Part shown: piece after piece, positions 1-64,000 of the stretch
Position numbering within the stretch: position 1 is the first letter of the stretch
Layout of the letters: each line of letters opens with the position of its first letter
DNA from: Fischerella muscicola PCC 7414
Lineage (GTDB): Bacteria; Cyanobacteriota; Cyanobacteriia; Cyanobacteriales; Nostocaceae
Reading direction: 5' to 3'
Assembly: GCF_000317205.1 (NCBI RefSeq)
Contig: NZ_AJLK01000004.1
Span: forward strand, 1-64,000
Length of the DNA: 64,000 nt
Notes under the pieces: generated by a model
The model's database searches: none
What the model saw: only the letters and a program-made list of their open reading frames with translations
What the model was told of the DNA's origin: nothing
Made by a program: the position numbers and the translations under genes

Positions 1-98
1 GTACAGACGTGCCATGGCACGTCTCTACAACAAGCAACAATCAACAACCAACCACTAACCACTAACAAATGACAATTGACAATTGACAAATGACCACT
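1..98. repeat. Intergenic palindrome plus short tandem repeats
   Basis: Positions 5-24 form a perfect 20-base palindrome (AGACGTGCCATGGCACGTCT), followed by CAACAATCAACAACC-type and TGACAATTGACAAT-type short repeats. The same kinds of repeats recur throughout the window between genes (for example 18521-18551, 18874-18899, 56690-56720). No gene is seen here. Confidence 0.7.
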
Positions 99-99
99 A

Positions 100-990
100 T
101 TAGGCTTGTCTTCTAAAAATTACCATTTCAGTACCCACAACAGGGTTACGTGCAACAAGCCTGTTTTGTGAGTCGCTAATTTCTAGGTGGGTAAAGTCTA
201 GTTCTTGAGAACGTTGGAGAATTTCAGCTGCGAGTTTATTCTGTTCGGATTCGCTGAGGGTATACCAATCATCGCTAATTTTGATATCTAAATTGCTAGT
301 GAGAAAGTTAGCTTGGATCGATTTTATGAGTCCAGAGGCAAAGCGATCGCTAACTTCTGCTACTTGATTTTCAATCGTTGCAATTAAAATTTGTTCTGGT
401 GTTAATACTACCGTTGCTGGTTGATTGGTGATTGTTGTTGGTTGATTGTCAATTGTGGGTGTGGGTGTTGGTGTTGGAGTTACTTCTGTTTCTGGTTCGG
501 GTGGTGGGGTGGTTTCTTCTGGTATTGGTGTGGGTTCTTCTTCCTCTACAGGTGGTGGTGTTTCTGCTACAGTTGGTTCTTCAGTTGGAGATGGAGAGGT
601 GAGGGGAGTAGGAGGAGTAGGAGGAGTAGTGGCAATTTCGGTGGGTTTGCCTGTGAAAACGGTGGAAGTAGCCCAAAATAAGATCACAGCAAAAATAGCG
701 ATCGCTCCTGTCAAAGCTGTATCTGACAACTTTGCTGATAAATTTGCTGGTAAGTAAGAGCGGATTTTGGCTAAAAGTCTACTCCACCAGTTGAGAGATA
801 CATCAGTTGCAGGTGATTCTGTCTCTAGCTTTTCTACTGTCGTTTCTAAAAGTGCGATCGCGCCTTTGAGAATTTGGATAGTTTTAGTCTTCCAAAAAGA
901 CTGTCGCCTCTGGTTATTTGTCTGACGAGATGTATTATCCTGCGGTTGTGACGAAGAAGGTGGTTGTGAATTCTGATTGTCCTGTGACAT
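100..990 (-). CDS. Single-span membrane protein with Pro/Thr/Glu-rich linker, unknown function
   Basis: I do not recognise a characterised family. The 296-residue product has a polar Gln/Ser/Asn-rich N-terminus (residues 1-30), a region of about 60 residues that looks helical, one hydrophobic span near residues 90-112, then a linker of about 90 residues rich in Pro, Thr and Glu, and a compact C-terminal region of about 95 residues beginning near VVLTPEQILIATIENQV. This layout suggests a cytoplasmic N-terminus, one membrane anchor and an extracytoplasmic C-terminal domain held on a flexible spacer. The start is an ATG at 990, with AAAGTTCC upstream. Two short plus-strand ORFs over the linker are mirror images of the Pro/Thr codons and are not genes. 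Confidence 0.75.
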   Translation of the reverse strand: MSQDNQNSQPPSSSQPQDNTSRQTNNQRRQSFWKTKTIQILKGAIALLETTVEKLETESPATDVSLNWWSRLLAKIRSYLPANLSAKLSDTALTGAIAIFAVILFWATSTVFTGKPTEIATTPPTPPTPLTSPSPTEEPTVAETPPPVEEEEPTPIPEETTPPPEPETEVTPTPTPTPTIDNQPTTITNQPATVVLTPEQILIATIENQVAEVSDRFASGLIKSIQANFLTSNLDIKISDDWYTLSESEQNKLAAEILQRSQELDFTHLEISDSQNRLVARNPVVGTEMVIFRRQA

Positions 991-1108
991 GGAACTTTCA
1001 CCTAGAGCAGCTAATCAAGGATTTATATTGTGGCTGCTACCTCCCCAGCCTTAATGTATCATTTCAATGCTTGGGTTAAACTGACTTAATTAATGATTTT
1101 TGCCAAAC

Positions 1109-2023
1109 ATGAAACTAAAACGTCGTCAATTTTTATTTTTAAGTGGACTCGGTGCGATCGGTGTAGGATTTTTAGCTAGTATTAGTCGTGGGATTATTGG
1201 TCAAAATAACGAGCAAATCTCAAAGGTAATAGCCGCTAATCCATCTACCAAAAAAGATTTGTTATTACGCTTTGTTTCTGTCGCAGATACAGGCACAGGT
1301 GCAAGAGGCCAATATGCTGTAGCTAGAGCGATGGCTAATTATCACAGCAAAAATCCTTATAATTTGGTTATCTTAGCAGGAGATAATATCTATACCAATG
1401 GTGAAATTGAGAAAATCAACGCAGTCTTTGAGCGTCCCTATGCTCCATTACTAAAGCAAGATGTAAAATTTCAAGTTGCTTTAGGAAATCACGATATTCG
1501 CACTGCCAATGGCGACTTGCAAGTCAAATATGCAGGCTTTAATATGCAAGGACGCTACTACACATTTCGCCGGGATAAAATACAGTTTTTCGCACTAGAT
1601 ACTAATAGTAATGCTGACTGGATTAACCAGCTAAATTGGTTAGAAAAAGAATTAAGCCGCAGTAATGCTACCTGGAAAATTGTTTTTGGTCATCATCCCA
1701 TATATGCATCAGGTGTCTATGGTAGCAACCCAGATTTTATTCAAATTTTCACTCCTTTGTTTCAAAAATATGGTGTGCAACTTTATATCAATGGACATGA
1801 ACACCATTATGAACGTACCCGTATCATCAATGGTACAACTTATTTAATTTGTGGGGGTGGTGCAGGTACTCGTCCTGTGGGCAAAAATGAATGGACGGAG
1901 TATTCTGTGGAAAGATTAAGTTTTGCAGCCTATGAAGTGTTTGCGGATCGCATAGAAATTAGTGGTATAGATACAGCCAACCACGTTTTTGATCAAGGTA
2001 TTATTTCATTGAATTCTGCTTGA
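1109..2023 (+). CDS. Tat-exported calcineurin-like metallophosphoesterase
   Basis: A purple-acid-phosphatase-like metallophosphoesterase that should hydrolyse phosphoesters outside the cytoplasmic membrane. The N-terminus MKLKRRQFLFLSGLGAIG is a twin-arginine (Tat) signal: RRQFLF followed by a hydrophobic stretch. The metal-binding blocks appear in the family order: VADTG (about residue 58), AGDN (about 90), GNHD (about 126), GHH (about 194) and GHEH (about 229). All expected His, Asp and Asn ligands are visible. Length (304 residues) is normal for the compact bacterial forms. I chose the ATG at 1109; an in-frame TTG three codons earlier (1100) is possible, but the ATG leaves a better Tat signal. 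The specific substrate cannot be read from the sequence. Confidence 0.9.
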   Translation: MKLKRRQFLFLSGLGAIGVGFLASISRGIIGQNNEQISKVIAANPSTKKDLLLRFVSVADTGTGARGQYAVARAMANYHSKNPYNLVILAGDNIYTNGEIEKINAVFERPYAPLLKQDVKFQVALGNHDIRTANGDLQVKYAGFNMQGRYYTFRRDKIQFFALDTNSNADWINQLNWLEKELSRSNATWKIVFGHHPIYASGVYGSNPDFIQIFTPLFQKYGVQLYINGHEHHYERTRIINGTTYLICGGGAGTRPVGKNEWTEYSVERLSFAAYEVFADRIEISGIDTANHVFDQGIISLNSA

Positions 2024-2105
2024 TTTTATACCAGAGATGAGCGAAGAAAGGCAGAAGATTTAAGAAAGATTTATACCAAGTAATTTAGTCTAGCTTTGTC
2101 TAGTT

Positions 2106-2636
2106 ATGATAGCTTTGAAAATAATTAATATTATTCCAGAAAGCAACAAAGAAATCTTAGCAATTCACCAATTAATTACAGAAGCTTTTGGGCAAGTCAA
2201 GGTAGCTGAACTTGTAGAGATTATTCGTAAATCGGAGAATTTTATACCTGAACTCTCACTAGTAGCAGTAGAAAAAGAAGAAGTATTAGGACACATTCTT
2301 TTTAGTCAGATTATCATTGCAACACCCAACCAAAATATTCCAGCACTGGCACTAGCACCTCTGGCAGTAAAATCATCACATCAGCGCCAAGGTATTGGTA
2401 GCAGACTGGTGCAGGTGGGTTTATCAAAATGTCGCGAATTAGATCATGCCATTGTTATTGTTGTTGGCAATCCACATTACTATCAACGCTTTGGTTTCAA
2501 AACAGTAGGAAAATTTGGCTTGCAATCATCATTATCTTTTCCTGATGAAGTTTTTATGGCATTAGAGTTGCAACCTGCTGCTTTGAAAAATATAACTGGT
2601 ACTGTGCTATATCCCGCGTATTTTCAAAATCTTTAA
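2106..2636 (+). CDS. GNAT-family N-acetyltransferase (YhbS-like)
   Basis: A 176-residue acetyltransferase of the GNAT fold, which uses acetyl-CoA to acetylate a small molecule or protein. The acetyl-CoA-binding motif A is visible as LAVKSSHQRQGIGSRLV (about residues 90-106; Q/RxxGxG/A pattern QRQGIG). It is followed by the YYQRFGFKTVG segment typical of YhbS-like members. It starts with ATG at 2106, 82 nt after the phosphoesterase gene on the same strand, so the two may be cotranscribed. The substrate is unknown. Confidence 0.88.
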   Translation: MIALKIINIIPESNKEILAIHQLITEAFGQVKVAELVEIIRKSENFIPELSLVAVEKEEVLGHILFSQIIIATPNQNIPALALAPLAVKSSHQRQGIGSRLVQVGLSKCRELDHAIVIVVGNPHYYQRFGFKTVGKFGLQSSLSFPDEVFMALELQPAALKNITGTVLYPAYFQNL

Positions 2637-2774
2637 TTAGTAAAGAGAAATCTAAGTTCAAAACTCAAAAAAGAACCTATTTTCTTTACATTTTTAATTC
2701 ACTAGCCCCAAGTCCTCATCTTTAGCTGTTGTGTGGTGGAGCGTATGCAGCTGATAATAGCTAAAACTTGACTT

Positions 2775-3671
2775 TTACAGACTTGGACGCCAAAAAACAC
2801 ACTGCTTTTGTTGTTCGGAAAGATTCACTTTTGCTGCTAGTGATAGTAAGTCTTCCCAAGGCAGGGATGACTTGCAATAGAATGGATATGTAGGTTGTCT
2901 ACTTGTATAGTCAAAAAAGATTGTGAATCTATCTTGATCTACAGGAATTTTCCCTCTGTGAAAAACTTTGGAAGTAGCTGCAAAAACTACTGTACCAGCC
3001 AATCCTGTACATGATTTCCATAAAGATGGAGATAAAACATTTTGCAATCTTTTTTCTTGAATGTAACCATGTTTATATCTTAAAGAACGAGCTACAGTCG
3101 AAGTTAAAGATTGTGGGATGTATTGAAAAGGACCACAATTATCATCTACATCATTTAAATACACAATTATCTTAAGAATTTTTGTGTCTTCTACGTCTAT
3201 ATGCCACAGCCTAGATTTTCGCTCAACAGAGTTGGCAAGGTCTCTGCGAAAATATGCTCCATGATAGGCAACAGGTAGACCAATATAATTTTCAACTATA
3301 TTAAGCAAACGTTTTTCCAGTCCCCACATAAATATTTCTGGATACTGCATCATTTGTTCAGAACTAGCATGAACAACATATTCATGTTCTTCTGCACACA
3401 CACTCTTTGCTACTTCTGGCATCAATTTTTGTGCAGCCAAAAACATTTTCTCTGTCTGTGGAATAGATAAAGATTCTAGTGAAGTTACTACTACTCCTTC
3501 ACGTTTTATAGACTCAACTAACTTAAAATCAGCTACTGAAAGCACAGGTAAATTTGCTGAGTGCTGCTTAACAGCAGCTTCGTAATTCCGCTCAGCTTGA
3601 TTTTGCAGGAACGAAATTTGATACAAATTCTTTAAAACGTGATTTCGTAGCTTTTTAACAAAAGTACTCAT
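2775..3671 (-). CDS. Fe(II)/2-oxoglutarate dioxygenase-like protein (phytanoyl-CoA dioxygenase type)
   Basis: A 298-residue protein with the signature of the PhyH-like non-haem iron oxygenases. The HxD iron pair is seen in LWHIDVED (about residues 176-183). The distal His is in KVFHRGKIP (about 236-244), followed by an Arg (RFTIFFDY, about 248) suited to binding 2-oxoglutarate. The segment DDNCGPFQYIPQSL matches the family's G-P-x-x-x-x-P-x-S block. Such enzymes hydroxylate small or lipid-like substrates; the substrate here is unknown. It starts at ATG 3671. The gene stands alone, facing away from the long intergenic region 3672-4382, and is not obviously part of a biosynthetic cluster. Confidence 0.8.
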   Translation of the reverse strand: MSTFVKKLRNHVLKNLYQISFLQNQAERNYEAAVKQHSANLPVLSVADFKLVESIKREGVVVTSLESLSIPQTEKMFLAAQKLMPEVAKSVCAEEHEYVVHASSEQMMQYPEIFMWGLEKRLLNIVENYIGLPVAYHGAYFRRDLANSVERKSRLWHIDVEDTKILKIIVYLNDVDDNCGPFQYIPQSLTSTVARSLRYKHGYIQEKRLQNVLSPSLWKSCTGLAGTVVFAATSKVFHRGKIPVDQDRFTIFFDYTSRQPTYPFYCKSSLPWEDLLSLAAKVNLSEQQKQCVFWRPSL

Positions 3672-4382
3672 ATTTCCAGTGATTTATTTTCTATGAGACA
3701 GTGAGCATAACATAATGTTTTTTGTGAAGGTTGTTAAAATGCAAAGCCTAAGCGCTTTTTTAGTTGAAAACCTAATTTATTGGCTGGTGTTTATTTTTTC
3801 ATTCTACTTAGTTCTGATGTATTGTAAGTAGTATTAAGTGTACTTGTCTAATCAATCATAATGGGTTTCATAAAAAAATTATCGTTGCTTTACAAAAATG
3901 AACTAAGTAATTACTGTATCATGTAAAAATGACCACTGATATATCTGAAATTATTATTGTGAACTGAATTTTTAGAAAAAATTTATATTCATCAATCAAA
4001 ATCAGAGTGTATAGCTAGTATCAAGCTGACTACTGCCACAGGCATATATTTTCCCTGAAAAAATAAAATTACCGAAAAGGAAAATGAAGCTTTGAAAGTA
4101 TCTGACTAAGTCATCTGATTTTAGATTTTGGATTGCTAAGGTACAGATAGTGAAAGTGAGTCGCCACATAGAGTGCAGTTATACAGATCAATCTGGGGAA
4201 TTTTACCATTAAGGAGTAATTGCTCAAAAATTAAGACCATTAAATTTCTTAGAAAGAGAAAATTATTACAACAGATGGTGTAACTTCAGATTGAGTCTGG
4301 AGTCTGGTATATCCTACAGAAAGAGTAGTATAAATTCCTGATATTCCCTAAAACTTTGTTTTTAGCAGTGATACGGCAAAAA
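3672..4382. other. 711-bp AT-rich intergenic region
   Basis: This region separates the leftward dioxygenase gene from the rightward lipoprotein gene and so should hold both promoters. I see no ORF of convincing composition, no tRNA and no repeat family here, only AT-rich sequence. Confidence 0.5.
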
Positions 4383-4787
4383 ATGCGGCTAACAATCATT
4401 GTCATTATGCTATTAGTACTGACTGCATGTACTACTAGCGTACTTGCACCACCTAGTCAGTTAGTGGAAAAAGCGATCGCACTTCAGTTGGAGAAAACCC
4501 AACAACAACTCAACCAACAGTTGGATCTTGATTTTCAGGGGTTTAAAATTAATCACCTGTCAATTACCCAAGAAAAACCCTTGACGATCCAGAATCTGAT
4601 TACATACCAGGTTCGTGGAACCTACGATCTCACCTTCAAGCTACCGAAACGGAAATTAACACAAGCAAACAAACCGTTTGAAGTGTATCTGCAACTGCAA
4701 AAAGAGGGTAAAACGTGGCGGTTACTGCTTCCTGAACAGAGTCGTAAAGATACTGAACCGGTTTGGCACAGTTATCTGATTCAGTAG
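4383..4787 (+). CDS. Small predicted lipoprotein, unknown function
   Basis: The product starts MRLTIIVIMLLVLTACTTS: a short positively charged start, a hydrophobic core and a lipobox LTAC, so it should be lipidated on Cys and anchored in a membrane. The mature part (about 115 residues) is rich in Gln and basic residues (ALQLEKTQQQLNQQLDLDF) and ends in a WRLLLPEQSRKDTEPVWHSYL segment. I do not recognise the family. The reading frame continues upstream to a TTG near 4356. I chose the internal ATG because it makes the signal peptide begin properly. No operon partner is evident. Confidence 0.7.
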   Translation: MRLTIIVIMLLVLTACTTSVLAPPSQLVEKAIALQLEKTQQQLNQQLDLDFQGFKINHLSITQEKPLTIQNLITYQVRGTYDLTFKLPKRKLTQANKPFEVYLQLQKEGKTWRLLLPEQSRKDTEPVWHSYLIQ

Positions 4788-5046
4788 TGTTTTGGTAAAG
4801 CATCGGAATAATATATTTTTAACGCAAAGGAACGCAGAGTTGAGATATGTTTTGGAATAAAAGTTTTTCTTTAATTTTCTGGGGTAGAGGGAGGTACGCA
4901 CAGATAAACTAGTACCTCTGGGATTTAGTGCGATCGCTTTACGACATTGGGAAAAAATAGATAAAGTTGGTGTGTTTTAAAAGTTAGCAACAGTCATTGG
5001 TCATTGGTCATTTGTCCTTTGTAATGACGAATGACCAATGACAAAA

Positions 5047-5526
5047 TTACGCAGGTTGTTGCTCTTTTTGACGGTAAAGATAATCGCAGTATACTGCCCA
5101 AGCAGCGCCAAATAAACCTGTTAAAGAACCTGCGATCGCTGCTGCAATACCCCAACCTGCTGGCCCAAGCCAGTCTGTAATTTCACACAATATTGCTGTG
5201 GTTGCTTTGGAAACAATATAAGCTGTTCCTACTGCTGCTACTGTTACTAAACCTATCTCTACCAACATTTCTATCACTTGTTTGCTAGATAAATCTTCTT
5301 CAAAATAGATTTTCCAGATCGAAGTGTACATGGCAATATCAGAGGCAGTTAAAACAACCTGCTTCGGAACTTCTACGCCAGGAGTCGGCGCAGCTGAAAT
5401 ACCACCACCACCAATGGCGCAAGCAGCGATCGCGATCGCTACATCTAATCTTTTTTTGCCCAGATTACTCACCGCATGATCTCCTGTAACTTTTGTAGAG
5501 GCAATTTTCGCTGACGAGGACTGCAA
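5047..5526 (-). CDS. Small membrane-associated protein with Gly/Ala-rich hydrophobic segments, unknown
   Basis: The 159-residue product has no family that I recognise. It contains a Gly/Ala-rich stretch (AIAACAIGGGGISAAP, about residues 32-47), a middle part (SIWKIYFEEDLSSKQVIEMLVEIG), and two hydrophobic segments near residues 90-115 and 120-147 (GWGIAAAIAGSLTGLFGAAW). The last two could insert in a membrane. Start taken at 5526. The gene is flanked by short intergenic repeats (ATTGGTCATTGGTCATTTGTCC, 4996-5042) and is divergent from the secreted-protein gene at 5891. Confidence 0.6.
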   Translation of the reverse strand: MQSSSAKIASTKVTGDHAVSNLGKKRLDVAIAIAACAIGGGGISAAPTPGVEVPKQVVLTASDIAMYTSIWKIYFEEDLSSKQVIEMLVEIGLVTVAAVGTAYIVSKATTAILCEITDWLGPAGWGIAAAIAGSLTGLFGAAWAVYCDYLYRQKEQQPA

Positions 5527-5663
5527 AATATCAACCCCGTACTATCTTTACCTGGCTATTTCCTTTCTAAATGACCCAGAAAATTTTGTCTAGTTTCTAT
5601 GGTAGATAAAAACAAGATTGTTATATAGCAATCCTATTTGAGTTGTAAACAATCACATCGCCT

Positions 5664-5701
5664 AGCTCCCCGAACTTTATAAAAAGTCGGGGAGCTTTTT
5701 G
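5664..5701. repeat. AGCTCCCCGA...TCGGGGAGCT hairpin ending in a T-run
   Basis: A strong stem (AGCTCCCCGAACTT / AAAAGTCGGGGAGCT) followed by TTTTTG on the plus strand. The shape is that of an intrinsic terminator, yet it lies between two divergently transcribed genes (5526 and 5891). Similar hairpins with AGATCCCCGACTT arms occur at 22806-22840, 59285-59321 and 59894-59927, so it belongs to a dispersed hairpin family. Confidence 0.7.
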
Positions 5702-5890
5702 TTCATAAATGATTTAAGAATGCTATATAACTTCGTTGGCTTACTTATATTCAAAGTTGTGAGTTCTTTATCTCCAATTCCTAATCTCAAATAAAAATTG
5801 TTTTGCTCACCCTAACAGGTGATGGCAATTAAATGTTGTTACCGATATCTTAAAAGTACCAGGAGTTCTATAACTCTGGAGACTAATATT

Positions 5891-6268
5891 ATGAAAAAGA
5901 TAGTTATGACAAGTCTAGTGGCTTTAATGACCGCTACTAGTTTTCTCCTCAACGATCAACCAGCTCAAGCTCATCGACGCTACCGCTATCATGATTTCTA
6001 TCCTTTTTATCCATTGAACTATTGTTATCCGATTACCCATTGGCTTGTTGATGAAGATCCGGCCTATCATCCCCAAGCTTACGCTGATGGGTATCGCCAA
6101 GGACGTGAGAATGCTAAAAAAGGCAAAGCATACAAGCCACGCACCGCTGGTGGTGAATTTGCCCGTGGTTTTGATGATGGTTATTACGGAAGGAAGTTTG
6201 CTGGGCAAAAAAATATAGTTCCGAACGTATATAAACCATACACCACAACTGATTGTGGTTGGTTTTGA
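5891..6268 (+). CDS. Secreted Tyr/Gly-rich protein, unknown function
   Basis: A 125-residue product with a clear Sec signal peptide (MKKIVMTSLVALMTATSFLL, predicted cleavage after QPAQA near residue 27). The mature chain is rich in Tyr, His, Arg and Gly (HRRYRYHDFYPFYPLNYCYP, then DGYRQGRENAKKGKAYKP and FARGFDDGYYGRKFAG). It contains two Cys residues (in LNYCYP and TTDCGWF) that could form a disulfide. The ATG at 5891 is preceded by CTCTGGAGACTAATATT, where GGAG is a good ribosome-binding site. An in-frame ATG at 5819 would bury the signal peptide and is rejected. No function is inferred beyond export. Confidence 0.75.
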   Translation: MKKIVMTSLVALMTATSFLLNDQPAQAHRRYRYHDFYPFYPLNYCYPITHWLVDEDPAYHPQAYADGYRQGRENAKKGKAYKPRTAGGEFARGFDDGYYGRKFAGQKNIVPNVYKPYTTTDCGWF

Positions 6269-6287
6269 TTTTGGTATTAATAGTTCC

Positions 6288-6794
6288 TTAACTACCAGAA
6301 ACAACAGCTTCTTTCGGCTCTTGTTTCTGAATATTGCTCCTTCTCCAAGGTTTGAGAACCGAAATAACAATGATGGCTAAAATGCTGACAGTTTGAATGA
6401 TTGCACCTACAATTATTGCTTTTTGGTCAAAGACATAAAGTGGATTTTGCAACGCTTGTAATCTCTGTGCTTGAGATATAGCAGTCATAGCATTTGTCCA
6501 AGGACCTAATCACAAAGTTCCAAAAGTAATCAATGTTACAGTTGCTACCCACTTTACTATTACCCAGTAGTGTTTGAAAAATCCCCAAACTGTCAGCCAG
6601 CACAGCAGTCCACCCGTTAATAAAGCTAGGTTAGCAGCAGGGATAATTACAAAATCATCTAATAGTTTCAAAATTGAGTTGATTGCATACAACTCGTCAC
6701 CATTAGTAGTGTTACGGTTACTCAAAGCGATCGCAATCATACATAAAGCTGTTCCAAACCAAATTCCTCCAAAGGCAACATGGAACGACAGCAA
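6288..6794 (-). pseudogene. DUF2269-like integral membrane protein gene interrupted by an in-frame TGA
   Basis: Read from 6794 to 6288 this is one continuous frame of 169 codons with a single internal TGA at 6512-6510. The upstream part encodes SFHVAFGGIWFGTALCMIAI plus two more hydrophobic spans. The downstream part continues LGPWTNAMTAISQAQRLQAL and ends in another span. The TGA sits in the context GTL-stop-LGPW, where a Trp (TGG) would fit, so one G-to-A change explains it. There is also no good start: an in-frame TAA lies about 10 codons before the first conserved residues, leaving only a weak TTG at 6794. The four-span layout resembles predicted membrane proteins of the DUF2269 type (family call from memory). 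Its 5' end overlaps the 3' end of the protease gene. Confidence 0.75.
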
Positions 6795-7816
6795 CCAGTT
6801 TTTTTGCTTGACGCGATTTTAGATTTTGGCGAAGTCCTAAAGCTTCGTAAAGTCCATCCTAAACTAGTTGGTTGTTCATACACTCGCTTCAGTGTGTTGA
6901 CATCTCTCGCAGAAATTGGTGGGGGATTGCGAACTTGGGAAAAGTATAAAGAATCACTCTGTGACTGGCTATGTCCCCATATTCCTAAAGCATGGCCTAG
7001 TTCATGGCGAACAGCAGCTAAAAGATATTGTCCTGTTTGGTTGGGACTGAGCAGGATAGTGAAGCGATGGTATAAAATATTTTTATTATTGTAAAATTCG
7101 TAAGTAGTTTGAGCGGAACGCGCCCGGGGAATATTGCTATTAGGCAACTTTTGCAGTGGTGGGTTCTTCCGTATAACAGTAATGTCAGCTACTTTTTGGT
7201 TTTCGACTACCTGTAAAGGTAAATAAGCATTCCACTCGTGTACAGCCTGTAAGACATGATTAACCCATGCTTGGGCTTGCTTAGGATCTATTGTTGGCGG
7301 TGTTTCTATATAAACCTTAACTGGAAACTGTGACCAAACTAAATAACCTACTGGTGTTGGTGCAACTTGAGAAAAGTAGTCACCGCTATTAGTTGTATCT
7401 TGCCACCGCATCAGTGTGGACGGTAGGGGATGGGGTTGGGGGAGAGGTAGGGAGGTGGGGGGAGATGAGGGGGGAATGGCAAACGACTGCACGTTAGTTA
7501 AGATAACGAGCAGTCCCGTGATTACAGCTAATCCAATGAATGCTAGTAAACGTCGCCAAACTAAACTTGTTAGTTGATGGTTGTTGGTTGGTAGTTGGTG
7601 GTGAGTCCAGCCCCCCAAAAAGGCGGTTCCCGTCACGTAGACGCGTAGACGCGAAGCGGCTTCCGCAGGTAGCGGCTTAAGGTAAGGGTAGGGGGACTGG
7701 CGAACCCGTAGACACGTAGTGGCTTCCCGTAAGGGTAGGGTTGGTGGTTGATGGTTGGGAAGCAATGAATCGTTTGTCTTCCTTGTCTCCCTTGTCCTCT
7801 TTGTCTTCTTCACCAC
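6737..7816 (-). CDS. Matrixin-like zinc metalloprotease with repeat-derived N-terminus
   Basis: The catalytic motif HELGHALGIWGH (residues 271-282 of the full frame) is the extended zinc site HExxHxxGxxH/D of metzincin (M10-type) proteases. It is preceded by typical upstream sequence (VKVYIETPP...WVNHVLQAVHEWN). A hydrophobic segment at residues 88-108 (RRLLAFIGLAVITGLLVILT) looks like a signal or membrane anchor. Residues 1-84 are odd: they are the translation of dispersed repeats (GGACAAGGGAGACAAGG-type, and the GTAGACGCG...AGCGGCTTCC type). No ATG, GTG or TTG lies just before the anchor, so either the upstream GTG at 7816 (or the GTG near 7634) is used or the original start was lost. The last 19 codons overlap the broken gene 6288-6794. 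Confidence 0.7.
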   Translation of the reverse strand: MVKKTKRTRETRKTNDSLLPNHQPPTLPLREATTCLRVRQSPYPYLKPLPAEAASRLRVYVTGTAFLGGWTHHQLPTNNHQLTSLVWRRLLAFIGLAVITGLLVILTNVQSFAIPPSSPPTSLPLPQPHPLPSTLMRWQDTTNSGDYFSQVAPTPVGYLVWSQFPVKVYIETPPTIDPKQAQAWVNHVLQAVHEWNAYLPLQVVENQKVADITVIRKNPPLQKLPNSNIPRARSAQTTYEFYNNKNILYHRFTILLSPNQTGQYLLAAVRHELGHALGIWGHSQSQSDSLYFSQVRNPPPISARDVNTLKRVYEQPTSLGWTLRSFRTSPKSKIASSKKTGCCRSMLPLEEFGLEQLYV

Positions 7817-7845
7817 TTCTCACACTTCCCCCACTCCTCACACTT

Positions 7846-8079
7846 CTATTTAGGGAGCCAACCGGCGCTCAAAACCACAGATAAACCAAGAAAAATGACT
7901 GTCAAAGCCCAAGTCACTTGGTTTAATGTTTTTTCTGCACTTTTGGTGCTGCTAAATAATTGAGCTTGTCCACCAATGGCTCCGATACCATCACCTTTGG
8001 GGCTATGTAATAACACTAGGACTATCAAGGCAATTGCAGAAAAAACCCAGATACCTTGTACAACGTTAGAAACGGTCAT
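7846..8079 (-). CDS. secG: Preprotein translocase subunit SecG
   Basis: A 77-residue SecG, the small accessory subunit of the SecYEG channel that exports unfolded proteins across the cytoplasmic and thylakoid membranes. Two hydrophobic spans are visible (residues 8-24 and 57-74). They are joined by the family's conserved loop: LLHSPKGDGIGAIGGQAQLF, then SSTKSAEKTLNQVTW. Length is normal for cyanobacterial SecG. It lies 88 nt downstream of gpmI on the same strand, a frequent cyanobacterial neighbourhood, with AT-rich tandem repeats between them. Confidence 0.95.
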   Translation of the reverse strand: MTVSNVVQGIWVFSAIALIVLVLLHSPKGDGIGAIGGQAQLFSSTKSAEKTLNQVTWALTVIFLGLSVVLSAGWLPK

Positions 8080-8089
8080 AGTAGAAAAT

Positions 8090-8165
8090 GTTTATGAATT
8101 ATGAATTATGAATTGTGAATTATGAATTGTATAAAATTCTCATTCATAATTCACTATTATGAACT
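8090..8165. repeat. GAATTATGAATT short tandem repeats
   Basis: The gpmI-secG gap is filled by degenerate repeats of AATTATGAATTATGAATTGTG and an inverted copy (ATTCATAATTCAC). Typical intergenic short-repeat filler; no coding or clear terminator signal. Confidence 0.7.
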
Positions 8166-8167
8166 CT

Positions 8168-9766
8168 TTACAGCCCCACTTGCACGGGTGCGCGAGAAAG
8201 TTGCACATCGTACTCTGTTGGTTGCAAAAGCGATCGCCCAGTCATTTCTGGTGGTTGAGGTAGCTGTAAAATCTGCAAAATCGTAGGAGCGATGTCAGCT
8301 AGTTTGCCATCGTTACGCAAGGTAACATTGCCGCCATGACCAGGGATTTTCGCCTGTTCTCCTTCCACGATAATCAGAGGGACTGGGTTAGTAGTGTGAG
8401 CCGTCCAGGGGTTGCCATTCTCATCTATCATGTGTTCGGCGTTGCCATGGTCAGCTGTAATAATTGCTGTACCTCCAGCTTTACTTATACTGGTCAGCAG
8501 GCGACCTAAACACTGATCTACTGCTTCAATTGCTTCTACTGTTGCTGGGATCTGACCAGTGTGTCCCACCATGTCTGGGTTAGCATAGTTAATTACAACT
8601 AAGGAATAAATACCCTTTTCAATAGCTGCTGCTGCTACATCTGTAACTGCTTGGGCCGACATCGTCGGCGCTTTGTCGTAGGTAGCAACCATAGGACTAT
8701 TAACTAGTTGCCTGTCTTCTCCTGGGAAGGGTTCTTCTAGTCCTCCATTGAAGAAGTAGGTAACGTGGGCGTATTTTTCAGTTTCGGCGGTACGAAACTG
8801 TTTGAGATGATGCTGAGAAATGACTTCTCCGAGAATATTACTTAAATTTTGCGGTTCAAAGGCAACCTTTACTGGCAATTCTGGGTCGTACTGTGTAAAG
8901 GTGACAAAGGACAGTGGCGTGATCAGCTTTCTTTCAAAACCATTAAATTCTGGACTCACGAAAGCTTGGGTGAGTTGTCTGGCGCGATCGGGACGGAAGT
9001 TGAAAAATATGACCCCATCTCCTGGTTCTATGGCTCCAGGCGCTATTCTGACTGGAACTATAAACTCGTCTGTTACACCCTCTGCATAGGATGCTTGCAG
9101 AACTTCTACGGCAGAATGACCATTGCCAGAACTATCTTTTGTCATCACATCGTAGGCACGTTGAACCCGATCCCAACGGCGATCGCGATCCATTGCATAG
9201 TAGCGACCACTAAGGGTGACTATGCGTCCGACTCCGATCCGGTCAATGTAGTCCTGGATCAGTGCGATGGAGTTAATGCCGTCTGTGGGGGTGGTATCGC
9301 GGCCATCAGTGATTGCATGGATGCAAATGTTTGATATTTCCTGACTTTTTGCTAAGTCAAGTAGTCCAAACAGATGGCTAATGTGCGAGTGTACACCACC
9401 CTCAGAACAAAGCCCGATCATGTGCAATTTACCATTGCGACTTCGGACTTCTTGACAAATGCTGACAAGTGCTGAATTTTTGAGGATGGAACCATCTTCT
9501 ACTGTATCAGAAATGCGTACCAACTCTTGGGGTACAACCCTGCCAGCGCCAATGTTCAAGTGACCAACTTCAGAGTTACCCATTTGACCCTCTGGCAACC
9601 CTACCGCTTTTCCTGATGTGCGGATAAGGGTATGCGGATATGCTGCCCATAAGCTATCCATTACCGGAGTCTTAGCAGCGGCAATAGCATTTCCTTTTGT
9701 CTCCTCGCAGTAGCCCCATCCGTCTAAAATGACTAGCACCACGGGAGCAACAGGTGCTTTGGTCAT
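8168..9766 (-). CDS. gpmI: 2,3-bisphosphoglycerate-independent phosphoglycerate mutase
   Basis: Interconverts 3- and 2-phosphoglycerate in glycolysis and lower carbon metabolism using a Mn-dependent phosphoserine mechanism. The N-terminal metal site VVLVILDGWGY (residues 8-18) and the catalytic Ser in GQMGNSEVGHLNIGAG (Ser about residue 65) are present. So are the HAITDGRDT block (about 149), the NFRPDRARQL block (about 256) and the C-terminal metal block ITADHGNAEHM (about 438-448). The 532-residue length matches the family. It starts at ATG 9766 and is followed on the same strand by secG. Confidence 0.97.
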   Translation of the reverse strand: MTKAPVAPVVLVILDGWGYCEETKGNAIAAAKTPVMDSLWAAYPHTLIRTSGKAVGLPEGQMGNSEVGHLNIGAGRVVPQELVRISDTVEDGSILKNSALVSICQEVRSRNGKLHMIGLCSEGGVHSHISHLFGLLDLAKSQEISNICIHAITDGRDTTPTDGINSIALIQDYIDRIGVGRIVTLSGRYYAMDRDRRWDRVQRAYDVMTKDSSGNGHSAVEVLQASYAEGVTDEFIVPVRIAPGAIEPGDGVIFFNFRPDRARQLTQAFVSPEFNGFERKLITPLSFVTFTQYDPELPVKVAFEPQNLSNILGEVISQHHLKQFRTAETEKYAHVTYFFNGGLEEPFPGEDRQLVNSPMVATYDKAPTMSAQAVTDVAAAAIEKGIYSLVVINYANPDMVGHTGQIPATVEAIEAVDQCLGRLLTSISKAGGTAIITADHGNAEHMIDENGNPWTAHTTNPVPLIIVEGEQAKIPGHGGNVTLRNDGKLADIAPTILQILQLPQPPEMTGRSLLQPTEYDVQLSRAPVQVGL

Positions 9767-10332
9767 AATAAAATTGCCCTTTACTTTTTGTAATACCCGA
9801 ATGATACCACTGCTAACCGCAGCTGCAAGTAGATTTGTGCTTATTAACTTCTTATATGAGAGTTTTTCTATTTTTTAGATATTTCTTAAACTTTGTGGTA
9901 GTGAGGGGTTGGGGATCGGGGATCGGGGAAGGGGGAATAGCTTGAAGAATGTGTAATTAATTTTGTAATGCTACTTAATAATGCTTCGTTGTTGGGCATT
10001 GGGCATTGGAAAAATCATCAGTATCTTAATTACCCTTACGGGTTCGCGCTTACGCTCATGGGGGACTCACCGGCCCCCACGACCGACAGGGAGTGGGGAT
10101 TGGGGGAGAACCCCCCTTGGGGCGCGCTGGCTCACCAATTACCCATTACCAATTACCAGGACAGCCCCGCTATCAAAATATGGGCGAATCCCCAAAATTT
10201 ATTCGCGGGTGTCCCCTCAATGAGATGATTGTGAAAAATTGTTGCCAAGATGCGGATATCCGCCAAAATGCTTAGATGAAGGCAAAAATAGCAAACTTGG
10301 TTGTTCCCTCATTACTGCTCAAAATTTAATAT
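9767..10332. repeat. 566-bp intergenic region with dispersed GC-rich repeats
   Basis: This divergent region lies between gpmI (leftward) and the phytochrome-like gene (rightward). Positions about 9900-9945 hold GGGGATCGGGGATCGGGG-type repeats. Positions about 9985-10165 hold TTGGGCATTGGGCATTGG, a GGGGATTGGGGGAGAACCCCCC hairpin and ACCAATTACCCATTACC repeats. Similar elements, including the CCCACTCCCTGTCGGTCGTGGG piece, recur inverted at 14300-14345. Three short overlapping plus-strand ORFs here (9968-10275) are translations of these repeats and are not called as genes. Confidence 0.65.
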
Positions 10333-11733
10333 ATGCAGGATAATTTCAAGCAAAAAAGTTTACTGCGCCAGCTTACAAGCTATATCCGTCAAAAGCTAGA
10401 ATTGCAGGTGATTTTGACAGCAACAGTGGCAGAGTTACGGTCGTTTTTGGAAATTGATAGAGTAAAAATTTACAAGTTTAATCCAGATGGAAGCGGTCAA
10501 GTTATTGCTGAATCTGTAGATCATAATCGGTTGCCGTCGGTGTTGGGGCTACATTTTCCTGGGGATGAAATTCCGCCCCAATACCGTGATTTGTATCTCA
10601 AGGTACGGGTGCGTTCGATTGTGAATGTTGATACTAAGCAAATTGGTCAAAGCCCCCTGTATGATTCGGAAACAGGAGAAATGATCTCTGAGGAGTTCCG
10701 CTACCGCCCTGTTGATCCGTGCCATTTGGAATACCTAACGGCGATGGGGGTTAAATCTTCTCTCGTATTACCTATTCTGCATGATGATCAACTCTGGGGG
10801 TTGCTGGCGTCTCACCATGCAGAACCTCGTTCGATTGCAGAATCGGAAGTGGAAGTGGTGCAGATGGTTGTTGATCAGTTGTCAGTAGCGATCGCTCAAA
10901 GTGCCCTTCTTTCCCAAGTGCCGCAAACAGCTTCACAGGAAGCTACCATCAAGCACATTGTCACCCTACTACATTCACTATCTACTGTTGAATTTCAGTC
11001 AGCTTTGGCACAAACCGTTACCGCATTCGGTGGTTCTGGTGGCAGGCTGTGCATGAGAAATGAAGGATTTAATCTCCAAGACGGCAATGCCAAGAGCTTT
11101 TTAGACTGTTTGGAAACCTCCAGCAATCACCTCAAGGTTTATGCCTACGGCAAACAACCTGTGATGCCAGAACTGGCAAAATATCAATTGATGGAGCAGT
11201 ATAGCATCTGGCAGGAACATTATAAGTTTGGGAATTATGATGTTTGGGCAATTTCCGACATTTATCAAATACATGAGTTCCGTTTTTTACAAGTGGCTTT
11301 CACTTCATCCAAAGTTCGTAGCATCTTGATGATTCCACTTGTGTATCGTCAGCAATTGCTGGGATACTTAAGTATTTTTCGAGACGAAACTCAGACAGAA
11401 CCTTTGTGGGCAGGAGAGTGTGACTCCGACGAGCGGTTGCTTTACCCCCGTCAATCGTTTAATGCTTGGCGAGAGTCCACAAAAGCACAAACTCGTGAGT
11501 GGACAACCGAGGAAATTGAACTAGCAACGGAGGTGGGTAAACAATTTGCCTTCGCGATTCACGAACATGAGCTAAACCAACATGTACATAAGCAAATTGG
11601 TAATTTGCAACGTATAAAACAACAACAGGAGGTACTAATCAGACTTGTTACTAAGATGCGGCGATCCATGCAATTCCCAACGCCCGATTTTGATAACTCT
11701 ATCGAGTCAAGTCCATCACTTTTTGAAGAATAA
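10333..11733 (+). CDS. Knotless (Cph2-type) phytochrome photosensory module, GAF-PHY, no output domain
   Basis: Residues 1-195 form a GAF domain of phytochrome type: FPGDEIPPQYRDLYLKVRVR (about 75-94), then the bilin-attachment pair Cys130-His131 in DPCHLEYLTAMGV, and WGLLASHH (about 155-162). Residues about 205-420 form a PHY-like GAF domain with the tongue motif PRQSF at 372-376 and W379. There is no N-terminal PAS domain, as in knotless phytochromes, and after a short coiled segment the protein ends at residue 466. Kinase, GGDEF and EAL domains are all absent, and no downstream frame extends it. It should bind a linear tetrapyrrole at Cys130 and act by protein contact, or be a truncated remnant. 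Both Cys and His are intact, which argues for a working photosensor. Confidence 0.82.
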   Translation: MQDNFKQKSLLRQLTSYIRQKLELQVILTATVAELRSFLEIDRVKIYKFNPDGSGQVIAESVDHNRLPSVLGLHFPGDEIPPQYRDLYLKVRVRSIVNVDTKQIGQSPLYDSETGEMISEEFRYRPVDPCHLEYLTAMGVKSSLVLPILHDDQLWGLLASHHAEPRSIAESEVEVVQMVVDQLSVAIAQSALLSQVPQTASQEATIKHIVTLLHSLSTVEFQSALAQTVTAFGGSGGRLCMRNEGFNLQDGNAKSFLDCLETSSNHLKVYAYGKQPVMPELAKYQLMEQYSIWQEHYKFGNYDVWAISDIYQIHEFRFLQVAFTSSKVRSILMIPLVYRQQLLGYLSIFRDETQTEPLWAGECDSDERLLYPRQSFNAWRESTKAQTREWTTEEIELATEVGKQFAFAIHEHELNQHVHKQIGNLQRIKQQQEVLIRLVTKMRRSMQFPTPDFDNSIESSPSLFEE

Positions 11734-11790
11734 AGGCTTGGTATGTAGCCTGAACTGAGGTGCGATCGCAGCCATAAATTGTAGTGGTAT

Positions 11791-13485
11791 TTACTTCTTC
11801 TTGGCAGCAGCCTTGGCAGCTTTAGCAGCTTTTTTGGCAGCTTTTTCAGCAGCGATCGCTGCTAATCTCGCTTGTTCTTTTTCTTCAGCTATTTTCTCAA
11901 GGTAGTAATGGTAGTCACCTAAGTAAACTCGGAATTCACCATCGCGAATTTCTACAATTTTATTAGCTACCTGAGAAATAAAATAGCGGTCGTGAGAAAC
12001 AATTATCGCTGTGCCATCGTAGTTTTGTAGTGCTTCTTCCAGCATTTCTTTGGCGGGAATATCTAAGTGGTTTGTTGGCTCATCTAATATTAATAAATTC
12101 GCTGGACACAACAACATTTTTGCTAATGCTAAACGCGCTTTTTCACCACCACTTAAAGCCGCAACTTTTTTGAAGACTGTATCACCACTAAATAAAAAGC
12201 GTCCTAATAAGGTGCGAACGTCTTCGTTTTTCCAATCAGGTACTTCGTCATGAATGGTTTCCATGACTGTTTTTTCTAAGTCTAAAGCTTCTGCTTGGTT
12301 TTGTTCAAAATATCCTGGGATCACATGATGTTCGCCTAGTTTGACAACACCTTCTGTGGGTTGTTCCATACCCATAATTAGGCGCAGTAATGTTGATTTA
12401 CCAGCGCCATTGGGAGCAACAAAGGCGATGCGATCGCCTCTCTCAATCAGGAGATTTGCCCCTAAAAATAGAATTTTGTCATCGTAGATGTGAGTTAAGT
12501 TTTTAATTTCTACAACTTCTCTGCCACTTCGGGGTGCAGGGGGGAAACGAAATTGTAGTGTTTTCACTCCTACTGTAGGGGCTTCGATACGCTCGATTTT
12601 TTCTAGTTGTTTTTCACGGCTTTTGGCTTGGGTGCTACGGGTGGCGCTAGCACGGAATTTATCAACAAAAGCTTGTTGTTTTTCTAATTCTTTTTGCTGA
12701 CGTTCGTAGGCACTCAGTTGTGCTGTTTGGTTTTCAGATTTTTGTTGTAAATATGCTGAATAGTTACCAAGATAAGTAGTAGAAACACCTCGTTCTGTTT
12801 CGACTATTTGAGTGCAGAGACGATCTAAAAACTCCCGGTCATGGGAAACTATGACCATTGGTGTATTCAAGCCTTTGAGGTAATTTTCTAACCACTCAAT
12901 TGTTTCTAAATCTAGGTGGTTTGTTGGCTCGTCTAACAGTAATAAATCAGGTTCTTGCAGGAGGATTTTAGCCAAACTGATCCGCATTTGCCAACCACCA
13001 CTGAAGGCACTAACGAGGCGATCGCCGTCTTCTGGTTCAAAACCGATTTCTGGTAATATCTTGCCAATGCGTGCTTCTAAGCCGTAACCATCTAGGGCTT
13101 CAAATTGCCGTTGCAGCTTATCCAACTTATTAATTAGTTTATCCAGTTCTTCTGGAGAGGCGGTTTCCATCTGCTTTTGCACCTGCACCAAAGATAACTG
13201 TACCTGGTTTGCTTCCTTAAAGACTGTCCACAATTCTTCTTTGATAGTGCGACTAGGATCTACATCAAATTCTTGATTGAGATAAGATATGTGTAAACTG
13301 GCAGGACGAATAACTTCGCCAGAGGTTGGCTCTATTTTACCCGTGATGATTTTGAGTTGGGTAGATTTACCAGCGCCGTTAACCCCAACTAAACCAACGC
13401 GATCGCCTGTTTTAACTTCCCAATTAATATCCTTGAGAACTTCGCCAGTCGGATAAATTTTACTAATATGTTCTAGTCGCAGCAT
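11791..13485 (-). CDS. ABC-F family ATPase (Uup/YdiF-like)
   Basis: A 564-residue cytosolic protein with two ABC ATPase domains and no membrane segments, as in ABC-F translation or ribosome-associated factors. Walker A motifs are GVNGAGKST (about residue 34) and APNGAGKST (about 359). Signature motifs are SGGWQMR (about 166) and SGGEKARLALAK (about 445). Walker B motifs are LLLLDEPTNHLD (about 182) and LLILDEPTNHLD (about 464). The inter-domain linker has the basic helical QKELEKQQAFVDKFR region. The C-terminus is a Lys/Ala-rich tail (KAAKAAKAAAKKK). The DNA over the tail is repetitive. Likely role: clearing stalled or antibiotic-bound ribosomes; the exact subfamily is uncertain. Confidence 0.93.
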   Translation of the reverse strand: MLRLEHISKIYPTGEVLKDINWEVKTGDRVGLVGVNGAGKSTQLKIITGKIEPTSGEVIRPASLHISYLNQEFDVDPSRTIKEELWTVFKEANQVQLSLVQVQKQMETASPEELDKLINKLDKLQRQFEALDGYGLEARIGKILPEIGFEPEDGDRLVSAFSGGWQMRISLAKILLQEPDLLLLDEPTNHLDLETIEWLENYLKGLNTPMVIVSHDREFLDRLCTQIVETERGVSTTYLGNYSAYLQQKSENQTAQLSAYERQQKELEKQQAFVDKFRASATRSTQAKSREKQLEKIERIEAPTVGVKTLQFRFPPAPRSGREVVEIKNLTHIYDDKILFLGANLLIERGDRIAFVAPNGAGKSTLLRLIMGMEQPTEGVVKLGEHHVIPGYFEQNQAEALDLEKTVMETIHDEVPDWKNEDVRTLLGRFLFSGDTVFKKVAALSGGEKARLALAKMLLCPANLLILDEPTNHLDIPAKEMLEEALQNYDGTAIIVSHDRYFISQVANKIVEIRDGEFRVYLGDYHYYLEKIAEEKEQARLAAIAAEKAAKKAAKAAKAAAKKK

Positions 13486-13769
13486 TGAGTGTCTCCAAGG
13501 TAAGCAACAAGCAGGGAAGGCTAACTCACATCGAGTCCAATCTTAACAAAATTTAACTACAAATTTGATGTGAATAATTCCTTGAAGACAAAGAAAAAGA
13601 TTTTAGTGAGTGATGCACTGATAGTTGCTGCATCAATTTTTAAATATCGTCTTGTTCAGAAGACTGCTGTTGTGTTAATTGTCTAACTTCCTCTTCTGTG
13701 GATAAATACTAATAAAAGGCCGTACAGACGGGCTATTGAATATACTTTAATTGTTTAGCGTGTTGGGGA

Positions 13770-14099
13770 TTATCTTCCAAAAATTGGGGCGTTGGTGTTA
13801 CGTCTGTGAAATACAATTGACCCTACATTACAAAGCAAACAGGTAATAGCTAGCCACAACAAAACATAAGTGGGAATCATGACTACGCCGATCATAAACC
13901 AAGTGTAAACGTGCAGTATCATCACAACAGCAAATATACAGGCTACTATTGCTGATTGCCAAACTTGATATGACGGGCGACGGAGTGCAGCAAAAACCAT
14001 CGTCAACAGCGTTGCAAGTAAGTTTGCTGGCACGAGAAATGCACAAATGCTAACGCAGTTGGTGCGGGAAAACTCCACTAAGCTGTTGAAATCGAGCAT
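13770..14099 (-). CDS. Small membrane protein with three predicted spans, unknown
   Basis: The 109-residue product has hydrophobic spans near residues 17-38, 48-66 and 70-95 (YVLLWLAITCLLCNVGSIVF) and a short basic C-terminus (FHRRNTNAPIFGR). I do not recognise the family. Start taken at ATG 14099. It stands alone between the ABC-F gene and a repeat-filled gap. Confidence 0.6.
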   Translation of the reverse strand: MLDFNSLVEFSRTNCVSICAFLVPANLLATLLTMVFAALRRPSYQVWQSAIVACIFAVVMILHVYTWFMIGVVMIPTYVLLWLAITCLLCNVGSIVFHRRNTNAPIFGR

Positions 14100-14213
14100 T
14101 AATCTTTAAGGTAATGTCAATTTAGTATAAAACAATTAATCAGGCAATTAAATAACGAAATATAAACATGAGCAGTACTGAATTTAATATTATGAAAAAT
14201 TTACATATTAGTT

Positions 14214-14430
14214 AATAGTTAGTGGTTGGTGGTTGATGGTTGGTTGTTGGTGGTTAGTAGTTAATGACTACTACTCCCCATCACCCCATCTCCCCACTGC
14301 CCCTAATCCCCACTCCCTGTCGGTCGTGGGGTCCGGTGAGTTCCCCATTGCCCCCCAACCCCACAAAGTGGGGACCCCTAGCCCCCCACCTCCCCATCAC
14401 CCCATCACCCCATCACCCCATCCTCCCCTC
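14214..14430. repeat. Dispersed GTTGGTTG and CCCCATCACCCCATC repeats
   Basis: Short tandem repeats of the TTAGTGGTTGGTGG type (14214-14260) are followed by C-rich repeats (CATCACCCCATCACCCC, 14279-14428). Between them lies an inverted relative of the 10076-10096 element (CCCACTCCCTGTCGGTCGTGGG). A 71-codon ORF across it is repeat translation. Confidence 0.7.
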
Positions 14431-16767
14431 CTAGCTTCCCGCACCTAATCTCTGCATTAATTTTGCTACGGAGTGAATTAATTGATTTGGTTCAACTGGC
14501 TTGGAAACATAGATCTGAAAACCTGCATCAAGGGCTTGTTGACAATCTTGTGGTCTAGCATAAGCTGTTAATGCGATCGCAGGTAAATCTCTTCCTTGTT
14601 CTGGCTGTAAGTTTCGTATTTTACGTATTAATGTGTATCCATCTTCTTCAGGCATACTGATATCACTAATCAACACATCCGGTAAGGATTTTGCAATCAT
14701 TAAAAGTGCCGATTGTACCGAATCAACTGCTGTTACCTCTGCTCCCGATTCTTGCAGCACGGTGGTTACATATTCTCGTGTATCAGTATCGTCATCCACG
14801 ACTAACACCTGCAAACCACTCAAGGATGATTCTATAACAGAACTGGGGGAAGCTGTTTTCGTTATCTGTTCTGTTTGTTTTAATTTCCATCTTTGGAGAA
14901 CAGGCGCTTTCGGGAAATTTCCCTCTGCTTTGGTAGCAACAGCACATTCTTGGTTTTTTGATTCCTGATCTTGGGATACTTGCTGTGTTGCCAACAATGG
15001 CAACTTTACACTAAATGTTGCTCCCTGTCCGACTCCTGAACTATCAGCATGAACACTACCACCATGCATTTCCACTAAATAACGTACGATCGCTAATCCT
15101 AATCCTAAACCGCCGTGGTTTCTAGTTATACTCCCGTCTGCTTGACGGAAACGATCAAAAACGTAGGGGAGAAATTCTGGACTAATGCCAACACCTGTGT
15201 CAGTGATGGTAATTTGGGCATAGTGGTTTTTGTGATGGGGTCGTAGAGTAGTGGAGTGGTGGGGAGAGGTTGATTCCACTTTCTCCCCATCTCCGGTTCT
15301 CCCCATCTCCCAATCGTTTACTACTTCTAGGCGTACTTCTACCCTACCGTCAGAGGGGGTAAATTTAATGGCATTGTTAAGCAAGTTCCATAGAACTTGT
15401 TGTAGGCGATTAGGATCACCAGAGACGATTACGGAAGACGCGGTGACTGGAAGAGGCGGGGACGCGGAGAGTATTTCATCTGTATTCCTCGTGTCCCCGT
15501 GTCCCTGCATCCCTGCGTCCTCTTTATTTTCCGTGTCGTCGTATCGTTGCGTCGCCGTGTTCTCTGTTTCGTTGAGTTCAACTACGTATTCAAGTTGAAT
15601 TTTTTTTGCTTCTGCTTCTAGACGTATGCTATTTACAACTGTTGCAGTTAAGTTAACTAAGTTAACTGGACAAATATTAAGAGTAAGCTTGCCTCGCATA
15701 ATGCGCGAGACATCTAGGATATCTTCTATAAGCTGAGCTTGTAAACCAGCATTGCGTTCAATTGTTTCTATAGCACGGTCGATCGCTTCTTCATTTAATT
15801 TTCGCTGTCGCAGCAGTCTTGCCCAACCCAGTATAGATGTTAAGGGTGTGCGGAGTTCATGGGAGAGGGTGGCTAAAAATTCATCTTTGAGGCGATTTGC
15901 TGTTTCTGCTTCTTGGCGTGCTGTTTGTTCGCGAATAAGTTTGATATGTTCTTCTTCAGCTTTTTTGCGTTCTGTGATGTCTTCTGATGTACCTGTAAAA
16001 CCGATGACATTGCCTTCTTCGGAAAGCATTGGTGATGAGGACATATAAACCCAGCGCTCAATTCCTGCTGGAGTGATGATGCGAAACTCTCCTTTGTATC
16101 CCCTACCTTCAGTAGCAGCAGCATACCAATTTGCAACTACTGATTGTTGATCTTCATGATGAATTGTTGTGATCCAGCCTTCGTCTAAACTTTGCTCTGG
16201 TGTTAAACCAAAAATAGCATGGTAGCGGGGGTTAGCATAAGTACATTTACCACTAGGATCAGTTAAAAAAATGCCTACGGGTGAACAAGCACTCAAAGAA
16301 CGAAACATTTCTTCGCGTTTTTTAAGTTCAGCATTCATTGCTGCTAACTGTGCGGCTTGTCGCTTCACTTCGGCACTTTTTTGGAATAAATCAATAAATG
16401 CTGCTACTTTGGACTTCAATATTTCCGGTTCTATGGGCTTAAAGAGATAGTCTACTGCACCCAAAGAATATCCTCTAAAGACCATGTTGTCACTGGTGTT
16501 GAATGCCGTTACAAAAATTATTGGTGTATGCCGCGATCGCTCTCGTTGTCTAATCAAGGCTGCTGTCTCGAACCCGTCCAGATCTGGCATTTGTACATCC
16601 AGCAAAATCACGGCAAAATCCTGATTCAATAGATTTCGCAAGGCTTCTGCGCCTGATGTAGCCCTTACCAAGTTTTGACCAAGGCTGTCTAAAATTGCCT
16701 CTAGGGCTAGCAAATTCTCTGGATGGTCATCTACCAACAGAACATTAACTTTAGGCTCAAATGACAT
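14431..16767 (-). CDS. Hybrid sensor kinase: REC-PAS-HisKA-HATPase-REC
   Basis: A 778-residue soluble two-component protein. Domains in order: receiver (residues 5-125, LLDVQMPDLDGFE with the phospho-Asp), PAS/PAC (about 150-270), HisKA with the H-box [15 protein letters not shown] (about 300), HATPase_c (NLLNNAIKFTP about 460, then DTGVGISP and GGLGLGLAIVRYLVEMHGG), and a C-terminal receiver (VLVVDDDTDTREYV...ISDISMPEEDGY). Two low-complexity insertions are repeat-derived: one between the HisKA region and the N-box (TATQRYDDTENKEDAGMQGH), one inside the ATPase domain ([20 protein letters not shown]). It is the last gene of a minus-strand block containing cheB, cheR and two giant kinases, so it probably shares a signalling pathway with them. 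Confidence 0.93.
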   Translation of the reverse strand: MSFEPKVNVLLVDDHPENLLALEAILDSLGQNLVRATSGAEALRNLLNQDFAVILLDVQMPDLDGFETAALIRQRERSRHTPIIFVTAFNTSDNMVFRGYSLGAVDYLFKPIEPEILKSKVAAFIDLFQKSAEVKRQAAQLAAMNAELKKREEMFRSLSACSPVGIFLTDPSGKCTYANPRYHAIFGLTPEQSLDEGWITTIHHEDQQSVVANWYAAATEGRGYKGEFRIITPAGIERWVYMSSSPMLSEEGNVIGFTGTSEDITERKKAEEEHIKLIREQTARQEAETANRLKDEFLATLSHELRTPLTSILGWARLLRQRKLNEEAIDRAIETIERNAGLQAQLIEDILDVSRIMRGKLTLNICPVNLVNLTATVVNSIRLEAEAKKIQLEYVVELNETENTATQRYDDTENKEDAGMQGHGDTRNTDEILSASPPLPVTASSVIVSGDPNRLQQVLWNLLNNAIKFTPSDGRVEVRLEVVNDWEMGRTGDGEKVESTSPHHSTTLRPHHKNHYAQITITDTGVGISPEFLPYVFDRFRQADGSITRNHGGLGLGLAIVRYLVEMHGGSVHADSSGVGQGATFSVKLPLLATQQVSQDQESKNQECAVATKAEGNFPKAPVLQRWKLKQTEQITKTASPSSVIESSLSGLQVLVVDDDTDTREYVTTVLQESGAEVTAVDSVQSALLMIAKSLPDVLISDISMPEEDGYTLIRKIRNLQPEQGRDLPAIALTAYARPQDCQQALDAGFQIYVSKPVEPNQLIHSVAKLMQRLGAGS

Positions 16768-16966
16768 TTCAAATATACACTTTTAGAAATAGAACAAGCC
16801 GTTTTTACGTCTTCCTATTGACTGTGACGCTAAAGCTAGCTGAATTCACACTATCTTAAGTTATAACTTTAGCTGGCTTGAAAATAGGTCTTGGGGATGG
16901 TAACAAGGAGTTTTATATACTTAATTAATTAGTACACTATTTATAGCTTCTCTAAAATAGGCGACA

Positions 16967-17548
16967 TCAATTACAAATTTTTACTAAGAAAGAAGGAATA
17001 TCTACTAAGGGTAAAACTTGATTTGCAACTTTGAAGGCGATCGCTGCTGCGGGCATAATTGCACAAAAGGCACTCTCAGGTTCTTCAACTATAGTCATTC
17101 CCCCGCGTGCTTTGATTTTTGCCAGTCCTTGAACACCATCTTGATTTGCTCCTGTCAACAGTACACCGATAACTTTTTGTTTATAAGCATCCGCCGCAGT
17201 TTCAAATAGCACATCAATTGATGGCCGTGCGTAGGTGACGGGGGCATCGGTAGATAGAGAAAAATAAGGTTGAGAAACTGTTTTGTCTTTACTTTCTATT
17301 AACAAGTGATAATCTGCGGGAGCTAAGTATACCCACCCAGGTAAAATTTCTTCTTTGTCTTCTGCCTCCTTAACGACTAAATTAGTGTAACTTTGTAATA
17401 AGAATCTTAGTGTATCATCAGAAGTTTTGTGACGGTGTTGGACAACGGCTATTGGTACAGGGAAAGTTTTGGGCAATCCCGATAATATGACTTGTAATGC
17501 TTCTAGTCCGCCAAAAGATGTACCAATCACAATGAGTTTATATGTCAT
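16967..17548 (-). CDS. CheB-type methylesterase domain protein without receiver
   Basis: A 193-residue stand-alone CheB C-terminal catalytic domain, which demethylates glutamyl-methyl esters in chemoreceptors. The catalytic triad is visible: Ser in GTSFGGLEAL (about residue 10), His in VVQHRHK (about 38), Asp in LLTGANQDGVQGL (about 132). There is no REC domain, so activity is not directly controlled by phosphorylation of this chain. It lies 77 nt downstream of the cheR-like gene on the same strand, across a short repeat region. Pairing with CheR beside hybrid kinases, not beside a full chemotaxis operon, suggests a non-motility role. Confidence 0.9.
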   Translation of the reverse strand: MTYKLIVIGTSFGGLEALQVILSGLPKTFPVPIAVVQHRHKTSDDTLRFLLQSYTNLVVKEAEDKEEILPGWVYLAPADYHLLIESKDKTVSQPYFSLSTDAPVTYARPSIDVLFETAADAYKQKVIGVLLTGANQDGVQGLAKIKARGGMTIVEEPESAFCAIMPAAAIAFKVANQVLPLVDIPSFLVKICN

Positions 17549-17550
17549 AA

Positions 17551-17625
17551 GTTTTTATGTGTTAGTGGTTGGTGGTTGGTGGTTGATTCTCCAAGCAACA
17601 ATCAACAAGCAACAAACAACAAAAT
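17551..17625. repeat. GTTAGTGGTTGGTGGTTG short tandem repeats
   Basis: The cheR-cheB gap consists of TTAGTGGTTGGTGGTTGGTGGTTGATT followed by the near-inverse CAACAATCAACAAGCAACAAACAAC, so it can fold into a long imperfect hairpin. The family recurs at 18486-18590, 44365-44450, 54613-54830 and 58270-58305. Confidence 0.7.
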
Positions 17626-18450
17626 TTAACTTACTCTTCGATAAAATTTTTCACTACTAACTAATTGTTCATAGTCTTGTTCATGGGGTGTAAATCTGAT
17701 CGATTCTTGACGTCCTAATCCTAAAATTCCAAATCTAATTAAGCTTTCGTAAAAAAGTTTATGAACTCGATGCTGAAGAATTTTATTAAAATATATTAAG
17801 ACATTACGACAAAAAATTACATGAAATTCATTAAAAGAATTATCAGTAGCTAAATTATGTAAGGAAAAAATTATATTTTCTTTAAGTTCTGATGAAAAAA
17901 TAGCATTTCCGTAAGCTGCTGTATAATACTCAGAAAAAGATTTATTGCCACCTGCTTGTATATAGTTCTGAGTATATTCTTGCATCATCGCTAATGGAAA
18001 AATTCCTGATTTAGCTTTACGCAAAACTGTTTCATTAATGTCAGTGGCATATAAACGTGAGCGGTGATAAAGTCCTTCTTCTTTTAGTAAAATTGCCATC
18101 GAATATACTTCTTCACCAGTAGAACAGCCAGCGTGCCAAATACGAATAAAAGGATAAGTTCTTAAGATGGGAATTACTTTTTTTCTAAAAGTTAAAAAAA
18201 AGCTCGGATCTCGGAACATTGCCGTGACATTAATCGATAAATTTAATACTAATCTCTCTAGGCATTCTGGTTCATGAAGGACTTTCTCTTGCAGTCCAGA
18301 GATAGTGGTTAATCCTTCAGTTTTAACAGTATTCCAAATCCGGCGTTTGAGGGAAGCTAAAGCATAGTTTCTAAAATCAAACCCGTAATAACGATATATC
18401 CCTTCTAATAACAATTGAATTTCTACATCTTCCAGTTCTTCTCTCTCCAT
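17626..18450 (-). CDS. CheR-type methyltransferase
   Basis: A 274-residue S-adenosylmethionine-dependent protein-glutamate methyltransferase. The N-terminal CheR helical domain (GIYRYYGFDFRNYALASLKR) precedes the Rossmann core. The SAM-binding block IWHAGCSTGEEVYSMAILL lies at about residues 104-122, followed by the ATDINETVLRKAK block and FCRNVLIYFN (about 216). Length equals that of single-domain CheR proteins. It lies within the minus-strand signalling block, upstream of the cheB-like gene. The partner receptors are not obvious, since no canonical MCP is in the window. Confidence 0.93.
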   Translation of the reverse strand: MEREELEDVEIQLLLEGIYRYYGFDFRNYALASLKRRIWNTVKTEGLTTISGLQEKVLHEPECLERLVLNLSINVTAMFRDPSFFLTFRKKVIPILRTYPFIRIWHAGCSTGEEVYSMAILLKEEGLYHRSRLYATDINETVLRKAKSGIFPLAMMQEYTQNYIQAGGNKSFSEYYTAAYGNAIFSSELKENIIFSLHNLATDNSFNEFHVIFCRNVLIYFNKILQHRVHKLFYESLIRFGILGLGRQESIRFTPHEQDYEQLVSSEKFYRRVS

Positions 18451-18614
18451 GTTTTTTAATTAATTAGATGAAATAAATATATTTTGTTAGTAGTTAGTGG
18501 TTAGTAGTTAGTAGTTAGTGGGTAGAGACACGAGGAACATCGCGTCTCTACAAGAGTGGTTAGTTGTTGGTTGTTGATTTGCCATTGACAATTGACCAAT
18601 TATACCAATTCGCC

Positions 18615-18838
18615 CTGAGGGGGTGACAAGGGGGATGTAACTTAGGCTTGGCTTGCCTTTCACTTTAATCACTGCTGAAAAGATGAGAATTAATTGAGCG
18701 CGATCGCGCTTTGTGAAAATAGGAGTTTTGAGTGCTGATGAATAAGAAAAATCTTGCTGTTGCTTTTTATCTTTGAGGGCGTCCGTCACCTGAAAGGCTT
18801 GCCCTGCCACAAGTTGACTGCGGTTGTCACCCCCTCAG
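18615..18838. mobile_element. 224-bp element with 15-bp perfect inverted ends (IS remnant or MITE)
   Basis: Left end 18615-18629 reads CTGAGGGGGTGACAA and right end 18824-18838 is its exact reverse complement. The interior encodes a GTG-started minus-strand ORF of 100 codons (18508-18810) that runs through the left end into flanking repeats. Its translation looks like an eroded fragment, not a folded protein (basic segment IFTKRDRAQLILIFSAVIKV). I see no full transposase. No clear target duplication is visible beside the ends. The most likely reading is a non-autonomous or decayed insertion element between the CHASE3 kinase and cheR. Confidence 0.65.
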
Positions 18839-19107
18839 CAATTCGCCAAAAGAATGCGACAGATAGGCCACGTTTTAGAGACGCGATTCATCGCGTCTTT
18901 ATCCAAGGGATGTGTTGCAATCATTAATTGAATTGGTATTATTCCTTAATGGTAAAATAAAGCGGATTTATCCGTGGATTCAATCCAAATTCAAAATCTA
19001 AAATCCAAAATTTTCTGATCATCTTATTTATAATGTGAAAGTATTAAATCCCACATCTACCCACAAATAAAAAATAATCTCTCATACCTCTATCTGAGGA
19101 ACGAATA
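18839..19107. other. Intergenic region with GTAGAGACGCG palindrome, no gene
   Basis: Contains TAGAGACGCGATTCATCGCGTCTTTA (18874-18899), a member of the dispersed palindrome family, then AT-rich sequence with CCAAATTCAAAATCTAAAATCC-type repeats. No ORF is supported. Confidence 0.5.
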
Positions 19108-22100
19108 CTATCGGTACAACCAAACACGCAATAGCGAAAGTAATTGTTCTGTGTCAACAGGCTTGGTAATATAGTCGGATGCACCAGCCTCAATACACTT
19201 TTCGCGATCGCCTTGCATGGCTTTGGCAGTCAAGGCAATAATCGGCAGAGATTTAAAATCAGGATTAGCGCGGATGCGGCGGGTGGTTTCGTAACCATCC
19301 ATTTCTGGCATCATCACATCCATCAAGATAGCATTAATATCAGGATTATTTTCTAAAACAGCAATCCCATCGCTGCCATTTTCAGCATATAAGACTTGCA
19401 TTTGATAACGCTCAAGCAGACTAGTCAGGGCAAAGATATTGCGAACATCGTCATCGATAATCAATATTTTTTTGTCTGCTAATAGGTTGTCGGAAGTTTG
19501 TAATTGTTCGAGAATTTGACGTTTAGGTGCGGGTAAATTGGCTTGAACACGGTGTAAAAATAAAGCAGTTTCATCTAAAAGTCGTTCCGGCGATCGCACA
19601 TCTTTGACAATTACTGTCTCGGCGATACGTTGCAGTTGCGTATCTTCGCTTCTGGTCAATTCCCTAGCAGTATAGACAATAATAGGTAGTGTCTCAACAT
19701 TCGGTAATTTTTTGATTTGTTCAATCAATTCAAAACCACTCATATCTGGTAGTCCTAAATCTAGAACTACACAATCAAATTTTCCATTGGCGATCGCGGA
19801 TAATGCCTGGGTACCATTACTGACAGCAGTGGTAGCAACGTCGTCGTTACCAATTAATGTCACAATACTTTGACGTTGATTGTCGTCATCTTCTACGATC
19901 AACAGATTTTTAACTCGCCTGTCTACGAAACCTTTGATTTTAGTTAGTGCTTCCTGTAATGTCTCACTGCTAATCGGTTTTTGCAAATAAGCGATCGCAC
20001 CTTGTTGTAAACTGCGCTGTTTTCCTTCTTCTACTGTCATCACATGTACAGGAATATGGCGGGTATTGGGGTTGTGTTTGAGGCGATCTAGTACTGTCCA
20101 ACCATCGATTCCCGGTAAATGAATATCTAATAAAATTGCTGTTGGTTGATATTCCTGTGCTAGCGCCAAACCAGTATTACCACTATGAGCCAGGATACCT
20201 TTAAATTCAGATTGTCGCGCCATATCTAAGAGAATCCGGGCGAACTTAGTGTCATCTTCCACAATTAATAAAGTGCGATCGCCCGGTTGGATGTTGTCTC
20301 TGTCGTCGATGACTGGAGTGGAGATCAGGGGGGTGGGGGGAGTGTGATGGGGTGGTGGGGTGGTGGGGTGGTGGACAGAAGACTTCACCCCATCTCCGGT
20401 TCTCCCCATCTCCCCAGCACCAGAAAGTGGTTGGGGTAAATACAGTGTAAAGGTACTCCCTTCCCCCAGCTGGCTGACTAGTTTTATTTCCCCACCAAAT
20501 AAACGGGTAATTTCTCGGCTGATAGATAAGCCTAATCCTGTACCACCAAATTTACGACTGGTAGTACCGTCTGCTTGTTGGAAAGCCTCAAAAATGATTT
20601 TTTGTTTTTCCGGAGCGATACCAATACCTGTATCTTTGACTGCAAAACCAATAATTTTTTCTGCCTGATTTAGTGTTTCGTGATCAAAACTCCAGCCTTG
20701 TTTGGCTACAAAGATTTTTAAGCTGACTTCACCTTTTTCTGTAAATTTAAAAGCGTTAGCAAGTAGGTTTTTGAGGATTTGTTGTAGCCGCTTGGCATCA
20801 GTATAGATTGTCGATGGTAGTTGTGGGTCTAATTCAATTGTGAAATTCAATCCTTTGTCAATTGCTACTTGTCTAAAAGTACGTTCTAATGGCTCACATA
20901 AATCAGCAATTGTGATTTGAACCATATCAATAGACATGGTTCCCGATTCTATTTTGGCTAAGTCGAGTATGTCATTAATCAGGGACAATAAATCGTTCCC
21001 AGAGGAGTAGATTGTTTGGCTGTATTCGATTTGCTTGTCAGTGAGATTGCCTTCAGCATTGTCTGCGAGAATTTTTGCTAGTATTAATAAACTGTTGAGT
21101 GGTGTCCGCAATTCGTGGGACATGTTGGCAAGAAATTCAGATTTGTATTTAGAAGATACTGCTAGTTGTTCGACTTTTTCTTCTAATGATAATCTAGCTT
21201 GTTCGATTTCTTGATTTTTGCGTTCTACTTCTTTATTTTTGTTGGATAATAATTCTGCTTTTTCTTCTAGTTCAGCGTTTAGTTGTTGTAACTCTTCGTT
21301 CGACTCTTCTAATTCTTGTTGTTGTTGTTTCAAGAGTTCTTCTGAGGTTTGTAGTTCTTTTGCCTGTTCTTCTAAACGCTGATTTTTTTGTGTAAGTTCT
21401 TGTTGTTGAATTTGTAATTGTTGGGTTAATTGCTGAGATTCTTCTAGTAGTTCTTGAGTGCGAATGTCAGCAGCGATCGCGTTCAAAACTATACCAATAA
21501 TTTCACTAACTTGATCTAAAAAAGTCAGATGAATTTCTCGAAATTTCTGTAAAGAGGCTAATTCAATTACTGCTATTACCTGGTTTTCAAATAGCACAGG
21601 CAAAACGATGATATTTAAAGGCTTAGCTTCTCCTAAGCCAGAACGAATGCGGATATAATCACTTGGTACGTCTGTAAGTATAATTTTTTGTTTTTCTTGA
21701 GCACATTGTCCCACCAATCCTTCACCCAAGCGGAATTTACTTGATAAATTTTTACTTTCTTGGTGTGCATAGCTACCCAGTAATTTGAGGATCGGTTGCT
21801 CATCTTCAAACTCCATGAAATAGAAAACACCTTGTTGTGCATCCACCAATGGTACAATTTCTGAGAGAATTATTCTGGCTACATTTTCCAGATTTCTTTG
21901 ACCTTGCAACATCTGGCTAAACTTGGCAAGATTAGACTTAAGCCAGTTTTGTTCATTATTTTTGAGAGTTGTTGCCCGGAGATTAGCGATCATCTGATTA
22001 AATGCTTGTGCCAATATCCCTATTTCATCCCTACGGTTGTCAATTGGCACATTTACAGACAAATCACCTGCTGCTAATTTTTCTGTAGCTTTGGAGATTT

Positions 22101-22749
22101 CTGCGAGTGGTTTAGAAATATTTCTGGTGAGATAAGCACCAATTAAAGTTAGCAATAAAAAAGCTAGAGGGATACCATAAATAATAGTATCAGTTGCCTG
22201 CTGAGCAGCAATTTGAGCCCGGTTAGTACGCTGTTGTAGAAGTCGAATTTCTTCGGCTTCCATCTCTGTAACTAGACTACGGATTTTGTCTGTTAAAATC
22301 TTACTTTGATCTGTCAATATTAGTTGTCTAGCAACTGCAAAACCCTGATTTCGCCGTAAATTAATGCTTTTTTGATCTACAACTAATCTTTGATTAATTA
22401 ATGTCTCTATATTAGCTAATTTAATTGTTGTTTGAGGATTATCTGCTGTTAATTTACGTAAGTCTTTGAGACTTTGCTGAATATTAGGTAATGCATTATT
22501 GTAAGGTTGCAAATAACGTTTTTCTCCAGTAATAATATAACCTCTTTGTGCTGTTTCTGCATCTTTGAGTTGGGACATTAAATCATCTAATTCGCCCATT
22601 ACTTCATAGGAGTGACTTTGCCAACGATAATTATCAATTAAATTATTAGTAGTGCGGTATGATATTATTCCCAGAGCAGTGATCAGGGATAAACCCAGAG
22701 CAAATCCCGCACCGATTTTTGCACCAATATTGCAATTATTATTTACCAT
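19108..22749 (-). CDS. CHASE3-HAMP-GAF hybrid histidine kinase with three receivers
   Basis: A 1213-residue membrane sensor kinase. Order: first span (about 12-28), CHASE3-like extracytoplasmic helical domain (DAETAQRGYIITGEKRYL about 55-72), second span (about 190-208), HAMP (about 209-262), GAF (about 290-430), long Gln/Glu coiled coil (430-535), HisKA ([18 protein letters not shown] about 545), HATPase ([41 protein letters not shown]), then three receivers ([27 protein letters not shown]). From the GAF domain onward it is closely similar to the 2209-residue kinase at 22901-29530, including a shared Pro/His-rich repeat-derived linker after the ATPase, so the two are paralogues. It is 151 nt downstream of that gene. 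Confidence 0.95.
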   Translation of the reverse strand: MVNNNCNIGAKIGAGFALGLSLITALGIISYRTTNNLIDNYRWQSHSYEVMGELDDLMSQLKDAETAQRGYIITGEKRYLQPYNNALPNIQQSLKDLRKLTADNPQTTIKLANIETLINQRLVVDQKSINLRRNQGFAVARQLILTDQSKILTDKIRSLVTEMEAEEIRLLQQRTNRAQIAAQQATDTIIYGIPLAFLLLTLIGAYLTRNISKPLAEISKATEKLAAGDLSVNVPIDNRRDEIGILAQAFNQMIANLRATTLKNNEQNWLKSNLAKFSQMLQGQRNLENVARIILSEIVPLVDAQQGVFYFMEFEDEQPILKLLGSYAHQESKNLSSKFRLGEGLVGQCAQEKQKIILTDVPSDYIRIRSGLGEAKPLNIIVLPVLFENQVIAVIELASLQKFREIHLTFLDQVSEIIGIVLNAIAADIRTQELLEESQQLTQQLQIQQQELTQKNQRLEEQAKELQTSEELLKQQQQELEESNEELQQLNAELEEKAELLSNKNKEVERKNQEIEQARLSLEEKVEQLAVSSKYKSEFLANMSHELRTPLNSLLILAKILADNAEGNLTDKQIEYSQTIYSSGNDLLSLINDILDLAKIESGTMSIDMVQITIADLCEPLERTFRQVAIDKGLNFTIELDPQLPSTIYTDAKRLQQILKNLLANAFKFTEKGEVSLKIFVAKQGWSFDHETLNQAEKIIGFAVKDTGIGIAPEKQKIIFEAFQQADGTTSRKFGGTGLGLSISREITRLFGGEIKLVSQLGEGSTFTLYLPQPLSGAGEMGRTGDGVKSSVHHPTTPPPHHTPPTPLISTPVIDDRDNIQPGDRTLLIVEDDTKFARILLDMARQSEFKGILAHSGNTGLALAQEYQPTAILLDIHLPGIDGWTVLDRLKHNPNTRHIPVHVMTVEEGKQRSLQQGAIAYLQKPISSETLQEALTKIKGFVDRRVKNLLIVEDDDNQRQSIVTLIGNDDVATTAVSNGTQALSAIANGKFDCVVLDLGLPDMSGFELIEQIKKLPNVETLPIIVYTARELTRSEDTQLQRIAETVIVKDVRSPERLLDETALFLHRVQANLPAPKRQILEQLQTSDNLLADKKILIIDDDVRNIFALTSLLERYQMQVLYAENGSDGIAVLENNPDINAILMDVMMPEMDGYETTRRIRANPDFKSLPIIALTAKAMQGDREKCIEAGASDYITKPVDTEQLLSLLRVWLYR

Positions 22750-22805
22750 TTGTGATTTAGTTTATCAATCAATTTATTAGTTACCAATTAAAAAATCAAG
22801 AAGGA

Positions 22806-22840
22806 CAGATCCCCAACTACTTTCAGAAGTCGGGGATCTT
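22806..22840. terminator. AGATCCCC hairpin between the two giant kinases
   Basis: Arms AGATCCCCAACT and AAGTCGGGGATCT flank a short loop, downstream of the 2209-residue kinase gene read on the minus strand. There is no tight U-run, so it may only weaken transcription into the next kinase. It belongs to the same dispersed hairpin family as 5664-5701 and 59285-59321. Confidence 0.45.
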
Positions 22841-22900
22841 GTTGATGAGTTTCAAGGCAGGCGGAGATTAAGGTGCTGATAACTGATAACTGTTAACTGT

Positions 22901-25900
22901 TCACCTATATAACCAGACACGTAATAGTGAAAGCAACTGTTCAATATCGACAGGTTTGGTGATGTAATCAGACGCACCAGCCTCAATGCACTTTTCGCGA
23001 TCGCCTTGCATTGCTTTGGCAGTCAAGGCAATAATCGGTAGAGATTTAAAATTGGGGTTAGCGCGGATGCGGCGGGTGGTTTCGTAACCATCCATTTCTG
23101 GCATCATTACATCCATCAACACAACATTAGTGTCGGGATTGTTTTGCAAAACTTCTATGCCATCACTACCGTTTTCTGCATAGAAAATCTGCATTTGATA
23201 ACGTTCCAACATACTAGTCAAAGCAAAGATATTGCGGACATCGTCATCGATAATTAAAACTTTTTTACCTGCCAGTTGGAAGTCAGAATTTTGTAATTGT
23301 TCAAGAATTAGACGTTTAGGTGCAGGTAAATCGGCTTGCACACGATGCAAGAATAAAGCAGTTTCATCTAAAAGACGTTCAGGCGATCGCACGTCTTTCA
23401 CAATAATTGTCTCGGCGATGCGCCGCAGCTGCACATCTTCCGCCCTCGTCAATTCTCTGGCTGTGTAGACGATAATCGGTAGGGCTTCGCCATTGGGGGA
23501 TTGCTTGATTTGTTCAATCAATTCAAAGCCATTCATATCTGGTAGTCCTAAATCGAGGACTACGCAATCAAATTGGCCGTTTCGTATGGCTTGCAATGCT
23601 TCACTAGCAGTACTAACAGCAGTAGTGGCAACATCGGTATTACCAATTAACTCCACAATACTCAGACGTTGATTTTCATCATCTTCTACAACTAGTAAAT
23701 TTTTGACACGTCGTTCCACAAAACCTTTAATTTTAGTGAGTGCCTGGTGTAGTGTCTCACTGCTAATCGGTTTTTGCAAATAAGCGATCGCACCTTGTTG
23801 TAAACTGCGCTGTTTCCCTTCCTCTACAGTCATCACATGTACGGGGATATGACGAGTGTTGGCGTCATGTTTGAGACGATCTAGCACCGCCCAACCATCC
23901 ATCCCTGGCAGACGAATATCCAGGATAATGGCAGAAGGCTGATATTCTTGGGCTAATGCTAAACCTGTATTGCCACTATGGGCAACAATGCCCTTAAATT
24001 CATTTTGTCGTACCATCTCCAAGAGAATCCGGGCAAACTTAGTGTCATCTTCCACAATTAATAGTGTGCGATCGCCCGGTTGGATGTTGTCTCTGTCATC
24101 AATGACTGGAGTGGAGATCAGGGGAGTGGGGGGAGTAGGGGGAGTGTGATGGGGTGGTGGGGTGGTGGGGTGGTGGACAGAAGACTTCACCCCATCTCCG
24201 GTTCTCCCCATCTCCCCAGCACCAGAAAGTGGTTGGGGTAAATATAAGGTAAAGGTACTACCTTCACCCAGATGACTAACTAGTTTAATTTCTCCACCAA
24301 ACAAACGAGTAATTTCTCGACTGATGGACAAACCTAATCCTGTACCGCCAAATTTACGGCTGGTAGTACCGTCTGCTTGTTGGAAAGCCTCAAAAATGAT
24401 TTTTTGTTTTTCAGGGGCGATACCAATACCTGTATCCCTAACGGCAAAAGCTATTACTCTATTAGCACGATTCAAGGTTTCTTGGTCAGAACTCCATCCC
24501 TGGTTGGCTACAAATACTTGTAGGCTAACTTCACCTCTTTCTGTAAATTTAAAAGCATTTGCCAGTAGATTTTTGAGGATTTGTTGCAGCCGTTTGGCAT
24601 CAGTATAGATTGTCGGCGGTAGTTCTGGGTGTAATTCAATTGTGAAATTCAATCCTTTGTCTACTGCGACTTGCCTAAATGTGCGTTCCACCTGTTCGCG
24701 CAGATCAGATAATCGCATCTGATCCATATCAATAGACATAGTTCCCGATTCAATTTTGGCTAAGTCGAGAATGTCGTTAATTAAGGACAACAAATCGTTG
24801 CCGGCGGAGTAAATTGTGCGGCTGTATTCGATTTGCTTTTCGTTGAGGTTGCCTTCAATGTTGTCTGCTAATAACTTAGCCAAAATCAACAAGCTGTTGA
24901 GTGGTGTCCGCAATTCATGGGACATATTGGCGAGAAACTCAGATTTGTATTTAGAAGATAGGGCTAGTTGTTCAGCTTTATCTTCCAATGACAGTCTAGC
25001 TTGTTCGATTTCATGATTTTTGCGTTCTACTTCTTTGTTTTGTACAGCTAAGAGTTCTGCTTTCTCTTCGAGTTCGGCGTTGGTTTTTTGTAATTCTTCT
25101 TGCTGTTTCTTGAGTAAATCTTCCGATGCTTTCAGGGTTTGGGCTTGTTGTTCGAGGCGTTTATTGGTTTCTCGTAGTTCGTTTTGCTGACTTTGCAATT
25201 CCTCAGCTAAAGACTGGGACTGTTTGAGTAACTCTTCCGTACGCATACTCGCAGCGATGGTGTTCAAGACGATCGCAATACTTTCTGTGAGTTGGTCAAA
25301 AAATGTCAGATGAATTTCGCTAAAGCGCCGGAAGGAAGCAAGTTCAATTACCGCCGTGACTTGTCCCTCAAATAGTACAGGTAGCACTACAACATTAACT
25401 GGGCTTGCTTCACCTAAACCAGAACTAATTTTGATATAGTCGTGCGGTACTTCTGTTAGGAGAATGCGTTCTTTTTCTAAAGCACACTGTCCGACTAAGC
25501 CTTCACCCAATTGGAAGCGGTTAGCTAGATGTTTGCGTTCGCGATAGGCGTAGCTACTCAGTAATTTCAAATACTGATGATTATCCGCATTTTCCATGAT
25601 GTAGAAGACGCCGTGGGCTGCCCCAACTAAGGGCGCTAACTCTCTAAGTATCAGTTTGGATACAGTTTCCAGGTCGCGCTGACCTTGTAACATCCGGGTA
25701 AACTTGGCCAGGTTGGTCTTCAACCAGTCTTGTTCGGTGTTTTTCTGAGTAGTCTCGCGCAGGTTGGCGATCATCTGGTTGATATTGTCTTTAAGGATGG
25801 CAACCTCACCTAAAGCTTCCACAGCAATTGACCGGGTTAAGTCACCCTTAGTCACCGCAGTTGCAACTTCTGCGATCGCCCGTAGCTGGGTAGTCAGTGT

Positions 25901-28900
25901 GGCAGCCAGTTCATTGACGTTGTCGGTCAAATCTTTCCACGTACCAGCCGCCCCGGGGACTTTCGCTTGTCCGCCTAATTTACCTTCAATACCCACTTCC
26001 CGTGCCACGGTCGTCACTTGGTTGGCAAAGATCGCTAGGGTATCAATCATCTCATTAATGGTTTCTGCCAAAGCTTCAATTTCACCTTTGGCATCTAGCA
26101 TTAATTTCCGCTTCAAGTCACCGTTAGCAACCGCCGTTACCACTTTGGCAATGCCTCGCACCTGTGCCGTCAAGTTACTCGCCATTGAGTTGACATTGTC
26201 GGTTAAATCTTTCCAAGTGCCTGCTACGCCTTGCACCTGGGCTTGACCGCCGAGTTTGCCTTCGGTTCCTACCTCCCTCGCAACCCGCGTTACTTCCGAT
26301 GCGAAGGAACTTAGCTGATCCACCATTGTGTTGATGGTGTTTTTCAAGTCTAAAATTTCGCCCCTGACATCAACAGTAATTTTCTTGGAGAGGTCGCCAT
26401 TTGCCACCGCTTTTGTCACTTCGGCAATGTTGCGCACCTGTGCTGTCAGGTTGCCTGCCATTAAGTTGACGTTATCGGTCAAATCTTTCCAAGTACCAGC
26501 TACACCTCTAACATAAGCTTGTACACCCAGTTTCCCTTCAGTTCCCACCTCCCTCGCAACCCGTGTGACTTCCGATGCAAAGGAATTAAGTTGATCCACC
26601 ATTGTATTGATGGTGTCCTTCAACTCTAAAATTTCGCCTTTGACATCGACGGTTATTTTCTTGGACAAATCACCATTAGCTACCGCCGTTGTCACTTCGG
26701 CAATATTTCGCACCTGGGAAGTCAAGGAACCCGCCATTGAGTTAACACTATCTGTTAAATCTTTCCAAGTACCCGCCACACCCCGCACTTCTGCTTGGAC
26801 GCCGAGTTTGCCTTCGGTTCCTACCTCCCGCGCCACTCGCGTCACTTCTGATGCAAAGGAATTAAGTTGATCCACCATTGTATTGATGGTGTCCTTCAAC
26901 TCTAAAATTTCGCCTTTGACATCGACGGTTATTTTCTTGGAAAGATCACCGTTTGCCACAGCTGTTGTGACTGCGGCAATGTTACGTACCTGTGCTGTCA
27001 AGGAACCCGCCATGAAGTTGACGCTATCTGTTAAATCTTTCCACGTACCCGCCACACCTTTGACGTCTGCTTGGACGCCGAGTTTTCCTTCTGAACCTAC
27101 TTCCCTAGCAACCCGCGTTACTTCCGATGCAAAAGAATTGAGTTGATCCACCATAATATTGATGGTGTTCTTCAACTCGAAAATTTCCCCTTTCACCTGC
27201 ACAGTAATTTTCTTGGAAAGATCACCGTTAGCGATCGCTGTGGCCACCTCTGCAATATTCCGTACTTGGTCAGTGAGGTTGCCTGCCATCATATTCACTG
27301 CCCCGGTGAGGTCTTTCCAAGTGCCGGCAACACCTTTGACTTCTGCCTGTACACCGAGTTTCCCTTCGGTTCCCACTTCTCTCGCCACCCGCGTCACTTC
27401 TGACGCAAAGGAACTCAACTGATCCACCATTGTATTGATGGTGTTTTTCAACTCCAGAATTTCGCCTCTGACATCGACGGTGATTTTCTTGGAAAGATCA
27501 CCGTTTGCCACAGCGGTTGTCACTTCAGCAATGTTCCGCACCTGTGCTGTTAACGAACCCGCCATGAAGTTGACGCTATCTGTTAAATCTTTCCACGTAC
27601 CTGCAACGCCTTTGACTTCCGCTTGTACGCCCAGCTTACCCTCTGCACCTACTTCTCTAGCAACCCGCGTCACTTCACCAGCAAAGGAATTGAGTTGATC
27701 CACCATCGTATTGATGGTGTTTTTCAACTCCAGAATTTCGCCTCTGACATCGACGGTGATTTTCTTGGAAAGGTCGCCATTTGCCACAGCGGTTGTCACT
27801 TCGGCAATGTTGCGCACCTGTGCCGTTAACGAACCCGCCATGAAGTTAACGCTATCTGTTAAATCTTTCCACGTACCCGCCACACCTCTGACATCTGCCT
27901 GTACACCGAGTTTTCCTTCCGAACCCACTTCCCTAGCAACCCGCGTCACTTCAGATGCGAAGGAACCAAGCTGATCCACCATGATATTGATGGTGTTCTT
28001 CAACTCCAAAATTTCGCCTTTAACATCAACCGTAATTTTCTTGGAAAGATCACCGTTGGCAATGGCTGTAGCTACTTCTGCAATATTACGGACTTGCCCT
28101 GTCAAATTACCAGCCATCATGTTGACGCTGTCGGTTAAGTCCTTCCAAGTGCCTGCCACACCCCGCACTTCTGCTTGGACGCCGAGTTTTCCTTCGGTTC
28201 CTACTTCCCTCGCCACCCGGGTAACTTCACTTGCAAAGGAGTTGAGTTGATCCACCATTGTGTTGATGGTGTTCTTGAGTTCTAAAATTTCGCCTTTAAC
28301 ATCGACAGTGATTTTCTTGGAAAGATCACCATTTGCTACTGCTGTCGTCACTTCGGCGATGTTCCGTACCTGTGCCGTCAAGGAACCCGCCATGAAGTTA
28401 ACACTATCTGTTAAATCTTTCCACGTACCCGCCACACCCGGCACTTGGGCTTGTCCACCGAGTTTGCCTTCTGCACCCACTTCTCTAGCAACCCGCGTCA
28501 CTTCACTTGCAAAGGAGTTGAGTTGATCCACCATGATGTTGACAGTGTTTTTCAACTCCAGAATTTCACCCTTAACATCAACCGTGATTTTCTTGGAGAG
28601 GTCGCCGTTGGCTACTGCTGTCGTCACTTCCGCAATATTACGGACTTGGGCAGTTAAATTTCCTGCCATCATATTCACAGATTCCGTCAAGTCTCGCCAA
28701 GTCCCTGCCACACCCGGCACTTGGGCTTGTCCACCGAGTTTACCTTCTGCACCCACTTCTCTAGCAACCCGCGTCACTTCACTTGCAAAGGAGTTGAGTT
28801 GATCCACCATGATGTTGACAGTGTTTTTCAACTCCAGAATTTCACCCTTAACATCAACCGTGATTTTCTTGGAGAGGTCGCCGTTGGCTACTGCTGTCGT

Positions 28901-29530
28901 CACTTCCGCAATATTACGGACTTGGGCAGTTAAATTTCCTGCCATCAAGTTAACGCTATCGGTTAAATCCTTCCAAGTACCTGCCACTCCTGGAACTTGT
29001 GCTTGTACGCCGAGTTTACCTTCGGTTCCGACTTCCCTGGCAACCCGTGTCACTTCACTGGCAAACCCATTCAACTGACCCACCATTGTGTTGACCATTT
29101 GGGCAGTTTGGAGAAATTCTCCCTTGAGGGGTCTACCGTCCATTTCTGGGGCGATGGTTTGGGAAAGATCACCATTTGCCACTGCTCTGATTACCCGCGC
29201 TGTTTCAGCTGTAGGCTGGACTAAGTCAGTAATTAATGTATTCACAGAATCAACACAGGCAGACCACCCACCACGCACATTACCCAAAGAAGCGCGTTCG
29301 CTAATTTTGCCGTCTTTACCAACAACCTTCCCAATCCGTTGTAATTCTGCTGTTAGCCGTTCATTTTGCTCAATAATATCGTTGAGTGTATCGGCGATTT
29401 TTCCTGCCATACCAGTTTGGTCGATAGGCATCCGTGCCGAAAAGTCGCCTTTTTTGACTGCTGACAGTGTTCTGAGCAGTTGTCTTAGATCTAAATTATC
29501 GCTTTCTTTGGTTAACTGTTCAGTGGGCAT
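22901..29530 (-). CDS. Giant soluble poly-HAMP hybrid histidine kinase with three receivers
   Basis: A 2209-residue cytosolic kinase with no membrane span. Residues 1-100 hold a first HAMP-like segment. Residues about 100-1255 consist of twelve tandem repeats of about 92 residues, each containing [22 protein letters not shown] and [20 protein letters not shown]. Then come GAF (about 1290-1430), coiled coil, HisKA ([18 protein letters not shown]), HATPase ([23 protein letters not shown]) and three receivers. The arrangement parallels fungal group III (Nik1/Os-1) kinases, osmosensors with about five such repeats; that comparison is from family knowledge. Here the repeats directly replace a transmembrane sensor, so conformational signals in the HAMP stack, or ligand binding to it, may set kinase activity. 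It is first gene of the minus-strand signalling block. Confidence 0.95.
25756..29225 (-). repeat. Twelve tandem 276-bp repeats encoding HAMP pairs
   Basis: Within the giant kinase gene the DNA repeats with a 276-bp period, counted as twelve VN.MA..L-containing units in the protein. Adjacent units near 28445-28657 and 28721-28933 are almost identical at DNA level (their antisense frames translate to 70-residue peptides differing at one position). The last two units are the most diverged ([37 protein letters not shown]). This pattern suggests ongoing unequal recombination or gene conversion. Confidence 0.92.
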
Positions 29531-29847
29531 ACTGATGGCTTCAAAGTAAATTATACACTCTTTCTGCTATAGCCTGCTACTAGTTTCAATCACACTCTGC
29601 TCATAAAAGGTATACCACCCAATTAGTCATGTCAGGGTAACTTTGCTCTTCGTCAGCTGGCTATGCAGACTTTAGATGTATAGACTATAACGAAATTTCT
29701 CAAAATCGCGATCAAGGAATAGATATAAATCTATCCAAGGTATGATTAATTTTTATAAAGTTAAAAAAACAAGTTGGAGAAAGTGATTTGAACAAAGCGA
29801 TCGCTTCTAAATTTAAATTAACCACGACATAAATATTATGGTGGAAA

Positions 29848-30050
29848 TCGAACACCTTGAATAAGGCGATATGCTTGTGGTTAGGATGAATCGGTGTTCG
29901 ATGGGTGTATCCTATACCTAAGCCACTTGCGTGTCTACATCTGTGTTCATCGGTGTGTATCGGTGTTCGATATATCTAAAGATATAACGGTTTGTGATTA
30001 ATTTCAGTGAAGGAAAACGAACACAGATGAACACAGATGAACACAGATAG
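29848..30050. repeat. Palindromic repeats of GAACACAGATGA / TCATCGGTGTTCG type
   Basis: Positions 29940-29970 (TCTGTGTTCATCGGTGTGTA and on) are roughly the reverse complement of 30017-30048 (CGAACACAGATGAACACAGA and on), built from 12-nt units. A degenerate copy lies at 29848-29900. Related copies occur at 41716-41782 and 45797-45830. They precede the CRISPR operon; no gene is present in 29531-30077. Confidence 0.75.
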
Positions 30051-30077
30051 ATTCATTTGTATCGCTTCTCTATAAAC

Positions 30078-30207
30078 AATAGACCTCTTGCAAAAATAAA
30101 AGAACCCCTCCCCAACCCTAAGCGAAACGGGGAGGGAGTTAAGATTTCTTCCCCCCGATCACGGGGGGATCGAGGGGGGTTGATTCGACTTTTGCAAGAA
30201 GTCTATT
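30078..30207. mobile_element. 130-bp MITE-like element with 18-bp inverted ends
   Basis: Left end 30078-30095 AATAGACCTCTTGCAAAA and right end 30190-30207 TTTTGCAAGAAGTCTATT match as inverted repeats with one mismatch. The interior holds two GC-rich hairpins (CCCCTCCCC...GGGGAGGG; CCCCCCGATCACGGGGGG) and no ORF of its own. This is the form of a non-autonomous element moved by an IS elsewhere. No target duplication is obvious. Confidence 0.75.
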
Positions 30208-30254
30208 TTTTGGATAAACGGTATAAATAGTGGGATCTGAGGAAGAAGTTATAG

Positions 30255-30475
30255 TTTTTGAGTTCGCCGAAATGATTTTTGCGTCCGCTGAAATGGTTTT
30301 TGAGTTCGCCGAAATGATTTTTGCGTCCGCTGAAATGGTTTTTGAGTTCGCCGAAATGATTTTTGCGTCCGCTGAAATGGTTTTTGAGTTCGCCGAAATG
30401 GTTTTTGAGTTCGCTGAAATGGTTTTTGCGTCTGCCGAAATGGTTTTTGCGTCTGCCGAAATGGTTTTGCGTCCG
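30255..30475. repeat. Ten 21-bp tandem repeats, open in frame on both strands
   Basis: Units of 21 bp (consensus GTTTTTGAGTTCGCCGAAAT plus G) alternate between a GAGTTCGCC and a GCGTCCGCT version. The period is exactly seven codons: plus-strand frame EMVFEFA/EMIFASA, minus-strand frame KTISADA/KIISANS. A minus-strand ORF of 124 codons (30139-30513) and plus-strand ORFs cross it. I do not call a gene, because the ORF tail is made of MITE sequence and no start signal is evident. Confidence 0.8.
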
Positions 30476-30718
30476 TCTTCTCGGCTTTTATACCGTTCTC
30501 TTCCGGTATCCATCGCAGCGCTTCCTCAACATTACGATCGCTTGGAAATGCGCTGTCCTATCAGGAATTGTAACGGCTTTTCGAGTGGGCGATCGCTTAA
30601 CCTGTGTTTGCAGACTTCTATACTTATAAATATTTTGTAATTTTTTTACATAACAAGTGGAGTCTCTAGTATTTTGGCTAGGATCTGGAAAGGGCTGATT
30701 CCATACGTAGACTATAAT

Positions 30719-30750
30719 TTGATACATTCAGTAAAACCACTATATATATA
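30719..30750 (+). promoter_or_regulatory. Candidate promoter of the CRISPR operon
   Basis: TTGATA (30719-30724), a 16-bp spacer and TATATA (30741-30746, continuing as TATATATATAAA) match a sigma-70-type promoter. The cas10 ATG is at 30758, so transcription would start only a few bases before it or at it. No Shine-Dalgarno sequence lies between. This predicts a very short or absent leader. Inferred from sequence alone. Confidence 0.5.
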
Positions 30751-30757
30751 AAGTGTA

Positions 30758-33157
30758 ATGACTGATTCAACTGCGACTAAAGCTACATTACAAGTCAACA
30801 ATCCCAATAGCATCACGATAGCGCTTTGCTGGTGTCTAGCTTGGGGAGACAAAAAGCAACCTCAGTTTCCTTTAAGTGTGTTGCAACAAATGCGACAGGC
30901 TTTGCATGAAGGGAAAGAAGTACCAGAAATAACCAAATCCCTTGTTGAGCAAGTTAAACAACTGCAAAGCATCCCTGAAGGTTATTTTCCCAAAACCCTT
31001 GATGAATTAAACAATGATTATCCTGAATTATGGAAACAGCAGACTCGCATTGGCTTAGTTTACGGTGGTGCGACCAAGATTAAACAGTATGTATTTGAAG
31101 CGGCTAAACTTCCGGATATTCGCGGTGCATCAGCATTACTTGACAGAATTAATTTAGTTGATTTGCCTGCTTTTTTTGGTTGTGAACAACATCCTGATTA
31201 TCCTCAATGTCAACAAGCAAAAAATTACTGCAAAAAAGTCAGAGAAAATTGGTTAGATAAACCAGAAAACTTCCCTCAACTTTCACAAGCATTGATTCCA
31301 GAGTTAATTATTTATTCTACAGGTGGAAATATTCTGGCGTTTTGTCCTGCTGCTTTTGTTGATGATTTAGCTAATGCGATTGAAAAACGTTATACAGAAG
31401 AAACTTTGACAGCTAATTCCTGCGCGGTGGGAGGAAAATTTAAGCCATTAGAAATCCAATTTGGCTTGTTGCCAGATGAATTAAATAATGAGACATTCTG
31501 GTTAGAAAAATATCTAAAAAATCTAGATAATCAATTAATTCACGCTTATTTTGCTCAACCTGACACAAATTCCGAAGAAGCTTTTAAAGAACGCAAAACA
31601 TTTAATGAATTGGCTGGAAAGTTAGCAGCAAAATTTAATCAAAGGCGGAATGGCAATAAATTGCAGGAAAGTGATAGAAGCTTGCGTTGTTATCCGCCTA
31701 TGTTTGAAACTCATCCCTACTTAAAGCGAGATGAAGGCGATCGTCGTTCTGCTATTATCCAAGCGAAAAGTTCTCCCGACGATCCAAGTGAGGGACTTCC
31801 TGACGATCCGTGGTTTTCAGAAGCATCCGCAAGGAAGAGATACGTAGGACAAATAGCTAAAAGAGACAATAGTTCAAAAAAATGGTATGAAAAGGCAGGT
31901 TTTGCCTGGGAACCTGGTGAGGATGCAGTAGAAAGTTGGGTTGACAAGTTTGAGCAATATTTACATGATACTCCCCACAAATACTACGGTAAAATCCGTT
32001 CCGAAAATCTTCACCCCAGCCGAGTTAAAGAAGCACTTTCTGTTAGAGAAATTGGCGATGCTAGCGCTCCAAATGGCTTTATTGCTTATATTTATGCAGA
32101 TGGAAACAACATGGGAGGTTACATCCAAAAAGAAATCAAAAATCCGGAAGACTATCAACGCTTTAGCCGGGATATTTCTGATGCTACAGAAAAATCAGTT
32201 TATGCAGCTTTAACAAAACATCTTCAACCCCACAAATTAAATTCAAAGTTGCAAGCAGAAAGAAAAAGTACAAAAGAAGTGTGGATTCATCCGTTTGAAA
32301 TTTTAACTATTGGTGGGGATGATGTGATGTTGATTGTGCCAGCAGATAAAGCACTTGCTATCGCTAAAACAATTGGTGAAGAGTTTGAAAGACAACTTTT
32401 AAACAAAGGAAAACGTTACAAATCGGACAAGAATTATAATCCACAATTGGTGCATCGCTATCATGGCAAAAAAATAATTACAGATGAGAAACAATGTAAA
32501 TTAAGTATGTCAACAGGGGTGTTAATTACTGCTGAAGACACACCAATTTACTATGCAGAAAAACTTACTAGTCAATTGTTGAAATCTGCTAAAAAATATG
32601 CCAAAGACCTCAGAAAACAGAATTATTATGGCGGAACAGTTGACTTTTTGGTGATGAAAGCTGTAACGATGATTTCTTCTAATATTGGGGAATTTCGTTC
32701 TCAGGGATTAATCAAATCAGGACAAGGACAGCAAAAACTCAAGCTATATGCTGTACCCTATACTTTACACGAACTGGGTGGACTTTTGGAAACTGCTCAG
32801 GTTTTAAAGGATGCAGAATTTCCGCGATCGCAACTCTACCAAATTCGTAATCTACTAGAACGAGGTAAACAGACAGCAATACTCAACTATCGTTATTTTC
32901 GACTGCGACTAACTAACAAAAACGCTCAGAATTTATTGAAAACTCAATTTGAAGATGCATGGTGCAAACCAAAGCAACAAAATAACAACGGAAATCTTGC
33001 ACCTTGGATGTCTTTAAAAGAGGACAAACAAGGATCTCAAGAAAAAGTCACTTATGAAACTATTTGGCGAGATTTAGTCGATTTATATCCTTTTATTAAA
33101 AAGTCACATAACACTTCTAATCCATCACAGTTACAACAACAGACTTCGTCAACATGA
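30758..33157 (+). CDS. cas10: Cas10 large subunit (type III-D-like), GGDD intact, no HD motif
   Basis: The 799-residue signature subunit of type III CRISPR effector complexes. The first Palm-like part is marked by GGATKIKQYVFEAAKLPDIR and RGASALLDRIN (about residues 106-131). The second Palm domain has IYADGNNMGGYI (about 444-455) and the cyclase motif IGGDDVMLIVP with GGDD at 519-522, which makes cyclic oligoadenylates from ATP on target RNA binding. I find no His-Asp pair at the N-terminus, so the single-strand DNase HD domain seems absent. A C-terminal helical region (about 600-799) probably includes the Cas11-like bundle. It is the first gene of an eleven-gene operon and overlaps the next gene by 4 nt (ATGA). 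Confidence 0.93.
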   Translation: MTDSTATKATLQVNNPNSITIALCWCLAWGDKKQPQFPLSVLQQMRQALHEGKEVPEITKSLVEQVKQLQSIPEGYFPKTLDELNNDYPELWKQQTRIGLVYGGATKIKQYVFEAAKLPDIRGASALLDRINLVDLPAFFGCEQHPDYPQCQQAKNYCKKVRENWLDKPENFPQLSQALIPELIIYSTGGNILAFCPAAFVDDLANAIEKRYTEETLTANSCAVGGKFKPLEIQFGLLPDELNNETFWLEKYLKNLDNQLIHAYFAQPDTNSEEAFKERKTFNELAGKLAAKFNQRRNGNKLQESDRSLRCYPPMFETHPYLKRDEGDRRSAIIQAKSSPDDPSEGLPDDPWFSEASARKRYVGQIAKRDNSSKKWYEKAGFAWEPGEDAVESWVDKFEQYLHDTPHKYYGKIRSENLHPSRVKEALSVREIGDASAPNGFIAYIYADGNNMGGYIQKEIKNPEDYQRFSRDISDATEKSVYAALTKHLQPHKLNSKLQAERKSTKEVWIHPFEILTIGGDDVMLIVPADKALAIAKTIGEEFERQLLNKGKRYKSDKNYNPQLVHRYHGKKIITDEKQCKLSMSTGVLITAEDTPIYYAEKLTSQLLKSAKKYAKDLRKQNYYGGTVDFLVMKAVTMISSNIGEFRSQGLIKSGQGQQKLKLYAVPYTLHELGGLLETAQVLKDAEFPRSQLYQIRNLLERGKQTAILNYRYFRLRLTNKNAQNLLKTQFEDAWCKPKQQNNNGNLAPWMSLKEDKQGSQEKVTYETIWRDLVDLYPFIKKSHNTSNPSQLQQQTSST

Positions 33158-33867
33158 TTTTTTTGCAGAATTTACCTCAAAATCAAATTCAAACTATTCA
33201 ACTCATCGCAGTAATTGATACTGCATTGTGTGTTGGTGCTGGTGGTTCTGATAGTTCCCTTGCAGACAAACCCATAGTCCGCAATGCTAAAGGACAACTA
33301 GTTATTCCTGCCTCTCAATTAAAGGGTAGATTACGCCATGAATGCGAAAAGCTAGCAAGAGGATTAGGATGGCAAATATTTGCATCACCCAAAGCAGAAA
33401 CACTTTGTCCAACAGAAGCACAAGTTAATCCTAGATTTAAGTCTGATTATCAACTAGCTGGTTATCAAGGCTATCACTGTTTTATTTCCAAAATCTTCGG
33501 TAATCCTATACTTCCATCACGCATTGTGGTTGATGATCTCATTTGTGACATCGAACGACAAGACTTACCAGAGGTATTACGTCCTGGTGTCACCATCAAC
33601 CGTCGCCGTCGCACCGCAGAAGAACAAAAACTCTACTTTTTAGAAACTTCCCCAGCTAATAATCAACTGGAATTTACTGGGAAGATTCATTTACTTCCAG
33701 AATGTCCAGAATATGCCAAACCCTTGATTTTAGCTGCTTTGCGCCATATCCATGCTTTGGGTGGTAGTAAATCTGTTGGGTTGGGTTGGTTGAAATGGAA
33801 GGAACTCGAAACACTACCAAAAGATGATCAAACCTGGAAATTGTTAATACCAGAGGCAAAAGTATGA
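33154..33867 (+). CDS. Cas7/Csm3-like RAMP subunit 1
   Basis: A 237-residue RAMP protein forming part of the crRNA-binding backbone. It begins with the RRM-like strand IQTIQLIAVIDTALCVGAGG, a candidate catalytic Asp in SSLADKPIVRN (about residue 38) and the conserved IPASQLKGRLRHE block (about 51-63). It ends with a Gly-rich loop (HALGGSKSVGLGWLKW). The segment GVTINRRRRTAEEQKLYFLE matches the Csm3 thumb region. Csm3/Cas7 subunits cut target RNA at 6-nt intervals using this Asp. Its start overlaps the cas10 stop and its stop overlaps the csx10 start, indicating translational coupling. Confidence 0.88.
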   Translation: MIFLQNLPQNQIQTIQLIAVIDTALCVGAGGSDSSLADKPIVRNAKGQLVIPASQLKGRLRHECEKLARGLGWQIFASPKAETLCPTEAQVNPRFKSDYQLAGYQGYHCFISKIFGNPILPSRIVVDDLICDIERQDLPEVLRPGVTINRRRRTAEEQKLYFLETSPANNQLEFTGKIHLLPECPEYAKPLILAALRHIHALGGSKSVGLGWLKWKELETLPKDDQTWKLLIPEAKV

Positions 33868-35234
33868 TGCGAATTATATTAGAGATTACAGCTTTGTCTC
33901 CATTAGCGATCACTGGGAAAAAACCTGGTTCAGTGAGTGAAGCCGAAGATCATATTCCTGGTTCAGTAATTCGAGGCGTGATCGCATCTCAAATTCTACA
34001 ACTATCTAATCAACAAATACCAGGCATATCAGAACAAAATTTAGTATTAGGCGGCGGTGACTTTGAATCACTTTTTTTAGGTGATGAACCTGCCATTTTT
34101 CAAAATGCTTATCCAGCCGTAGCTAAGATTGCAGATGAGTCCAATTCTGGTAAAACTAAGTCTGACCTCATTTCCAGAATTGTGAATGATGAAGTTATGG
34201 TTTTACCTGCAACAGCAGTTAGTTCTAAAACAAATCCAGGTTTTTTACCCAAAGGTAACGGAGTTTTTGATACACTAATAGATCGCTTTTGTGCAGATGC
34301 ATACAATTATCCTTACGACCCTAGCGATCCAAAATCTCTGGAAGAGAAAACAGATGCACGGGTTGAACCATACAGCAGCTTCTACAGTAAAACTAACGAC
34401 AGCAAAATCAAATATAAATACCGCAGTCATTCTATTAGCACTCGCTTTCTAACACGAGTTGGAATTAATCGCCGCAGAGCCACATCAGAAGATGATATCC
34501 TTTACAGCATTGAAGTTTTAAATGAGTCATTTGTTGAAGACTCCAATACAAATTCTAAAAACTGGCATCCTGTTGTTTATCGAAGTTCAGTTTTAGTTCA
34601 AAATCCAGAATTAGCCAAATCTCTGAGTAATTTTATCAATCAAAATTCTGAGAATTTTCGTTTAGGTGGTGCAACTTCACGAGGTTTAGGCAAGGTTGTA
34701 ATTCAAGCAAAAATAGAGGAACACTCAGCAGATATCAAAGCAAGAGTCACTGAATTTAACAAACAACTTGAAGAACGTTGGGAATTGTGGTCAGTATTTG
34801 GTGAACCCGAAAAAAATCTATTAGAAAATCGCACTTATTTTACTCTTGACCTGCAAGCTGACGCAATTCTTACAGACAATTGGCGACACACCACGGTAAT
34901 TTCCACAGAAATGTTGTGTCAATTTGTAGAATTAGAGAATGAATTCTTGCAACTAGATAGGGATGAAAAAGATAATTTTCTTAAGTTAGAAGTAGCATAT
35001 AGCAGCTATAACTATCGTTCTGGTTGGAATGCAGCTTGGGGACTAATGAAAGATATAGAATTAGTCACTAATAGAGGCTCTGTATATTTATTTAGTACAA
35101 ATAAACCGGATTTATGGTTAGAAAAATTAAAGGATTTAGAACTAAAAGGAGTAGGCGATCGCACCTCTGAAGGTTTTGGACAAATACAAATTAGTAACGA
35201 ATTTCATAGTGTATTTCGGGAGAAAGCTAAATGA
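33864..35234 (+). CDS. csx10: Csx10, Cas5-like RAMP of subtype III-D
   Basis: A 456-residue RAMP protein with the Csx10 start LEITALSPLAITGKKPGSVS, then DHIPGSVIRGVIASQIL (about residues 30-46), and a Gly-rich loop FRLGGATSRGLGKVVIQ (about 270). A second RAMP-like half ends with LKGVGDRTSEGFGQIQIS near the C-terminus. Csx10 is the subtype III-D counterpart of Cas5, which holds the 5' handle of the crRNA next to Cas10. The gene is joined to its neighbours by ATGA-type overlaps at both ends. This is the main reason to assign the locus to subtype III-D and not III-A or III-B. Confidence 0.85.
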   Translation: MMRIILEITALSPLAITGKKPGSVSEAEDHIPGSVIRGVIASQILQLSNQQIPGISEQNLVLGGGDFESLFLGDEPAIFQNAYPAVAKIADESNSGKTKSDLISRIVNDEVMVLPATAVSSKTNPGFLPKGNGVFDTLIDRFCADAYNYPYDPSDPKSLEEKTDARVEPYSSFYSKTNDSKIKYKYRSHSISTRFLTRVGINRRRATSEDDILYSIEVLNESFVEDSNTNSKNWHPVVYRSSVLVQNPELAKSLSNFINQNSENFRLGGATSRGLGKVVIQAKIEEHSADIKARVTEFNKQLEERWELWSVFGEPEKNLLENRTYFTLDLQADAILTDNWRHTTVISTEMLCQFVELENEFLQLDRDEKDNFLKLEVAYSSYNYRSGWNAAWGLMKDIELVTNRGSVYLFSTNKPDLWLEKLKDLELKGVGDRTSEGFGQIQISNEFHSVFREKAK

Positions 35235-35644
35235 GTGAACAATCAGATCCACAAAAACAACTCAAGATTCAAAAGGGAATTCTTCAAGCTGAAGATGAGC
35301 TAGTTGTCTGGATTCAAACTGCTTTAGATAACACAAAATATGGAGACTTAGAAGAATCACAATTTCGTAACTTAGTACGACTTTCTGACACAACTGATAG
35401 TGCAGAAGTAATTAAAAATTTCATCCGCTATCAAGTTGGTAGAGATAAAAAATGGGGTAGAGGCAAAGAATCACTAGCTGAAAAAATTATTGAAGATATT
35501 GATGGTAATATTCAGAAAAAAGCCCAAGAAATTGCTAAATCTTGTCAAAGCGATTTTAAACCAATTTGGTTAGAGATGATACGCCGTTATTTAGGCTATG
35601 GCGCACGATATCTCAAATATAAGCGCGATGGTATTCAAGTATAA
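35231..35644 (+). CDS. Small helical protein, candidate Cas11 (Csm2/Cmr5-like) subunit
   Basis: A 137-residue, charged, apparently all-helical protein. Features: an N-terminal helix (LKIQKGILQAEDELVVWIQT), a middle segment FRNLVRLSDTTDSAEVIKNF followed by IRYQVGRDKKWGRG, and a C-terminal helix ending in RYLGYGARYLKYKRDG. Size, composition and position between csx10 and a cOA effector fit the small subunit (Cas11), which lines the inner filament of type III complexes. I recognise no direct signature, so this is inference from context. Its start overlaps the csx10 stop (ATGA); 36 nt follow before the CARF-HEPN gene. Confidence 0.65.
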   Translation: MSEQSDPQKQLKIQKGILQAEDELVVWIQTALDNTKYGDLEESQFRNLVRLSDTTDSAEVIKNFIRYQVGRDKKWGRGKESLAEKIIEDIDGNIQKKAQEIAKSCQSDFKPIWLEMIRRYLGYGARYLKYKRDGIQV

Positions 35645-35680
35645 AAATATAAGCAAAGTTAACTAGGAGCTTATTTTAGT

Positions 35681-36997
35681 ATGCCAAAAATTCTTTTAGT
35701 GACAGTTGGTGATTCTCATCAACCGATTGTGACTGCAATTCGTGCTCTTCAACCTGATCGCGTTATCTTTGTGTGTTCTGATGGTAGTAAAGGCAGTAAA
35801 TCCCAAGTAATAGGAGAAGGATCTCCCTGTGAAGTCCGACGTGGAACAGAAGTAATTGAAAGATTACCTAATATTCCTACACAAGTAGGATTAAGCGATC
35901 GCTTTCAACAAGATCGAGATTTAATTTTAATTCAAGAACCAGATGATTTATCAGAATGCTATCTGAAAACCTCATTATGTATTCGGAGTATTCAGCAAGA
36001 GTTACCAGATGCTCAAACTATGGCTGATTATACAGGCGGCACTAAATCTATGTCTGTAGGATTGGCAATGGCTGCTCTTGATTATCAAGTCACATTATAT
36101 GTAACTACGACTGTCCGAACAAACATTATTAAGATCGAAAGAGGAGAATTGCCTGGACAGGCAACAGTAGCACCCGTAGTTGCACAGCGCACCCTTGGAC
36201 AATTCTTACCAATTTTCTTACAACAATACAACTATCCAGCAGCGATCGCTCAACTAAAGCGACTTCTGTCATCAATGGAATTGCCACCTGAGACTAGACG
36301 ACAAATTCGAACCTTATATGCTTGTTGCTGTGGGTTGGATGCCTGGGATCGATTTGAACATAGGGAGGCTTTGGAATTTTTTGAGTCTCAGATGAAATAC
36401 CCTGAAATTCGACAACTGGGGTTATTTCTTAAGCGTGTGATTAACAGTCGAGGACAGATCGATGAAAAGTTTGATTTTAGTAATAGTACGGTAGGACACG
36501 GTTATGAGATTGTCCAAGACTTAATACTAAATGCAGAACGACGTGCTGCTCAAGAGCGTTACGATGATGCAGTTGGTAGACTTTACCGAGCTTTAGAATT
36601 ATTAGCTCAAATTTGTCTGTTGAAATCATATGGTATAAAAACAGGTGACGTTGATATTCAGCAACTACCGGAATCTTTGCGGGATGAATATGAGCAAAAA
36701 CGCTCTTCTGTTAAGAAAAAAATTCAACTGGCTTTGAAAGATAGCTATGAGCTTTTAAGTAAACTGCCTGATGACCCAATAGGACAACTTTATCAGCAAA
36801 ATGCAAACAAAATTATTAATGCCTTAGAAGTTCGTAATAACTCGTTATTTGCTCATGGATTTCAACCAATTACTAGTAGTGATTATGAGGATGTAAGTAA
36901 AGTATTTGTAAATTTTATCCAATCTGCTATTGAGACCGTTACTCCACATAAATTGAAATTACAATCGCCACAATTTCCCACTACCCTAGAAATTTAA
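35681..36997 (+). CDS. CARF-HEPN ribonuclease (Csm6-like, TIGR02710 type)
   Basis: A 438-residue cyclic-oligoadenylate-activated RNase candidate. The N-terminal CARF domain (residues 1-160) starts KILLVTVGDSHQPIVTAIRA and carries the ligand-loop motif DYTGGTKSM (116-124). A helical linker follows. The C-terminal HEPN domain has the catalytic pair R385 and H392 in VRNNSLFAHGF (Rx6H form seen in this family). When Cas10 makes cOA, CARF binding should switch on degradation of RNA by the HEPN dimer. It has its own ribosome-binding site (AGGAG about 12 nt before the ATG) and is embedded between effector-complex genes. A dedicated ring nuclease is not visible nearby. Confidence 0.9.
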   Translation: MPKILLVTVGDSHQPIVTAIRALQPDRVIFVCSDGSKGSKSQVIGEGSPCEVRRGTEVIERLPNIPTQVGLSDRFQQDRDLILIQEPDDLSECYLKTSLCIRSIQQELPDAQTMADYTGGTKSMSVGLAMAALDYQVTLYVTTTVRTNIIKIERGELPGQATVAPVVAQRTLGQFLPIFLQQYNYPAAIAQLKRLLSSMELPPETRRQIRTLYACCCGLDAWDRFEHREALEFFESQMKYPEIRQLGLFLKRVINSRGQIDEKFDFSNSTVGHGYEIVQDLILNAERRAAQERYDDAVGRLYRALELLAQICLLKSYGIKTGDVDIQQLPESLRDEYEQKRSSVKKKIQLALKDSYELLSKLPDDPIGQLYQQNANKIINALEVRNNSLFAHGFQPITSSDYEDVSKVFVNFIQSAIETVTPHKLKLQSPQFPTTLEI

Positions 36998-37041
36998 GGC
37001 ATATCTAAAATATTTTCAAAGTAATCTAAATATTAGAAACT

Positions 37042-37914
37042 ATGTTCGATACTTTCAAAAATCGCTTGCAAATTATAGGAAAACTCACTACAATCACCGC
37101 ATTAAGAATTAGTGCAGGTCGTTCTAGTGAACCCATAGGATCTGATTTACCAGTCATTAAAGATGCTTTGGGTAATCCACTCATCCCAGGTTCTAGCTTT
37201 AAAGGTGCAATGCGATCGCGTCTCGAAAGTTTTCTCAGAGGAATTGTAGGAAGCGATCGCAAACTAGTCGCCAACCCCGCAAACGAAGATGAATGGTCAA
37301 TTACATCTCAGGAAATGAAGCAGTTAAAAGAGACTTTTGATAACGATGAGGCTTTAACTGCGGAAATTATCAAGCATACAGATTTAATTTCTCACCTGTT
37401 CGGTTCTCCTTGGATTGCTAGTAAATTCCAAGTCCGAGATTTAACAGTAGTAACTAATACTTGGTTTGGACAATACCAAGAAAGAGATGGCGTCGCTATT
37501 GATCGCGACACAGAAACAGCAGCAGATGGTAAACTTTATGATTTCCAAGTAGTTCCCGGTGGTACGCAATTTGAATTTCAGGCTGTAGTGGAAAATGCTG
37601 AACCTTGGGAATTAGGACTACTAATGATCGGCTTGCATCAATTTGAAACAGAACAGATACCTTTGGGTGGTGGACGTTCTCGTGGTTTGGGTGTGGTTAA
37701 ACTGGAAATAGACAAAATGGACTGGATTGATGTTGATAAAGATCCAGAAAAATTATTGACATACTTACAAGAATTAGTCAGTAATCATACGACTGATACT
37801 ATCTCCAGCTATGCAGATGGTAAACAGTTTAAAGATATTTGGACTCATGACCTTATTACTTATCTCAGAGAAAATATAGCTAAGCAATCTACCACTGTTC
37901 AGCCAAATACTTGA
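37042..37914 (+). CDS. Cas7/Csm3-like RAMP subunit 2
   Basis: A 290-residue RAMP protein. It has the N-terminal strand ITALRISAGRSSEPIG, the Asp of GSDLPVIKD (D35, the expected position of the Csm3 catalytic Asp), the block LIPGSSFKGAMRSRLESF (about 47-64), the thumb segment GVAIDRDTETAADGKLYDFQ and the Gly-rich loop IPLGGGRSRGLGVVKLE. It should be a backbone and target-RNA-cutting subunit. It starts 44 nt after the CARF-HEPN gene. Its stop codon overlaps the strong ribosome-binding site of the next gene. Confidence 0.9.
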   Translation: MFDTFKNRLQIIGKLTTITALRISAGRSSEPIGSDLPVIKDALGNPLIPGSSFKGAMRSRLESFLRGIVGSDRKLVANPANEDEWSITSQEMKQLKETFDNDEALTAEIIKHTDLISHLFGSPWIASKFQVRDLTVVTNTWFGQYQERDGVAIDRDTETAADGKLYDFQVVPGGTQFEFQAVVENAEPWELGLLMIGLHQFETEQIPLGGGRSRGLGVVKLEIDKMDWIDVDKDPEKLLTYLQELVSNHTTDTISSYADGKQFKDIWTHDLITYLRENIAKQSTTVQPNT

Positions 37915-37920
37915 GGAGGT
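37913..37920 (+). promoter_or_regulatory. Consensus Shine-Dalgarno GAGGAGGT
   Basis: A full anti-16S match (GAGGAGGT) ends 4 nt before the ATG at 37925 and overlaps the upstream TGA. It is the strongest ribosome-binding site in the operon; most other joints rely on ATGA overlaps. It predicts efficient independent translation of the nuclease-like gene. Confidence 0.8.
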
Positions 37921-37924
37921 CAAT

Positions 37925-38545
37925 ATGGCTTTCAGTAACTACAAAACTATCGGTGAAGTTCTCAAAGCATTTCAAGTCACCTATACTGAATCAAATTTTA
38001 TGGGTGAAGTTGAGTTTCAAGTCTCTGACTATTTCCGGGAGGACTTAGAAACAGTGATGCGAGAAGGAGTGGTTAATAACTCAGAATTTGCTGTGTGCGA
38101 AAATTTGATCTACCCAGTTTTAAAAGAAGTATGGAAACGCTACAGTAGCAGATTTACTTTGTGGAGTCACCAATCCTTTAATTATGATGAAAATTTGTCA
38201 GGTTTCCCAGAGTATATCCTGGCGAAAAGGTCGCCTTTAGGGAAAGTAGTTTTTGATAAGCCATATTTCATCTTAGTAGAAGCAAAACAGGATAACTTTG
38301 AGGCTGGATGGGCGCAATGTATTGCTGAGATGATCGCAGCACAGAAACTAAATAATGAATTTGCCATCACTATATTTGGAATTGTTTCTAATGGCGATCG
38401 CTGGCAGTTTGGTAAATTAGAATCAGAAAAATTTACCAAAAATCTAACTTTTTATAGTATTCAGGAACTAGATACATTGTTTGCTGCTGTTAATTACATT
38501 TTCCAACAGTGTGATTTGCAGCTAAATAATCTGGTAGCTGCTTAA
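37925..38545 (+). CDS. PD-(D/E)xK nuclease-like protein in the CRISPR operon
   Basis: A 206-residue protein with a restriction-endonuclease-like signature. It has an N-terminal helix with Glu (FAVCENLIYPVLKEVW, E59), an acidic residue after a strand (GFPEYILAKR, E96) and the strand-borne ExK pair in FILVEAKQDN (E119, K121). A helix with Gln follows (WAQCIAEMIAAQ). These are the core residues of the PD-(D/E)xK fold. No CARF or SAVED sensor is visible, so if it works with the CRISPR complex it is not obviously switched by cyclic nucleotides. Similar short proteins are, from memory, common outside CRISPR loci in cyanobacteria, so its presence might be chance insertion. The strong ribosome-binding site and same-strand fit argue for coexpression. 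Confidence 0.7.
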   Translation: MAFSNYKTIGEVLKAFQVTYTESNFMGEVEFQVSDYFREDLETVMREGVVNNSEFAVCENLIYPVLKEVWKRYSSRFTLWSHQSFNYDENLSGFPEYILAKRSPLGKVVFDKPYFILVEAKQDNFEAGWAQCIAEMIAAQKLNNEFAITIFGIVSNGDRWQFGKLESEKFTKNLTFYSIQELDTLFAAVNYIFQQCDLQLNNLVAA

Positions 38546-38571
38546 GCTTGATTTTTTAATTCAATACAATC

Positions 38572-39522
38572 ATGCATAAAAGATTCGTTAATCACTGCAC
38601 AATTGATATCACTCTCATTCCCGATGGTCCGATTCTGATTAAATCGGGCAAAGAAGGTGCTGATCCAACCAAGCCTGATATGGAGTTTGTGGAAACATAT
38701 CATGCTGGAGGACGTTCTATATATTTGCCAGGAAGCAGTTTAAAAGGTGCTATTCGCGCCCATGCAGAACGAATTGTTAGGACGGTAGGTAGAGATAGAC
38801 GCGATTCTAATAATTTAGATATACTTTGGGCAAATGACCCATTAAATGATAAATACGATTATCTCCAAAATAAATCGTCTAGTGAGATTTACAAACTTTC
38901 CTCTTTTACAGACCAAATGTTTGGCAATACTTCTATCGCTAGCCGTATCAGAATAGAAGATGCTTATCCTGATCAATCCCAACCATTGAAAATAGAAGAA
39001 CGTAATGGAGTAGCAATCGACCGAATATTTGGTTCTGTTGCAGTCGGCCCTTTCAACTATCAAGTTTGCACTGCTGGTGAATTCCGTACCAAAATTCATT
39101 TAAAGAATTTTACCTTGGCACAGTTAGGTTTAATTGGTTTAGTATTGCGAGATTTAAATGATCGTTGGTTTGGCTTAGGTTTTGCTAAATCTCGTGGTTT
39201 GGGTACAGTAGAGGTGAAGTTAAATCAAGCCGTTGTGCAATATCCTGGCTGTATTTTATCGGAAGATAAACAACAAATTTGTGCTATTGGTAGTCAAAAA
39301 AAATGGGCTAATACTTACCTTTTAGGTGTAGGAGAGTTTTTAGAACCAGATGAAGCAAAATTATATGCTTTCCCTACAGTAGACCATCAAGATACACCCA
39401 TCGCAGCCCAAGAAATGGATTTAGGTTTTGGTGTCCAGCTCATTTGGCAAGAAGGAAGAGTTCAAGATTTATTTGAGCGTTCTGTAAGGTCTTGGAGTAA
39501 TTTATTGGTACAGACGAAATGA
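38572..39522 (+). CDS. Cas7/Csm3-like RAMP subunit 3
   Basis: A 316-residue RAMP protein: N-terminal strand CTIDITLIPDGPILIKSG, Asp candidate in DPTKPDMEF (D31/D36), the block YLPGSSLKGAIRAHAERI (about 51-68), thumb-like GVAIDRIFGSVAVGPFNYQV and Gly-rich loop FGLGFAKSRGLGTVEVK. It then has a C-terminal extension of about 100 residues (from about 215) not present in the other Cas7 genes. The thumb and loop closely resemble subunit 2 (37042-37914), so the two are likely duplicates. The stop overlaps the next start (ATGA). Confidence 0.88.
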   Translation: MHKRFVNHCTIDITLIPDGPILIKSGKEGADPTKPDMEFVETYHAGGRSIYLPGSSLKGAIRAHAERIVRTVGRDRRDSNNLDILWANDPLNDKYDYLQNKSSSEIYKLSSFTDQMFGNTSIASRIRIEDAYPDQSQPLKIEERNGVAIDRIFGSVAVGPFNYQVCTAGEFRTKIHLKNFTLAQLGLIGLVLRDLNDRWFGLGFAKSRGLGTVEVKLNQAVVQYPGCILSEDKQQICAIGSQKKWANTYLLGVGEFLEPDEAKLYAFPTVDHQDTPIAAQEMDLGFGVQLIWQEGRVQDLFERSVRSWSNLLVQTK

Positions 39523-40040
39523 AACCTTTTGTTGGTTATAAAAAAAATCCTTTATCAGTCTTGGAATTACTAGATTTAATACCAAACTTCATAATTGAAC
39601 CTAGCTATTATTTTTTGCGTTGGACTCACAAAGTCAGTGGCATTTTAGAAGAACCACCAACAGAAACAGACTTTCCCATGCTAGAAGGACAAATGTTCAA
39701 TCATGAGTGTGAACTGCGGTGGAAATACAAACAAAAAAATACTTATGAAATACTGTTATTAACTATTAATGACATTCATCATAGCTTTGAGTTAGTCGGG
39801 AAAAATTGGCGCATAGAACCAAGTAATATCAAAAAATTTCCCTCCTATGCTTATCCCGCTTATGGGTATCGACCTGATGAAACTCGTTTTCCTAAAAAGC
39901 TTATTTTCCCAAAAGATTTAGATACTCGACTGCACGAAGAAAAAAACAAAAAACCAAAATTAGCTCAACGTTATTTTATTGATGATCGAACTTCAACTGT
40001 GCAATTTGTAGCTTTGACTGTAGAACTACCGCAATTATGA
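39519..40040 (+). CDS. Csx19-like subunit of type III-D (tentative)
   Basis: A 173-residue protein with no catalytic motif. Aromatic- and charge-rich segments (YYFLRWTHKVSG; NHECELRWKYKQKNTYEILL) precede a C-terminal YFIDDRTSTVQFVALTVE. Size, the YxxD..TS..QF ending and position fit Csx19 (TIGR03984-type), a structural partner known from subtype III-D complexes such as the Synechocystis III-Dv complex. The family call is from memory and position, not from a search. It overlaps both neighbours by 4 nt. Confidence 0.55.
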   Translation: MKPFVGYKKNPLSVLELLDLIPNFIIEPSYYFLRWTHKVSGILEEPPTETDFPMLEGQMFNHECELRWKYKQKNTYEILLLTINDIHHSFELVGKNWRIEPSNIKKFPSYAYPAYGYRPDETRFPKKLIFPKDLDTRLHEEKNKKPKLAQRYFIDDRTSTVQFVALTVELPQL

Positions 40041-41059
40041 CAACAAATCGTCCACAACGTCCTAACCCTGAACTAGCACCAAAACCTTATCAATTCGTCT
40101 CTTTTCCTAAAGAACGTCCCAAGTTACAATGTCCTGTGGGACATCATAAATATTTTAGCGATCGCCTACATGGCACTTTATATCTGAAGCTGAAAGTGCA
40201 GACATCTCTCCACGTCTCCACCGGGGTAGTTGTCATGGGTAGCGACATCGGTAACAACCGCATTTCCTTGATTAAAACCATGATCCAAGGTGTTGACCAA
40301 AAGCTTTCAATTGGCGGTACCTCCCTCAAAGGCTGCATCCGGTCTGCATACGAAGCAATTACCAACAGCACTTTAGCAGTAATCACTTCTAAGTATAAAT
40401 CCCAAATTCCCCCCGAAAGACTACCTTGCCGTAACAAAGAACAACTTTGTCCCGCCAGTCGGGTATTCGGCGCGTTAGATTGGCAGGGTTTACTAGATTT
40501 CAACGATGCCAAATGTGAGAAAATCGGATTTACTGCTGGCTTTATGCCTTCGCTGTATCGTCCCCGTCCCGAACAACGCAGCGCATACTTTGTTCGTGGT
40601 CTAGTAGCAGGTCGCAAATTTTACTACCATACAATCAGGGCTATAGATAAAGGGCAAAATGCTGGTATCCCCGTACAGCAAGCCGCAAGAGAGTACACTT
40701 TCACAACTCAGTTGCATTTTAAGAATTTACTACCAGAAGAGTTAGGAACTTTATTAATTATCTTAGGACAAGACCCCAAATATCCCATTGCCTTGAAAGT
40801 GGGAGGTGGTAAACCTATCGGTATGGGGACAATGACGGTGAGTGTGGAAAAAATCGAACAACCGCAAAACCTCAAGCAACGCTATTCATCATATCAGCTA
40901 AGTGAATCTGATGAATTAACAGGAGAAAAACTACAAAAATTTATACAACAAAATATCAAAATTGCCCACTCACGCCTGATTCAGAAACCGCAACTAGAAG
41001 AACTTACAACCATACTGCGCTACCCTACCGACCGTGAACCACCAGCAGGAATGTACTAA
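40037..41059 (+). CDS. Cas7-like RAMP subunit 4 (end subunit or Cas7-with-insertion candidate)
   Basis: A 340-residue RAMP protein. After a Pro-rich N-terminus of about 45 residues (RPQRPNPELAPKPYQF), the first strand LYLKLKVQTSLHVSTGVVVM is followed by SIGGTSLKGCIRSAYEAI (about 92-109). A CPASRVFGALDWQG segment follows (about 137-150), and the Gly-rich loop is VGGGKPIGMGTMTV. It has Cys residues (CPVGH; CRNKEQLCPAS) that might bind zinc. It differs from the other three Cas7 genes and could cap the filament, like Csm5, or match the Cas7-insertion subunit of III-Dv. Which role applies cannot be told from sequence. It overlaps the csx19-like stop. Confidence 0.8.
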   Translation: MTTNRPQRPNPELAPKPYQFVSFPKERPKLQCPVGHHKYFSDRLHGTLYLKLKVQTSLHVSTGVVVMGSDIGNNRISLIKTMIQGVDQKLSIGGTSLKGCIRSAYEAITNSTLAVITSKYKSQIPPERLPCRNKEQLCPASRVFGALDWQGLLDFNDAKCEKIGFTAGFMPSLYRPRPEQRSAYFVRGLVAGRKFYYHTIRAIDKGQNAGIPVQQAAREYTFTTQLHFKNLLPEELGTLLIILGQDPKYPIALKVGGGKPIGMGTMTVSVEKIEQPQNLKQRYSSYQLSESDELTGEKLQKFIQQNIKIAHSRLIQKPQLEELTTILRYPTDREPPAGMY

Positions 41060-41061
41060 TT

Positions 41062-41706
41062 ATGACTTTAGTTGAATTTGATTCAGAATCTTTGACAGAT
41101 GCAGAATGGGATATTGCCCATGCGATCGCTCAAACTTTAGTCAAAGCAGATACAGATGTCAACGAATTGGGAAAAGCGATCGCCTATTTACGCACTATAG
41201 TCAAAGAACCAGATGCAACTTCCAGATTTTTCAAATATCTCAAAACCTTAGTGAGTAACGGTAAACAAATCAGTCACAGCAACCGAACCATAGATTATTA
41301 CCGCAGTATCGAGAAAACTTGTAGTGATTACCTTAAAACCATCACCGATGCTCAAAAAATCCTGCAAATTTTAGGTTGGGTATCTCGCCTGATGCGTTAC
41401 TACAAAGATGCAGGTGTACCAATAGGAGAAATTGCCATTTCTACCCCATCTCCTGTAGAGTCAGCGCGTCAAGTAGAAATAGCCAAAGTAATGAAGTCGC
41501 AAGACTTCCAAGTTGAGCAAATATTAGAGGCAAAAGTTACCAAAATCAGTGGTAACAAGGTGACTTACGAGATACTGGGAACAATAAAGCTAACCGAGAG
41601 AGAACCGAAGAAAGCCGGTGTTCTCCAGGAAGGACAAACAGTGAAGGTAAAGATTGTATCTCTCAAAGAAGACGGAAGTATTAAAAGCGTTAAGTGTGTT
41701 GATTAA
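41062..41706 (+). CDS. Unknown type III-D operon protein: helical domain plus OB-fold-like tail
   Basis: The last gene of the operon, 2 nt after RAMP 4. The 214-residue product has an N-terminal helical domain (about 1-150; WDIAHAIAQTLVKADTDVNE and CSDYLKTITDAQKILQILGW). Its C-terminal 60 residues have a strand pattern (VEQILEAKVTKISGNKVTYE; LQEGQTVKVKIVSLKEDGSI) resembling an S1/OB or KOW-like nucleic-acid-binding fold. I recognise no named family. Tight coupling suggests a role with the complex, such as crRNA or nascent-transcript binding; this is inference. Confidence 0.7.
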   Translation: MTLVEFDSESLTDAEWDIAHAIAQTLVKADTDVNELGKAIAYLRTIVKEPDATSRFFKYLKTLVSNGKQISHSNRTIDYYRSIEKTCSDYLKTITDAQKILQILGWVSRLMRYYKDAGVPIGEIAISTPSPVESARQVEIAKVMKSQDFQVEQILEAKVTKISGNKVTYEILGTIKLTEREPKKAGVLQEGQTVKVKIVSLKEDGSIKSVKCVD

Positions 41707-41715
41707 TAAAAAAAT

Positions 41716-41782
41716 CGAACACAGATGCACACAGATACACACCGATAAATCATCTGTGTGCATCTGTGTTCATCTGTGTTCG
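41716..41782. terminator. Long GAACACAGATG palindrome between the convergent operon and cas6
   Basis: CGAACACAGATGCACACAGA and its continuation pair with CATCTGTGTTCATCTGTGTT-CG, forming a long stem built from 12-nt units. It lies just after the operon's last stop (41706) and before the 3' end of the leftward cas6, so it could end transcription both ways. It is a copy of the dispersed repeat also present at 29940-30048, just upstream of the operon. Confidence 0.55.
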
Positions 41783-41941
41783 TTATCATATAAACCTGAA
41801 TTCAAAGTGAAGAATAATCAAAAGATTAGCCAATATTCCCACACAACTAGAACAAAGCGATCGCCTTTAACCCAACCACAACTTAAACTCTGCTACCTGG
41901 TGCGCTTTTCTCTGCGCCCCTTTGCGTTTCAACTTCAACCC

Positions 41942-43063
41942 TCAAACAGAATCAGAATTGTTCACCAAAGCCCGCCGTGCTAACTTTGCATAAGTCTTCA
42001 CCGTTTCATAAGGTATCCCCATATCCTGGGCTATAACTTGCAAAGATTCTCCCATTTCCCGACGCGCCAAAATAGTAGCCCATTTAGCTGCTATCTCTTC
42101 CGCCCGCACTCCTCCTGTCCGCTTGCGTTGCGCCTTAAAAATATCTGTTAAATCTTCAATTCTTTTTGCCAAAAAACTTTCTACATTTGGCACTTCTGGC
42201 GTTGCTTGTAATGACCAACCTAAGCGTGTTTGCCCCAATCCAAAGGTAGTCTTGTGACCAGTACCACAGTAAGGTGCAAGCTTCCCTAAAGCATAAAATA
42301 ACTTATAAAACTCCGGTTGCTTAGCTGCTTCTTTACTTAAACCAAATTCTACCGCGCCTGTAAACCCTGTAACAGCACCTTTCTTTCCTGCTAGTACTTT
42401 TGCGGATGTCAGTAGGTGACGAGTAATTAACACATGATCATCCACCCAAGCCAAAAATGTTTCTTGGTCAACAGGCATACCAGAAAAGTCATTCCAACGA
42501 CGTAGATAACTGTGGAAGACATTGGTAGGCATTGGTAAGGGTAGGTGATGACCTTTGCGACGGAAACTTGTTGGACTTAAAAATTGTAGTGCTATTGTGT
42601 CTTCATGGTCAGAGTTGAGTAACTCAGCATATGTGACGGCATGAGTAATTTGACACGATTTAATTTGTAGGGGTGCATTCCGTAAATTTACTTCTGTGGG
42701 CGGGTTTTTCAGCCATTGCGCCAGCCATGTTACTAGCCGCTTTGATAATGCTGTCACATACCAATGGTAAGTATTGCTAGCAAAAAGGTGCAACTGTTTA
42801 CCACTGCTGACCAATTTTCCATCTAATGCAGAGATTGTAAAAGGTTTTTCTGACTCGCCATCATGGAGATAAGCAGAAAGTTCTGGATCTACAGCACGCA
42901 CTTGATCCAGAAACCAAGCGTGCAGTCCAATGGTGTATTGGGGATAGATGGAAACATCTGCTTTGGGGGCTAATTCAAATACTAATCCCACTAGTTCCGT
43001 GTTCGCTGACCAGTTGAGGTGAGATTCGTAGTTATTAATTATGCTTGGGTTACTTCGAGGCAT
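41942..43063 (-). CDS. cas6: Cas6 crRNA endoribonuclease with C-terminal helix-turn-helix extension
   Basis: A 373-residue Cas6, which cuts pre-crRNA within the repeat. It has two RAMP-type halves with a candidate general-acid His48 (IGLHAWFLDQV), the central block FLSPTSFRRKGHHLPLPMPT (161-180), and the diagnostic Gly-rich loop GTGHKTTFGLGQTRL (267-281). Residues 298-373 are an extra domain: basic LTDIFKAQRKRTGG then RREMGESLQVIAQDMGIPYE-TVKTYAKLARRAL. This is a helix-turn-helix of the sigma-region-4/LuxR style, so the protein may also bind DNA. It is transcribed toward the effector operon from its own promoter. No repeat array is in the window, so its RNA substrate is encoded elsewhere. Confidence 0.9.
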   Translation of the reverse strand: MPRSNPSIINNYESHLNWSANTELVGLVFELAPKADVSIYPQYTIGLHAWFLDQVRAVDPELSAYLHDGESEKPFTISALDGKLVSSGKQLHLFASNTYHWYVTALSKRLVTWLAQWLKNPPTEVNLRNAPLQIKSCQITHAVTYAELLNSDHEDTIALQFLSPTSFRRKGHHLPLPMPTNVFHSYLRRWNDFSGMPVDQETFLAWVDDHVLITRHLLTSAKVLAGKKGAVTGFTGAVEFGLSKEAAKQPEFYKLFYALGKLAPYCGTGHKTTFGLGQTRLGWSLQATPEVPNVESFLAKRIEDLTDIFKAQRKRTGGVRAEEIAAKWATILARREMGESLQVIAQDMGIPYETVKTYAKLARRALVNNSDSV

Positions 43064-43190
43064 TGTTTAAAATTTAGAATAATTAGTTTTTGATTCCCCA
43101 TCAGGGGAACAAAAGGTAATTTTAACAGAGCGATCGCTTTTGAAGTTTGAGCAGATAAAATTTTTACACACTAAAGGTAGCAGCATAAAT

Positions 43191-43212
43191 TCATCTGTCC
43201 CAAGACAGATGA
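43191..43212. promoter_or_regulatory. Perfect 9-bp hairpin in the cas6/ABC divergent region
   Basis: TCATCTGTC-CCAA-GACAGATGA is a perfect inverted repeat in the 281-bp gap between divergent cas6 and the ABC exporter. It could be an operator or an RNA hairpin. No T-run follows. Confidence 0.4.
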
Positions 43213-43344
43213 CTTGCAATCACCCTAGTATAAAAACCACATAATGAAAGTTAAATATTTTTCTAATCATTAGTCTTAACTCCTAACTCTTAAAATAAGA
43301 GTAGACACTGTTGAGATTTGTATAGTTATTAGGGATTACCTGTC

Positions 43345-44364
43345 ATGGCTCCCGCCGTTTTAATTGAAAACCTTAAAAAGCGCTACGGTTCGGTTGAAGC
43401 CGTCAAGGATGTTTCCTTTCAGGTAGAACCAGGAGAAATTTTTGGTTTACTTGGCCCCAACGGAGCCGGCAAAACTACTACTCTACGCGCTTTGTGTACT
43501 CTCACTACACCAGATGCTGGTAAAATCGAAGTATCTGGCATTTCCGTGATAGATAATCCGAGAGCGGCTAGAAAAAGACTTGGTTATGTAGCTCAGGAAG
43601 TAGCTATAGATAAGATATTAACTGGACGCGAACTTCTGCAACTGCAAGCAGCACTCTATCACTTAAACGCGGCGGTGGCAAAACAGCGCGTTGAGGTGGT
43701 GCTAAATTTACTCGGTTTGCAAGAATACGCAGATCAAAAGACTGGCACATACTCTGGTGGTTTACGCAAACGCCTAGACTTGGCAGCCGGATTATTACAC
43801 GCACCAGATGTCCTAGTTTTAGATGAGCCAACAGTGGGGTTGGACATAGAAAGCCGTTTTATTGTCTGGGAATTTCTGCGTAAATTGCGCGAAGCCGGAA
43901 CTACTGTAGTGATTACCAGCCATTACTTAGAAGAGATTGACGCTTTAGCTGATCGCGTGGCAATAATTGACCGGGGTGTAGTCATAGCCAATGGTACACC
44001 CTCCCAACTCAAAGATAAAGTGGGAGGCGATCGCATCACCCTGCGTATCCGCGAGTTTACACCCACAGAAGAAGCAGAAAAAGCCAAAAACTTACTCACA
44101 CCTCTGCCATTTGTGCAGGAAGTGATCATCAACAGCGCTCAAGGAAATTCTCTAAACTTAGTGGTAACACCACAAAATGATGCTTTGATAACCATCCAAC
44201 AAGCGCTAAATCATGCCGGATTACCTGTATTTGGGATTGCCCAATCTCGTCCTAGTTTAGACGACGTTTACCTCACTGCCACAGGACGCACCCTTATGGA
44301 TGCGGAACTAGCAGCCTTGGGAAACCGTGATCCCAAAGCAGAGAAAAAGCAAAATATGAGATAA
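43345..44364 (+). CDS. ABC exporter ATP-binding protein (DrrA/CcmA-like)
   Basis: A 339-residue ATPase of the ABC-2 exporter class. Walker A GPNGAGKTTT (about 34-43), signature YSGGLRKRLDLA (about 136-147), Walker B DVLVLDEPTVGLD (about 154-166), and switch His in ITSHYLEE (about 193). The C-terminal 100 residues carry the DrrA-type extension (PSLDDVYLTATGRTL). It forms a transporter with the permease 93 nt downstream. Exported substrate is unknown; members export lipids or antibiotics. The gap to the permease is filled with GTTGTTGTT/CAACCACCAACC repeats. Confidence 0.93.
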   Translation: MAPAVLIENLKKRYGSVEAVKDVSFQVEPGEIFGLLGPNGAGKTTTLRALCTLTTPDAGKIEVSGISVIDNPRAARKRLGYVAQEVAIDKILTGRELLQLQAALYHLNAAVAKQRVEVVLNLLGLQEYADQKTGTYSGGLRKRLDLAAGLLHAPDVLVLDEPTVGLDIESRFIVWEFLRKLREAGTTVVITSHYLEEIDALADRVAIIDRGVVIANGTPSQLKDKVGGDRITLRIREFTPTEEAEKAKNLLTPLPFVQEVIINSAQGNSLNLVVTPQNDALITIQQALNHAGLPVFGIAQSRPSLDDVYLTATGRTLMDAELAALGNRDPKAEKKQNMR

Positions 44365-44457
44365 GTGTTGATTGTTGTTAGTTGTTTGTTGTTTGGAACA
44401 ACCACAACTACCAACCACCAACCAACAACCAACCACTAACCAACAACCAAAATAGAT
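44365..44457. repeat. GTTGTTAGTTGTTTG / CAACCAACAACC inverted short repeats
   Basis: TTGTTGTTAGTTGTTTGTTG followed by ACCAACCACCAACCAACAAC: tandem heptamer-like units in inverted order, able to form a stem between the ATPase and permease genes of the exporter. Confidence 0.65.
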
Positions 44458-45354
44458 ATGAGTGGTACTGTTATACCTCCCAAATCAGAAATTAACTGGC
44501 AGCAAGTGGCTGCACCACAAGTTTACGCTGATACAGCTCCTAATTTTGTTGGTGAGCTAGTTCAAGAAACCTTGGCTTTGACACGCCGCTTGTTTATTCA
44601 ATTGCAACGCCGTCCTTCCACCTTACTTGCAGGTATTATTCAACCTGTAATGTGGTTAGTGCTATTTGGCGCTTTATTTCAAAACGCACCCAAAGGTATT
44701 TTTGGTAGTACAACAAATTACGCCCAATTTCTCAGTGCTGGTATTATTGTTTTTACTGCCTTTGGTGGAGCGTTAAATGCTGGTTTACCAGTCATGTTTG
44801 ACCGTGAATTCGGCTTTTTGAATCGATTGTTAGTCGCTCCTCTCGCATCACGATATTCAATTGTATTGGCTTCCGCCATCTTTATCATCAGCCAAAGTTT
44901 GCTGCAAGCAGCCGTGATTGTGGCAGCCGCAGGATTTCTAGGTGCAGGAGTGCCAGATATAGCTGGTTTGGCGACTATTGCTTTAATTGTCTTTCTCCTA
45001 GCTTTGGGTGTAACTGCCCTTAGCTTAGGCTTGGCTTTTGCCCTACCTGGACATATTGAACTAATAGCAGTAATTTTTGTTACGAATCTACCCCTATTAT
45101 TTGCCAGCACTGCTTTAGCTCCATTATCGTTTATGCCCCAGTGGTTGCAGGTTGTAGCTACCCTCAATCCCCTTAGCTACGCCATTGAACCGATTCGCTA
45201 TCTTTACACCCATCAAGATTGGGGCTTAAGTAGCGTGGTGATGCACGCCTTTTGGGGTGACGTTACCTTTGGTAGCGCCTTAGCTGTGTTACTGGGTTTT
45301 GCTCTCGTCGCTTTGTTAATTATTCAACCCCGACTGCGGCGGACTCTTTCTTAA
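44458..45354 (+). CDS. ABC-2 type exporter permease (DrrB-like)
   Basis: A 298-residue membrane protein. After a cytoplasmic N-terminus of about 50 residues ending in the conserved LTRRLFIQLQRRPSTLLAGI, six hydrophobic spans are visible (about 60-80, 90-115, 135-165, 172-195, 203-228, 270-293). The sequence between spans five and six holds FMPQWLQVVATLNPLSYAIE, the ABC-2 signature region (NP.xY...R). It forms the pore for the ATPase encoded just upstream. Start at ATG 44458. Confidence 0.92.
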   Translation: MSGTVIPPKSEINWQQVAAPQVYADTAPNFVGELVQETLALTRRLFIQLQRRPSTLLAGIIQPVMWLVLFGALFQNAPKGIFGSTTNYAQFLSAGIIVFTAFGGALNAGLPVMFDREFGFLNRLLVAPLASRYSIVLASAIFIISQSLLQAAVIVAAAGFLGAGVPDIAGLATIALIVFLLALGVTALSLGLAFALPGHIELIAVIFVTNLPLLFASTALAPLSFMPQWLQVVATLNPLSYAIEPIRYLYTHQDWGLSSVVMHAFWGDVTFGSALAVLLGFALVALLIIQPRLRRTLS

Positions 45355-45487
45355 ACAAAGGTAAAGGGGTAAAGGGAAAGGGGTCAAAAGTTTACCTCTT
45401 CCCTTTAAATTTTTCCTAGTCAAAGCACTACCTCCTGCCTCTTTCGTTAAAATGGGTAGACAAATTTGAACTCGGTGGATAGTGAAG

Positions 45488-45751
45488 ATGAGAGTTTGGT
45501 TAGCTTGTTTTGTTGTGTTGTTTGCCTTAGCACAATTATTTGACTGGGTGCAAGAATTGCAATTACCTCTACCCATTTATATTTTGGGTGGAGCATTTTT
45601 AGCAGTTGCGTCCAATTATGACAAATTGTTTGGTACATATTTTAGTGATGTCACTGATGCCAGCATGGAAGCATCAGTGGAACAAGTCCAGTTAGGTTCT
45701 CAAGGTGAAGCTACTGGTTCGATGATTTCTCCTGCAAGTGAAGATAAGTAA
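45488..45751 (+). CDS. Small one- or two-span membrane protein, unknown
   Basis: An 87-residue product starting MRVWLACFVVLFALAQLFDW (membrane span), then a second hydrophobic stretch LPIYILGGAFLAVASNYDKL, then a polar acidic tail (DVTDASMEASVEQV...SEDK). ATG at 45488 is preferred over an in-frame GTG at 45482; GGTGGATAG lies just upstream. I do not recognise the family. It is the third gene of the same strand group after the exporter. Confidence 0.65.
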   Translation: MRVWLACFVVLFALAQLFDWVQELQLPLPIYILGGAFLAVASNYDKLFGTYFSDVTDASMEASVEQVQLGSQGEATGSMISPASEDK

Positions 45752-45796
45752 AAACTTTATATGTGGATTAAAGCAATGAAAAAATTATTTTTTTAA

Positions 45797-45830
45797 TCGA
45801 ACACCGTGCAAGGCGATGTACACAGATAGG
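45797..45830. repeat. Degenerate GAACACCG...ACACAGATAG repeat copy
   Basis: TCGAACACCGTGCAAGGCGATGTACACAGA resembles 29848-29875 (TCGAACACCTTGAATAAGGCGATATGC): another copy of the repeat family that brackets the CRISPR operon. Confidence 0.6.
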
Positions 45831-45964
45831 GATTTCCATATGCATTTCATCTCTTGTTTCACCCACTTGAGTGATGCCATTATCCTTTGATTGATGCTAC
45901 ACTCGTATTACAAAGTTGAACTAGAGAGGCTAAAAATGAACCACCGGGACTTCTAAAGCCGGAC

Positions 45965-46963
45965 TTGACGAACCCGGCAAATGGCATTCACGTCATTAAT
46001 CTTATCGTCTACAAAATCGCCGAGGCTTTGGACAAGTCTGGATATCCAGAACCAACTATTTGGCGTTCTTCGCCCATCACCACAGTCGCTGACAATTTCG
46101 ACAAACTTTATTTCCCTTCAGATAGTTTGTCCCGTTCTCCAAAATACACCCGCTATCTGGACGACGGTAGATTACTCAGAACTCACACCACCGCAATTAT
46201 GCCAGAGTTAGTTTCCCATCTCCAGGGAGAACAACTCATCCTCCACCCCGGTATCTGCTATCGCCGGGATGTGGTGGATAAAAGCCATGTGGGTGAACCT
46301 CATCAAATGGACGTGTGGTTAATTGGTAATCGCGTCTCTAAAGTCCAATTCATTGAAACTATTCTCTATGCTGTGCTTCCAGGGGTATCCTACCGCCTTA
46401 ACCAAACCTCACATCCCTACACCCGCAACGGGTTAGAAATTGAAGTATTAGTTGATGGCAAATGGATTGAAGTAGGAGAATGTGGGGAAGTTCATCCTGA
46501 TTTGTTGCGATCGCATTCTAGCGGTTTAGCATCAGGATGGGGACTAGATCGTTTAGCAATGCTGGTAAAGGGAATAGATGACATTCGCTTATTACGGAGT
46601 ACCCACCCCCGTATTGCAGCCCAAATGATAAATTTAGAACCTTACCGCCAAGTCTCCAATCAACCCAGTATCAGCCGCGATATGTCAATTGTCACCGCGA
46701 TAGATACGGAATTAGAAGATATCTGCGAACAAATAATAGAGACTTTAAGCAATGACGCTGAACTTTTGGAATCAGTGGATATATTGAGTCAAACTCACTA
46801 TCACCAACTTCCCCCACAAGCAATTCAACGCTTGGGTATCCAACCCCATCAAAAAAATCTTTTGGTGCGGATGACTCTGCGGAGTTTGCACAGTTCAGTT
46901 ACGAATCAAAAAGCTAATATCCTACGAGATTTGGTTTACCAAAAGATTCACCAAGGTTCTTAG
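45965..46963 (+). CDS. Stand-alone PheRS-like class II synthetase paralogue (PheS catalytic core plus FDX-ACB domain)
   Basis: A 332-residue protein resembling the phenylalanyl-tRNA synthetase alpha catalytic domain (LLRTHTTAIMPELV motif-2-like region about 78-91, CYRRDVVDKSHVGEPHQMDV about 106-125, EVGECGEVHPDLL and SGLASGWGLDRLAML motif 3 about 188-202). It is fused to a C-terminal ferredoxin-fold anticodon-binding domain (PSISRDMSIVTAI). True PheRS alpha plus beta should be elsewhere, so this is a paralogue of unknown ligase function; some databases, from memory, call relatives a PheS-related mystery ligase. The start is unusual: only TTG at 45965 is available. The frame upstream reads PPGLLKPDL, which fits the family, but holds no ATG before a TGA. 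Confidence 0.8.
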   Translation: MTNPANGIHVINLIVYKIAEALDKSGYPEPTIWRSSPITTVADNFDKLYFPSDSLSRSPKYTRYLDDGRLLRTHTTAIMPELVSHLQGEQLILHPGICYRRDVVDKSHVGEPHQMDVWLIGNRVSKVQFIETILYAVLPGVSYRLNQTSHPYTRNGLEIEVLVDGKWIEVGECGEVHPDLLRSHSSGLASGWGLDRLAMLVKGIDDIRLLRSTHPRIAAQMINLEPYRQVSNQPSISRDMSIVTAIDTELEDICEQIIETLSNDAELLESVDILSQTHYHQLPPQAIQRLGIQPHQKNLLVRMTLRSLHSSVTNQKANILRDLVYQKIHQGS

Positions 46964-47188
46964 AGTTGAGAAAATCTCACAACCAAGGATAAGAATACCT
47001 CTTCCCTGTCCCCTGTTAAGAGTTCTCTATCAATAAATAGTTAATTGTTCTAGTTAATATCTAAAATAAATACACTACTAACAGGGGTATTGCATAATCA
47101 TGGGATAGCGAAAATCACAAGCTTAAAAAACAAATTTTAACATCTAAATATTTCTAAAATATCTCACAAACATGCAACGACCATAGCT
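46964..47188. other. 225-bp convergent intergenic region
   Basis: Lies between convergent genes. Contains GAGAAAATCTCACAACCAA (about 46971), a sequence repeated at about 50431, and CCCTGTTAAGAGTTCTCTATC, a relative of 52263-52287. No clear terminator stem with T-run is seen. Confidence 0.4.
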
Positions 47189-48007
47189 TTATTGATTAGT
47201 TTTACACATCTTTAAAATTTGGCGATCGCTACTACTGATAGACTTTAATCGATAGTAATCTTGTAATTCTACTGAATGCCCATAAATATCAGGTTCATCG
47301 TCACTAGTTCTAGGTAAACCATTGATTGTAGCTATTTCCGATGGACTAATTTCACCAGCATAACCCCTAACAGTCATCGCCAACTCCCCTGAGGAATTGA
47401 CTGTACCATTGAAGCAACTATATTCAGAACTCGGCATATACAAAGCACCAATTATTTTATTCTGGCGCTTCTCAAATACGATATAACCTTGTCCTAACTG
47501 CCCTGGTTTTGGTGACTGTCCATAAAGGTAAATACCATCTTGTTTGGGAAATTTCGATTTTGATGCCACTTCTGTTGTTTTTATGGATGCTTTAGGTACG
47601 CTTTCCTGTAAGGCTAATTTATTTCCTAAGGATGCTGGTGGTTCTGAGCTAAGGCGATTATTTCCCTGTAACCAAGTGTAATTTTGTGCTGGATTCTCTA
47701 GTAATTGTGTAGATGCTATTTTATCTAAACTAGATTTTTTGGTTGTAGAGCTTGATGCTGTGAGCGCTCTGCGTAGACGCATTTCTTTATTGGTAGCAGT
47801 TGAGTTAACAGAAGAAGCACCCTCTAACCAAGTATAAGTGGTTGTTTGAGTACTAAATTCCTGGCTGGTAGGCGCATGTAGTCTAGCAAGTTGGTTACTT
47901 AACACAGGTTTAGCCCTCTCGCCAACAACACCTACAATCAGTAGTAATGCAACTAATGGAAATCTATACTGACGAGGCGGAAGGAATTTGTTTATGTGGT
48001 TAAGCAC
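47189..48007 (-). CDS. Predicted exported or anchored protein, unknown function
   Basis: A 272-residue product. A hydrophobic segment at residues 16-28 (FPLVALLLIVGVV) makes an N-terminal anchor or signal. Residues 40-130 are Ser/Thr/Asn-rich and contain two copies of a (Y)TWL-(E/Q)-G motif (TTYTWLEGASSVNS; QNYTWLQGNNRLSS). The C-terminal 110 residues form a compact domain (YLYGQSPKPGQLGQGYIVFE; GALYMPSSEYSCFNG) with three Cys. The start is GTG at 48007 with AGGAG 7 nt upstream. Homologous C-terminal domains are, I think, common in cyanobacteria but unnamed. Confidence 0.7.
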   Translation of the reverse strand: MLNHINKFLPPRQYRFPLVALLLIVGVVGERAKPVLSNQLARLHAPTSQEFSTQTTTYTWLEGASSVNSTATNKEMRLRRALTASSSTTKKSSLDKIASTQLLENPAQNYTWLQGNNRLSSEPPASLGNKLALQESVPKASIKTTEVASKSKFPKQDGIYLYGQSPKPGQLGQGYIVFEKRQNKIIGALYMPSSEYSCFNGTVNSSGELAMTVRGYAGEISPSEIATINGLPRTSDDEPDIYGHSVELQDYYRLKSISSSDRQILKMCKTNQ

Positions 48008-48430
48008 CTTATTTCTCCTGTAACAAAAAATACTTTTTTTAACTTTTGCCTAACATTTAACTAAACATTAAAGGAGCAAGACTCCATCAAAAGGTCGATT
48101 TATATTGTCGGGGAAAAAACTCTGGAAGCAAAGAAATTTTTTATTTAATTTTGAACGTAACCTTAGACTACCATTGCTTGAGCTATTACAGTTTCCCCTA
48201 ATTGAATAACTCAATAGGATGATTGTCAGGAAAAATTCAAATTATTCAAAAACTTTGTAACTTTTAAAATAAGTGGCGCTTTTTTTGGGAGAATACCTCG
48301 CTTTTGTACATCTATCTGCAACTACAAAAGTTAATCTCTCGATTCCGGATTATGACAGTGAACAGTTATCAGTTACCAGTTATCAGTTTTGAAATTTGTA
48401 TGTTTACTGATAACTGAATCGCGGATAACT
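48008..48430. other. 423-bp intergenic region, no gene seen
   Basis: Upstream region of the exported-protein gene. It holds only AT-rich sequence and CAGTTATCAGTTACCAGTTATCAG short repeats (48361-48410) before the sigma-factor terminator. No coding or RNA gene is supported. Confidence 0.45.
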
Positions 48431-48431
48431 G

Positions 48432-48462
48432 AAAAAAAATCGCCTCCTGAACTCAGGAGGCG
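48432..48462 (-). terminator. Intrinsic terminator of the sigma-factor gene
   Basis: On the minus strand CGCCTCCTGAGTTCAGGAGGCG is a perfect 10-bp stem followed by ATTTTTTTTC, starting about 28 nt after the sigma-factor stop codon. Confidence 0.92.
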
Positions 48463-48490
48463 CGTCGCCCTTGAGCGCTAAGCTAACCAT

Positions 48491-49474
48491 TTAGCTAGCA
48501 ATGTACTCTTTCACATTGGCGCGGCGACGACGCAAATGCGCCAGAGCTTGATGCTCCAATTGGCGGACGCGCTCACGACTAAGATTTAAGCGTTCACCTA
48601 CTTTAGCCAAGGACATTTCATTGCCATCTTCCAAACCAAAGCGTAAAGCTAAAACTTCTCGCTGTTGGGGGGTGAGTTCTGAAAGCAGGTTATTCAAGTC
48701 TTGGCGCAAGAATTCTTGAGTCATGTAATACTCTGGTGACTGGCCTTCATCTTCCAGCATTTCTTGCAGTTCTGTATCTTGGTTATCACCTACTTTCACA
48801 TCCAAAGAAACTGGTTGGCGTGCCATGTTTAGATACTCGCGAATTTGGGCGGGTTCTAATTCCAATTCTTTGGCAATTTCCGCGGGAGATGGCGATCGCC
48901 CCAATTTTTGAGCGAGTTCTCGCTGCACTTTTTTGATTTTGTTCAGCTTTTCGGTGATATGAATGGGTAAGCGAATAGTACGGCCTTGTTGAGCGATCGC
49001 ACGGGTGATTGCTTGACGAATCCACCAGTAGGCATAGGTCGAGAACTTATAACCTCGTGTCGGGTCAAATTTCTCTACACCACGTTCTAATCCTAGTGTT
49101 CCTTCTTGAATCAAATCCAGAAACTCCATGTTGCGTTTCTGGTACTTTTTGGCAATAGCAACAACCAAGCGTAAGTTCGCTTCTATCATTTTCTGCTTTG
49201 CCCGCTTACCTTGCTGCACAGTCTGCTTCACTTCCGACTCAGATTTTTTCACGTGAGCAGCCCACTCTTCCAGGCTAGGTTCGCGGCGCAGTTTCTTCAC
49301 CAAAGCTTCCTTAGCATCCAGCAGTGTCATCATCTGCTGTACCTGCTTCCCATAAACAATTTCTTGCTCACGGGTTAGCAGTGGCACACGACCAATTTCG
49401 CGCAAATAGGTTCGCACCATATCAGCCGTGAATTTGGCATTGGTGTTTTCTAGTTCAGTGTTAACTGTGGGCAT
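48491..49474 (-). CDS. Group 2 RNA polymerase sigma-70 factor (SigB/SigD type)
   Basis: A 327-residue (from 49474) RpoD-family sigma factor. Region 1.2 is [20 protein letters not shown]; region 2 has [26 protein letters not shown] and [17 protein letters not shown] (-10 recognition). Region 3 is [17 protein letters not shown]. Region 4 holds [15 protein letters not shown] and the helix-turn-helix [18 protein letters not shown]. Lack of a long region 1.1 and its length mark a group 2 (non-essential, stress or nutrient) factor. The frame opens with GTG at 49501; I prefer the ATG at 49474 because relatives start MPTVNT. An unusually long 1-kb upstream region precedes it. Which group 2 member it is cannot be settled. 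Confidence 0.92.
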
Positions 49475-49501
49475 TGGTGCGTTTTCCTCTACTCCAAACA
49501 C

Positions 49502-50336
49502 AAAAGAATACTTAGATAGTTATGGCTAATTAGAAAAGATTGTGCATATATCAGCGGACATTAGCAGGGCTTGGGAAACTACTACAAAGGGTTGAGTTTT
49601 TGGGCTTGATAGAACCTGTCAAGACGGTTAGCCCCTTAAATGGGTTCCCCTACTATCCCTAGATTTTCAGACCCCTACAAATACACTTTCGCTATCTTCA
49701 ACAATTCTTCTTTTCCTTAAGTCGTTGGTGACGACACTATCAATACGAAGTCAGTATGAGTTCTATTTATTTAATATTACAACAAATTTACTCGAGAGTA
49801 AATAGGTCTAGATAAATCTTTCCATTATAATCTAATATGGTATTTTTGCCAAAAAAATAGCTGAAATTCCTTTGCAATAGTTACTACATATATAGTGACG
49901 CTAAAAACCCTTATTGGTGTTGCCGTTGGTAGCCGGATAACCGAACTAAGTTGGGTGTAATATTGGGGGATGTTACGAAACGTAAATTTTTGGCTGTATT
50001 AAGACTCTACATCCAAAAAAATTTCTCTATCACCATAAGCATTTATACTTAACTGGAACTGACATTTATCTTCAATATTTTTCCTGGTAACGCATTTATT
50101 TTCTGTTAACAACTCAGCTTGAATTCAACTTCCCTAAGGAATAGCACCATTAGACCAAAAGCTCTGGAGGACTTTATATTGTTGAAGCTGTATTTTACTC
50201 AAATCTTCCCGCTCTCATAGCACAACCCTCTATATCCCATATGACGAGGGAGGCTTCTATACGAAATAATATTATTATAAATCATCATTAAGTTCCAAGA
50301 AAACGTATTTTGAATTTCACCACCAAGCATGAAAAA
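49502..50336. other. 835-bp AT-rich upstream region of the sigma factor
   Basis: No ORF, tRNA or repeat array is convincing here. Since the sigma gene reads leftward and speE ends to the right, this region should hold the sigma promoter(s) and possibly a long 5' leader. A short stretch 49921-49990 (TTGGTAGCCGGATAACCGAA) could fold weakly. Nothing else is called. Confidence 0.45.
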
Positions 50337-50342
50337 ACCTCA

Positions 50343-50377
50343 CAAAAACAGCCCCTCTCCGCAGGTTCGGAAAGGGG
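50343..50377 (-). terminator. Intrinsic terminator downstream of speE
   Basis: On the minus strand the stem CCCCTTTCCGAACCTGCGGA-GAGGGG is followed by CTGTTTTTGTG, about 125 nt after the speE stop. It fits the end of the speD-speE transcript. Confidence 0.75.
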
Positions 50378-50499
50378 TGTCTGATAGGACGGGATAGACG
50401 GGGTGAAGTATACTTTCAAGTCAGCTATTCATGAGAAAATCTCACAACCAAACATGACAATACAAATCTTCCTACACCCCTAAACCCATAACCCCTATC

Positions 50500-51447
50500 T
50501 CATACTCCCTGTAACTGACCTTGACCAAAAAATTTGGGAGGTTCAGCCAGAGTATAGACTTGAGTTTCTGTAGCGATCGCTTTTCGCAGATGCAGTGGCA
50601 AATGCAGCATACCCAAAAGCGCGATTCCATCAAACATGCGGAACCCACCACTAGTTTTTGCCTGCAACAGCAAATCTACCTTTTCTGGGTCAGGTCGGGT
50701 ATTGATCTCTAGCTGGGAAGCCAAGATAAAACCCCAGGGTCTGCCATAGGTACAGGTGTGGCTACTATAAGACTGCACGTTGGGAAAAACCGCATTCAAG
50801 GTTTTGGCCAACCTCGCATGGAGATTTAATTCCCCTGGTGATACCGGGCCTGCTTGAACTACAAAAAACCCATTCGGTGATAATACGCGACTGGCTTTTT
50901 CAAAGTATTCTTTGGTGAACAGTTGAAATGATGGCCCTGACTCAATCGGATCACTAAGATCAGAGATGATTACATCCCATTTCTCATCAGTGGTATCCAA
51001 AAAGTCAAGGGCATCCGCAATTACCACATGTAGACGTGGGTCATCAAAGGCGTTTTGATGCATTTCGCTTAGGTGTTGCTTGCAAGCTTCCACCACTTCG
51101 CCATCAATGTCAATCATCACGACTTTGTCTACAGTTTGCCATCGCAGAACTTCCCTAGCTGTAGCTCCCTCGCCGCCACCAAGAATTAGTACCTTACGTG
51201 GTGCGCCATGAAAAATCATCGCAGGGTGAACCAAGGGCTCATGGTATAAAAACTCATCCCCAGTACAAGATTGCCACTTGCCGTCTAGGACTAGGGCTTT
51301 GCCGTAGGTTCCTGTTTCCACAATGTACATCTCTTGATATTCAGTTTTCTGGTAAGCAAGTACCGCCGTTACTCCATGAGCATAGATATCCCAAGGAGTT
51401 ATGTACTCGTTTACCCAAAAATCTGCACCTACTTCGCTACCTGGCAT
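50500..51447 (-). CDS. speE: Spermidine synthase (polyamine aminopropyltransferase)
   Basis: Transfers the aminopropyl group of decarboxylated S-adenosylmethionine to putrescine. The 315-residue protein shows the family N-terminal beta-domain (YQEMYIVETGTYGKALVLDG), HEPLVHPAM (about 69-77), the nucleotide-binding KVLILGGGEGATAREVLRW (about 85-103), VVMIDIDGEVVEACK and the catalytic-region ISDLSDPIESGP (about 157-168). It starts at ATG 51447. It lies 25 nt downstream of speD, so both enzymes of the pathway are cotranscribed. Confidence 0.94.
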   Translation of the reverse strand: MPGSEVGADFWVNEYITPWDIYAHGVTAVLAYQKTEYQEMYIVETGTYGKALVLDGKWQSCTGDEFLYHEPLVHPAMIFHGAPRKVLILGGGEGATAREVLRWQTVDKVVMIDIDGEVVEACKQHLSEMHQNAFDDPRLHVVIADALDFLDTTDEKWDVIISDLSDPIESGPSFQLFTKEYFEKASRVLSPNGFFVVQAGPVSPGELNLHARLAKTLNAVFPNVQSYSSHTCTYGRPWGFILASQLEINTRPDPEKVDLLLQAKTSGGFRMFDGIALLGMLHLPLHLRKAIATETQVYTLAEPPKFFGQGQLQGV

Positions 51448-51472
51448 AAGATTATTCTCTCTACTTCCAATA

Positions 51473-51955
51473 TCATGTATTCACCAGTAGGGTCTGTTCC
51501 AACTCTTTAATTGTTGGTTGAATAGTCGGTGAAAACCTACCACGAGGAAGTGTCATGAGTACATGCCTAGTGGCTTGAAAAGCCTCTATAAGGTATTCGC
51601 AAGCCTTCTCCGGTTTTGTATGTTGACCACAAGTAAACACATCTACTGCTATGTAGCCGTTTTCTGGCCAAGTATGAATCGATATGTGAGATTCGGCTAA
51701 AAGTGCCAATGCGGTTACTCCGTAGGGTTCAAACTGGTATGATACCTCTTTGAGCAGAGTAGACTTTGCTGTCTTAGCAGCTGCTTGCAAAGCCTCTCTA
51801 ATGAACCCGATATCATTGAGTAAACCCATTGGACAGCCGTAAAGTTCGAGAATGCAGTGTCTGCCAACAGGAACCGAAGATAATTCCTCGGGGGGGTAAG
51901 ATTGCTTTTCCAATTCTTCCACCTTTACAACAACTAACGAGAAATCAACCTCCAA
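51473..51955 (-). CDS. speD: S-adenosylmethionine decarboxylase proenzyme
   Basis: Makes decarboxylated AdoMet for spermidine synthase. This pyruvoyl enzyme is self-cleaved at the Ser of AESHISIHTWPE (about residues 88-99), which becomes the pyruvoyl group. VGRHCILELYGCP (about 30-42) and VDVFTCGQHTKPEKA (about 105-119, with active-site Cys) are also present. The frame begins with TTG at 51955 and no ATG lies before the core. A GGAGG at the very start of the frame suggests that translation begins a little further in (for example GTG at about 51925), so the N-terminus is uncertain. Upstream of speE by 25 nt. Confidence 0.92.
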   Translation of the reverse strand: MEVDFSLVVVKVEELEKQSYPPEELSSVPVGRHCILELYGCPMGLLNDIGFIREALQAAAKTAKSTLLKEVSYQFEPYGVTALALLAESHISIHTWPENGYIAVDVFTCGQHTKPEKACEYLIEAFQATRHVLMTLPRGRFSPTIQPTIKELEQTLLVNT

Positions 51956-52351
51956 GATTATTTAACTATTTCTTGGAATTTAAAATCGCTGCAAGACTAG
52001 AGATTCTTATGCTTTTATGCACAGACTTACAATTATTACATAAACGATAGAAATAAATGCAGAAATTTTTAAGACTGCGGCAGGATGAGAGATTGGGATT
52101 AGAGACATGGAGACACGGGGGACGACTTGGGGGAAAAGGAAGACAAGGGAGAGTAGGAGGAGTGTGGGGAGTAATGTAGAGACGCGCTGTTTGAAGCGTC
52201 TGGGAGTGTGGGGAAACAAACCAGACAAACCAGACAAGGGAGAAATTATCTATTTCCTATTCCCTGTTCACTGTTAAGAGTTCCCTCTTACCAATGACAA
52301 TTGACCATTGACAATTGACAACTAACCATTAACCACTAACAACCAACAAAA
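51956..52351. repeat. 396-bp intergenic region with several dispersed repeats
   Basis: Holds the speD promoter side, then GGGAAAAGGAAGACAAGGGA-type repeats (52130-52152), the GTAGAGACGCG...GCGTCT element (52175-52202), CAGACAAACCAGACAAGGG, CCCTGTTCACTGTTAAGAGTTCCC and TGACAATTGACCATTGACAA repeats (52295-52320). No gene is supported. Confidence 0.6.
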
Positions 52352-54604
52352 TTATGGTGTAGAAGTTGGTTCTGGTGTAGGTGGGGGTGTCTCGTCAGGT
52401 GTAGGGGTATCGGTTGGTGTAGGTGGGGGTGTCTCGTCAGGTGTGGGGGTATCGGTTGGTGTAGGTGATGGGGTGGGAGTAGGATTTTCTACATTTAAAG
52501 TTAGTTGATATGAAAGGGGCTGGGAAGTGCGTGACACAACAACAAACTCGTAAAATCCGCTTTCTGGCAGTTCCCCAGACCACGATCGCTTTTTAGAATC
52601 TTCCAAAAACAGATACTTCCCGGTGGGCGAATAAATTGACCACAGAATTTGCGGATTTGCTGCTAAGTTCACTTCCATTAACTGATTCTGGCGCAGGTCG
52701 GCGATGAAAACTTTGCCTGCTGAACTTTTAAGGTTGCCGCTAACGGTTTTGGTAGTCGTATTAGGATCAAAATTAATCTTTTGGAAAGCACTTCTAGCCA
52801 GAATAGCGCTGAGTTTATCAGCAACAAAAGCGTGCCAAACTTGTCCGATGGGCTGATCGATAAAATTCTTGCGTTCTTGTTCTGGAAATTGCTGGAAGAA
52901 TGCTGCATCTCCTAAATCATATAAAGCACGGCTAGATACATTGAGTTTGTTAACTTCGACTTTCCAGCGATCGCGATCGCCTCCTCCGTAAGTGCCTAGT
53001 TTTTGTCTGCTTTCTGAACTCAACACAGTTAGTTTTTGCAATAACTGTTCAGCTGTTTTGTCCCACTGCGCCCGTAATTGTGCATCTGCTGCTTCGTCTG
53101 TGAGGCTACGTCGTTCCAAACTAGGGTTGTTCTCCCAAAATACTTGATTTACCAAGCTCAAATAAAAGTTTTCATCAATACCTAAACGCTGACGGCGATC
53201 GCGTAATCTTTCTTTGCGCGCCCGTTCTTCTGGTGAATATTTGGCGAGGGGAGCAAGGGGTTGCTGGGTGGGGCTGAATGTTGGTGTTGGCTGTGATGTA
53301 GAACCGTCTGAACCATCATCAAAACGCGATGAAAGCAAAGTGTTTGCTCCCCACACGGCGACAACAGCAGATGTTGTTAGTAATAAAAATACCAAGATGA
53401 TTTTCTCGGGTGTCCACCAGGTGGGAGATGGGGAGGTGGGGGGATGGGGAGGTGGGGAGGTGGGGAGAGTGTGTAGACGCGCAAGCGGCTTCCCGTAGGG
53501 TGGAGTAGGGGAAGTGGGGGAGTGGGGGGAGGAGGGGGCAACGGCGAGGGTTGCGGTGGTGGGTGGATTGGGGACGGGGGCTGGGGAAGGATTGAGGGCT
53601 TGTAGGACTTCGCGGGCACTTTGATAGCGTTGTTGGGGAACTGGGGAGAGCATTTTATCTAACACTGCTCCCAAAGTGGGACTAAGGTTAATTTCTCGTC
53701 GCCACTGCCAAGCAAGGGTGTAGTCATCAATTAGTTCTGATGGTTGTTTACCTGTCAACAACACCAATGCTGTTGCTGCTAAAGCATAGAGGTCGCTATG
53801 AGGTTCAACCAACCCTGTTTGCATCTGTTCTGGGGGAGCATATCCAAATTTCCCGAGTAAGGTAGCTGGTGGTGTCACAGCACCCGCGTTTGGTTGGTAA
53901 TATTGGGAGACAACAACTGCTGCTACTTGTTTGACACCGCCAAAATCTATCAGGACTGGTAATCCCTCCTCAGTTCCGCCTGAGTAAGGATTTAACCCCC
54001 CCTGAGTTCCCGCTTGGTAAGGGAGGGTTTGGGTGGGTTTGCGAAGCATCAAGTTGTCTGGAGAGATATCGCGGTGAATGACTCCTAGTGAGTGGATATA
54101 CTCTAATACTGGTAAAATTTGTAGCAATAGTTGAATGACTTCTGATTCTGTGAAGCGTAAACCTTTTTTGAGGCGTTCATCTAGTAGCGAACGATAGGTT
54201 TGTCCTTCTACATAGTCCTGCACTAAAAATAAGTACTCTTTACCGTCAAAATTACTGCGAAACAGTTCGCGAAAACGCGGAATTTGAGGATGTTGCAGCT
54301 TGTAGAGAACAGTAGCTTCTCTTTGAAACAGTTCTTCTGCTTTTTTTAAAACGTAGGCAGTTTGGACTTGGGGAGAAAATTCTTTTAAAACACAGAGTTC
54401 TCGGAAGCGGTTAATATCTTCAGCTAAATAAGTACGTCCAAACCCTCCTTGACCAAGTTGACGCACAATTAAATAGCGATCGCCCAAAGTTTGTCCCGGT
54501 TGGATACCCCCAATAGCAGCATCCAACTTTTCGCCGCAATGTAAACAAAAGCGGCAACCAGGCGGATTTTCATGTCCTTTGGAGCAATAAACGTTCATGG
54601 TCAT
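52352..54604 (-). CDS. Zinc-ribbon Ser/Thr protein kinase with membrane span and Pro/Thr-repeat tail
   Basis: A 750-residue Hanks-type kinase. N-terminal four-Cys ribbon (YCSKGHENPPGCRFCLHCGE), then kinase domain (about 42-340): Gly loop LGQGGFGRTYLAED, Lys in CVLKEF, catalytic loop VIHRDISPDNLML, DFG in LIDFGGVKQ, APE-type YAPPEQM. Next a Pro/Ser/Thr-rich linker with repeat-derived PPYGKPLARLHTLPTSP, one membrane span near residue 405-425 (IILVFLLLTTSAVVAVWGA), an extracytoplasmic domain of about 300 residues, and a C-terminal tandem repeat (TPTPDETPPPTPTD type, 52352-52480). It should phosphorylate proteins in response to envelope signals. It is downstream of a paralogous kinase in the same direction, across three 72-bp tandem repeats. 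ATG at 54598 is an alternative start. Confidence 0.92.
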   Translation of the reverse strand: MTMNVYCSKGHENPPGCRFCLHCGEKLDAAIGGIQPGQTLGDRYLIVRQLGQGGFGRTYLAEDINRFRELCVLKEFSPQVQTAYVLKKAEELFQREATVLYKLQHPQIPRFRELFRSNFDGKEYLFLVQDYVEGQTYRSLLDERLKKGLRFTESEVIQLLLQILPVLEYIHSLGVIHRDISPDNLMLRKPTQTLPYQAGTQGGLNPYSGGTEEGLPVLIDFGGVKQVAAVVVSQYYQPNAGAVTPPATLLGKFGYAPPEQMQTGLVEPHSDLYALAATALVLLTGKQPSELIDDYTLAWQWRREINLSPTLGAVLDKMLSPVPQQRYQSAREVLQALNPSPAPVPNPPTTATLAVAPSSPHSPTSPTPPYGKPLARLHTLPTSPPPHPPTSPSPTWWTPEKIILVFLLLTTSAVVAVWGANTLLSSRFDDGSDGSTSQPTPTFSPTQQPLAPLAKYSPEERARKERLRDRRQRLGIDENFYLSLVNQVFWENNPSLERRSLTDEAADAQLRAQWDKTAEQLLQKLTVLSSESRQKLGTYGGGDRDRWKVEVNKLNVSSRALYDLGDAAFFQQFPEQERKNFIDQPIGQVWHAFVADKLSAILARSAFQKINFDPNTTTKTVSGNLKSSAGKVFIADLRQNQLMEVNLAANPQILWSIYSPTGKYLFLEDSKKRSWSGELPESGFYEFVVVSRTSQPLSYQLTLNVENPTPTPSPTPTDTPTPDETPPPTPTDTPTPDETPPPTPEPTSTP

Positions 54605-54612
54605 TTGTCATT

Positions 54613-54830
54613 TTTTGTTGTCAGTTGTTAGTTGTTAGTTGTTTGGGGTTTTCCAACCAACAACCAACCACCAACAAAGAACTTTTGTGTTGTCAGTTGT
54701 TAGTTGTTAGTTGTTTGGGGTTTTCCAACCAACAACCAACCACCAACAAAGAACTTTTGTGTTGTCAGTTGTTAGTTGTTAGTTGTTTGGGGTTTTCCAA
54801 CCAACAACCAACCACCAACAAAGAACTAAT
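54613..54830. repeat. Three 72-bp tandem repeats between two kinase genes
   Basis: Three almost identical 72-bp units (GTTGTCAGTTGTTAGTTGTT...GGGGTTTTCC...CAACCAACCACCAACAAAGA) fill the gap. Each unit is itself an inverted repeat that could form a hairpin. A 72-codon plus-strand ORF across them (24-codon period) is a by-product. Confidence 0.9.
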
Positions 54831-56535
54831 TTGTAGATTCTAGTTTACTTACTTGATCGGCTGCGATCGCGTACCATATCTGACCAAATGTATTCTCATC
54901 CAGTTTCGCATTTCTACGGCGTTGTCCCGGAAATAATAGGTCAAATTTTCGATTTGTTTCTGTCTGGAGTTGTTCGATTGTATAGTCTCCGAACTCTCCG
55001 GCTTGGGCCTGCTGCTGCCAAGTTCGTAAATTTCGTCGGCTATAGCTTCCTAATTGACGACGGGCGTTGGTACTAAGTTTAGCTTGTTCTATTTTTTTTA
55101 ATAGATCCTCTGCTGTAGAGTACCACTCTTGACGCAAAGCTTCATCTTTGGAGTCAGAGGTGAGGGAACGTCCTACAAGCTCTGGATTGTTAGTATAAAA
55201 AATTTGATCGACTGTTTGAATAAAAAACCCTTCGGGAATTTGTAGTTGGGTACGGCGATCTAAAATTTGGCTGATGCGGGTTCCTTCTTTGTTACTAGAG
55301 TCCCCCACTGGTTTAGTAGGAGAATCGGAACCATCAGGTAATTTAGGGAGAGTAATCGTAGGAATAGTAATTGATGATACGCCTTGAATGACAGCACTGA
55401 CTAGCGCCCAAGAACCGACAAAAGTCAAAGCAACTACAGTTGTGCCGATCATACTCATGGCGAAAGGACGCAGCCAAACGGGCATAGGCAGGCTTTGGGC
55501 GATCGCTTGGGTTTTGTTGTGGAATCTCGTAGCTAGCGCTTTGACACCTTTTCGCCCTGGTGCAACCACTATTGTTTTGAGTTTGGTGATGTGGGGATTG
55601 GCAGCTGGGATAGGGACGGGCGATTTCAAATCTTGTAGGGCTTGATTGGCGTTTTGATAGCGATCGCTTGGTTTATAAGCCAGCATTTTTTTTAACACAG
55701 CTTCTAGCTTGGCACTGACTTTGATTTCCTTTCCCCAGTACCAATTACCCTGATAGCTGTCATAAAGTTTTTGTGGTTCTTTTCCCGTCAGTAATACTAG
55801 TGCTGTTACTGCTAATGAGTACAAATCGCTGCTAGGAAAAGCTTTTCCCTGCCGTAGCTGTTCTTCTGGTGCATATCCTTTTTTACCTAAAATTGTGCGG
55901 ATACCACCCATTTGGGTAAACCAAAAACCTTGAGACGCTGGTAATTGTTTGACACCACCAAAATCAATTAATACTGGCAGTTGATCAGAACGTCGGCAAA
56001 TCAAATTATCGGGAGAAATATCACGATGAACTACATTTTGTGAGTGAATATAGGACAGCACAGGTAAAATTTGTTGTAGGAGTGTGATTACTTCCTCTTC
56101 GTTAAAACATTGTCCTTTGGCAAGACGTTCTTCTAGCAAGTCTAAGTAATTTTCACCCTCCACATAATCTTGCACCAAAAAGAAAAAATCATGATTGCCG
56201 ATTTTGGCTTGTAATGAAGCGTGAAAGCGGGGAATTTGCGAATGCTGGAGTTTTTTTAATACACTCGCTTCGCGCTCAAATAATTCTTTAGCTTTTTTTA
56301 AATCTTGTTCTTCTTCTACTTGTGGAGCAAATTCTTTCAGCACACACGTTTTAGCAGTTTGTTTTCTATCCTCCGCCAAATAAGTGCGTCCAAAACCCCC
56401 TTGTCCAAGTAACTTGATAATTTTATAACGATTAGCAATAATTTCTCCCTGATGAATAGGCAAAGGTTCACCACACTGAGTACAAAAACGGTTACTCCTA
56501 TTATTGGCGTGTTGTTTACTGCAATAGACTTGCAT
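54826..56535 (-). CDS. Zinc-ribbon Ser/Thr protein kinase with one membrane span
   Basis: A 569-residue Hanks-type kinase, paralogue of the one at 52352-54604. Start at ATG 56535 (MQVYCSKQHANNRSNRFCTQ, four-Cys ribbon). The frame runs open to 56667, but that extension is repeat translation. Kinase motifs: LLGQGGFGRTYLAED, CVLKEF, VVHRDISPDNLIC, LIDFGGVKQ, YAPEEQL. A membrane span lies near residues 360-385 (MSMIGTTVVALTFVGSWALV), followed by an extracytoplasmic domain of about 170 residues similar to the C-terminal domain of its paralogue (LDRRTQLQIPEGFFIQTVDQ; FGQIWYAIAADQV). No Pro/Thr tail. Tandem kinases with the same sensor domain suggest duplication. Confidence 0.92.
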   Translation of the reverse strand: MQVYCSKQHANNRSNRFCTQCGEPLPIHQGEIIANRYKIIKLLGQGGFGRTYLAEDRKQTAKTCVLKEFAPQVEEEQDLKKAKELFEREASVLKKLQHSQIPRFHASLQAKIGNHDFFFLVQDYVEGENYLDLLEERLAKGQCFNEEEVITLLQQILPVLSYIHSQNVVHRDISPDNLICRRSDQLPVLIDFGGVKQLPASQGFWFTQMGGIRTILGKKGYAPEEQLRQGKAFPSSDLYSLAVTALVLLTGKEPQKLYDSYQGNWYWGKEIKVSAKLEAVLKKMLAYKPSDRYQNANQALQDLKSPVPIPAANPHITKLKTIVVAPGRKGVKALATRFHNKTQAIAQSLPMPVWLRPFAMSMIGTTVVALTFVGSWALVSAVIQGVSSITIPTITLPKLPDGSDSPTKPVGDSSNKEGTRISQILDRRTQLQIPEGFFIQTVDQIFYTNNPELVGRSLTSDSKDEALRQEWYSTAEDLLKKIEQAKLSTNARRQLGSYSRRNLRTWQQQAQAGEFGDYTIEQLQTETNRKFDLLFPGQRRRNAKLDENTFGQIWYAIAADQVSKLESTN

Positions 56536-56761
56536 GGTGCTGAAGAATTGGTAAAGGGTTTTATTATTAGCTACAACAAGGATAGCCGTGATTACGGAGG
56601 GAACTGGGGAACTCGTAGGGGCAATGGGGACAAGGAAGACACGGGGAACAAGAGAGAAAACAAACAACTAACAACTAACTGCTATTGTTACAGACGCAAT
56701 GTTCCTCGCGTCTCTACCTACTAACCACCAACAACCAACAACCAACAACCAACAAAATATT

Positions 56762-58270
56762 ATGAATACTGAATCACAACGGCAACGAGCAGTTAGCGTA
56801 TATGCAGATTTTTTACATACTCCTTTAGATACACTTGTACAACAGCATCTCAACACTGATGGCGAATCTAGGGTTTTGTCATTATTTCATGATGTAGCTA
56901 CTAGTGTACCTGCATATAAAAATTTCTTAGCAGAACAAGCAATAAATCCTGATTCCATCCAAAATTTTACAGATTTCCAAACCCTGCCGTTGATTACCAA
57001 AGAAAATTATTTACTGCGTCACCCATTAGCAAACTTATGCCGCTACGGACAGCTTTCTAGCTGTGACATGATTGCTGTTTCTTCAGGTTCAACGGGAAAA
57101 CCAACATTTTGGCCGCGTTTCTTCACAGATGAATTGCAAATTGCCACCCGCTTTGAACAGATATTTCACGATAGTTTTGCTGCTGACACTAGACGCACCC
57201 TTGCTGTGATTTGTTTCACTTTGGGAACTTGGGTAGGTGGAATGTACACTACCAATTGCTGTCGCTATCTTGCCAGTAAAGGTTATCCAATTACGGTAAT
57301 TACCCCAGGTAATAATAAGGAAGAAATTCTTCGGGTAGTACAGGCACTTGGTAGTGCTTTTGATCAAGTTGTGCTATTGGGATATCCACCTTTTCTGAAA
57401 GATGTGATTGATACTGGTATTGTCCGTGGGATCGAGTGGCAGCAGTATCAAGTTAAATTGGTGATGGCGGGAGAAGTATTTAGTGAGGAATGGCGCAGTT
57501 TGGTAGGAGAAAGGGTTGGTTTTCAACATCTTTGCTATGACTCTGCATCACTCTACGGCACAGCAGATGCAGGTGTATTAGGCAACGAAACACCTTTAAG
57601 TGTCTGTATTCGTCGTTTTTTAGCAGCAAATCCAGAAGCAGCGAGGACTTTGTTTGGAGAATCCCGTTTACCTACCCTTGTACAGTATGACCCAATCACT
57701 CGGTTTTTTGAAGTCAAAGAAGGAGCATTAGTGTTTTCTGGAGATAACGGTATCCCCTTAGTGCGTTACAACATTTTGGATACTGGCGGCATAATTACTT
57801 ACGATGCCATGCTCAAGTTTTTAGCACAGTATAATTTTGACCCAGTAACTGAATTGCAAGCTCATGGTGGCAGGGGTGTGCGTCCTTTGCCTTTTGTTTA
57901 CGTTTTCGGACGCTCTAACTTTACAGTTTCCTACTTTGGTGCAAATATTTACCCAGAAAATGTGACTGTGGGATTAGAACAGCCCGAAATTAGAGATTGG
58001 GTGACGGGTAAATTTGTCATGCAGGTAAAAGAAGATGCAGACAAGAATCGATATTTATCTGTGGTTGTAGAATTAGCACCAGGAGAAGAAGCAAGCGACG
58101 CAAGAACGCAAGTTATAGCAGCCTCGATTCTCACCCAACTTTTGCGCCTCAACAGTGAATTTGCTAACTACGTTCCCCCAGAGTACCAAACGCCACAAAT
58201 TACACTAACGCCAACAGGCGATCCAGAGTATTTTCCGGTGGGGGTGAAGCATCGGTATACACGTAAGTAG
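56762..58270 (+). CDS. Phenylacetate-CoA ligase-like (PaaK) adenylate-forming enzyme
   Basis: A 502-residue member of the ANL superfamily, PaaK-like branch, which activates a carboxylic acid as an acyl-adenylate and usually transfers it to CoA. The ATP-binding P-loop-like motif is VSSGSTGKPTFW (about 103-114); other blocks are LCYDSASLYGTADAGVLG (about 258-275), LVRYNILDTGGII (about 335) and YVFGRSNFTVSYFGANIYPE (about 378-397). A full-length C-terminal domain is present. The ATG at 56762 is chosen; an in-frame ATG at 56699 lies in a repeat. Divergent from the kinase genes and with no pathway partners beside it, so the acid substrate is unknown. Confidence 0.85.
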   Translation: MNTESQRQRAVSVYADFLHTPLDTLVQQHLNTDGESRVLSLFHDVATSVPAYKNFLAEQAINPDSIQNFTDFQTLPLITKENYLLRHPLANLCRYGQLSSCDMIAVSSGSTGKPTFWPRFFTDELQIATRFEQIFHDSFAADTRRTLAVICFTLGTWVGGMYTTNCCRYLASKGYPITVITPGNNKEEILRVVQALGSAFDQVVLLGYPPFLKDVIDTGIVRGIEWQQYQVKLVMAGEVFSEEWRSLVGERVGFQHLCYDSASLYGTADAGVLGNETPLSVCIRRFLAANPEAARTLFGESRLPTLVQYDPITRFFEVKEGALVFSGDNGIPLVRYNILDTGGIITYDAMLKFLAQYNFDPVTELQAHGGRGVRPLPFVYVFGRSNFTVSYFGANIYPENVTVGLEQPEIRDWVTGKFVMQVKEDADKNRYLSVVVELAPGEEASDARTQVIAASILTQLLRLNSEFANYVPPEYQTPQITLTPTGDPEYFPVGVKHRYTRK

Positions 58271-58404
58271 TTGGTTGTTGGTTGTTGGTTGTTAGTGGTT
58301 AGTAGTTGTTTAACACTTACTCCTCACACCCCACCCTTACCGGAAGCCTATGAGCGCGTCTACACACTCCCCACACTCCCCACACTCCCTATCACCCCAC
58401 CTCA

Positions 58405-58854
58405 CTATTGAGGAGCTTGTAGTATTTGTACATGATTTTTATAAACAAACCAGGGGCCAGTACTAGCATTTTCCTGATTTCGGCAACCACGGGGATTCTG
58501 TAAAGTTACTTCCCAGTAATCTTGGGGATACTCGATGTTACCGAAATAAATAGAGTTGGTGTTACGCTCTCGAATTGGTTGCAGACCTACTGGATTTCGG
58601 TATGATGAGATCGTAATTTCATCATTGAGTTCAACGCGGCACCTCTGTAGGTTTGATGTAATTTGCGGTGATTGCCTAAACCAGTTCACCCGTCTTTTGA
58701 AATAAGTACCTGCGGGTTCTGTTACTCGTATAAAAGTTCTAGAATTGGTTTGGGAATATACGGTGTCGGAGTTTATTACACCCAATATTCCACACGCTAC
58801 GCCAACACATAAAAGAAATCTTTGGAGATACAACCTAGTATTACGAATATTCAT
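58405..58854 (-). CDS. Small secreted protein, unknown function
   Basis: A 149-residue product with a signal peptide (MNIRNTRLYLQRFLLCVGVA, core to GILGVINS, likely cleavage near VYSQ). The mature part is about 115 residues with two Cys (QRCRVELNDE; NPRGCRNQEN). I do not recognise a family. The ATG at 58854 is preferred over an in-frame TTG at 58866. The gene faces the PaaK-like gene tail-to-tail, with repeat sequence between. Confidence 0.65.
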   Translation of the reverse strand: MNIRNTRLYLQRFLLCVGVACGILGVINSDTVYSQTNSRTFIRVTEPAGTYFKRRVNWFRQSPQITSNLQRCRVELNDEITISSYRNPVGLQPIRERNTNSIYFGNIEYPQDYWEVTLQNPRGCRNQENASTGPWFVYKNHVQILQAPQ

Positions 58855-59284
58855 GGTTTTCCGCAATATAATTACTGAGGTTAAATAAGTTACTTAGTAA
58901 ATATTTTATACTGCTCATTTCACTAGCCAATACTTTTGATATACTTAACTGCTTAGCAGCGAATGCCAGGGTTCAGGAGTAATAGGCAGCACAGTAGCTC
59001 TGAAAATTTTCCATTGTCATCATTAATCGAAGGAAATATTGTATTAAAAATTTAGCGATCGCTTTTTTATCGTTCCACTATCTGATGATATAAAATTTGT
59101 TTTTTGCCAATGATCACTTAAGTAGTATGCAAATAACCCCTCAGAGGCTGTATGAGTATTGGGTTTGCAACCAAGTCACAACCCTGTGTGCTTACGGAGG
59201 GTGCTAAGAGCGGGAGTAGGGTGTCTGTCACAAAAATTTTTTGAATAGTACTTGACTACATAAGTTCTGACTCTTTGCAAGAGG
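58855..59284. other. 430-bp intergenic sequence, no gene seen
   Basis: AT-rich sequence with one HIP1 site (59056). It ends in the AGATCCCCGACTT hairpin. A G-rich patch at 59195-59225 (CTTACGGAGGGTGCTAAGAG) could be a ribosome-binding site, but no ORF follows. Confidence 0.4.
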
Positions 59285-59321
59285 CAAGATCCCCGACTTT
59301 TTAAAAAAGTCGGGGATCTTG
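59285..59321. repeat. Perfect CAAGATCCCCGACTT palindrome
   Basis: CAAGATCCCCGACTTTTT and AAAAAGTCGGGGATCTTG form an essentially perfect stem; member of the dispersed hairpin family (see 5664, 22806, 59894). Confidence 0.85.
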
Positions 59322-59382
59322 CAGCACATTCAAATTAATGTGGTGGACTAATAGGTATTAAGTGCTAAGTGCATTACACATG

Positions 59383-59545
59383 GCTTGACATCTCCCCCGG
59401 TTGAAACACGGGGGATTCTAAACTGATGTTGCTACGGGGTCTTTTAGACCCACTCCGCAACGTTTACGATATGATTTGGATAATCCCTTAAACAAATCAA
59501 CTCGTCTTGGGAGTGTCAAGGCTCCCCTACCCAACTTGGCTAGAT
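59383..59545 (-). ncRNA. Orphan IS200/IS605 right-end / omega-RNA-like structured sequence
   Basis: Read on the minus strand this region folds into three successive stems. The first is GGGAG-CCTTGACA-CTCCC (59526-59509). The second is GTTGC-GGAGT-GGGTCT-AAA-AGACCC-CGTA-GCAAC (59461-59428). The third is TCCCCCG-TGTTTCAA-C-CGGGGGA (59416-59392), ending in GATGTCAAG. The last hairpin with its GATGTCAAG flank matches what I remember of right ends of cyanobacterial IS200/IS605 elements, whose transcripts act as guide RNAs (omega RNA) for TnpB. No tnpA or tnpB frame lies within 1 kb on either side. It could be a solo end, a PATE-type non-autonomous element or a domesticated guide RNA. Confidence 0.55.
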
Positions 59546-59893
59546 TTAAACCTATTTAATGTAAATATCAGTGTTATTACTGTGTTAATTGTATATTTAT
59601 GCGTATACAAATGAAGAGAGATATACAGTAAGAGCGTTAGCCTGAAAACTAAGGAGGTTAGATGTGACTAAGGTTTTACACTTAGTTTATATTCCCTCCT
59701 TATTTCTATTTTTATGTAAAAAATAATTAGACACAAAAGATAATTAGGTAGTCAATCAACAAAGTCTAGGATAGCTAATAACTTATACCAGGGGTCGTGT
59801 AGCAAAAAATTTTTGACGTTCTGATTTTTGGAATGACTGTAATCAATTTGGATAGTTGGTAGTACTTCACCATGTTGATTTTAATAGGTTGAC
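59546..59893. other. 348-bp intergenic sequence
   Basis: AT-rich. Contains CTAAGGAGGTTAGATGTGACTAAGG at 59650-59675 (a strong Shine-Dalgarno-like AAGGAGGT and a short ATG frame ending at once, ATGTGA). It may be the left part of the IS200/IS605-derived element. No gene called. Confidence 0.4.
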
Positions 59894-59927
59894 CAGATCC
59901 TCGACTTTTAAAAAAGTCGGGGATCTG
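59894..59927. repeat. CAGATCCTCGACTT / AAGTCGGGGATCTG hairpin
   Basis: Fourth copy of the dispersed hairpin in this window, with one arm mismatch (CCTCG vs CGGGG). Confidence 0.8.
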
Positions 59928-60112
59928 ACCCTTCGCAAAGAGTTAAAACTAAAGTAAAGTTTAGTTTCATACTTGATTCACCTATCTTCAGCAGTGATAA
60001 ATTAATAATTGAAGCTGTAAAGCTTCCCTGGCAGACAACAACAGCCTTGAGTTCAAAAGTTCAACTTAGTTAAGAGGTAAAAAACGCTGTTTAACCATCT
60101 GTCTCGTCAAGT

Positions 60113-60282
60113 AACAACAACACCCAAAGCGAAAACTGACATTTCCTCAAAGTAGTAAATAGAGGGTCATGTAACTGGTTTGATTTGCACAGCGCGTGTG
60201 TAGTTATTATTCAGTTCAACCCTGATTAGTATCACTAAAGTGAGGAAATAACTCAGCTAGTAGAAGTTTGGGTGTTGTTGTT
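60113..60282. repeat. 170-bp nested inverted repeat (MITE or structured RNA candidate)
   Basis: The outer arms are a perfect 16-bp inverted repeat: AACAACAACACCCAAA (60113-60128) and TTTGGGTGTTGTTGTT (60267-60282). An inner 9-bp pair, ATTTCCTCA (about 60149) and TGAGGAAAT (about 60241), nests inside. No ORF is inside. It lies about 90 nt upstream of the 35-residue membrane protein gene. Confidence 0.6.
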
Positions 60283-60369
60283 TTGAGAAGATAGACGATC
60301 GCATCCGCAGCAAGATTAGGTAATCTAAGAATTGTGACTTAATCAGTGCTAGCAATTACTCCTCATCAT

Positions 60370-60477
60370 ATGAATCATGACTTTGTGCTTTTCCTGATTG
60401 GTGTGGGTGTACTCGTTGTATATCTTATCTTCTCAGCCATGACTGAAATGGGAACTAAGCTTCCTTGGAAGAAGTAA
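60370..60477 (+). CDS. 35-residue single-span membrane protein
   Basis: ATG at 60370, TAA at 60475-60477. The product begins MNHDFVLFLIGVGVLVVYLI and ends with a polar basic tail (SAMTEMGTKLPWKK). One hydrophobic span of about 18 residues with a short acidic N-terminus predicts a single-pass protein with the tail in the cytoplasm. Cyanobacteria have many such small subunits of photosynthetic, NDH-1 or ATP-synthase complexes, but I cannot match this one to a named family. No strong Shine-Dalgarno is seen. The gene ends 6 nt before the stop codon of the convergent MFS gene. Confidence 0.55.
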   Translation: MNHDFVLFLIGVGVLVVYLIFSAMTEMGTKLPWKK

Positions 60478-60483
60478 ATCGCA

Positions 60484-61680
60484 TCAACTCTGGTTTGTGG
60501 GCGATCGCTCTACCAGCCAACGGTGCAAAATCACCATGATCACCACCAAAGGAATCATCAAAACTGGAATAATCCCCAAACCGAAACGGTCTGCAACAGC
60601 GCCAACACCCGCCGGAATTCCCGCAGCCCCCAAACTAGCAACGCTTGTCATAAAACCAATTCCCGCCGGCACAATTGCAGCAGGTATTCTTTGGGGCATT
60701 AACCAAATTGTCATTGGGAAAATGGGAGCTAAAGCAAAGCCAATAATCGGTAAACTAAGTAATTGTTTCGGTAGCAACCACCAAGCAGTTAAACCTATTC
60801 CTAGCAACATCAAAGCACTATCCAAAGTACGGACAGCACCCAAATATCTTACTACACGCCCCGTAGCTAAACGTCCCAAAGTTAGCCCTAGCCAATAGGC
60901 GCTGACACTGTAGCCTGCAAGTATTTCCGGCGTACCTCGACTGACTGTCTGGACGCTGTAAGCCCAGTTACCGACTGAGGCTTCTGTACCTACGTAGACT
61001 AGCAATAACAACCCTGCCAACAATACTGTAGGTGTTCTCAAAGCAACACTGAGGCTAGCTGTTGCACTCGTATCTGTAACACTAGTCCGTTTATTAAGTG
61101 GTCTGTAGTTATACACAACAGCCCACAGCATACCGAGTACTGTCAAACCAACAATAGTAGCAATTACCAAATAAACACCCCGCCAATTTACATTCATTGC
61201 TAGCAGAGTTGTCGCCACAGCAGGGCCTAACAACGCCCCAACGCCATAAAAAGCGTGCAGTAAACCCATTAAATCAGCGTTACCTTGGTGGTTAGCAATG
61301 TACGTATTAATACCTGCATCAATTAAGCCAATTCCTAAACCCACGAATGTACCTGCTGCAACCATTAATAACCAGTAGGGAGAAACAGCATAGGTAACAA
61401 GGGCGCAAGTGAGACAAAAAGACGCCAGTAATAACATCCGCGCCAAACCAAAGCGACTACTCATAAGACTGCTAGTAAGTGCCGCAAATACGTAACCAGA
61501 AACTTGGCTGAGAAAAAGTAAGGTGATGGTTGCAGAATTAAGATTGAATGTTGCTTGGATCGAGGGGATGAGAACACCCAACCCTCCCTCAGCGATGCCA
61601 ATTGCAATAAAAGCGTAGAAAGATAAAGCGACACCAATCCAGGCTGGATTTCTCAAAAGCGATCGCAATTTAGATGACAT
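60484..61680 (-). CDS. Major facilitator superfamily transporter
   Basis: A 398-residue transporter with about twelve hydrophobic spans in two halves. The N-terminal half has the loop-2 region SSLMSSRFGLARMLL after span 2. A Gly-rich segment follows span 4 (VGLGIGLIDAGINTYIANHQ), resembling fucose/sugar-type MFS members. The central cytoplasmic loop is short (YNYRPLNKRTSVTDTSATAS). The second half carries LGLTLGRLATGRVVRYLG, the repeated loop motif. Start ATG at 61680. Substrate unknown; it may be a sugar or drug transporter. 116 nt downstream of modBC on the same strand. Confidence 0.88.
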   Translation of the reverse strand: MSSKLRSLLRNPAWIGVALSFYAFIAIGIAEGGLGVLIPSIQATFNLNSATITLLFLSQVSGYVFAALTSSLMSSRFGLARMLLLASFCLTCALVTYAVSPYWLLMVAAGTFVGLGIGLIDAGINTYIANHQGNADLMGLLHAFYGVGALLGPAVATTLLAMNVNWRGVYLVIATIVGLTVLGMLWAVVYNYRPLNKRTSVTDTSATASLSVALRTPTVLLAGLLLLVYVGTEASVGNWAYSVQTVSRGTPEILAGYSVSAYWLGLTLGRLATGRVVRYLGAVRTLDSALMLLGIGLTAWWLLPKQLLSLPIIGFALAPIFPMTIWLMPQRIPAAIVPAGIGFMTSVASLGAAGIPAGVGAVADRFGLGIIPVLMIPLVVIMVILHRWLVERSPTNQS

Positions 61681-61796
61681 AAATCCTGATGTTGCTCGCC
61701 TTATTTATTCTAAGAATGACAACACTTGTTGCAAGTAGCGATCGCCATCAATACACTACCCTACAAGCAAAAATTCCTTTCTTAGATATAAATGCA

Positions 61797-63608
61797 TTAT
61801 TGTAATAACATTAATCGCAACGGATCTAAACGCACATACCACGGCATCGGCTGATCTTTGAGTGTTACCCATTTTTCCTTAAATACTTCTGCTTGCAGAT
61901 AGTAATCATCGGAAGCACTACCAGAAGAATGCAACTTGAGGAACAACGTCATCCGGTGCGGTGTTTCAGTTGCTCTGACTAGCCAACACCTGAAAGTATT
62001 ATTTTGACTAGAGTCATCGGTAAAGGTGATGTGATGGGCGCGAATGCCGACATGAGATAATTTATCGGGAATGGGTTCAACCACCTGGAGGTTGCAACCC
62101 CAGTCCACAGCTTCTATTTGCCCAGACTCAACAGCTACAGCAGTAGAAAAATTTTTACAGCCTGTTAACTGGGCAGCTGTAACTGTAGCAGGTCGCTCAA
62201 ACACATCATATCGTGTACTATTCTGAATGATTTTGCCCGATTCCATCACTAACAGATTAGGGCAAACCCGGTAGGCTTCTTCCATACTATGTGTGACAAA
62301 CAGGGTGACACCTTGGTAGTCAGCCAAAGTTTCTATCATCTGTTGTTCTAGTTGACTACGGAGGAAAGTATCAAGAGCAGAAAACGGTTCATCTAATAGT
62401 AATGCTTCTGGTTGGCTGGACAAAGCCCGAGCGATCGCTACTCGTTGCTGTTGTCCTCCAGAAAGTTGACTTGGATAGCGATCGCCAAAACCCGACAATT
62501 GCACATCAATCAATTTTGATTCTACCTGCTGTTTAATAGCAGTTCCTGATATGCCCTTAGGTAAACCAAAGGCAATATTTTGTGCCACAGTCATATGAGG
62601 GAACAAAGCATAGTTCTGAACCACAAAACCGATGCGGCGTTCTCGACTAGGGACATTAATTCCCTGTTCAGAATCAAACAGTACCCTACCATTCAAAATA
62701 ATCTTTCCTCTGGTGGGTGTCTCAATGCCAGCGATGCAGCGCAAAATCATACTCTTACCAGCACCGGAACCACCCAATAAACCCAGTGGCTGGTGATCAG
62801 CACTGAAAGAAACTTTTAAATGAAACTCAGGAAGTACTTTTTCGATATCTACAATTAGTCTTCCTTGTCCCCTTTGTCTTCCTTGTCCTCCTTGTCCTCC
62901 CTGTCCCCCTTGTTTGGTTGTCCTCCTCTGTTCTCTTCTATTTTTTTCTCTCCGTTCCTGCCAATAGTTGACAGCAATGATTCCAGATAGAGAAATTACC
63001 ATAATGGCGATCGACCAGAACCAAGCTTCTTCCATCGCTCCAGCTTCCACGGCAAAATAAATTGCCATTGGGATCGTCTGCGTTTGTCCGGGGATATTCC
63101 CAGCTAGCATTAAGGTTGCACCGAATTCACCTAAAGCACGGGCAAAAGCTAGGGTTGTTGCAGCTAATATACCGGGGAAAGCTAAAGGTAAACTGATGCG
63201 CCAAAAGATAGTTGATTCAGTTGCACCGAGAGTTCTGGCTACTCGCAAGAGATTCTGATCAATTTGTTCAAAGGCTCCTAATGCAGTTTTATACATTAAC
63301 GGTAGCGAAACTACTGTGGCTGCGATCGCTGCACCGTACCAAGTAAAAACTATGCTGAAGTCTAATTGCAAACTCTCCATGAGTTTTCCCACCGGCCCAT
63401 TTTTACCAAAAAATACCAGTAGGAGAAAACCGACTACTGTTGGGGGTAAAATCAGAGGGGCAACTAAAATGCTTTCAATCAATGATTTAGCCTTACCACG
63501 ATATCCCAGCATCCAATAAGCAGTTGCAATGCCAACAAAGAAGGTAATAAACGTGGCAAGTAAGGATGTTTTCAGCGATATCCAAAGAGGAGATAAATCT
63601 TGTGGCAT
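61797..63608 (-). CDS. modBC: Molybdate ABC transporter, fused permease and ATPase (ModB-ModC)
   Basis: A 603-residue fusion that imports molybdate with the binding protein ModA. Residues 1-215 form a ModB permease with five to six spans and the EAA-like loop (RVARTLGATESTIFWRISLP, about 122-141). A repeat-derived linker of Gly/Gln/Arg (TKQGGQGGQGGQGRQRGQG, about 226-245) joins it to a ModC ATPase. ATPase motifs: Walker A LLGGSGAGKSMI (about 278-289), signature LSGGQQQRVAIARAL, Walker B ALLLDEPFSALD, His in FVTHSMEEA. A C-terminal domain of about 130 residues would be the molybdate-binding regulatory part. Fusion of these genes is usual in cyanobacteria. modA lies upstream on the same strand. 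Confidence 0.95.
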   Translation of the reverse strand: MPQDLSPLWISLKTSLLATFITFFVGIATAYWMLGYRGKAKSLIESILVAPLILPPTVVGFLLLVFFGKNGPVGKLMESLQLDFSIVFTWYGAAIAATVVSLPLMYKTALGAFEQIDQNLLRVARTLGATESTIFWRISLPLAFPGILAATTLAFARALGEFGATLMLAGNIPGQTQTIPMAIYFAVEAGAMEEAWFWSIAIMVISLSGIIAVNYWQERREKNRREQRRTTKQGGQGGQGGQGRQRGQGRLIVDIEKVLPEFHLKVSFSADHQPLGLLGGSGAGKSMILRCIAGIETPTRGKIILNGRVLFDSEQGINVPSRERRIGFVVQNYALFPHMTVAQNIAFGLPKGISGTAIKQQVESKLIDVQLSGFGDRYPSQLSGGQQQRVAIARALSSQPEALLLDEPFSALDTFLRSQLEQQMIETLADYQGVTLFVTHSMEEAYRVCPNLLVMESGKIIQNSTRYDVFERPATVTAAQLTGCKNFSTAVAVESGQIEAVDWGCNLQVVEPIPDKLSHVGIRAHHITFTDDSSQNNTFRCWLVRATETPHRMTLFLKLHSSGSASDDYYLQAEVFKEKWVTLKDQPMPWYVRLDPLRLMLLQ

Positions 63609-63611
63609 GGT

Positions 63612-63797
63612 TCTAGAAGGCAGAGGGCAGGAGGCAGAAGGCAGAAGAATAAATGCTAACTAATACTTCATGCTTCACCCTTACACCCATTTTCAAGATA
63701 GTTGGTGATGGTGAATACCCCACTACAGTGGATGAAAATGTCTTCCCCCTATACCCCACACCCTTACACCCCTACACCCATTTTCATAGGGGGTCTA
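63612..63797. repeat. Repeats between modA and modBC
   Basis: GGCAGAGGGCAGGAGGCAGAAGGCAGAAG (63620-63648) and two copies of a CCTTACACCC...CATTTTCA element (about 63680-63700 and 63765-63786). Intergenic filler; no gene. Confidence 0.6.
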
Positions 63798-64000
63798 TTA
63801 AGGCAAAATGAAACCGTATTTTGTCAGTATAGTCTTAGCTTGATTGCTAGATAGAAACTGGAGAAAATCTTTTGCCGCTTGCGTATTTTTACTTCTTTTT
63901 AAGACTGCCATTGGATAAACAATCGGAGAGTGATATTTTTCATCAGCAGCCACAACAACTTTTACTCTATTAGAGATTTTGGCATCAGTCTGGTAAACCA
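63798..64000 (-). CDS. modA: Molybdate-binding periplasmic protein ModA, C-terminal part (cut by window edge)
   Basis: The minus-strand frame entering at 64000 ends at the TAA 63800-63798. The visible 66 residues read VYQTDAKISNRVKVVVAADE, then YHSPIVYPMAVLKRSKNTQA, then AKDFLQFLSSNQAKTILTKY-GFILP. The IxYP block, the FLxFLxS segment and the KYGF ending are typical of ModA/solute-binding proteins of molybdate ABC systems. The start and the signal peptide lie beyond the window. It is upstream of modBC on the same strand, as expected for an uptake operon. Confidence 0.92.
   Translation of the reverse strand, partial: VYQTDAKISNRVKVVVAADEKYHSPIVYPMAVLKRSKNTQAAKDFLQFLSSNQAKTILTKYGFILP

Follow-up and report, generated by a model that had tools for sequence, protein, structure and literature searches.

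What is a small nuclease-like gene doing inside a type III CRISPR operon, and does it serve the effector complex or only live beside it? The question is raised by a 206-amino-acid protein encoded at positions 37925-38545 (+) of a 64,000-nucleotide stretch of Fischerella muscicola PCC 7414 (contig NZ_AJLK01000004.1), referred to as the window. We use the working name NUC for this protein and its homologues, L-numbers for loci and G-numbers for genomes.

A type III-D operon with an embedded gene

The host operon begins with cas10 (III-D/Cmr2-like; 30758-33157, +; PADLOC profile match, E 4.6e-62), whose product has a GGDD motif and no HD motif in its N-terminal part. On the same strand follow a Cas7-like gene of the Csx7/Csm3 family (33154-33867), csx10, the cas5 of type III-D (33864-35234; profile match, E 2.1e-125), a small subunit (35231-35644; PADLOC Csm2, III-D effector_SS), a CARF-HEPN effector of the Csx1/Csm6 type (35681-36997) and a second Cas7-like gene (Csx7; 37042-37914), directly upstream of NUC. 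Directly downstream are a Cas7-like gene called RAMPc here (38572-39522, +), csx19 (39519-40040, +; PADLOC, E 2.6e-42) and a further Cas7-like gene (40037-41059, +), related to TIGR03986 but under the cut-off of that model; the Cas7-like and CARF-HEPN assignments come from profile matches. The presence of Csx10 and Csx19 with Cas10 identifies the operon as type III-D. NUC is thus located between two cas7-like genes of a III-D operon, in agreement with a first-pass annotation of the sequence that had placed it within a type III operon.

Near the end of the operon, p214 (41062-41706, +) encodes an uncharacterized conserved protein of 214 residues; the window copy shows a weak S1-like C-terminal match, below the Pfam cut-off, and of the 42 III-D1 loci in a set of 80 retrieved with NUC as the query, 40 have a p214 relative. 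The convergent cas6 (41942-43063, -; profile matches) encodes a C-terminal stretch resembling sigma region 4 or a helix-turn-helix (E 1e-4, just under the Pfam cut-off). A simple array script, a weak method, reported no CRISPR array in the window and only a tandem repeat at 54616-54827; the same script reported arrays in 7 of 110 loci, one of which (L107) is tandem-repeat-like.

Translation of NUC starts at an ATG preceded by the ribosome-binding site GAGGAGGT (37913-37920, +), which overlaps the stop of the preceding cas7-like gene and is separated from the start codon by a spacer of 4 nt, CAAT. That this is the best site of the operon, as claimed earlier, holds for the 11 operon starts compared: NUC alone has a full 7/7 match to AGGAGGT, and the second-best start, ahead of csx1, has 6/7. 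Strong sites recur among homologues. A score of at least 6/7 is observed for 33 of 48 III-D1 copies of NUC versus 22 of 347 other cas starts in III-D1 loci, the latter set crudely at the first start codon to follow a stop. In the wider family the same score is reached by 3 of 48 copies: strong ribosome-binding sites are a feature of the copies embedded in III-D loci and not of the family as a whole. It is less frequent in III-A copies (2/8) and in CRISPR-free copies (6/22), and these two counts speak against the reading of NUC as an accessory DNase that we prefer below.

Fold, active site and sequence family

The AlphaFold model of NUC (m7a35e840ade8; pLDDT 88.9, pTM 0.88) comprises a helix (54-73), three strands (77-81, 96-101 and 114-120), a second helix (125-142) and a further strand (150-155). 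E59 is carried by the first helix, P95-E96 opens the second strand, E119 is on the third with K121 directly after it, and Q131 is on helix 125-142. Helix, three strands, helix, strand is the usual order of the PD-(D/E)xK core, so that the predicted structure confirms this fold for NUC. Fold prediction was the check that the first-pass annotation had proposed for its nuclease assignment, and no fold lacking the core was obtained.

The core residues named earlier, E59, E96 and E119-x-K121 with a glutamine-bearing helix, are also conserved: in an alignment of 51 NUC homologues E59, K121 and Q131 are invariant, and E96 and E119 occur in at least 90% of the sequences. The corresponding codons are at 38099-38101 (E59), 38210-38212 (E96), 38279-38281 (E119) and 38285-38287 (K121), all on the + strand. 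Among 146 aligned rows of the wider family, the four positions read EEEK in 72 of the 76 rows with a type III label; E(D/E)EK is found in 64 of the 70 rows without one, with the classical D more frequent at position 96.

Restriction-endonuclease domains figure among the fold matches of the model: BpuSI (Z 11.3 over 144 residues), DrdV (9.5) and HsdR (6.9). NUC thus has its fold in common with the N-terminal nuclease domain of type IIG enzymes (BpuSI, DrdV) and with HsdR, but it has no methyltransferase, helicase or target-recognition part. Foldseek returned no match at E ≤0.001, and a sequence search of the PDB nothing credible. NUC matched no Pfam family at E ≤1 and no NCBIfam model. CARF and SAVED profiles gave no match either (for CARF, at E ≤1), as expected from the earlier reading that NUC has neither domain; many CARF profiles matched the neighbouring CARF-HEPN protein.

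One profile does recognize NUC. PADLOC model PDLC01472, named PD_DExK (CAS-I to CAS-VI; associated), is matched by residues 53-197 at E 1.2e-48 (profile positions 2-144 of 146). The CRISPR association of the family is therefore already on record, in an entry that gives no mechanism, context, function or role, and a literature search of titles and abstract starts found no published function for the protein. New here are the distribution over subtypes III-D1, III-D2 and III-A and the setting beside Cas10 proteins that have no HD nuclease motif.

The top fold matches listed for the model, nearly full-length, are chains 5 and s of the mammalian mitoribosome (Z up to 13.7, 186 residues, 6% identity), which we take to be mL37 and mL65. 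As judged from the predicted structure, these chains may descend from a PD-(D/E)xK nuclease of NUC architecture; in titles and abstract starts, a literature search found no statement of a nuclease descent for them.

Linkage to type III loci

Among the matches listed, relatives of any kind are present in 92 of 386 genomes of the phylum. Copies with at least 66% identity to NUC number 36 by hand count, again among the matches listed, with split copies counted once, at most 8 candidates scored per genome and weak matches left out: 26 have a type III locus or remnant around or near them and 10 do not. The doubtful cases are five of the 26, namely G215, with only a cas6 near a contig end, G011, with III-D2 fragments and a CARF effector, and three copies at several kb from the III-D1 genes (two in G354, one in G191), and, among the 10 without linkage, the copy of G008 at a contig end. 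The copy G354:C145 has no hit to our type III panel and is syntenic with the stand-alone copies L167 and L170.

A pooled, de-duplicated set, biased in its sampling (7 duplicates dropped, hits aligned over fewer than 185 residues left out), gives a similar picture: 74 of 96 copies at or above 66% identity are type III-linked, versus 2 of 50 below. The 74 linked copies comprise 48 in III-D1 loci, 6 in remnants, 10 in III-D2, 8 in III-A and 2 in partial loci. The other 22 clade copies, with no type III gene in reach, count against an accessory role in type III systems. A copy is classed as 'none' when no panel protein is hit at full length within 9 kb of it, III-D1 fragments number at most one, and NUC is not directly followed by a start of the downstream cas7; some contigs end before 9 kb, and CRISPR genes outside the panel would be missed, as in the plasmid hit H2. 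Cas6, Uma2 and CARF-RelE hits were not counted as type III, and L121 (59% identity) is classed as 'none' because the CARF-RelE gene about 7 kb away was not counted. Among the neighbours of 14 CRISPR-free loci (96 of 99 listed proteins), no cas family appeared in the matches listed (25 of 94 and 25 of 409 families in two libraries).

Position is conserved as well. The 80 loci fetched with NUC as the query, a set biased to close relatives, comprise 42 III-D1 loci, 6 III-D1 remnants, 8 III-D2, 6 III-A, 1 partial (III-A) and 17 without type III genes in reach. The downstream cas7 gene is present in 32 genomes, in 16 of which NUC adjoins it, one of these copies being broken (hand count); the slot holds NUC-like fragments in two more loci, L172 (a 17-residue N-terminal match, weak, E 0.003) and L180 (38 C-terminal residues). 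Conservation in place, which the first-pass annotation had suggested examining in other cyanobacterial loci, is thus observed in many III-D1 operons, and the copies do not show the random scatter without CRISPR linkage that would have spoken against its proposal. NUC is very probably an accessory nuclease-like protein of cyanobacterial type III systems whose Cas10 has no HD domain.

Contexts across subtypes

In III-D1 operons NUC is found between two cas7 genes, a slot that is the same in many genera; in III-D2 it follows the large cas7 gene; in III-A it either follows the CARF-HEPN gene or separates csm4 from csm5. A tree of the 146 family rows unites all type III-labelled rows in a single group, whose support of 88/82 is below the level that the tool stars. 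The group has 101 rows, 25 of them without a type III label, and the groups beside it are stand-alone. On starred branches, the III-A label (8 rows) has to change at least 7 times, and so does the III-D2 label (11 rows). Gains, losses or conversion between copies may account for these changes, but a single ancient association for each subtype does not. The III-A link consists of repeated but rare cases: linked-clade copies, in a clade that is itself rare (at least 36 copies in 386 genomes), and six III-A loci among the 80 found with NUC. Counted from the III-A side, a NUC-family gene is found in 2 of the 20 III-A loci of the 386 genomes, near the general density of the family.

More distant NUC relatives (28-33% identity) are located inside two III-D1 operons (L173, L182), and distant family members in two III-B-type regions (L228, L233). 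These four cases are weak evidence because of the background of the wider family, whose multi-copy, stand-alone members showed little if any linkage to type III genes.

Do these changes of context betray a selfish or mobile single gene for which type III operons are a safe harbour? The family is multi-copy, some loci contain neighbouring or repeated copies (L086, L087, L095, L104, L106), and along with the many context changes on the tree, III-A and III-D2 labels are no more clustered than shuffled ones (57 and 114 of 500 shuffles were as low). However, the III-D1 slot is constant in many genera, and loss of the gene in two loci has left gene fragments, not a clean excision. When flanks were compared by eye across contexts, nothing conserved was noticed outside the reading frame and the ribosome-binding site of NUC. 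No relative was found in the phage records searched or, by pattern search, in viral contigs, and the best PHROG match of the window protein has an E-value of 0.27. We consider a selfish element improbable.

Another small nuclease-like family occurs at the same place. In two III-D1 operons a Uma2 gene (PF05685, DUF820) occupies the exact NUC slot between the two cas7 genes (L178:9407-10024 and L179:5448-6080). Like NUC, Uma2 is a putative endonuclease of small size encoded on its own, and it is multi-copy in the loci that we read; unlike the five Uma2 proteins from type III loci that score 104-139 bits, NUC does not match PF05685. We dropped Uma2 as a functional substitute for NUC, its density in type III loci being near background: 4 genes in 162 kb of NUC-less III-D1 loci, 6 in 241 kb of III-A and 12 in 495 kb of III-B type, compared with 12 in 652 kb of other DNA.

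Cas10 keeps its cyclase motif and has no HD

The Cas10 proteins of NUC-linked loci are uniform. GGDD is retained in all 50 complete ones. Their first 100 residues contain an HD dyad in a single case, L102, where it is non-canonical; the other 49 have none. By eye, the N-terminus reads WCLAWG(D/E/N) in III-D1 Cas10 versus WGLLHDP in the III-B type, a term that we use for loci with a long Cmr2-type Cas10 whose other genes were left untyped. In the model of the window Cas10 (pLDDT 75.9), the N-terminal end is only a short helical stub. Of the 40 III-B-type Cas10s, 31 have a canonical HD, and no NUC match at 50% identity or more was found beside any of the 40 genes.

The candidate function that NUC would replace is type III DNA cleavage by the HD nuclease domain of Cas10; the HD fold is unrelated to PD-(D/E)xK, and NUC is a separate protein. 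The Cas10 pattern suggests that NUC supplies this cleavage, but the test is not a clean one. Nine III-B-type loci and 13 complete Cas10s of NUC-less III-D1 loci are HD-less without NUC, and of 18 complete HD-less Cas10s from III-A loci just one is NUC-linked. We therefore rejected the correlation with HD loss as proof of a role for NUC: it sets the III-B type apart from all others, but within III-A or III-D1 it is no predictor of NUC, since the Cas10s read there have no HD whether NUC is present or absent.

According to the part of PMC11229360 available to us, HD is present in 65% of III-A and 3% of III-D loci, the III-D figure being in line with our own; similarly, the available part of PMC11026444 describes the HD pocket of the Synechocystis III-Dv Cas10 as disrupted and predicted to be inactive. 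All 18 complete Csm1-type Cas10s from 19 III-A regions of our survey (L186-L204, of which L193 is NUC-linked) are free of an HD dyad over their first 100 residues, in contrast to the 65% given for III-A in that part of PMC11229360.

Relation to cyclic-oligoadenylate signalling

A CARF effector gene is present between the small subunit and the cas7 gene in 29 of 39 inspected NUC-bearing III-D1 loci (26 CARF-RelE-like, 3 CARF-HEPN); none was recognized in 9 loci and one locus is incomplete. NUC is thus usually an addition to a cyclic-oligoadenylate effector. The effector at this position is swapped while NUC stays, as illustrated by the CARF-HEPN gene of the window, the gene at L054:7938-9116 and the CARF-RelE-like genes in 26 of the 39 loci. 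Can1 and Can2/Card1, like NUC, are PD-(D/E)xK nucleases of type III loci, but they carry a CARF domain; NUC has none and co-occurs with CARF effectors, and L103 even holds a PADLOC CARF4--CARF_PDDEXK protein alongside NUC.

Another parallel is NucC, a stand-alone protein of PD-(D/E)xK-type fold that has no CARF domain and is a type III neighbour. The available part of PMC11229360 states that NucC is activated by cA3. The first-pass annotation had read the missing sensor domains of NUC as a hint of control by something else, or of a constitutive nuclease; because NucC responds to cA3 without CARF, the absence of CARF and SAVED does not show a control other than cyclic oligoadenylate. NUC might then be an effector activated allosterically by a cyclic oligonucleotide made by the Cas10 cyclase, whose motif is intact in every complete linked Cas10. 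NucC (7zgw) does appear in the fold list of NUC, but as a weak match (Z 6.3 over 150 residues), a score that common arrangements also reach, with no sequence match seen, and a PADLOC scan at E ≤1 returned PD_DExK only, from a library that may not include a NucC model. Furthermore, most loci inspected already have a CARF effector, and the CRISPR-free copies with low dN/dS described below would be left without a linked activator. We give a NucC-like activation small odds.

A role in adaptation, or in crRNA or prespacer trimming, as for Cas4, is more improbable still. The fold would fit, and the plasmid copy H2 is located in an island with cas4, cas1, cas3, cas6 and csx3. However, Cas4 is defined by a four-cysteine iron-sulphur cluster, and NUC, with only three cysteines, cannot have a cluster of this type; the three cas1 matches of the source genome are all on other contigs.

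NUC and the complex are separable

At several decayed III-D1 loci or traces (L048, L052, L053, L060, L065, L091), the NUC frame is open and its neighbours are truncated or gone. The CRISPR-free copies L098, L104 and L105 share their guaA-cbiD neighbours with the III-A-linked copy L102 (genes named by assigning family counts to clusters of neighbours). The opposite also occurs: some III-D1 operons that are otherwise retained (L172, L180; G385) have a lost or broken NUC. Retention in decayed loci and loss from retained ones show that NUC and the complex are separable: despite the sampling, NUC is neither strictly needed by the type III complex nor strictly dependent on it. In the decayed III-D1 locus L065 (9380-10624; also in L010), the NUC frame is joined to a piece of the upstream Cas7 gene and, by eye, to a Uma2-like N-terminal piece.

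The gene is under purifying selection, as seen in sequence comparisons: the median dN/dS is 0.126 over 206 NUC pairs (Nei-Gojobori, pairs with dS between 0.08 and 0.7, duplicate loci removed; 0.128 over 233 pairs with duplicates), 0.131 over the 40 pairs that include a remnant copy and 0.104 over 5 CRISPR-free pairs. As loci were found via NUC, sampling favours intact copies, and pairwise dN/dS includes the time before decay. Persistence of copies after loss of the locus favours some independence of NUC from the complex.

These observations feed the strongest rival to a DNase working for type III systems, namely an autonomous defence or maintenance nuclease that cuts foreign or damaged DNA alone and shares defence islands with type III genes without functional contact. 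Open frames beside decayed loci, CRISPR-free copies at the guaA-cbiD site, low dN/dS in remnant and CRISPR-free comparisons, and a wider family that lives mostly apart from type III genes are all as expected for such a nuclease. The bias of sampling toward intact copies and the pre-decay share of dN/dS weaken this case, however, and three further observations argue against autonomy. One constant III-D1 slot together with repeated presence in III-A and III-D2 operons is above chance for such small targets in multi-Mb genomes; none of the 40 III-B-type Cas10 genes sampled had a member of the NUC clade beside it; and the strong ribosome-binding site is a property of III-D-embedded copies (33/48 versus 3/48). 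We regard autonomous defence as possible but rather unlikely.

A proposed accessory DNase arm of HD-less type III systems

The reading that we prefer, with a probability of roughly 0.4 for the statement as a whole, casts NUC as a metal-dependent, stand-alone endonuclease of the PD-(D/E)xK type that most likely cleaves DNA and acts as an accessory arm of type III loci whose Cas10 has no HD. A clade of a widespread cyanobacterial nuclease family would have become a recurring accessory gene of type III loci whose Cas10s keep the cyclase motif and have no HD nuclease motif; NUC would be translated strongly alongside the complex, and would cut DNA, an activity that the HD-less complex lacks, in parallel to the cyclic-oligoadenylate effectors. 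We infer the metal dependence and the DNA substrate, the strong translation together with the complex, and the cleavage in place of the missing HD activity. A precedent exists in non-Cas nucleases that aid type III immunity, as reported in the available part of PMC9762709.

A broader proposal, which we make tentatively and think doubtful as it stands, is that HD-less III-D1, III-D2 and III-A systems have repeatedly recruited the same sensor-less, separately encoded PD-(D/E)xK DNase as a detachable arm for cutting DNA; it would act next to the cyclic-oligoadenylate effectors and could persist as an immune gene in its own right once the CRISPR locus is gone.

In the available part of PMC11229360, type III-D is suggested to act mainly via cyclic-oligoadenylate signalling, its Cas10 rarely having an HD nuclease. 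If NUC gives III-D a DNase, this view would be incomplete for a large cyanobacterial group. The distribution also amounts to a natural experiment: one nuclease is associated with three type III subtypes, is missing from some retained loci and is kept by decayed ones.
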